A stretch of 26,778 nucleotides of DNA from a virus, in IMG/VR virus record IMGVR_UViG_3300034375_000499, positions 1-26,778 of that record. One strand, given 5' to 3'. The stretch's first letter is position 1; each line of letters begins with the position of its first letter. Shown one piece after another: positions 1-26,778 of the stretch. A program made the position numbers and the translations under genes. A model generated the notes under the pieces. That model ran no database searches, was not told the origin of the DNA, and worked only from the letters and a program-made list of their open reading frames with translations.

Positions 1-1
1 G

Positions 2-163
2 CGTGAGGGCGATGAGAAATTCTTTACCCCATGCACAGGCGATGCAGACGCAATGGAGGCGGCTGCTATGTGGAACGCGGTGGTAGTGCGCCGTGCATCA
101 AAAGAAGAAACAAAAGAGCTAACAGATTATAGCTACGAAGCAGAGAGGAAAGAGAATGTTTGA
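2..163 (+). CDS. C-terminal end of an unknown protein (cut by window edge)
   Basis: The frame is open from the window edge to a TGA at 161-163, giving 53 residues that end in YEAERKENV. The stop overlaps the start of the next gene by 8 bp, which suggests translational coupling in one operon. The tail is mixed and charged, with no motif I recognise. VWA/peptidase proteins like the next gene are often encoded after a MoxR-type AAA+ ATPase, so this could be the end of such an ATPase. The fragment itself carries no AAA+ motif, so that remains a guess from context. Confidence 0.55.
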   Translation, partial: REGDEKFFTPCTGDADAMEAAAMWNAVVVRRASKEETKELTDYSYEAERKENV

Positions 164-1424
164 TACAAGCATGACATTGGAGCAGCGACTATCCCGAGCG
201 GTGGTCGCGTGGATGAAACGAGAGCCAGCACTGTCTAACATGCTGATGATTGGCGAGCGGTCTGTGTCTGACAAGATACCTACAGCATGCACCAACGGGC
301 GCGACGAGTGGTATGGCCGTGACTTCATGGGTGCGCTCAACGATCCGCAGATACGCTTTGTCGTAATACATGAGGTGTATCACAAGATGTACAAGCATCC
401 GGTTACTTGGCGTCACTTGGCTAAGATTGACCCGCAGCTTGCAAACATGGCGATGGACTTTGTGATCAACTGGATGATCATGGAAGCTTATGGCAAGGAC
501 GGATTTGTCGAGATGCCCGAGAATATATCCTATGGCGATGGGCAGTATTTCCAGAAGTGTTGCTACGATCCGCAGTTCGCTGGGTGGGATACCGCCAAGG
601 TGTTCTGGAAGCTACATAAGAAGTCAGGTGGTGATGATGGAGGTGGTCCGGGCCGGGGGAACGTGGGCACTAACGGTGAAACTGGTTCGGGTAGCTGCCC
701 GAATGGTGATGTGTTCGATGAGATCGACTTCGATGGTGCAGAAGAGTTGACGCGTGAGGAGCAACAGGAGCTAGAACGCGAGATCGACGAGGCCATACGT
801 CAAGGCGCAATGGTCGCTGGCAAGATGGGCAGCGGTGGCAATCGCCACATCGACGAGCTTCTTGAACCCAAGGTTAATTGGCGCGAGGCCATGCGCGAGT
901 GGTACAATGCAACATGTGCGGGGACTGCCAACAGTACGTGGCGTAAGCCTAACAGGCGATACCTAGCAGGTGGGATGTACATGCCCTCGCACTACGATGA
1001 CACTGTGCTGTTGTTGGGCGAGCATAACGACATGTCTGGATCTATCGGTGACATCGAAGCAAAAATTATGTTGACTGAAGTTGAGAGTATCGTGCAGACT
1101 GTAACACCCGAGGAGCTTCATGTGAGCTATTGGGATACTCAAGTGTGTGGGTACGAGAAGTATGAACGTCACGAGTTGGACACCGTTGTTGCACGCACGA
1201 ACCCCGTGGGTGGTGGTGGCACTGACGTAACATGCGTACCGAAGTATCTCAAAGAACACGGCATCAAGCTAGAGGCATCCATCGTCCTGACAGATGGCTA
1301 TCTCTGGGGTGAGTGGGGTGAATGGGATCATCCAGTGTTGTGGGTGATTATTGATAACAAACGTGCGAACCCACCATTCGGTTCTGTAATACACGTTAGC
1401 AGGAAGGACTTTATAAATGACTAA
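156..1424 (+). CDS. DUF2201-like putative metallopeptidase with VWA-like domain
   Basis: The N-terminal part carries a zincin motif, HEVYH at residues 72-76, in the setting typical of the DUF2201 putative metallopeptidase domain. A linker rich in Gly, Asp and Glu (about 157-215) follows. The C-terminal third is VWA-like with an apparently complete metal-ion-dependent adhesion site: DMSGS at 292-296, a Thr in GGGTD at 354-357 and Asp380 in LTDG. Cellular relatives usually work beside MoxR AAA+ ATPases in metal insertion or complex remodelling; the phage role is unknown. The start at 156 gives an 8-bp overlap with the previous frame, and the stop overlaps the next start by 8 bp. The linker codons contain one copy of the palindromic repeat described at 686-703. 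The family call is firm; peptidase activity is not shown. Confidence 0.85.
   Translation: MFDTSMTLEQRLSRAVVAWMKREPALSNMLMIGERSVSDKIPTACTNGRDEWYGRDFMGALNDPQIRFVVIHEVYHKMYKHPVTWRHLAKIDPQLANMAMDFVINWMIMEAYGKDGFVEMPENISYGDGQYFQKCCYDPQFAGWDTAKVFWKLHKKSGGDDGGGPGRGNVGTNGETGSGSCPNGDVFDEIDFDGAEELTREEQQELEREIDEAIRQGAMVAGKMGSGGNRHIDELLEPKVNWREAMREWYNATCAGTANSTWRKPNRRYLAGGMYMPSHYDDTVLLLGEHNDMSGSIGDIEAKIMLTEVESIVQTVTPEELHVSYWDTQVCGYEKYERHELDTVVARTNPVGGGGTDVTCVPKYLKEHGIKLEASIVLTDGYLWGEWGEWDHPVLWVIIDNKRANPPFGSVIHVSRKDFIND
686..703. repeat. Palindromic repeat copy A (TCGGG-N6-CCCGA)
   Basis: The palindrome spans 687-702 with spacer TAGCTG and is followed by ATGG, as is copy D at 5836. It lies in codons for the Gly/Ser-rich linker of the VWA protein, where the encoded sequence is probably unconstrained. 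Unlike the other three copies it is not near an obvious start codon. Confidence 0.7.
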
Positions 1425-1686
1425 GAAACACATGAAAATTGCTGAGTTCCACGTGATGTTTGGAGAGCATGGCATGACTTGCGGCATATCATTCGGTGAC
1501 GAGTTCATTGATCAAGATGATGATCTCAAGTCCACATTGGTGGTGGCGATGCATAGTGCTCTAACAGAGTTCATGGAAGTAGGCATGGTGGTTGATACGC
1601 GTGAGGAGTTTATGGAGCGAGCCACTGAAGATGCAGCTAACTTCTTAGATCGTTGCGTCAAGAAGCAAGGGGGGCGGTTACATTGA
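1417..1686 (+). CDS. Small hypothetical acidic protein
   Basis: This encodes 89 residues beginning MTKKHMKIAEFHV. The ATG overlaps the end of the VWA gene by 8 bp and has an AGGAAGGA ribosome binding site about 10 bp upstream, so the two are probably translated together. I see no signal peptide, membrane segment or known domain. The middle is acidic (DEFIDQDDD) and the C-terminal half is probably helical. The stop overlaps the next start by 4 bp. I do not recognise the family. Confidence 0.7.
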   Translation: MTKKHMKIAEFHVMFGEHGMTCGISFGDEFIDQDDDLKSTLVVAMHSALTEFMEVGMVVDTREEFMERATEDAANFLDRCVKKQGGRLH

Positions 1687-2000
1687 AACGGTATCGTGTA
1701 GAGGTCGTGCAGACCAACGTGTTTTTCGAGGAGGCTGAGAGTGAAACAGAAGCTCGCCGTATTGCCGCCGAAGATCGTATTTGGGATGAAGACCAGAGAG
1801 CGCCTGACTACTACGGTGTTCACTTCAACATAGAGGAAGTTACGAGTAGCGAACCTTCAGAGGATTGGCAAGACATAGAGGGGGAGAGCGGGTGCTACTG
1901 CGTGATCTGCCATCAAGGCGTCAAGGAAGACTACTACGAAAAAAGTGGTGGTGTGTGTGGTGGGGGTTGTAAGTGGGATGACCCCGTACTTGGCCAATAG
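1683..2000 (+). CDS. Small hypothetical protein with C-terminal Cys pairs
   Basis: I place the start at TTG 1683, which overlaps the previous stop (1684-1686) and has a GGGGGG ribosome binding site about 7 bp upstream. An ATG at 1653 in the same frame lacks a comparable site and would overlap the previous gene by 34 bp. The product is 105 residues. The N-terminal half (KRYRVEVVQTNVFFEEAESE) resembles small phage proteins with a beta-strand followed by a helix. The C-terminal part holds CYCVIC and later CGGGC, four or five cysteines that could bind zinc. Function unknown. Confidence 0.65.
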   Translation: MKRYRVEVVQTNVFFEEAESETEARRIAAEDRIWDEDQRAPDYYGVHFNIEEVTSSEPSEDWQDIEGESGCYCVICHQGVKEDYYEKSGGVCGGGCKWDDPVLGQ

Positions 2001-2013
2001 AGGAGGAAGCGGA

Positions 2014-2262
2014 GTGATAGAATATTTTACGATACTGATGCTGACATACAGCATTAGCGGGGAGACGTTACAATCGACAACGTTTTTCCCCAGTGCAGAT
2101 GCGTGTGGTGACGCGTTACCTGCATACTACGAACCCGTCTATGCGTTCGACAAGAATGCAATCGGGCAATGCAAACAGACAGATGTGCTGTCTTCAACAA
2201 TAAGGCCAAAGGCCAAACCATCAATCGGGCATGTACCCGAACAGGAAATGGAGAATAACTAA
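2014..2262 (+). CDS. Small hypothetical protein, possibly exported
   Basis: The likely start is GTG 2014, 7 bp after a perfect AGGAGG at 2001-2006; an upstream in-frame ATG at 1945 overlaps the previous gene and has no such site. The 82-residue product begins with a hydrophobic stretch (IEYFTILMLTYSISG) that could be a weak signal peptide. Two cysteines (in DACGD and GQCK) might form a disulphide. The last codons contain palindromic repeat copy B, so the repeat encodes SIGHVPE here. The stop and the next start overlap as TAATG. I do not recognise the family. Confidence 0.6.
   Translation: MIEYFTILMLTYSISGETLQSTTFFPSADACGDALPAYYEPVYAFDKNAIGQCKQTDVLSSTIRPKAKPSIGHVPEQEMENN
2223..2241. repeat. 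Palindromic repeat copy B (TCGGG-N6-CCCGA)
   Basis: The palindrome occupies 2225-2240 with spacer CATGTA and sits 20 bp before the ATG at 2262, upstream of its GGAG ribosome binding site. Nineteen bases (AATCGGGCATGTACCCGAA) are identical to copy C at 3439. It could act as an operator, promoter element or mRNA hairpin with a 5-bp stem. Confidence 0.75.
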
Positions 2263-3194
2263 TGACTGAACATACATTGGTCCACGAAGCTGGACGGAAC
2301 CATGATGTCCTCGTGAGCACATATATCACAGATGCTTCCACGCCATCACAACAGACCATTGTCACGATGGAATATGCCAAGCTACTGTGTAGCGAGTTAC
2401 GTGGCACGTCCTTTAAATTGCGTGACAACAGGTCAGCTTACATCTACCGCGAAGGCGATACCTACGTCATGGGTTGGATCGGGTACGGTGACTATCTTAC
2501 TGCTAGCACGGCCAAACCGCCCAAGTTTTGCGTGTTCTCGCCGTTCCATGAAAACAACAAGTATCGCTCGGACAAAGTGCAGCACCACATGGTCATGTAC
2601 GATCTGCGTGACAAGGCTATCAAACGTGCTGCGCAAATGCTGAGAAGTTACACCGTGGAGGAGGGCGCTAGAATATCTAACTACAAAGCCGCTACTTCTA
2701 TATGTAACGTGCAAGGTGAGGCTGCTTCAGATGTCAGGATATCGGCTAAGAAGTTGGACTTGCAGATAGACTTCAGGCCAAAGGGCCACAGGTTGCTCGG
2801 TGAGTTCAAACACATGATAGCGACAGACTATCAGTTCAGCGATCAAAGCATCAAGGAGGGTGTGTTGGATCTACTTAACAAGTTTGACGTGATGCACAAA
2901 CGTAACGATAAGGTCATACCCGTGCTCTACGTCGAGATGCGCACCAACAAATATGGCGATAAGATGGTCGGCACGGTGAACGTGGCGAACGGGAGAGACT
3001 ATCACCCGTCTATATCTGACGTGTCAGGTAATGAAGTATATCTCCAAGAGGAGGTGCCCGACTGGATTGTTAACAGGGTATCGACGTTGCAGATCATGCC
3101 TAACGATAGCTATGTCGAGGGTGTTGGCTTCAAGCATTGTGACACCGCCTACACAATTCACGTTGACGAAGTAAATCCGTTTTTAGATGCGTGA
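2262..3194 (+). CDS. Hypothetical phage protein, 310 residues
   Basis: The protein starts MTEHTLVHEAGRNHD with a GGAG ribosome binding site 8 bp upstream, and its ATG overlaps the previous stop. It has no clear membrane segment and no motif I recognise; the composition suggests a soluble alpha/beta protein. The last 40 residues (VPDWIVNRVSTLQIMP, then EGVG) resemble the end of the next gene (TPKWVQDRVNSLSVLE, then DGVG), so both seem to share a C-terminal module. The two genes overlap by 8 bp. Function unknown. Confidence 0.75.
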   Translation: MTEHTLVHEAGRNHDVLVSTYITDASTPSQQTIVTMEYAKLLCSELRGTSFKLRDNRSAYIYREGDTYVMGWIGYGDYLTASTAKPPKFCVFSPFHENNKYRSDKVQHHMVMYDLRDKAIKRAAQMLRSYTVEEGARISNYKAATSICNVQGEAASDVRISAKKLDLQIDFRPKGHRLLGEFKHMIATDYQFSDQSIKEGVLDLLNKFDVMHKRNDKVIPVLYVEMRTNKYGDKMVGTVNVANGRDYHPSISDVSGNEVYLQEEVPDWIVNRVSTLQIMPNDSYVEGVGFKHCDTAYTIHVDEVNPFLDA

Positions 3195-3438
3195 TCCATC
3201 AGGTGATACAACATGTAGGGTCATAATAGACCCTACTACTTCATGTATCCGTGTACAATGTTTTGGTAGTTTATCACTTGACAACTATAGCACAGAGTTT
3301 TACATGTCACTCAATGACACCCCTAAATGGGTGCAAGACAGGGTTAACTCGCTATCTGTGTTAGAGCCAAATCCTCTGGACGAAATTGACGGTGTAGGGT
3401 CAAGGCCAGAGGAGAACACGTACTGGGTTATAAAATGA
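3187..3438 (+). CDS. Small hypothetical protein sharing a C-terminal module with its neighbour
   Basis: This encodes 83 residues from ATG 3187, inside the end of the previous gene; there is no good ribosome binding site, so translation is probably coupled. The second half parallels the C-terminus of the 310-residue protein: a Trp three residues after the Thr or Val of the Pro motif, then an RV-x-x-L segment and a GVG. It looks like a partial tandem duplication followed by divergence, or a shared binding module. Copy C of the palindromic repeat begins directly at its stop. Function unknown. Confidence 0.65.
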   Translation: MRDPSGDTTCRVIIDPTTSCIRVQCFGSLSLDNYSTEFYMSLNDTPKWVQDRVNSLSVLEPNPLDEIDGVGSRPEENTYWVIK

Positions 3439-3457
3439 AATCGGGCATGTACCCGAA
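3439..3457. repeat. Palindromic repeat copy C (TCGGG-N6-CCCGA)
   Basis: The palindrome is at 3441-3456 with spacer CATGTA. It follows the stop of the previous gene by two bases and ends 16 bp before the chosen ATG at 3474, just upstream of AAGGAG. It is identical to copy B over 19 bases. Confidence 0.78.
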
Positions 3458-3473
3458 TGACAAGGAGAAGATC

Positions 3474-4322
3474 ATGACACAACATTTTACCAATAAAGAA
3501 ATCAATGAGCTGTTAACGGCTAGGATTAAGGGCAAGCGCCATGCCGAAATTGCGGCATCACTTGGGCGCACACCTAAAAGCGTACGGGCAAAGGCGTATG
3601 CGATGAACAAGATAGCGCCGCTGCCAACTACGCTGGAAGAGCTTGCCGAGAATTTTGATGTTTGGACACAGAAAAATCCGAAGGGGCGTCCTAAAAAGCC
3701 ATTAAAATCGTTAGATGAAATATTGGATGGTTGGGATGAGGCTGATGAGCCAGCAAAGAAGGCAACAGTACAAGCGTTTAAAGATCCCAACCTAACTGAT
3801 GAGGAGGTTGTGCAAGTATTTAAAAAGCCCCCCACAGGAAAGATACGGGCCAAACCAAAATACTATTTACGCAACGCGTCATATGGGCAAAAGGAAGATG
3901 TTAAAAAGTTAGGCGCACGTTGGGATGGTATGTGTTGGTTCGTTCCTGATAACTTGACAGGTGAGGCGCGTGGGAAGTTGATATCGCATTATGGTCCTGT
4001 GCACTATGGTAACCACTCGCGTAAGGGTAAGGGTCAGTGGGAAACTTTTACTTTTGCAGATAACGTGTCACCCAACGCTACTACCAATTCTCGTGGTAAT
4101 ATAGCTCCAGCAGCCAAGACGAAGGCTAAGACAAAACCTGTTAAGACTAAGAGCCAACAGCCAGCCGTCAAAACCACTGATACTTACAACACTGCTGTAG
4201 GTTATAACTCTGCCGCCACTGCGCATAACTATTTCGTCATCCGTATACCCAAGGTTTACGTGTGGGTTGTCATAACAGCTTCACTGATGGCCGCTGCGTG
4301 GTACGTGGGCAAAACTTACTAG
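3474..4322 (+). CDS. HTH / AT-hook / DUF5710 protein with C-terminal membrane anchor
   Basis: I choose ATG 3474, which has AAGGAG 7 bp upstream; an in-frame ATG at 3435 would read through the repeat. The 282-residue protein has four parts. Residues 1-45 form a Myb/GcrA-like helix-turn-helix (IAASLGRTPKSVRAKAYAMN). Residues 69-77 hold an AT-hook core (KGRPKKP). Residues 130-160 match DUF5710, with the hallmark LGARWD and WFVP. After a Lys/Thr/Pro-rich linker, residues 260-278 form one hydrophobic helix (VYVWVVITASLMAAAWYV). DUF5710 is common on mobile elements and has no proven activity. The layout suggests a DNA-binding protein tethered to the inner membrane; that role is inference. Confidence 0.75.
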   Translation: MTQHFTNKEINELLTARIKGKRHAEIAASLGRTPKSVRAKAYAMNKIAPLPTTLEELAENFDVWTQKNPKGRPKKPLKSLDEILDGWDEADEPAKKATVQAFKDPNLTDEEVVQVFKKPPTGKIRAKPKYYLRNASYGQKEDVKKLGARWDGMCWFVPDNLTGEARGKLISHYGPVHYGNHSRKGKGQWETFTFADNVSPNATTNSRGNIAPAAKTKAKTKPVKTKSQQPAVKTTDTYNTAVGYNSAATAHNYFVIRIPKVYVWVVITASLMAAAWYVGKTY

Positions 4323-4333
4323 GAGGTAACTCT

Positions 4334-4990
4334 ATGACTATTACTGCTGTCTATAAAGACGGGAAGGAACAGGCGAAGTGTGTCTGCAAAGAATGCGAAG
4401 ACCACGGCGTAAAACCGAATGAGGTTTTTGTAACGTGCATGCACGGGGATCGTAAAGCCAAGCCCGAGTTCCAAAACAATAAAACGATTATCCAGAAGCT
4501 ACATAAGCTGGGCTGGAAAATATACCCAAAGGGTGTCGTGTGTGATGTATGCATGACAAAGCGGAAGGAGAAAAAAGTGACTAAAACTAACGTAACTAAA
4601 ATCGAACCAAACCGTCAACCGTCACGCGAACAGAAGCGTGATATCATGTTAATGCTGCAAGATGTATATAGCATTGATAAACAGTGCTACACAAAATCCG
4701 AAACGGATAAGACTGTAGCTGACGCATTAGAGAATGGCATAATGTGGGGTTGGGTCAAAGCAATACGCGAAGATATGTTTGGCCCCGATGGTAATGAGGA
4801 TGATCAGTTAAGTGTGGGTGAAGCGCATCTGTGGATTGATCGCACCGATACGCACATCGCTGATCTTGAAACGAAGATAAAAAGTTTCGAGAAACAAGTA
4901 GCTGACATGAACCGCACTCTGGCAAACATTCAAGCATGCCGTAAAGAAGTTAAGGGGTTCCTTGACACAATACAAAAGTTGGCGAAGTAA
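4334..4990 (+). CDS. Zinc-ribbon-like and coiled-coil phage protein
   Basis: The start is ATG 4334, 7 bp after AGGAGG at 4321-4326. The 218-residue product has an N-terminal cysteine cluster (C16, C18, C21, C35, then C70 and C73 in CDVC) that looks like a zinc-binding fold, and a basic linker around 75-100. Residues 165-215 have a heptad-like pattern (HIADLETKIKSFEKQVADMN) consistent with a coiled coil, hence oligomerisation. It ends in TAATG with the nuclease gene, so it is probably co-translated with it. A nucleic-acid-binding partner role is plausible but unproven. Confidence 0.68.
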   Translation: MTITAVYKDGKEQAKCVCKECEDHGVKPNEVFVTCMHGDRKAKPEFQNNKTIIQKLHKLGWKIYPKGVVCDVCMTKRKEKKVTKTNVTKIEPNRQPSREQKRDIMLMLQDVYSIDKQCYTKSETDKTVADALENGIMWGWVKAIREDMFGPDGNEDDQLSVGEAHLWIDRTDTHIADLETKIKSFEKQVADMNRTLANIQACRKEVKGFLDTIQKLAK

Positions 4991-5283
4991 TGACCCCAGA
5001 GGCAAAGGTAAAAAAGAAAGTGGTTGCGCATCTAAAAGACTTAGGTGCGTACTACTTCTACCCAGTTACAGGTGGGTATGGTCGTAGCGGTGTGCCTGAC
5101 ATAATAGCGTGTATGGATGGCAAGTTCATAGGGATCGAATGCAAGGCTGGCAAGAATAAGCCAACGCCATTGCAGGAGAAAAATTTAAACGAAATAATAG
5201 CTGCAGGGGGCGTTGCGCTGGTTGTCAGCGAAACCAATATGGATCTCGCCTTCAGCATGCTTAATGACTTGCGGGGCAAATAA
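4990..5283 (+). CDS. VRR-NUC domain nuclease
   Basis: At 97 residues this is a stand-alone VRR-NUC domain, the usual length for phage members. The PD-(D/E)XK core is visible: GVPD at 34-37 (Asp37), then Glu50-Cys-Lys52 and Gln62 in TPLQ. Phage VRR-NUC proteins are thought to cleave branched DNA such as Holliday or flap structures during replication and recombination. The ATG overlaps the stop of the previous gene. Its place just before the replication block fits a DNA-processing role. The fold call is firm; substrate is inferred from the family. Confidence 0.93.
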   Translation: MTPEAKVKKKVVAHLKDLGAYYFYPVTGGYGRSGVPDIIACMDGKFIGIECKAGKNKPTPLQEKNLNEIIAAGGVALVVSETNMDLAFSMLNDLRGK

Positions 5284-5285
5284 CT

Positions 5286-5615
5286 TTGAAAATACCGCAT
5301 CGAAAGGAGTATGAGCCGTTCTACCGTGATTGCTGGTTAAAGCAGATCAAACAGGATAAAACGGATAACCCGCGCTTGGAGACACGTAATCGCTACATGG
5401 AGAATGGCGCTAAATCAAAAGAAAATGGTAAGCTGGGCGGGAGGCCACGTAAGGAACCCGTTAACAACTTACCCCTAACCAAAGACGCCGAGGTGCTCAA
5501 CCGCATGTTACAACGCAAGATGACTGTGACAGATGCAGCGGATATAATGGGCAAGAGTAAGAAGTGGGCGTTCAACATGAAAAAGAAATTTGGTTTGCCT
5601 CGTAAGGTAGACTGA
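5286..5615 (+). CDS. Small basic DNA-binding protein (AT-hook plus HTH)
   Basis: Translation probably starts at TTG 5286, two bases after the nuclease stop, with a GGGG ribosome binding site in the end of that gene. The 109-residue product is strongly basic. Residues 51-56 (GGRPRK) form an AT-hook core. Residues 79-105 (MTVTDAADIMGKSKKWAFNM) look like a helix-turn-helix. It may be a regulator or a nucleoid-like protein. The non-coding gap begins directly after its stop, so autoregulation or binding at that gap is conceivable. I do not recognise a named family. Confidence 0.7.
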   Translation: MKIPHRKEYEPFYRDCWLKQIKQDKTDNPRLETRNRYMENGAKSKENGKLGGRPRKEPVNNLPLTKDAEVLNRMLQRKMTVTDAADIMGKSKKWAFNMKKKFGLPRKVD

Positions 5616-5873
5616 ACAAGTTACCACCCGTGACTGTGAGGGTGGGGAGGTAGAGCCGTGAGAGACCTCTGTTCATGAAATATCCACGGCAGTGAGGGGT
5701 GGTCATCCTTTCGCCCGTTACGCTAGGGAGTTACCAGTCTGGCGTTTCGGATGTACTTCAGGCCATTGACCTCATACTGGTTCGCAGGGTGACTTTCTCC
5801 ATTGGTTGCCCTGCGATACCAGATCCCAAAAACGTAATCGGGTAGGTGCCCGAATGGAAACTAGGAGAACGAC
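5616..5873 (+). other. 258-bp non-coding gap with possible structured RNA
   Basis: This is the longest gene-free stretch in a region where most genes overlap. I find no convincing reading frame. The first 75 bases can fold as a three-way junction: TGAACA (5613-5618) with TGTTCA (5670-5675), CCACCC (5624-5629) with GGGTGG (5640-5645), and GAGGT (5647-5651) with ACCTC (5665-5669). The loop of the last stem, GCCGTG (5655-5660), could pair with CACGGC (5685-5690) as a pseudoknot. Further stems are CGCTAG/CTGGCG (5721-5744), ACCAGT/ACTGGT (5733-5781) and CGCAGGG/CCCTGCG (5783-5815). Several 6-bp matches are expected by chance in this length, so the fold is only a candidate. An untranslated leader, a small RNA or a replication origin are all possible. 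Confidence 0.4.
5836..5854. repeat. Palindromic repeat copy D (TCGGG-N6-CCCGA)
   Basis: The palindrome is at 5838-5853 with spacer TAGGTG, 19 bp before the ATG at 5874 and upstream of its AGGAGA. This is the only copy that is fully intergenic. It differs from copy A by two bases over the 21 bases ending in ATGG. Confidence 0.78.
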
Positions 5874-6479
5874 ATGACTAAGAAGCAAGAAAAGATTTGG
5901 GCCTACAGAGTTAAGCACCCCAAGGCAAAAATAATAGACATCGCCAAGGGCACAGGAACGTCCTACGGGTATGTGTGGAAGTTGATGCAGAAGATCGGAA
6001 CCCCACAAGAAGTTTTGGATGCACCGAAGGAGTTGCACATAGACGACACCGACTATGCAGCGGAAGCGGAAGCGGATGCTAAATACTTTGCTGAGTTGGA
6101 AGCGAAGCGCGAGGCCACAGGGGAAACCTCCAACGATTTTAACGTTGAGGATTTGTTTGACTTTGATGAGGAGGGTGGCAAAGAGATTGTTCCACGTGAA
6201 ACAAACAAACGCTCTAGCATATTATCGGCAGCGGATCAGCTTATCAACGGTGAGCGCCACGAAGAGTACGGGGATGCCTCCGATAGCTTTGAGCGCATCG
6301 CTGGGTATTGGAACGCGCATCTGGGGCTAAACAATTTCATATCCCCACGTGATGTCGCTGCCATGATGGTGCTGTTGAAGATATCCCGCTTGCATGGGGA
6401 TGGCCCGAAGGATGTTGACACGTATATCGACATTTGTGGGTATGCGGCTATTGGTGGCGAGATCGCGGGTAGCGATTAA
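5874..6479 (+). CDS. HTH-DUF6378 phage protein
   Basis: Residues 1-42 form a helix-turn-helix (IDIAKGTGTSYGYVWKLMQK). An acidic linker (50-105) follows. Residues 115-200 match DUF6378, a phage domain, with GERHEEYGD, FERIAGYW, DVAAMMVLLKISR and DICGYAAIGGEI. The all-helical pattern with conserved acidic residues recalls MazG-like NTP pyrophosphohydrolases, but that link is my inference. The ATG at 5874 has AGGAGA 5 bp upstream, and the stop overlaps the polymerase start as TAATG. The linker codons (residues 105-110) contain the parS-like site at 6188-6203. Confidence 0.82.
   Translation: MTKKQEKIWAYRVKHPKAKIIDIAKGTGTSYGYVWKLMQKIGTPQEVLDAPKELHIDDTDYAAEAEADAKYFAELEAKREATGETSNDFNVEDLFDFDEEGGKEIVPRETNKRSSILSAADQLINGERHEEYGDASDSFERIAGYWNAHLGLNNFISPRDVAAMMVLLKISRLHGDGPKDVDTYIDICGYAAIGGEIAGSD
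6188..6203. promoter_or_regulatory. parS: parS-like ParB-binding site
   Basis: The 16-mer TGTTCCACGTGAAACA matches the chromosomal parS consensus (TGTTTCACGTGAAACA, with C allowed at position 5) and, from memory, is the sequence of the site within Bacillus subtilis spo0J. The match would be expected about 0.00001 times by chance in a window of this size. It lies inside the HTH-DUF6378 gene, in linker codons. No ParB or ParA gene is present in the window, so binding would have to be by host ParB or by a phage protein encoded elsewhere. Confidence 0.72.
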
Positions 6480-8305
6480 TGAAGCTAATAACTCTGGACT
6501 TTGAAACGTTCTATGACAGGGATTATTCCCTGTCTAAACTCACCACTGAAAACTACGTTCGCCACCGTGACTTTGAAGTTATTGGAGTTGCGGTAAAGCA
6601 GTGGGATGAAAAAACTGAGTGGGTCAGCGGCACGCATGATCAGATCAAAGATTACCTGATGGGTTATGACTGGTCTGATAAGATGGTGCTGGCTCACAAC
6701 ACTATGTTCGACGGTGCGATACTGAACTGGAGCTTTGGTATCACACCCAAGATATACGCTGATACGTTATGCATGGCACGTGCGCTGCACGGAACCGAGA
6801 GCAGTGTATCGCTTGCAAACCTCGCAAAAGCCTATGGCCTACAAGACAAAGGTGACGAAGTTATACGTGCTATGGGCAAGCGTAGGGTGGACTTCACGGA
6901 AGAAGAGTTAGCTCGTTATGGAGACTACTGTGTCACAGACGTAGACATAACTCACGAACTGTTCATGCGTATGATAAATGACTTCCCCCGCAAAGAGTTG
7001 AAGCTGATAGACCTGACGTTGCGCATGTTCGTTGAACCGATGGTGGATTTGGATGCGGGTCTTCTTGAGTTGCACCTTGCCGAAATCAAAGATCGCAAAG
7101 ACAAACTACTCGCCGATGCAAACATCGAAAAAGAAGAACTTATGTCCAACCCCAAGTTTGCTGTGGTGCTTGAGGGGTTAGGTGTAACACCGCCAAAAAA
7201 GATAAGCCCAACCACAGGTAAGGAAACATTCGCGTTCGCCAAGTCAGATGAAGCGTTCAAAGCATTACAAGAGCATGAGGATGATCGGGTGCAAGCACTG
7301 GTCGCTGCTCGGTTAGGTACGAAGTCTACGCTTGAGGAAACACGCACACAGCGGTTTATAGACATCAGCCGTCGTGGGATTCTGCCCGTACCTGTGAGGT
7401 ATTATGCAGCGCATACTGGTCGGTGGGGCGGAGATGATAAGATTAACCTCCAAAACCTGCCAAGTCGTGGTCCTAACGGTAAGAAGTTAAAGCAGAGCAT
7501 CATAGCACCAGCAGGTCATACACTCATTGATTGTGATAGTTCGCAGATCGAAGCACGCGTGTTGGCGTGGTTGGCAGGGCAGGATGATCTTGTTGATCAG
7601 TTCGACAGGGGCGAAGACGTTTATAAATACATGGCGTCAAGCATATATAGCGTGCCAGCAGATGCGGTAAGTAAGGATCAGCGGTTCGTTGGCAAGACCA
7701 CAATTCTGGGTGCGGGGTATGGCATGGGTGCGCCCAAGTTTCAACACCAGCTTATGACGTTTGGGTTTGATATTGAGTTGAAGGAAGCTCGCCGTATCAT
7801 ACGAGTATACCGCGAAGCCAATGACGCGATTAGTTCACTGTGGCACTCTGCTCAGGACATGTTGAAGGATCTACATAACAAGTCACCTGCAAAGCTAGGA
7901 CGTGCCGGGGTGCTCCGCATAGACGTGGATAAGACTGCTATAATACTACCCTCTGGTTTGCCAATGTATTACCACGGGCTGTTCGCAGAGATAGAAGACA
8001 ACCGCCCACAATATTATTATAAAACACGCCGAGGCCCAAACAAAATTTATGGTGGGAAGGTCGTAGAGAATGTGTGTCAAGCCGTTGCACGTTGTATCAT
8101 AGGTGAGCAGATGTTACGTATTGCCAAGAAGTACAAAGTTGTGCTAACTGTACATGACAGTATTGTGGCCTGTGTAAAAGATGAAGAGGTGGCCGAGGCG
8201 CAAGCATATGTAGAAGAATGTATGCGTTGGAAACCAGACTGGGCAGATGGTCTGCCAATAAACTGTGAGAGTGGCACAGGTAAATCATATGGAGATTGTG
8301 AATAG
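6479..8305 (+). CDS. polA: Family A DNA polymerase with 3'-5' exonuclease
   Basis: The 608-residue replicative polymerase has an N-terminal proofreading domain (Exo I DFE at 7-9, Exo II around N74 to D78, Exo III YxxxD at 150-154). The polymerase domain has motif A DSSQIE with Asp353, motif B with R402, K406 and Y414-G415, and motif C VHDS with H559-D560. There is no 5'-3' exonuclease domain and no DnaJ-like insertion, unlike HMO-2011-type phages. The residue equivalent to E. coli Phe762 is Leu410. In virioplankton surveys Leu at this position has been linked to slower, more accurate enzymes and temperate lifestyles. It overlaps both neighbours by 1 bp, so it is translationally coupled. Confidence 0.97.
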   Translation: MKLITLDFETFYDRDYSLSKLTTENYVRHRDFEVIGVAVKQWDEKTEWVSGTHDQIKDYLMGYDWSDKMVLAHNTMFDGAILNWSFGITPKIYADTLCMARALHGTESSVSLANLAKAYGLQDKGDEVIRAMGKRRVDFTEEELARYGDYCVTDVDITHELFMRMINDFPRKELKLIDLTLRMFVEPMVDLDAGLLELHLAEIKDRKDKLLADANIEKEELMSNPKFAVVLEGLGVTPPKKISPTTGKETFAFAKSDEAFKALQEHEDDRVQALVAARLGTKSTLEETRTQRFIDISRRGILPVPVRYYAAHTGRWGGDDKINLQNLPSRGPNGKKLKQSIIAPAGHTLIDCDSSQIEARVLAWLAGQDDLVDQFDRGEDVYKYMASSIYSVPADAVSKDQRFVGKTTILGAGYGMGAPKFQHQLMTFGFDIELKEARRIIRVYREANDAISSLWHSAQDMLKDLHNKSPAKLGRAGVLRIDVDKTAIILPSGLPMYYHGLFAEIEDNRPQYYYKTRRGPNKIYGGKVVENVCQAVARCIIGEQMLRIAKKYKVVLTVHDSIVACVKDEEVAEAQAYVEECMRWKPDWADGLPINCESGTGKSYGDCE

Positions 8306-8982
8306 TGGTTAACGTAGCACCGTGGTCGTTCAGCAAGATCAAATCTTTTGAGCAATGTCCTAAGCAATTCTATCACGAGAAGATCCTGAAAGAATATCCA
8401 TTCGTGCCAACGCAAGCCACCATTTACGGTAATGCGTTTCACAAAGCAGCGGAGCTATACATCAAAGATGGCACGGCTCTGCCTGACGAGTTCCAGTTCG
8501 CACAAGAGTTTTTAGATAAGTTGGCAGACAAGCGCGGTGTGAAGTTTTGTGAACGTAAGATGGGTATAACCGAGGATCTCAAAGCCTGTAGTTTCTACGA
8601 CAAACGGGTCTGGTTCCGTGGCATAGCTGACCTTCTTATCGTTGACGTGTTAGGCGATGTTGCATGGATAGTGGACTACAAAACATCCAAGTCATCCAAG
8701 TACGCAGACAAAGGGCAGTTGGAGCTAATGGCACTGGCTGCATTTGCGCACTTCCCAGAAATAAAAAAGGTACGCGCTGGCTTAGTTTTTGTGCTAGTAA
8801 ATGATTTAGTAAACCACACGTACACCGAACATGACAAAGGCGATCTGTGGGAAAAGTGGATAGGAAAGTTCAATAACATGAAAGAAGCCGCAGGAGCTGA
8901 CACGTGGAACGCCCGCCCTAACGGATTATGTCGTCGCCATTGTCCTGTTGTGGAGTGCATACATAATGGAGCTAACTCATAA
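8305..8982 (+). CDS. Cas4/AddB-like PD-(D/E)XK nuclease with Fe-S cluster
   Basis: The start is GTG 8305, overlapping the polymerase stop (TAGTG). The 225-residue protein has the RecB-family nuclease core: FxxCP at the N-terminus, GNAFH with His46, GIAD with Asp109, VDYK with Asp124 and Lys126, and Gln138. Cys18 together with Cys209, Cys213 and Cys218 matches the four-cysteine iron-sulphur layout of Cas4 and AddB. Such phage nucleases probably resect DNA ends for recombination or degrade host DNA. There is no CRISPR array nearby, so a CRISPR adaptation role is unlikely. It is translationally coupled to the next gene (TAATG). Confidence 0.92.
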   Translation: MVNVAPWSFSKIKSFEQCPKQFYHEKILKEYPFVPTQATIYGNAFHKAAELYIKDGTALPDEFQFAQEFLDKLADKRGVKFCERKMGITEDLKACSFYDKRVWFRGIADLLIVDVLGDVAWIVDYKTSKSSKYADKGQLELMALAAFAHFPEIKKVRAGLVFVLVNDLVNHTYTEHDKGDLWEKWIGKFNNMKEAAGADTWNARPNGLCRRHCPVVECIHNGANS

Positions 8983-9251
8983 TGCCATACAAAAATCCTA
9001 AAGACCGCAAGAAACAAGTTAACGCCCCCGTTGGGAGTGCAACCTTTGAACGCCGTATGGAGCGTCAACGTGCACGCCGTAAGATGGATCGGGAAGGTGT
9101 GGATAAAAATAAAAACGGAAAAGCTGATAAACGTGAAGGCAAAGATATCAGCCACAAAAAAGCTCTTAGCAAAGGTGGTTCTAATAAAGACGGTGTGAAG
9201 ATCGAAAGCCGCAGCAAGAACCGCGCTCGGAACTACAAAAAGAAAAAATAG
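8982..9251 (+). CDS. Small very basic protein with EF-hand-like loop and degenerate HNH-like motif
   Basis: This encodes 89 residues, about a third of them Lys or Arg. Residues 41-52 (DKNKNGKADKRE) fit a canonical 12-residue EF-hand calcium loop (D1, N3, N5, G6, D9, E12). The C-terminal part (DISHKKALSKGGSNKDG, then NRARN) resembles the His and Gly-Gly-x-Asn signature of HNH nucleases but lacks the full set of catalytic residues. It probably binds DNA. The ATG overlaps the upstream stop, and a GGAG lies within the end of that gene. I do not recognise a named family. Confidence 0.7.
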   Translation: MPYKNPKDRKKQVNAPVGSATFERRMERQRARRKMDREGVDKNKNGKADKREGKDISHKKALSKGGSNKDGVKIESRSKNRARNYKKKK

Positions 9252-9259
9252 GAGAACCC

Positions 9260-10795
9260 ATGAAGATAGTAGATGGTCGTGCGCTGCTTTTGAAGCTGCG
9301 TAATCCAAATCGTGTCACCTCAGTTATCCCTCAAAGCAAACAGGTGGACACCAATGAAGTGCTTGTGAAGTGGGGGATTGATGAAGCACATAAGCTACGC
9401 AACTTGGGTGTACGTGCGCCATCACCTATAGATACTCAGTATAACTGGACAGGTGCATACACCCCATTTGACCACCAGAAGAAGACTTCTTCCTTCTTCA
9501 CAATGAACAAGCGTGGCTTCTGCTTCAACGAGCAGGGCACGGGTAAAACAGCCAGTGCAATATGGTCGGCTGACTTCCTGATGAACAAAGGTAAGATCAG
9601 CCGCGTTCTTGTCATATGCCCCCTGTCAATCATGGACAGCGCATGGAGGGCAGATTTGGCTACCTTTGCACCGCATCGTACAGTGGATGTGGCCTATGGC
9701 AGTTTAAAGAAACGTGCCAAGATAATTAACCAAGGTGCCGAGTTTGTCATAATAAACTATGACGGTGTGGATATCGTGCTGGACGAAGTGCGCAACGGTG
9801 GGTTTGATCTGGTAATTGTGGACGAGGCTACTCACTACAAAAACCCGCAGACAAAACGTTGGAAAACTCTACGCAAGATCGTTGATGATAACACGTGGTT
9901 GTGGATGATGACGGGTACACCCGCTGCCCAGTCACCGCTGGACGCCTATGGTCTAGCCAAGTTGATAAATCCCGATGCAGTGCCACGGTTCTTTAGTTCG
10001 TTTCGTGACATGGTAATGCAGCAGTTATCTCAGTTTCGCTGGATGCCAAAGGAAAACGCATCCGATATAGTATTTAACGCGTTACAGCCAGCTATACGGT
10101 TCACCAAAGAAGAATGCCTCGACTTACCAGAGATGACCTACGTTAAACGTAAGGTTGAGTTGACCAAGCAGCAGACAAAATACTATGAGATGCTGCGTAA
10201 GCAGTTGGTTATGAAGGTAGGTGATGACGAGATATCCGCTGTAAACGCCGCCGCTACCATGAACAAGTTACTGCAAATATCTGCAGGGGCGGTCTACACT
10301 GATGATGGTGGCGCATTAGAGTTCGATATTAAGAACCGCTACAAAGTTCTCAAGGAAGTAATTGACGAGAGCAGCCAGAAGGTGTTGGTGTTCGTACCAT
10401 TCAAGCATACGATAGATGTCTTGGTGTCGAAGCTACGCGCTGACAAATTAACAGCAGAAGTGATTCGTGGAGACGTACCTGCGCACGCTCGCACCGACAT
10501 ATTTAAACGCTTCCAAAATGACCCTGACCCCAAGATATTGGTGATACAGCCCCAGTCGGCAGCACATGGTGTGACTTTAACTGCAGCGAACACTGTGGTA
10601 TGGTGGGGTCCGACTTCTTCTTTGGAGACATATGCACAAGCAAATGCACGGGTGCATCGTTCAGGGCAGAAACATCCATGTACCGTTGTTCAGTTACAAG
10701 GATCGGGTGTAGAAAAACGCGTGTACTCATTACTTGATAAGAGAATAGACGTACACACAAAAATGATAGATTTGTACAAAGAACTGCTTGACTAG
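9260..10795 (+). CDS. SNF2-type DEAD-like helicase
   Basis: The 511-residue superfamily 2 protein has Walker A GTGKT at 93-97, motif II DEAT at 188-191, motif III TGTP at 218-221 and motif VI QANARVHRSGQ at 460-470. The last is typical of SNF2-like translocases. Phage members of this group are found in replication blocks with a family A polymerase and are thought to remodel or unwind DNA at forks. ATG 9260 has AGGAGA 4 bp upstream, the same ribosome binding site style as at 5874 and 11504. No extra domain is seen beyond about 65 N-terminal residues of unknown role. Confidence 0.95.
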   Translation: MKIVDGRALLLKLRNPNRVTSVIPQSKQVDTNEVLVKWGIDEAHKLRNLGVRAPSPIDTQYNWTGAYTPFDHQKKTSSFFTMNKRGFCFNEQGTGKTASAIWSADFLMNKGKISRVLVICPLSIMDSAWRADLATFAPHRTVDVAYGSLKKRAKIINQGAEFVIINYDGVDIVLDEVRNGGFDLVIVDEATHYKNPQTKRWKTLRKIVDDNTWLWMMTGTPAAQSPLDAYGLAKLINPDAVPRFFSSFRDMVMQQLSQFRWMPKENASDIVFNALQPAIRFTKEECLDLPEMTYVKRKVELTKQQTKYYEMLRKQLVMKVGDDEISAVNAAATMNKLLQISAGAVYTDDGGALEFDIKNRYKVLKEVIDESSQKVLVFVPFKHTIDVLVSKLRADKLTAEVIRGDVPAHARTDIFKRFQNDPDPKILVIQPQSAAHGVTLTAANTVVWWGPTSSLETYAQANARVHRSGQKHPCTVVQLQGSGVEKRVYSLLDKRIDVHTKMIDLYKELLD

Positions 10796-10816
10796 AGTAG
10801 TATACATAATTAAATA
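10788..10816 (+). promoter_or_regulatory. Candidate sigma-70-like promoter
   Basis: TTGACT (10788-10793) is followed after 17 bp by TAAATA (10811-10816), in the AT-rich 46-bp gap before the gene at 10842. It is one of the few gaps in the operon. The -35 element overlaps the last codons of the helicase gene. The -10 box is two bases off consensus, so support is moderate. Confidence 0.4.
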
Positions 10817-10841
10817 ATACTTTGTACAAGGAGGAGTTAAG

Positions 10842-11243
10842 ATGAGCGACTATTCAGACGCACCCGCTGACAAAATGACCAAGGCGTATATAAAAATACG
10901 CAACAAACGTGCAGAGTTAAAAGCGGCATTTACCAAAGAAGATGGGGAGTTGGCACACCAGCTTGACATCTTAAAACGTGCGCTTCTCAGCTATTGTGAA
11001 AACAACAAGGTTGAGAGCGTGAGAACCGATGAAGGATTATTCTTTCGTTCACAGCGTACCAAATACTGGACAAGTGATTGGGATGCTATGCACAAGTTTG
11101 TTATAGAGCATGCTGTGCCTGAGTTGTTTGATCGTCGTTTAAACCAGACGAACATGAAGCAATTCTTGGAAGAAAATCCTGAGTTAAAACCCGAAGGTTT
11201 GAAGATTGACAGCGAGTATGTCATCTCAGTGAGGAAAAAGTAA
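10842..11243 (+). CDS. Conserved phage protein next to the ssDNA-binding gene
   Basis: The 133-residue product has an N-terminal helical segment with coiled-coil character (KIRNKRAELKAAFTKEDGEL). A C-terminal domain follows (SVRTDEGLFFRS, KYWTSDWDAMHKF, MKQFLEENPELKPEGL). I recall this C-terminal pattern from phage replication blocks, with no assigned role. The early helices and position beside the ssDNA-binding gene would suit a recombination accessory or host-nuclease inhibitor of Gam type, but that is speculation. A strong AAGGAGGAG lies 7 bp before ATG 10842. The stop overlaps the next start as TAATG. Confidence 0.78.
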   Translation: MSDYSDAPADKMTKAYIKIRNKRAELKAAFTKEDGELAHQLDILKRALLSYCENNKVESVRTDEGLFFRSQRTKYWTSDWDAMHKFVIEHAVPELFDRRLNQTNMKQFLEENPELKPEGLKIDSEYVISVRKK

Positions 11244-11494
11244 TGACTACACCATTTGTTGCTATTGAAGATTTAGCTAAACATTTAGCCGTATCCGTAT
11301 CTACTGTACGGGGCTGGGTACGGCAGGGGCATATCCCCGAAAACACTTTTTTGAAGATCAACAACGTATACCGTTTTGACAAACAGGCTGTGTCTGATGC
11401 GTTGTTGAAGAAGACCAGCCCAGAACCCGTGCGTTATACCTCGCACGATAACACACAGTACGAGATGGATTTAAATCTCGACGAAGATATATAG
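11243..11494 (+). CDS. Excisionase/MerR-like HTH protein
   Basis: The 83-residue protein has an N-terminal winged helix-turn-helix of the HTH_17 / excisionase type: IEDLAKHLAVSVSTVRGWVR at about residues 8-27, then an N-x-Y-R-F wing. The tail is acidic (MDLNLDEDI). Such proteins regulate transcription or direct excision. No integrase is in the window, so a regulator role for the replication genes is more likely. The ATG overlaps the previous stop, with AGGA about 8 bp upstream. Confidence 0.83.
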   Translation: MTTPFVAIEDLAKHLAVSVSTVRGWVRQGHIPENTFLKINNVYRFDKQAVSDALLKKTSPEPVRYTSHDNTQYEMDLNLDEDI

Positions 11495-11503
11495 GAGAAC
11501 GAT

Positions 11504-12226
11504 ATGGCAGAACCATATGTAATTAAAAATGTAGAAGCACTGTGGCCAAAGTTGGACCGCACCTATGCCTTTGATCAAAAGGTTAACAAGAGCATGCCGT
11601 GCGATCCGATGGCACCGAATGCTGAATACTCCATCGAATTGAAGATGGATAGCGAGACCGCCAAAGGGCTGTATATCGCAATGGTCAAAGCCTATACGGC
11701 TAACAAAAAGCCAGACTGGCCTGACACACCTTCTAATCCTATGGTCAAGCACGACGATGGCACACGCACCATTAAGTGTATTCTAAAGGGTCAATACAAC
11801 GGCGAGAAAACACGTAAGCCGTTACAGGTAGACTCCAAGAACAACCCTCTACCGGAGGACTTTCAGTTGACCACGGGCAGCATAATCAACATTGCTGTAA
11901 CGTTTTACCCTTACAAATACATGTCAAACGAACCAAGTGTTTCTGTGCGTATTCGCCAGTTACAAGTGGTAGAGCTTGCAGATCGTATGGTACGTAGCGC
12001 GTTCGGTGCTATCGAAGGTGGTTATGTCCATAACTCAGAGAGTATGTTTACCAGCAACATTGTGGATATGCCTCAAAAGCAAGAACCAGAGGTGGATATG
12101 AGCGGTTTTGACGACGGTTCTTCCGACCCAGAACCAGAACCAGTAAAAACTCCTGCTAAAAAAGCAGCGGCTGGCGGTGTAAAAGACACTAATCTAGGTG
12201 TCATCTTAGATAACTGGGAAGACTAA
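11504..12226 (+). CDS. DUF2815 family ssDNA-binding protein
   Basis: The 240-residue protein matches DUF2815, which is related to the T7 gp2.5-type ssDNA-binding proteins. The N-terminal OB-fold part runs to about residue 175, with PNAEYSIELKMD, KCILKGQYNGE and INIAVTFYPYKY. A disordered Pro/Glu-rich linker and an acidic, aromatic tail (VILDNWED) follow. Such tails usually recruit polymerase and helicase. The ATG has AGGAGA 7 bp upstream. Position between the helicase and primase-helicase genes fits a single-strand-binding role at the fork. Confidence 0.9.
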   Translation: MAEPYVIKNVEALWPKLDRTYAFDQKVNKSMPCDPMAPNAEYSIELKMDSETAKGLYIAMVKAYTANKKPDWPDTPSNPMVKHDDGTRTIKCILKGQYNGEKTRKPLQVDSKNNPLPEDFQLTTGSIINIAVTFYPYKYMSNEPSVSVRIRQLQVVELADRMVRSAFGAIEGGYVHNSESMFTSNIVDMPQKQEPEVDMSGFDDGSSDPEPEPVKTPAKKAAAGGVKDTNLGVILDNWED

Positions 12227-12255
12227 AAACAAAGCGCGGTCTGACAGGGCCGCGC
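12225..12255 (-). terminator. Terminator-like hairpin facing leftward
   Basis: GCGCGGTCT (12234-12242) and GGGCCGCGC (12247-12255) form a 9-bp stem with two G-U pairs and a GACA loop. Read on the minus strand it is followed by TTTGTTTTT (12233-12225), giving the form of an intrinsic terminator for leftward transcription. In the plus direction no U-tract follows, so the early operon should read through. It may block antisense transcripts, or it could be an mRNA stability hairpin between the ssDNA-binding and primase genes. Confidence 0.55.
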
Positions 12256-12279
12256 ACCCTCTAACATTGGAAGAGAACC

Positions 12280-15015
12280 GTGGACACCAAACAATTTTTG
12301 GGTTCTGTGTTAGGGAGTGAGGGGAACTACTGCCTGTGGTGCTATAACAGCAATAATAAAACCGATATAAAGCAAGAGTTTTATCCATCCATTGATGAGT
12401 TAATACAAAGAGCGGATGAACTCGACGCAGCAGCATACAATGTTTTCTTTGCCCTCGGCACATTTAAAGAACCAGATAACCGTAAACAAATAAACGTTAA
12501 CCAGATGAAGTCTTTCTTCATCGACTTGGATTGTGGACCTAGTAAAGAATTTATAGACCAACCTACTGCCTTTGAGGAACTGCGTAGGTTCTGTAAGACT
12601 AACAAGTTACCTCGGCCAACGATTGTAAATTCCGGTAACGGGCTGCATGTGTACTGGCCTTTGACTGAAGCCGTAGATGAAAAGACGTGGTTTCCAGTTG
12701 CGGAGGGTCTCAAGCAGCTATGTATAAAGCAAGACTTCCCAGCAGATCCCTCGCGTACATCTGATGCTGCTAGTATATTACGTGTACCCAACACGTATAA
12801 TTATAAGGGGGATGACCCCAAACCAGTTGGGTTACTACATGGATACTTAGCAGAACCAATAGATTTTTCAGAGTTTGAAGATTGTGTTGGCGGTGCGATA
12901 CCAGTACCCGAGAAGTTTGCTCCCAGCGCCTACCGCGATGCACTCAATGCACAAACGTCTGGCAGTTTTAAACGTTTGTTGGAAAAGACTGACAATGGTC
13001 AGGGCTGCGCACAGATCCAATATATTATAGATAATCAGGATAGTGTGTCTTACGACATGTGGCGTGCGGGTCTATCTATCGCTAAAGTATGTGTCGATGG
13101 AGACAAGGCAGCACGGGTAATGTCTTCCAACCATCCTGAGTACGATTTCAACGAAACTATGCGCAAAATGATGGACACAGGTGGACCACAATACTGTAGC
13201 ACCTTTGCCAAACATAACCCCGATGGCTGTGATGGGTGCCCTAATGCGTTAAGTATAACAACCCCCGCACAACTAACTAAAATCGTAGAAGAAGCCCCAC
13301 CCGAGCCAGAGATACCTCAATACCCTGCACCATACATGCGAGGTAAGAATGGTGGTGTTTATATGCGCACCAAAGATGAAGAGGGTAATCCTATCGAAGT
13401 GCCAATCTACCATCATGATTTCTACGTCACGCGTAGGTTGCACGATGTAGAACAGGGAGAAGTGGTGGCGTTTGCTCTGCACCTCCCAAGGGATGGTGTT
13501 CGGGAGTTTACAGTTCCTTTGATGGCTATCACTTCACGTGAAGAGTTCCGTAAGAACATGGCCATGAAGGGTATAACAACTTACGGAGAAGACTTGGGGA
13601 AGTTGATGAAATACGTACAAACATGGGTGAATGAATTGCAGCAGACAGGCGCAGCTAGTGAAGCACACCAACAGTTCGGTTGGGTTAACGATGACACCAT
13701 GCAGGAGTTCGTGCTGGGTGATAAACTTATTAAGGCAGACACGGTTGAGTACAACCCACCATCCTCTAAAACGGCTGGGTTTGTAGACGCGTTTAAGCCT
13801 ATGGGGTCAGCAGATCGTCAACGGGAGATACTCAGCTTTTTCAATGTAGAGGGTCTTGAGTTGCACCAGTTCGTTGTATGCATGGGACTGGGGTCTATAC
13901 TGATGCCACTGACAGGGCTGTTTAGTTTTGCTGCGCATTTATATGGTGGCTCTGGCGTTGGTAAAACCACTGCACTCTACTGCAATACAGCTATATGGGG
14001 TGACCCTCACTTCTTAACTTTAGGGCAACGTGACACACCTAACTCTCGTATGGCACGGGGCGAAGTGTACAAAAACCTATCACTAAACTCCGATGAAATG
14101 TCTAACATGACCCCGTTCGTAGCTTCTGATTACGCATATCAATTCGCTGAAGGTAAACAACGTAACAGGTTACAAGGAAGCGCCAACACGGAGCGGTGGC
14201 GGGGAAAGCCGTGGAGGATGATGGGTTGTTCGTCAGGCAACATAAGCATCTACGAATTGCTGAGTAAACTCAAAGCTGATCCAGAGGCAGAGATGCAGCG
14301 GATATTGGAGTTTACTGTTGATCCAAACCTCAAAGCCATAATCGACAAAGACAAAACCGATGCGCTTTATAGGGATATCCAAACGAACTACGGGCATTTC
14401 TCTGTGCCGTATATACAATATGTTATACAGAACCGCGATCAGATAGCGAAACTTTATGCAGGTATAAAAGAGCGGTTGGATAAAGCGGCTAACTTAACAG
14501 CGGTCAATCGTTTCTTCTCGGCAGGGTGCACCAACGTGCTCGTGGCGGCTACTATAGGAAACAAGCTAGGCATAGTAGGTTATGACGTGCGCCGTTTGTT
14601 TGACTGGATTGTGGTTGAGCTGAAACGTGTAAAGGCTGTGATCAGCGATACTGGGCCAGACACAAACTCTATAATAGCAGACTTCGCTCGGGATAACTGG
14701 GGTAGCATACTCAAAATTAAAAGCACTGATGACAATAGGGATGATGTGGTGGATCTTGTAATCCCAGAAAACATGCCAAAGAATAAACTCATTGGGCGCT
14801 ACGAGACGGATACAAAACTGATGTTTATCCCGATAAAAGAGTTCAAGAAATATCTTGTAGACCAGTACATAAACTATGCGTCTACGGTCAAAAGCCTGAA
14901 AGAAGAATTGGGTGCAACTTCAAAAGTGGTTAGAATTACAAAAGGCACGAGCCTTAACTTACCCTCTCAACGCTGCATAGTTGTAAAGATGGAAGGGTTA
15001 GATGAAACCACTTAG
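12280..15015 (+). CDS. Primase-helicase (AEP-like primase plus DUF927 helicase)
   Basis: The 911-residue protein starts at GTG 12280 with GGAAGAG 6 bp upstream. The N-terminal 180 residues look like an archaeo-eukaryotic primase: IDLD with Asp82 and Asp84, His123 in GLHVYW, Asp162, and a RVPNTYNYK segment at 168-176. Cysteines around 315-325 (the CDGCP region) may bind zinc. The C-terminal half matches DUF927-type helicases, with Walker A GSGVGKT at 557-563 and Walker B NSDE ending at Asp605-Glu606. It probably primes and unwinds for the family A polymerase. Its stop lies 14 bp inside the next gene. Confidence 0.88.
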   Translation: MDTKQFLGSVLGSEGNYCLWCYNSNNKTDIKQEFYPSIDELIQRADELDAAAYNVFFALGTFKEPDNRKQINVNQMKSFFIDLDCGPSKEFIDQPTAFEELRRFCKTNKLPRPTIVNSGNGLHVYWPLTEAVDEKTWFPVAEGLKQLCIKQDFPADPSRTSDAASILRVPNTYNYKGDDPKPVGLLHGYLAEPIDFSEFEDCVGGAIPVPEKFAPSAYRDALNAQTSGSFKRLLEKTDNGQGCAQIQYIIDNQDSVSYDMWRAGLSIAKVCVDGDKAARVMSSNHPEYDFNETMRKMMDTGGPQYCSTFAKHNPDGCDGCPNALSITTPAQLTKIVEEAPPEPEIPQYPAPYMRGKNGGVYMRTKDEEGNPIEVPIYHHDFYVTRRLHDVEQGEVVAFALHLPRDGVREFTVPLMAITSREEFRKNMAMKGITTYGEDLGKLMKYVQTWVNELQQTGAASEAHQQFGWVNDDTMQEFVLGDKLIKADTVEYNPPSSKTAGFVDAFKPMGSADRQREILSFFNVEGLELHQFVVCMGLGSILMPLTGLFSFAAHLYGGSGVGKTTALYCNTAIWGDPHFLTLGQRDTPNSRMARGEVYKNLSLNSDEMSNMTPFVASDYAYQFAEGKQRNRLQGSANTERWRGKPWRMMGCSSGNISIYELLSKLKADPEAEMQRILEFTVDPNLKAIIDKDKTDALYRDIQTNYGHFSVPYIQYVIQNRDQIAKLYAGIKERLDKAANLTAVNRFFSAGCTNVLVAATIGNKLGIVGYDVRRLFDWIVVELKRVKAVISDTGPDTNSIIADFARDNWGSILKIKSTDDNRDDVVDLVIPENMPKNKLIGRYETDTKLMFIPIKEFKKYLVDQYINYASTVKSLKEELGATSKVVRITKGTSLNLPSQRCIVVKMEGLDETT

Positions 15016-15223
15016 ACTAGATGATTTAGATCCTGATGGGGTGAAAATTATTGTGAAGTGGGATAAGATGGTGGTTGGTGCTTCAGTGTTTATACCCTGC
15101 ATCAACACAGAAAAGGCGAAAAAACAGCTTAAACGTGTTGCAGCTATGAAACAATATGAAACAACCATTCATATTTGCATCGAAAACGGGCAGTGGGGGG
15201 TTCGCATGTGGAGACTGCTATGA
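15002..15223 (+). CDS. Small hypothetical phage protein
   Basis: This encodes 73 residues: a short acidic start (LDDLDPDG), then VKWDKMVVGASVFIPC, a basic helix and a C-terminal ENGQWGVRMWR. The last pattern recurs in small early genes of marine phages, where it has no known role. The ATG lies in the end of the primase-helicase gene, 14 bp overlapping, with GGAAGGG 5 bp upstream. It is the last gene of the rightward operon. Confidence 0.7.
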   Translation: MKPLRLDDLDPDGVKIIVKWDKMVVGASVFIPCINTEKAKKQLKRVAAMKQYETTIHICIENGQWGVRMWRLL

Positions 15224-15226
15224 TAT

Positions 15227-15255
15227 GTAGTGGTTAACAGCATGGTCCACACTAC
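15227..15255 (+). other. Small hairpin before the terminator
   Basis: GTAGTG (15227-15232) and CACTAC (15250-15255) can form a 6-bp stem with a 17-base loop. It lies between the last rightward stop and the main terminator. No U-tract follows, so it is not itself a terminator; it may protect the mRNA end or be chance. Confidence 0.35.
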
Positions 15256-15278
15256 CTGTTGTTCTCCTCCCTGTCACT

Positions 15279-15306
15279 GGCCCTCACTTCGGTGGGGGCT
15301 ATTTTT
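15279..15306 (+). terminator. Intrinsic terminator of the rightward operon
   Basis: GCCCTCAC (15280-15287) pairs with GTGGGGGC (15292-15299) in an 8-bp stem capped by a TTCG tetraloop, followed by TATTTTTAT. This is a textbook rho-independent terminator for the plus strand. The U-tract runs into the stop codon (15305-15307) of the convergent leftward gene. Confidence 0.92.
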
Positions 15307-18300
15307 ATGTTAAGTCTTGGAACGCCGCTGCAAGTTCTAACAATGGCCCTCTATAGATAGGACTAATTGTTACACCATGATACATTCCACCAGAGGTGCG
15401 CATGTGCTGCTTCAATGACCGCTTTAAGGTATCTGAAGTTATAGATGCTTCTGGGTGACGCGCATTAAATTTCTGTATTTTTCTAAGCGCATCTGCATGC
15501 CCCTCTACATCGTTTTCGCGCAGCGTTATATAATAATCCCTGCTTAGTTTTGTGCGAGTATTGTTCACGGCCTTATCTATCTTCTTCATCACACGGGTTT
15601 TATCGCTAGTCTGCGTTTCACCCAAAGAACTAATGCCTATAGTCTTGAGTAAATAGTCTGCGCCTGACATATCTCCGTATATCACATCACCCCTACGGCT
15701 TTTTACGCCTTCATCACGGGGGTAACGTACTAAACCTTTGTATGCGTTCGCTACTGCAGTCGGCATAATGTTTTCAAACGCACGTTCGTATTTGCCTTCA
15801 GCAAAATCTTTATACGCACGTGGCGCACGTTTAATGGTAGAAAGTGCAGGGCCACCAAGATAGAACCCAAGGTTTTCTTCAAACGATGCGCTCGGATTAT
15901 ACTTGTTTTCTTGGATCAATAGACCAGTCAGCGCGGTGCGCGTTGCGGTGTCAAAGCCAGTCGCTGCAACCAACGGGCCTTTGAACCAACCTTCTCCAAT
16001 AGTTGTACGCACCATAGTGTCAAAATCTTGTTCATCATCGTCTTCTATAAAAGAATCAAACAGAAGACGCATAGCTCCATAGATCGGTATCCCCGAAACT
16101 CCAGAGAAAAACAACGCTGTGCCATGAAGGCCGTATAAAATCTTACGCGCTTCTTTACGCTCTTCTTTTGTTAAATCTTTATCGAACACACGTTTGACTT
16201 GCTTGAGCATACTGTAATACATCTGCAGCCCGTAGCTCTTATACATCAGGGCTACACGCCCAACACCTTCACGTGCAAGGCTCGGCCCTGTTTCTAGGTA
16301 TGCACCACCGTTGGCTTCTTGTGTCATGTATATGGCTTCGGCAGCAGCAGCTTCTTGCATTTCTGCTAGGCTCATGGTCACACTTGGATCGTCTTGGAGC
16401 TTCTTCATATGTAGATTGTATGCTGCGATCATTGTGTTCTGACGATTAAACTTCTCCGCATGGTTGAACATATATGCAGATAAGCCTGATACATAATCAG
16501 CCAAATTACCAACACTTTTGCGCTTCGCTCTTGATGCTTCATCGAGACCCATGCTCTCGGCTATATACCCCTGACTTATTAGCTGCCCTCTTTCAGACGC
16601 ATGTTTTACGAGCGGCATGATGTTGATCAACTCTTGCTTCATGGCATCAGACATTTTGGGGTCTGGTTTGATGGATATGTTGCCGTCTAGGTCAATATTG
16701 TAGAAGTCACGCAAAGAGTTTTTGGCGTTCATTGTTAAGCTACCCGCCTGCTTGATGGCAGCTATTGTATCTGCGTATCCATATTTACCACCCAGATAAG
16801 GCATAACAAATAGGGGTATCTGTGATAGGTTAACCAGAGCAGACGAGACGTTAAACCCGATGGTGTACACGAATGCGAACTGGTTGAGCCTGCGACCTAC
16901 ATCCTCAAAGGATTTATTCTTTGCCCCTTCTCGCGCAAACTTAGCCCTACTCAAAAGCTCTGCCTTGGTATCCTCAAATGCTCTTTCGGATACGCCCTCG
17001 GGCTGTTGCTGATCTTCGATCTCTTTTTCAACTGCGCGAATATTGGATGCAGCGCCAAGTTTCTGCGACTGCACGGCAATGTCGTAGCCCTTAGTTCTTA
17101 GGGCGTACATGCTATCTTCCTTATAACCGGGTGTGCCTTTACGCTTTTGCAATGACTTAGCAAAGGATGTCTCTGGCAGTGTGGCTACGAACAATCGCAT
17201 AACCTCTTCAATGGCTTTGCTATCTACCTTTGCCTTGGATAGCGAATTTACAACTTGAAACACAAACGAGGTAGGTGGCGCGTTTTGGTAATCTTCTATA
17301 GTCATATCACCCTGTGATTTCTTTGCGTTTTCGTAAAGGGGGTCAGCCTCTACTTCTTTAAACATCGCATCACGTTCTGCCCGTGTTTCAAACATCTCGA
17401 CGATATATTCCGCACGTTTGTCTGCGGTGTTTTTAACCGCGTAAGATAGTTTGAAGTTGCCCTCACGCACCAATGGGAAATAAACTTCCAATGTGTTGGT
17501 CTCAAACAGTTTGTTGTATATGTCTTTCTGCACTTTCTTGGCTATTTCAGGATCACCCGCCTCTTTGCCAAGGGCGTCTATCTCTTTCAATACAATGGAC
17601 CGAGCGCGTTCGTACTGATCTTTATAGTGATCACGCATTACGGTGTACGCACGTTTACCGTCTGACCCTATAGCTCGCACATTAGCGCGTTGGTCTTCCC
17701 AAATATCTAGCAGGGTTTTGTTGGGGTCTGTGCTTTGCTTGTCTTTGTACCGCTTCACAGCTTCCGACTTACTTAGGAATGGGTCTACCTGATAGATGGT
17801 AGCGCCGAAGTCTGCGCTGTAGATAAGTTCGTCGAGCTTAGCAACTTTAGCATCGCCCATACGTTTAAATATGCCCCGCACTTCTTCGATAACATTCTTT
17901 GTGGTTTCGGTTGCAGTTGTTATTGAACCGCGCTGCTTCAGGATGGCGTTATCTAGGTCAAACCCTAACTTGTTAAACCCATACGCAGACGCAACATCCG
18001 CCAAGCCTTGGCTGGCAAGAAGTTTTAAGAACGTCTTACGTGGCGCTGCTTTGGCGTTATTTAAGAAATCAGTGGATTGATACTTAAACTGCTCTCTATC
18101 AAAACTTTTGACCAGTTTGCGTTGCACTTCGCCAACCTTCTTAGCGGCTTCTTGTACATCGTTCCTGTCACCCAGCGCGTATTGACCTTCTCCCACGTAT
18201 TCAGGATCGGGCCTCATAACAGCTTCTAGCAAACCGTTTAACTCATCCCCGGTACGAACCTCTCGTGGTACACCTACTAACGCACGTAGAGCATCTTTAA

Positions 18301-21300
18301 ATCTGCCCAGTAGGGTCTGCTCTTGCCCCTCTATACGCTTAACCAGTATGTTCCTAAACTTCTGATTGGTCATGCTCTCGGATGCAAACTCTGCCAAGCT
18401 AGTAAGTCCGTAGTGAGTAGGGATATCAGTGTTATCCTCTTGCAACAAATTCATCGCTTGATTGTAAGTTTTTTCTAGCTGCAGCCTAGCTTTCTTTTCT
18501 GCGCCTTTTAATTTACTCTTTGGCTCTGTTGCTACTTTTATTGTTAATGCGTGTGCCACTTCGTGCAGCAATGTGTGAGCGTCTACACCCTGTACGCTGT
18601 CTATAAATATTGTTTTTGTGGGTGCATCGTACAGCCCTTGCACGGCTTCACCCGCCTCATTCGTCAGGTTTTTCTTGATTTTTAGGGTAACACCGTACCC
18701 TTTTAGAGATGTTTTGAACTTCCGTGCTAGATTACGAACAAATACATCTTTTGTTTTGCTTTCGCTCAACAGGCTAAGCGCACCGTCTAGGTCACCTGCT
18801 TTAATAGCGGTTTCAAGATCCACTACAGGAAGCTCATTACCACGTTCTGTCAACAACGTTACATACTTAGCGGCTTTGCGTTGACCGTATAATGTGTCTT
18901 CTATTGTTCTGTTGCTTTCTATATTGGCTCTAGCAATATCAGCTTTACGCTTTAACTCTTCCAACACTTTCTTGTCGCTGGCAGCAGAGTTTTTATTAAC
19001 AAACTTGATTATTTCTTTTGCAACTGCAGGTGCCACTTTTAACTGGTCAGGGCTACTGACTTCGGCATCAACATAGGCATCGGCTATAGCAGCTTCAGGA
19101 TTTGCATAAGCCTCAAAATACTTCCTAAAGCCTTCTAACTTCTCGCCCTGTTCTAACCGTTCAAATATAGCTTTATTTAACTTGTTAGACAGACGGTTCT
19201 CTTCAGATACAGTCCCACCCGTGCCTTCTTTTCTACGGGCTTCTTGTACGACCTCAGACTTTTCACCTTTACGTTTTTCATTCCAACGCTTGCGGATCTT
19301 TTGACCAAAGTTTTCTTCGCGTGCTTTTTGAGTTGCGGTGAACCCTTTTACAGCTTTTGGCTTTTCATCAGCTTTGCCAAGCACGTTTAAGTTTCCAAGC
19401 TCACGCTCTCTTTGCCCTATTAGCACGCGGCGTTTGGCTTTATCAGTTTCACCTTCAAGTAGTTTTGCGTATTTGCGTGTGATCACATCTCTATTAGCAC
19501 GCTCAGACTTTGATAGTTCAAAAGGCTTTGTTGGTTTTTGTTGCTTCATAGAGGTGCCACGCCCTATGGCATACACGTCAGACCTTGCAGTAGCTGCAGC
19601 GTCTTCAGCTAATGGTCCTGCATCAGTTACGTTCCGTGCTACAAGCACTTGGCCTTTTTTCAACTGTTTTGCACGACGATCAAATTCAGTTTTGTTAAAC
19701 GTGCGTCCAACTGGAAATTCTATTACCTCGGTAGCATCCACCGTAAAAGGAACCACCTCCCCATCAGGACCACTATAACTCGCGGCTACATCAGGGTTAG
19801 TAGAGGCAAACACGTTATACCCGTCACGCGGTGCAAGTTTATCCTTAACGTCTTTACGGTTGAGACCGCGATAGAGGGTAACACTTTTTAAGCCTTGTTC
19901 TGGTTTAAACGTAGGTTCGATGCGATCAACTGGTGTGTCCAACGCCTCTTTAACAAAGCTGTAAACATCGGCATCAATTTGTTCTGCATATTCTGGGAAC
20001 ATGTCTTTTAGATTGCGCTTCGCATCTTCGGCGGGTCTAGCTCCTACGTCTTGGACCGCACCTAACTCTATAGCTGTTCTGTCTATCTCTTTAACTGCTT
20101 GCACCATTTCAACATCGCCCAAGGCTTCTGCTTCTTTAAGTGCCTCTACAAAATCTTGTCCACCCCACTTTGCGCTAGGGGTTCTTCGATGCGGCAACCC
20201 GTTAACGTCTGGGCGGATGCCGTATTTTTGGTCGTAATTTGCAGTAGCGCGTTTATAATAGTTTTCCGCTAGTTTTAATTCTTCGCTCTCATCTTTTAAA
20301 TCTGAAAGCGTGACAGGCGCACCCGTGAACGGATTATCAGTGCTTTTCATCCACTGCTGTACTTTTGCAGCGGTAGCAAAATCTAGTGTAGTTGGCTTTC
20401 TTCCTTTTGCAGGATCAACACGCTTAACATCATACCTGCCACTTCCCATTCCTTCGCCGTCAGATGCTTCAGACTCCTCGGTGCCAGTATCCGGTCGCTG
20501 TCCTTCTCCCAAGCCTGATTGATCACCCGAAACGCCTTCTCCAAGTCCTGCATCGTCAGGTGCGGCGGCAGGTGAAACTCCTCCAGTGGGTCCAGCATCA
20601 ATTTCCTCCACAGTTTTAAAGGTTGGTTTTGCTTCAGTTAACAGCAACGGTTCAGTTCGAGTGATAGGTTCTTGCCCACCGTCTAGTTCACGAGCTTTTT
20701 TCCTGCCTATTGCAGCCATTAACTGTTCTTCAAAAGCAGTAAAATCTTCTACTTCTGGTTTTTCTGGGCCTTCACGAAGCGGTGCTTTATCTGCTTCCTC
20801 TCGTGCAATCTCATCAAACTTGCGTATTGGGATGGTACGACTTTTTAGTTTTTCTCTGTCAAACGCGATACCGCCCTTTGTTTCAGACGCATCTCTTGCT
20901 TCAACACGTGTATCAAGCAGCTCTTGATTAGCTTGTAACGCGCCAAGACCTAATTCGCTTAGATCAACTTCTTGAGGCCGACTAGATACAAATTCTGGGC
21001 CTTCTTCCATTTGCTTGTCTCTGGCCTGCACGAATGTACGTGATAGGTTAGACATTTCTCCACGTACAGGTTCTGTTGGACCTTCGTATTCCGCTTCAGG
21101 ATCTACAACCTTTGCGGCTTCTTCTGCGAGTATTTTTTCTGCTTGTTGAGAAGTTAGACCTTCTATCTCGCCAAGTTGAGTGATTAACTCTGCAGGTAAC
21201 GCACCGCCTGTCTTTGGTAGTTCTTCCGCTAATAAGGCACGGGCCTCTTCTTCTGCAGTAGTTACTGGTGGGGTAACAGGTCCAGTTTTACGGCTGTTTG

Positions 21301-22210
21301 TAAACGCGTCCACGAGGAATTGGATGGTAGCTCCTGCACCACCACCGTACAGCGCAGATTCACCCGTACCACCAAACAGGTCACGCTCTGGGTTGTACCC
21401 TTGCTCCACAAGGTTTTGCACTATTTCAGATGTAGCTTCCTGTGCACCCTCTGCACCGCCTGTAACGGCTGCACTTGTCACGCGTTGACCTATGGTCTCT
21501 ACGGTTTCTGGCCCAAGCTGGTCTATCAACTTATTGATTAGCGGCACGTCAACAGAGCGCATGAACCGCCCAAGAGGGGCTACCTCTAATATACCAACAG
21601 GTGCGGCTTGACGCACGGCACGGGTACGCTCTTCTTCTGTAGCACCTGCAGCACGGGCACGTTCACTAGCTTCACCTGCGGCAGCACTCACACCTAACAG
21701 AGCACCTATACCTGTACCTGCAACAGTGGTGGGGATTGCAGCGGGGGCTAGGGCAGCGGTAGCAGCAATGGGTGCGGCAAACCCAGCGATAGAACCAAAG
21801 GTTTGGCCAATTTTGTAAGATATATCGTCTTCGCCACCAGCTTTTGGTGACACTGAATCCGCAATACTTTGTATCCTGCTACGGGCTGCGAGTTCTTTTT
21901 TTTCGTCAAGCAGGGTGGCTAAACCTAATGCAGCCATCTCACCTGTACCTACGGCACCAGCTTGAAAACCACGGCGCAGGTTACTCATTATACCCGTGTC
22001 TTCTGGCTCAGGCTCAGGTGCTGGAATAGCTGCAGCCGCTGCTCTGCGTTCTTCATCATTCGCTAAATCACGTTGCGCCCGTTCAAACGAAGACACTCTT
22101 GTACCTTCACCACGTTTTATCTTGGCGACTAACTCTTCCTGAGAAGCGTCCTTAGTACCTTCTATTTCAAAAACAGAGCCATCTTCAAACGTGAATGTAT
22201 GTATGCCCAT
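15305..22210 (-). CDS. Giant polyvalent virion protein (ART-like, metallopeptidase, LPD38-like)
   Basis: This encodes 2301 residues. Residues 78-305 are rich in Ala and Gly with hydrophobic stretches (about 136-175), like membrane-active ejection proteins. An acidic, low-complexity part runs to about 590. Residues 770-890 look like a phage ADP-ribosyltransferase domain: LYRG with Arg781, FAST at 801-804, then VLVARNVTD. Residues 1190-1290 hold a zinc peptidase motif, HEVAH at 1216-1220, with Glu1274 or Glu1278 as probable third ligand. The C-terminal part (about 1770-2200, with ALVNLSQIPLFVMPYL) resembles the large polyvalent protein domain LPD38. The layout fits a protein packaged in the capsid and injected with DNA to modify host proteins. 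It is the last gene of the leftward operon, with GAAGAG before its ATG. Confidence 0.85.
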   Translation of the reverse strand: MGIHTFTFEDGSVFEIEGTKDASQEELVAKIKRGEGTRVSSFERAQRDLANDEERRAAAAAIPAPEPEPEDTGIMSNLRRGFQAGAVGTGEMAALGLATLLDEKKELAARSRIQSIADSVSPKAGGEDDISYKIGQTFGSIAGFAAPIAATAALAPAAIPTTVAGTGIGALLGVSAAAGEASERARAAGATEEERTRAVRQAAPVGILEVAPLGRFMRSVDVPLINKLIDQLGPETVETIGQRVTSAAVTGGAEGAQEATSEIVQNLVEQGYNPERDLFGGTGESALYGGGAGATIQFLVDAFTNSRKTGPVTPPVTTAEEEARALLAEELPKTGGALPAELITQLGEIEGLTSQQAEKILAEEAAKVVDPEAEYEGPTEPVRGEMSNLSRTFVQARDKQMEEGPEFVSSRPQEVDLSELGLGALQANQELLDTRVEARDASETKGGIAFDREKLKSRTIPIRKFDEIAREEADKAPLREGPEKPEVEDFTAFEEQLMAAIGRKKARELDGGQEPITRTEPLLLTEAKPTFKTVEEIDAGPTGGVSPAAAPDDAGLGEGVSGDQSGLGEGQRPDTGTEESEASDGEGMGSGRYDVKRVDPAKGRKPTTLDFATAAKVQQWMKSTDNPFTGAPVTLSDLKDESEELKLAENYYKRATANYDQKYGIRPDVNGLPHRRTPSAKWGGQDFVEALKEAEALGDVEMVQAVKEIDRTAIELGAVQDVGARPAEDAKRNLKDMFPEYAEQIDADVYSFVKEALDTPVDRIEPTFKPEQGLKSVTLYRGLNRKDVKDKLAPRDGYNVFASTNPDVAASYSGPDGEVVPFTVDATEVIEFPVGRTFNKTEFDRRAKQLKKGQVLVARNVTDAGPLAEDAAATARSDVYAIGRGTSMKQQKPTKPFELSKSERANRDVITRKYAKLLEGETDKAKRRVLIGQRERELGNLNVLGKADEKPKAVKGFTATQKAREENFGQKIRKRWNEKRKGEKSEVVQEARRKEGTGGTVSEENRLSNKLNKAIFERLEQGEKLEGFRKYFEAYANPEAAIADAYVDAEVSSPDQLKVAPAVAKEIIKFVNKNSAASDKKVLEELKRKADIARANIESNRTIEDTLYGQRKAAKYVTLLTERGNELPVVDLETAIKAGDLDGALSLLSESKTKDVFVRNLARKFKTSLKGYGVTLKIKKNLTNEAGEAVQGLYDAPTKTIFIDSVQGVDAHTLLHEVAHALTIKVATEPKSKLKGAEKKARLQLEKTYNQAMNLLQEDNTDIPTHYGLTSLAEFASESMTNQKFRNILVKRIEGQEQTLLGRFKDALRALVGVPREVRTGDELNGLLEAVMRPDPEYVGEGQYALGDRNDVQEAAKKVGEVQRKLVKSFDREQFKYQSTDFLNNAKAAPRKTFLKLLASQGLADVASAYGFNKLGFDLDNAILKQRGSITTATETTKNVIEEVRGIFKRMGDAKVAKLDELIYSADFGATIYQVDPFLSKSEAVKRYKDKQSTDPNKTLLDIWEDQRANVRAIGSDGKRAYTVMRDHYKDQYERARSIVLKEIDALGKEAGDPEIAKKVQKDIYNKLFETNTLEVYFPLVREGNFKLSYAVKNTADKRAEYIVEMFETRAERDAMFKEVEADPLYENAKKSQGDMTIEDYQNAPPTSFVFQVVNSLSKAKVDSKAIEEVMRLFVATLPETSFAKSLQKRKGTPGYKEDSMYALRTKGYDIAVQSQKLGAASNIRAVEKEIEDQQQPEGVSERAFEDTKAELLSRAKFAREGAKNKSFEDVGRRLNQFAFVYTIGFNVSSALVNLSQIPLFVMPYLGGKYGYADTIAAIKQAGSLTMNAKNSLRDFYNIDLDGNISIKPDPKMSDAMKQELINIMPLVKHASERGQLISQGYIAESMGLDEASRAKRKSVGNLADYVSGLSAYMFNHAEKFNRQNTMIAAYNLHMKKLQDDPSVTMSLAEMQEAAAAEAIYMTQEANGGAYLETGPSLAREGVGRVALMYKSYGLQMYYSMLKQVKRVFDKDLTKEERKEARKILYGLHGTALFFSGVSGIPIYGAMRLLFDSFIEDDDEQDFDTMVRTTIGEGWFKGPLVAATGFDTATRTALTGLLIQENKYNPSASFEENLGFYLGGPALSTIKRAPRAYKDFAEGKYERAFENIMPTAVANAYKGLVRYPRDEGVKSRRGDVIYGDMSGADYLLKTIGISSLGETQTSDKTRVMKKIDKAVNNTRTKLSRDYYITLRENDVEGHADALRKIQKFNARHPEASITSDTLKRSLKQHMRTSGGMYHGVTISPIYRGPLLELAAAFQDLT

Positions 22211-22215
22211 GCGTT

Positions 22216-24294
22216 TTACTCTTCTGTAAAGCTACTGTCGGTAACGTCGCCTAATGGGGCACCGCCCTGTTCTCCTAACTGACCTTGTACCAACGGAGTT
22301 AACTGGTCAAGACGATCTAACATCAGTTTTCCTACACCACCCGGTAGCGCATCACTTGCAAACAGCGCGTTGGCTTTGTTGGTAGCCATACCATTGATAA
22401 GAGCGGCATTGTTTCGTTGCGCAGTTTTTTCAGAAATTTGAACATCTATTGCTGCTTTTTTATCTGCATCAGGTTCAAGAGTTTTGCTACTTCTAAGAGC
22501 TTCAATTTCTGCGTCTAGCTGCGCTTCTATGCTTGTTACAAATGCGGCTGTAGTTTGTAGAATTGTAGAACTAATACTGCTCCATTCTTCTAACTGCGCT
22601 TTGTCTAATGCACGCTGTGCAGCCTGTACACGCGCTGCCTCTGCATTGTTTTCTTTTAACGTCTGTAGTTCTATTTGTGCGGCGTTAGTATCTGCGTTTT
22701 TCTCTTGCGTATCCGCGTTTTGCTGTAAAATAGCGGTCCGTTGGTCATCGGTAAGTTGCGAGGCTTCTAGTTTTGCTTGCTCCACTAACGCTGTTAGTTC
22801 TGCTTTGCTATAACCCGCTGCTATTTGTTGCGCAGTACGGTTGTTTGCTTGTAACTCACCAAATACTGTAGTGCCTAAACGTAACGCCTCGCCGCCAAGA
22901 GTAGCGTCTACACTCATAGCCGTAGTTTCAAGTTCAAACCGTTTAGCCATACGTGCCATCGCATCAGCGTTTTGTTTTGCTTTTGTTGCTTGACTTGCAT
23001 CAACAGCGCCTTTGGCAAGGCCACCCAGCGTTGTAGTGCCTGCACCGCCCGTAAGAAACTTAGAAAGGCGATCCCTTTGTTGTGATTCTGGGCTGAACAG
23101 TTCAGCCTCTTTAGCGCGAGATTCTGCTAACATCTCTGCAAAACGTGCAGCCTTATCGGAACGCCCAAGGATATCGTCAGCCGCTGAAGCCGAACTCTGT
23201 AACACGCTAGCTAGACCACCAACACCGCCTCCACCAGCGGAAGGTGCACCACTTGCGAGTTTAAAATTTTGAAGTGCAGCGGGTATGCCAGTAATGTTTT
23301 CAGGCGCTCCTTTTTCAGAAGATTGAGCTACGCTTGCTTGTGCAGGGGCGGCTGCATTTGGACTTGGAGGCACAAAAGGTTGATTTGTGCCAAGAGCTAC
23401 GCTGGGTAGTTCTGGTTGAGCAAACGCATCCGCAGGCATGTCAAACTGACCCCTACTGCTATCTAACGCGTTACCAACGTCAAAACCCGCACCCATTGCT
23501 TTAGGATCAGGTAGCATATCTGCTTGTGCTTGAGCGTCTTGCTTTATTTCTAAATCTTTTTTCTCTTGACGTTGAGTTTTTGCGAGATCCAAACCTCTAC
23601 CCTTGCCCAACCCAGTAAAAAAATCTTTTGCACGAGAAAATCCTGTTGGCGGAGCTAGGTTTTGTTTGATCCGGTTTACAATTTCCGCGTCAGATATATT
23701 ACGCAAAGAACCGCCAAGTTGTGCACGGTACGCATCAATCTCAGCTTTACTAACACCTTGTGTAGATCCTCCATCTGCGAAAGCTACAATACCACCGCCA
23801 GCCATTCGGATTGGACCGCCTTGTTGTGCAGCCTGCATCATACGAGCGTTTGCGACGCCTTGAGCTTGGGGAGGCATTCTACGTTGTGGAGCGGGTGACA
23901 TACCTGCAAGGCCGGGAAGACCAGCAATACCTGCGGGTTTGCGAGGTTGTGCCTTTGCTAGCTGCTGCATATTTTTCTGCTGCATCTTTTGTTTTTGGTC
24001 TAACACGCCTTTTGTACGACCCGCCAAATCACCAAGCGTGCTACTCATCTCTTGTTTTGTTAGTTGTAAGGCTTCTTGTTCGCGCTGCTGTGCTATAGTA
24101 CCCGGCTGCTGCTGCATCTTTAACTGCATGTCTGCAGCTACGGCTTTCTTTTCAGACGTAAGTTTTTGCAACGCCAACAAATCTAGGAGTTCCTTGTTGG
24201 CCCCGTAACGCTGCTGTAGCTTCTGTGGGTTGCCTCTGTAAGCATCCATACGTTGTTCTATTTGTGCGTCTAAACCGCCGTCACCTAGAGCCAT
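22216..24294 (-). CDS. Putative internal virion or structural protein with ADGG motif
   Basis: The 692-residue protein has a Gln-rich helical N-terminus (about 10-115), a Pro/Gly-rich part, then GGGIVAFADGG at 166-176. That motif is widespread in structural proteins of marine podoviruses. Residues 380-640 are Ala/Gln/Glu-rich with coiled-coil character. No catalytic motif is seen. Its position between the giant ejection-type protein and other structural genes suggests an internal core or ejection role. It overlaps the previous gene by 1 bp (TAATG on the minus strand), and the next ATG lies 5 bp beyond its stop. Confidence 0.75.
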   Translation of the reverse strand: MALGDGGLDAQIEQRMDAYRGNPQKLQQRYGANKELLDLLALQKLTSEKKAVAADMQLKMQQQPGTIAQQREQEALQLTKQEMSSTLGDLAGRTKGVLDQKQKMQQKNMQQLAKAQPRKPAGIAGLPGLAGMSPAPQRRMPPQAQGVANARMMQAAQQGGPIRMAGGGIVAFADGGSTQGVSKAEIDAYRAQLGGSLRNISDAEIVNRIKQNLAPPTGFSRAKDFFTGLGKGRGLDLAKTQRQEKKDLEIKQDAQAQADMLPDPKAMGAGFDVGNALDSSRGQFDMPADAFAQPELPSVALGTNQPFVPPSPNAAAPAQASVAQSSEKGAPENITGIPAALQNFKLASGAPSAGGGGVGGLASVLQSSASAADDILGRSDKAARFAEMLAESRAKEAELFSPESQQRDRLSKFLTGGAGTTTLGGLAKGAVDASQATKAKQNADAMARMAKRFELETTAMSVDATLGGEALRLGTTVFGELQANNRTAQQIAAGYSKAELTALVEQAKLEASQLTDDQRTAILQQNADTQEKNADTNAAQIELQTLKENNAEAARVQAAQRALDKAQLEEWSSISSTILQTTAAFVTSIEAQLDAEIEALRSSKTLEPDADKKAAIDVQISEKTAQRNNAALINGMATNKANALFASDALPGGVGKLMLDRLDQLTPLVQGQLGEQGGAPLGDVTDSSFTEE

Positions 24295-25115
24295 TATGTT
24301 TTAGCCTCATCTTTTTTGCCGTACAGTATATCGTACAAGTCTGTTAGACCACCTGCTCCAGCTAATGTTTCAGATAGGAAGCTAGGTTTAGAGTAAGAAT
24401 AATTTTGCGCGGATATTGGCAGGCCACTTAACAAAGACTGCATATACTGCACTTGTTTATATGGAAAATCACGCTCTTCTTCAAACTGCAGCCTGTCTGC
24501 GGTAATACCCTCAGATTCTATACCACGTTGTGCAGCACCCGCTTCGGCCTGACGAGCTAGAGCATTTAATCCATATGTATTCGCCGCATCCTGTGCCGTT
24601 TGTTGTCGCCCTTGCTCAACATTAAACTGGTTCATAGCCTGTGTGTAAGCGTCTGAGTAACCTTGGCCCGTTATAGCAGATAAGTTTTGAGCTAGATTGC
24701 GGTTGGCTTCTGCGTCGAACAGAGCTTGGGCTGAACCTCCATATGCCCCTGCAAATTTATTAGCGTTTTGTGCAGCGGTAATACCCGCTTGACGGCGAGC
24801 CTCGTCTAACTGTGGCTGTAAACCTGCCATAAGATACGGGTTCATGTATTGTTGCGCCGTATCAGCCGCAAATGTCTGTGGTGTAAACGCACCCATCTGG
24901 CCCGTAGGAACTGTTAAACCGCCAATACCACCAAATGCTACATCCTGTAATTCAGAAGTGCCTGCTGTAAGTGGTCCTGTATAGGCTTGGTAGTCTTGGC
25001 TACCTAACGCTTGGCCTCTACCCAACATATCGGTGACATAATCACCTGCCCAACTAGAAAGAGATGACTCGCCGCTAGTTACGGTGCCTGCGGGTGCTGA
25101 TGTATCTTCTGCCAT
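24294..25115 (-). CDS. Putative structural protein, 273 residues
   Basis: The protein is rich in Ala, Gln and Gly. Recognisable segments are YMNPYLMAGLQPQLDEARRQ at 90-109, a helical middle (AGAYGGSAQALFDAEANRNL) and FEEERDFPYKQVQYMQSLLS at 211-230. I recall similar segments in virion proteins of marine phages, with no assigned function. A GAGGTAGG ribosome binding site lies about 4 bp before its ATG. The Ala/Gln helices suggest a role inside the capsid or in the tail. No enzyme motif is seen. Confidence 0.72.
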   Translation of the reverse strand: MAEDTSAPAGTVTSGESSLSSWAGDYVTDMLGRGQALGSQDYQAYTGPLTAGTSELQDVAFGGIGGLTVPTGQMGAFTPQTFAADTAQQYMNPYLMAGLQPQLDEARRQAGITAAQNANKFAGAYGGSAQALFDAEANRNLAQNLSAITGQGYSDAYTQAMNQFNVEQGRQQTAQDAANTYGLNALARQAEAGAAQRGIESEGITADRLQFEEERDFPYKQVQYMQSLLSGLPISAQNYSYSKPSFLSETLAGAGGLTDLYDILYGKKDEAKT

Positions 25116-25123
25116 AACCTACC

Positions 25124-25825
25124 TCACGCTGGTATGAATTTTTTAGGGTCTATCTCTTTACCCTGTTTCGTATTGCCAGTGCGGGCTTTACGCACACGAC
25201 GCATCATATCTTCAAGCACTTTAGCACCTGCATCAGAGTTTCCATTGCCCAAATGACTTACTACGTCTGCAGGAATAACAAATTCTCCATCACTAAGCCG
25301 CGCTTCCTGTACCCCGTCAATGTTTGCAGGTACTTTATCAGCCATACCATCTGTAGCACCGTCTAGGTACTTACCTTTTTTGAGTGCGGCTATCCCGCCT
25401 GCAGCCATTTCTTGTACGGGTTCAGGGATGCCTACTGCTCTTTTGCGCTGCTGCTGCGCAGGGTTTGCTAAGTTCAAAGCGGCTAGCCCTTCAGCTTCTT
25501 GTTCTGTTTCCGCACGCAGCGCTGCGTTATCTTCTCCACGAGGGGCGTAGCGCATACCTGAAAAATACCGTTGGCCTCCACTGCCGGGACGGCGATTGGG
25601 ATCATATGTCTGCGGCACAGCTTGTTGAATTGCTTCGTATTCGGGTATTTTGCCTTGGTAGCCCATACGTTCAGTGCTGCCTTGACCTAAACCACTAAAA
25701 GCTAAAAGAGCGCCGCCTCCAAGCGCGCCTGCTAACCTCGTAGCAGGATCTGTTTTCTCATCAAGAAAATCAATGTCAGGAACATCAACCCCAGCTTTAC
25801 CCATAAGGTCTGTAAACCAACTCAT
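25124..25825 (-). CDS. Putative structural protein with DGMADKVPANIDG motif
   Basis: The 233-residue protein starts MSWFTDLMGKAG, followed by a short Gly/Ala hydrophobic stretch (33-47). The C-terminal 95 residues hold MAAGGIAAL at 140-148, LDGATDGMADKVPANIDG at 154-171, and EARLSDGEFVIPADVVSHLG at 174-193. This C-terminal module is common in marine phage genomes, usually next to virion genes, and may be a tail or capsid accessory domain. It overlaps the upstream gene by 4 bp (ATGA), with GGAGAG 6 bp before the ATG. Confidence 0.75.
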   Translation of the reverse strand: MSWFTDLMGKAGVDVPDIDFLDEKTDPATRLAGALGGGALLAFSGLGQGSTERMGYQGKIPEYEAIQQAVPQTYDPNRRPGSGGQRYFSGMRYAPRGEDNAALRAETEQEAEGLAALNLANPAQQQRKRAVGIPEPVQEMAAGGIAALKKGKYLDGATDGMADKVPANIDGVQEARLSDGEFVIPADVVSHLGNGNSDAGAKVLEDMMRRVRKARTGNTKQGKEIDPKKFIPA

Positions 25826-26778
25826 TTTAACTCTCCAAGCATCTTTAGTAGCATATCATTTTCATCCTCGACCTGTCCACCCTGCGCAAAACTACCAAAA
25901 CCGCTCGTTGGGTTTAACGCTTGTTGAGCAACATTTGCTTGGTTGCCACCAAACGGAGACACATACCGACTAGCTTGCGCACTATCTCGAAATATAGATT
26001 TAAAGTCATACGGCGTTATATTACCTACTGGATCAGGCGTGGTGACAGTAACACGTTGTCCACCAATATCTTCAGCTTGTCCTAGTAGTTGCATGAGATT
26101 ATTTACGTTCTGCTGTTTGGTTTGATCGTCTATTTTTGTATTAAGTTGAGTATTGAGCTGAGTGATTAAGTCTTGTGTTGTCTGCGTGTCTTGCTGCTGC
26201 TGTTGGTATAAGCCTGTTGCAGGGGTAAACATAGACGTATCTGCAAGGGTGACATCTTCCTCGCCCTGTAATGCTGTTTCTAACAGGGTTTGGTCATTTA
26301 TGTCAACGATACCATCTCCGGTGACATCATACTGCGTAATTAACTCTTGGCTGACATTTTCTTGCGCTATGAGATCAATTACAAAGTCTATATCTGTTTG
26401 AGTGACATCTCGTGCGGGCTTGCCCACATATTTTGCGATTGTGTCTAACTCATTACCAAGGCTAGCTTCTACGTCACTTATAGCAGTTGTGAAACTTTCC
26501 GTTAATTCGTCTTTAGTAGTACCAAGTTCCGCGAGTATATTTGTTTCTGTAGTGCCCAGAGTAGACGCCAGTTCAGCCAGCGCTGTATCTACATCTCCAG
26601 CATTCTCGTTTATTAACGCAGTTAAGTCTGTTTCTAGGGTGGTTAAACCTTTGGCGAACTCTGTTTGTAATGCTTCGGTAGTAGTACCAAGTTCCGCGAG
26701 TATATTTGTTTCTGTAGTGCCCAGAGTAGACGCCAGTTCAGCCAGCGCTGTATCTACATCTCCAGCATTCTCGTTTAT
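25822..26778 (-). CDS. Repeat-containing fibre-like structural protein (5' end beyond window)
   Basis: The frame is open through the right edge, so only the last 318 residues are seen. A GTG at 26427 in this frame has no ribosome binding site, and homogeneous coding continues upstream of it, so it is not the start. Residues 1-110 of the visible part contain two copies of an INENAGDVDTALAELASTLG unit, 55 residues apart. Residues 151-162 (DVTGDGIVDIND) match the calcium loop of a dockerin-type motif. A Gln/Thr-rich helical stretch follows, and the C-terminus is FAQGGQVEDENDMLLKML. A tail fibre or adhesin role is likely but not proven. Confidence 0.75.
   Translation of the reverse strand: MNENAGDVDTALAELASTLGTTETNILAELGTTTEALQTEFAKGLTTLETDLTALINENAGDVDTALAELASTLGTTETNILAELGTTKDELTESFTTAISDVEASLGNELDTIAKYVGKPARDVTQTDIDFVIDLIAQENVSQELITQYDVTGDGIVDINDQTLLETALQGEEDVTLADTSMFTPATGLYQQQQQDTQTTQDLITQLNTQLNTKIDDQTKQQNVNNLMQLLGQAEDIGGQRVTVTTPDPVGNITPYDFKSIFRDSAQASRYVSPFGGNQANVAQQALNPTSGFGSFAQGGQVEDENDMLLKMLGELK
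26514..26613 (-). repeat. 100-bp exact direct repeat, copy 1
   Basis: These 100 bases recur exactly at 26679-26778, a period of 165 bp or 55 codons. On the minus strand they encode helical units such as DVDTALAELASTLGTTETN. The identity at DNA level implies a recent duplication or gene conversion inside the fibre-like gene. Confidence 0.92.
26679..26778 (-). repeat. 100-bp exact direct repeat, copy 2 (reaches window edge)
   Basis: Second copy of the repeat at 26514. It touches the window edge, so the identical stretch may be longer and there may be more units outside. The 65 bp between the copies are not repeated within the window. Confidence 0.92.

What the first reader, a model, noticed from the sequence alone, without database searches (positions are those of the whole stretch)
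15305..22210. 2301-residue polyvalent protein with two effector-like domains
One virion-block protein combines an Ala/Gly-rich membrane-active N-terminus, an ADP-ribosyltransferase-like domain, a zinc peptidase HEVAH motif and an LPD38-like C-terminus. Such polyvalent proteins are thought to be injected with phage DNA and to disable host defences early. The order of domains and the weakly conserved, charged region 890-1180 between them may hold further effectors.
Basis: partly seen in the sequence, partly recalled or inferred. Interest (0 to 1): 0.65.

Follow-up and report, generated by a model that had tools for sequence, protein, structure and literature searches.

The report
Giant phage ejection protein with cassettes
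A very large protein of an uncultured phage is probably carried in the virus particle and pushed into the bacterium; it has a protein-cutting domain, a swappable NAD-enzyme-like domain with altered catalytic residues, and, unexpectedly, a small conserved second gene hidden in another reading frame of its own gene.

Summary
The ORF is real: 2301 aa on the minus strand (22210 to 15305). It is a new variant of a known kind, a phage polyvalent protein.

Shown: aa 1575-2284 is the PLxRFG domain (NF032893, 297 bits), not LPD38. The HEVAH domain is a zincin (H1216, E1217, H1220, E1274 invariant in 9 relatives) and matches the N4 virion RNA polymerase C1 domain and the PhiM1 ejection protein. Aa 774-890 has an ADP-ribosyltransferase (ART) fold; its family resembles ART-PolyVal, but the catalytic His is Arg781 and the Tyr is Phe801.

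Mosaic: the ART cassette is missing from a phage 95% identical elsewhere and 88% identical in a phage only 50-70% identical elsewhere. The module at 606-772 also moves between backbones. The zincin allele is much more diverged than its flanks.

New: giant codons ~538-609 overlap a conserved 71-aa +1-frame gene (minus strand 20598-20383). It is 100% identical between window and L001 while the giant's own frame there is 80% identical with no synonymous change. Homologues lie in the same relative frame in divergent giant genes; no known family matches.

Virion packaging, ejection, enzyme activities and translation of the nested gene are inferred, not shown.

The parts
15305..22210 (-). giant polyvalent/ejection protein ORF, 2301 aa
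   Evidence: open frame; full-length or partial homologues next to the primase gene in 10 other viral loci
21251..21988 (-). Ala/Gly-rich N-terminal region aa 75-320, membrane-prone (hydrophobic peak aa 141-159)
   Evidence: conserved 41-59% with L012, L019, L036 over aa 100-300
20383..20598 (-). nested +1-frame gene, 71 aa (MLDPLEEFHLPPHL...KEESQLH), GGAGGA five nt upstream of ATG
   Evidence: frame +1 pN 0 / pS 0.32 versus frame 0 pN 0.09 / pS 0 against L001; 12 giant genes, all relative frame +1
19895..20395 (-). module M1, aa 606-772, mobile, no known fold
   Evidence: about 97% identical in L079, whose zincin/C-terminal part is only 24% identical; present in L082, absent from L083 and L036
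19541..19891 (-). ART-like cassette, aa 774-890 (R781, F801, S803, D878)
   Evidence: absent from L001; 88.6% aa identical in L036; model pLDDT 78, pTM 0.73, best PDB rows all ART superfamily
18890..19537 (-). charged linker, aa 892-1107, no domain found
   Evidence: 39% charged; no Pfam family
18161..18889 (-). zincin domain with diverged allele, aa 1108-1350; ligands H1216, H1220, E1274, catalytic E1217
   Evidence: PDB profile hits 9sfn 3.2e-18, 8vb2 1.8e-9, 11fw (N4 vRNAP) 1.7e-4; model matches 9pnr 2124-2368, Z 8.0; pS 0.5-0.8 against ~0.13 upstream
17573..17806 (-). LPD39-like stretch aa 1469-1546
   Evidence: 26.5 bits, just under the Pfam cut-off 27; above cut-off in L012, L016, L024, L051, L062
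15359..17488 (-). PLxRFG ('tail-700') domain aa 1575-2284
   Evidence: NCBIfam NF032893, 296.7 bits, cut-off 100
22216..24294 (-). 692-aa neighbour in the same block (position of N4 gp51, a second ejection protein)
   Evidence: gene order compared with N4; no family match
12280..15015 (+). DUF927 primase/helicase-like gene converging on the giant gene; anchor for synteny

Best explanation
This is a virion-carried ejection protein built as a conserved chassis plus exchangeable cassettes. The chassis is a membrane-prone N-terminus, a zincin of the kind found in N4 vRNAP (C1) and PhiM1 gp48, and a long helical PLxRFG C-terminus. It occupies the place of the N4 virion RNA polymerase at the convergence of replication and virion genes, but has no polymerase. 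In the most likely mechanism the protein sits in the capsid, is threaded through the short tail ahead of the DNA, and its N-terminus lodges in the cell envelope. The zincin may clip the chain or a host protein, releasing cargo (M1 module, ART-like cassette) into the cytoplasm. The ART-like cassette keeps the fold but has Arg for the catalytic His and Phe for the Tyr, so its chemistry is altered or lost. Cassettes come and go by recombination just downstream of a nested +1-frame gene, which encodes a separate ~70-aa protein and dictates the composition of the giant's linker. Shown by sequence or model: architecture, folds, cassette mobility, and opposite selection in the two frames. Inferred: packaging, ejection, cleavage, NAD use, translation of the nested gene.
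For: PLxRFG 296.7 bits. Zincin profile hits solved internal-virion/ejection proteins and N4 vRNAP; the zincin model fits N4 gp50 2124-2368, 182 residues, rmsd 4.3, Z 8.0. The zincin is homologous to phi14:2 g065, a protein annotated from virion MS/MS beside the virion RNAP gene. Same convergent order as N4 gp50-gp51. A PLxRFG/DarB-like relative class is virion-associated by MS in podovirus JC1 (PMC9144972; JC1 itself was not compared here). ART fold with dN/dS 0.11. Cassette presence/absence and transfer. Nested gene.
Against: No homology was found between the C-terminal part and N4 C2, so the 'same chassis' claim rests on the zincin, gene position and general layout. Foldseek E-values for the ART model are weak (best 3.6e-3). 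Z 7.5 is a middling score, although the listed rows are all ART superfamily members. No virion proteomics exist for this phage. The C-terminal model is poor (pTM 0.50).
Confidence: 0.68

Rival explanations
1. The ART-like cassette is a pseudo-enzyme: it keeps the fold to bind NAD, ADP-ribose or a host protein but does not catalyse transfer.
For: His, Tyr and the YDG Asp of canonical ART-PolyVal are replaced (Arg781, Phe801, K-G-Q854) when aligned with L073-L075; the E/Q/H/T/S residue at the 854 position is not conserved.
Against: R781, G782, Y798 and F801 are invariant and D878 at least 90% conserved in 19 sequences, with dN/dS 0.11, which looks like a maintained pocket.
Confidence: 0.4
2. The zincin has only a structural role in the ejection channel, or is vestigial, rather than being a working protease.
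For: The homologous domain lies in solved ejectosome and vRNAP structures (8vb2, 9pnr) described without shown protease activity.
Against: HExxH plus the third ligand E1274 are invariant in 9 divergent relatives where almost nothing else is; the allele is exchanged but keeps dN/dS 0.15.
Confidence: 0.35
3. The giant is an ordinary structural/tail or scaffold-like virion protein with no effector role; the cassettes are neutral insertions.
For: NCBIfam names the C-terminal family 'tail-700'; no activity is known.
Against: The cassette is under strong purifying selection, also occurs alone in jumbo phage D479 and recurs in many unrelated giant proteins.
Confidence: 0.2
4. The nested +1 frame is a by-product of biased composition and not a gene.
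For: An 84-codon open +1 frame is not unusual for this gene (151 of 500 codon shuffles reach it).
Against: The frame is conserved in amino acids where the giant's frame is not, in several lineages. Only windows starting at codons 534-594 of 119 show this against L001. Profile hits of 6.5e-13, 4e-12 and 4.8e-10 occur in other giant genes, always relative frame +1.
Confidence: 0.07

Closest known systems
Polyvalent proteins (Iyer et al. 2017, PMC5512222)
   Same: very large phage protein joining zincin, ART-like domain and LPD-type domains
   Different: ART-like domain lacks the H-Y-D residues; cassette mobility between near-identical phages is documented here; a nested gene lies inside
N4 virion RNA polymerase gp50 (9pnr/11fw; PMC12633501)
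   Same: convergent gene position, N-terminal membrane-prone region, homologous C1 zincin followed by a large helical C-terminal part
   Different: no RNA polymerase; no detectable C2 homology; cargo modules in the middle
PhiM1 tetrameric ejection protein gp48 (8vb2; PMC11440229)
   Same: homologous zincin domain (E 1.8e-9) inside a capsid-resident ejection protein
   Different: 1263 aa, no ART cassette noted; rest of alignment is loose (rmsd 19.3)
ART-PolyVal (PF18760) and Roseovarius podovirus RPP1 vRNAP ART
   Same: fold; family member L045 matches PF18760 over its full length, 25.7 bits, below cut-off 31.2
   Different: Arg for His, Phe for Tyr, Asp of YDG missing; window copy itself gives no Pfam hit
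PLxRFG / DarB-like giant proteins of podoviruses (Bcep22, JC1, Skulduggery, SopranoGao)
   Same: C-terminal NF032893 domain; DarB-like protein virion-associated in JC1 (PMC9144972)
   Different: no methylase-helicase modules found here; overall only the C-terminus aligns (21-27% identity)
crAss-like virion protein phi14:2 g065
   Same: homologous zincin (profile E 1.1e-19 in a four-sequence search), virion cargo next to RNAP subunit g066
   Different: remaining domains unrelated; C-terminal profile does not match

Membership tests
Polyvalent protein | two or more disparate domains in one polypeptide, including enzymatic ones, in a mobile-element protein | tested here: met
   zincin, ART-like fold, PLxRFG
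Polyvalent protein | transferred into the host with the DNA | not testable with these tools
   needs virion proteomics or a translocation assay
Zincin metallopeptidase (N4 C1 / ejection-protein type) | HExxH plus downstream Glu ligand | tested here: met
   H1216, E1217, H1220, E1274 invariant in 9 sequences
Zincin metallopeptidase (N4 C1 / ejection-protein type) | fold shared with N4 gp50 C1 | tested here: met
   Z 8.0, 182 residues, rmsd 4.3 to 9pnr 2124-2368; sequence profile 1.7e-4 to 11fw
ART-PolyVal / Tox-ART-HYD2 | ART fold | tested here: met
   model pLDDT 78; the 50 best rows are ART superfamily members, Z up to 7.5 over about 118 residues; BFVD PolyVal ARTs with probability 1.00
ART-PolyVal / Tox-ART-HYD2 | His in strand 1, Tyr in strand 2, Asp in strand 5 | tested here: not met
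   Arg781, Phe801 and no YDG Asp by alignment with L073-L075; residue map is from sequence, not superposition
ART-PolyVal / Tox-ART-HYD2 | PF18760 match above cut-off | tested here: not met
   window: none; relatives L045/L056 25.7/22.5 bits, below 31.2
R-S-E class ART | Arg, Ser motif and ExE glutamate | tested here: not met
   R781 and S803 conserved, but the residue at the putative Glu position is E/Q/H/T/S; nearest folds listed are mainly H-Y-E class
LPD38 (PF18857) | profile match | tested here: not met
   no hit at E<=1 or E<=10 for the C-terminal part, while L045 scores 114.5 bits
PLxRFG domain (NF032893) | profile match above cut-off | tested here: met
   296.7 bits, cut-off 100
LPD39 (PF18858) | profile match above cut-off | tested here: inconclusive
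   26.5 bits against 27 in the window; five relatives pass
N4-like vRNAP | single-subunit RNA polymerase core | tested here: not met
   no RNAP family hit in the giant
N4-like vRNAP | C2 C-terminal fold | tested here: inconclusive
   no sequence-profile match to N4 or RPP1; C-terminal model too poor

The most novel reading that the evidence does not exclude
The giant gene is a dual-coding locus. A nested gene in the +1 frame, conserved across several divergent phage lineages, encodes a separate, undescribed ~70-aa phage protein whose codons dictate the giant's linker and mark the edge of the slot where effector cassettes are swapped. One of those cassettes belongs to an unrecognised Arg-variant clade of polyvalent ARTs.
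Probability: 0.65. Interest if true: 0.72.

Novelty: new variant of a known kind. Interest (0 to 1): 0.6.

Why it matters
It gives a natural experiment on how phages load and change the cargo of ejected proteins: near-identical phages differ by one clean effector cassette. It names an ART-like clade that current profiles miss and ties an unknown giant protein to solved ejection machines through the zincin. The overlapping gene shows that a 'disordered linker' in a virion protein can be there because of another gene, a warning for annotation and a new small phage protein family to test.

Tried and rejected
LPD38 at the C-terminus: no profile hit. R-S-E assignment of Arg781: rejected on alignment with His-bearing ART-PolyVal relatives. 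Profile comparison of the ART family with RPP1's ART alone failed, so the link runs through PF18760 and structure. Homology of the C-terminus with N4 C2/RPP1: none found by HMM or hhalign; Foldseek of the 1182-residue model gave nothing useful. Single-sequence PDB searches for the whole protein and the ART found nothing, and for the zincin nothing significant. Open length of the nested frame as evidence: rejected, common by chance. Known relatives of the nested protein: none in Pfam, PHROGs, NCBIfam, PDB; nothing significant in phage records. PADLOC: no defence match. A -1 frameshift origin of the nested product is unlikely: it lies in the +1 frame and in L079-L083 a stop precedes its ATG.

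Full report
What was checked. The 6,906-base ORF is open on the minus strand and encodes 2301 aa. The window is a complete but short IMG/VR record. Replication genes (Pol A, SNF2-type helicase, SSB, DUF927 primase) run on the plus strand and converge on a minus-strand block that starts with the giant gene. N4 has the same arrangement, with its virion RNA polymerase gp50 followed by ejection protein gp51.

Relatives. Searching viral contigs with the adjacent primase gave 26 loci. Ten loci besides the near-identical phages carry a homologous giant or part of it in the same place. Full-length ones are 1929-2188 aa. Cultured relatives with the C-terminus and an HExxH motif are Rhizobium phage RHph_TM29 EVB31_083 and Pseudomonas phage Rollin WNV50603.1; the zincin profile itself matches TM29, and neither has the ART cassette.

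C-terminus. Aa 1575-2284 matches NCBIfam NF032893 'PLxRFG' at 296.7 bits. An LPD39-like stretch precedes it (26.5 bits against a cut-off of 27) and passes the cut-off in relatives. LPD38 is not found. DarB-like giant proteins, the annotation carried by many of the C-terminal hits, are virion-associated by mass spectrometry in podovirus JC1 (PMC9144972).

Zincin. Of about 227 aligned positions only a dozen are invariant in nine relatives, among them H1216, E1217, H1220 and E1274. The profile finds 9sfn 'internal virion protein' (3.2e-18), PhiM1 ejection protein gp48 (1.8e-9), lethal-factor zincins (1.8e-5) and the N4 vRNAP (1.7e-4). In the model, residues 14-216 fit N4 gp50 2124-2368 (Z 8.0, 182 residues, rmsd 4.3), the C1 zincin of PMC12633501. 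It is also homologous to virion protein g065 of crAss-like phage phi14:2. This is the best evidence that the giant belongs with ejected proteins; it is not proof of ejection.

ART-like cassette. L001, 95% identical in the N-terminal part, lacks it cleanly. Phage L036 has it 88.6% identical in protein although its N-terminal part is 50%, its zincin 38% and its C-terminus 70% identical; dN/dS in the cassette is 0.11. Further copies occur in unrelated giant proteins and as a stand-alone gene of jumbo phage D479. The model (pLDDT 78, pTM 0.73) returns only ART superfamily members among the 50 listed best structures (Z up to 7.5 over about 118 residues) and PolyVal ARTs among viral models. Relatives L045 and L056 match PF18760 below its cut-off. 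Aligned by eye with His-bearing ART-PolyVal domains of L073-L075, the invariant strand-1 residue is Arg781 instead of His and the strand-2 Tyr is Phe801. The YDG Asp is missing, and Asp878 in a following strand is at least 90% conserved. So it works within the ART fold, but it is not an H-Y-D member, and catalysis is open.

Mosaic structure. Module M1 (aa 606-772) is about 97% identical in L079, whose zincin and C-terminus are only 24% identical. L082 carries it and its close relative L083 does not. The zincin block 1108-1350 shows pS 0.5-0.8 between window and L001, against about 0.13 in the N-terminal part and linker and about 0.23 in the following C-terminal stretch; that fits an exchanged allele. 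Parts of the C-terminal 300 aa are also raised (pS 0.3-0.6), less sharply.

Nested gene. Around giant codons 538-657, window and L001 differ at non-synonymous but not at synonymous sites. The reason is a second frame. ATG at 20598, stop at 20383 on the minus strand, 71 codons, GGAGGA five nt upstream. In that +1 frame window and L001 are identical in protein with pS 0.32, while in the giant's frame pN is 0.09 and pS 0. The same inversion holds in all non-identical pairs among seven sequences. Only windows starting at codons 534-594 of 119 show it for window/L001. Profile matches in L024, L042 and L019 (6.5e-13 to 4.8e-10), and weakly L051, lie in the same relative frame; nine sequences share 14 invariant residues. 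Length alone is not evidence (151 of 500 codon shuffles reach it). No known family matches. Its stop abuts the point where M1 (window, L082, L079) or the ART cassette (L036) begins. I infer, without proof, that the conserved nested gene gives recombination a homologous edge.

Verdict. A known kind of object in a new variant, with two points that deserve follow-up: the Arg-type ART clade and the overlapping gene. Ejection, protease and NAD activities, defence inhibition and translation of the nested gene are untested.

Noticed in passing
window 20383-20598, minus strand: Conserved 71-aa gene nested in the +1 frame of the giant gene, with a Shine-Dalgarno-like GGAGGA; no known family.
   Followed up: yes
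window 19895-20395, minus strand: Module M1 (aa 606-772) is shared almost identically with a giant protein whose backbone is only 24% identical (L079), so it is a second mobile cassette of unknown fold.
   Followed up: partly
window 22216-24294, minus strand: The neighbouring 692-aa protein is only 70% identical to its L001 counterpart (pS 0.37) while most other compared genes are 96-99% identical: a second fast-changing virion gene.
   Followed up: no
window 22216-24294, 25124-25825, 25822-26778, minus strand; L043: Short Gly-rich motifs of the type MAGGGIVAFADGG / MAAGGIAALKKG / FAQGGQV recur in several proteins of the virion block and in the unrelated giant protein of L043; possibly a shared processing or packaging signal.
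   Followed up: no
window 26503-26778: Two copies of a 111-nt repeat, 165 nt apart, at the record's end, encoding coiled-coil-like 55-aa repeats; next to it a dockerin/EF-hand-like DVTGDGIVDINDQTLLETAL.
   Followed up: no
window aa 1585-1636 of the giant (about 17303-17458, minus strand): The model of this small beta-beta-alpha-beta segment superposes on the C-terminal domain of CapRel (Z 7.1, 49 residues, rmsd 1.2); may be only a common small fold.
   Followed up: no
L031 4731-5411 (Vibrio phage D479): Stand-alone 226-aa gene with the ART-like domain in a jumbo phage near RNA ligase and GTP cyclohydrolase genes, annotated hypothetical.
   Followed up: partly
L033 8476-13605 (crAssphage cr53_1): The virion-type giant protein with the homologous zincin reads with 24 in-frame stop codons under table 11, in keeping with stop-codon reassignment in crAss-like phages.
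   Followed up: no
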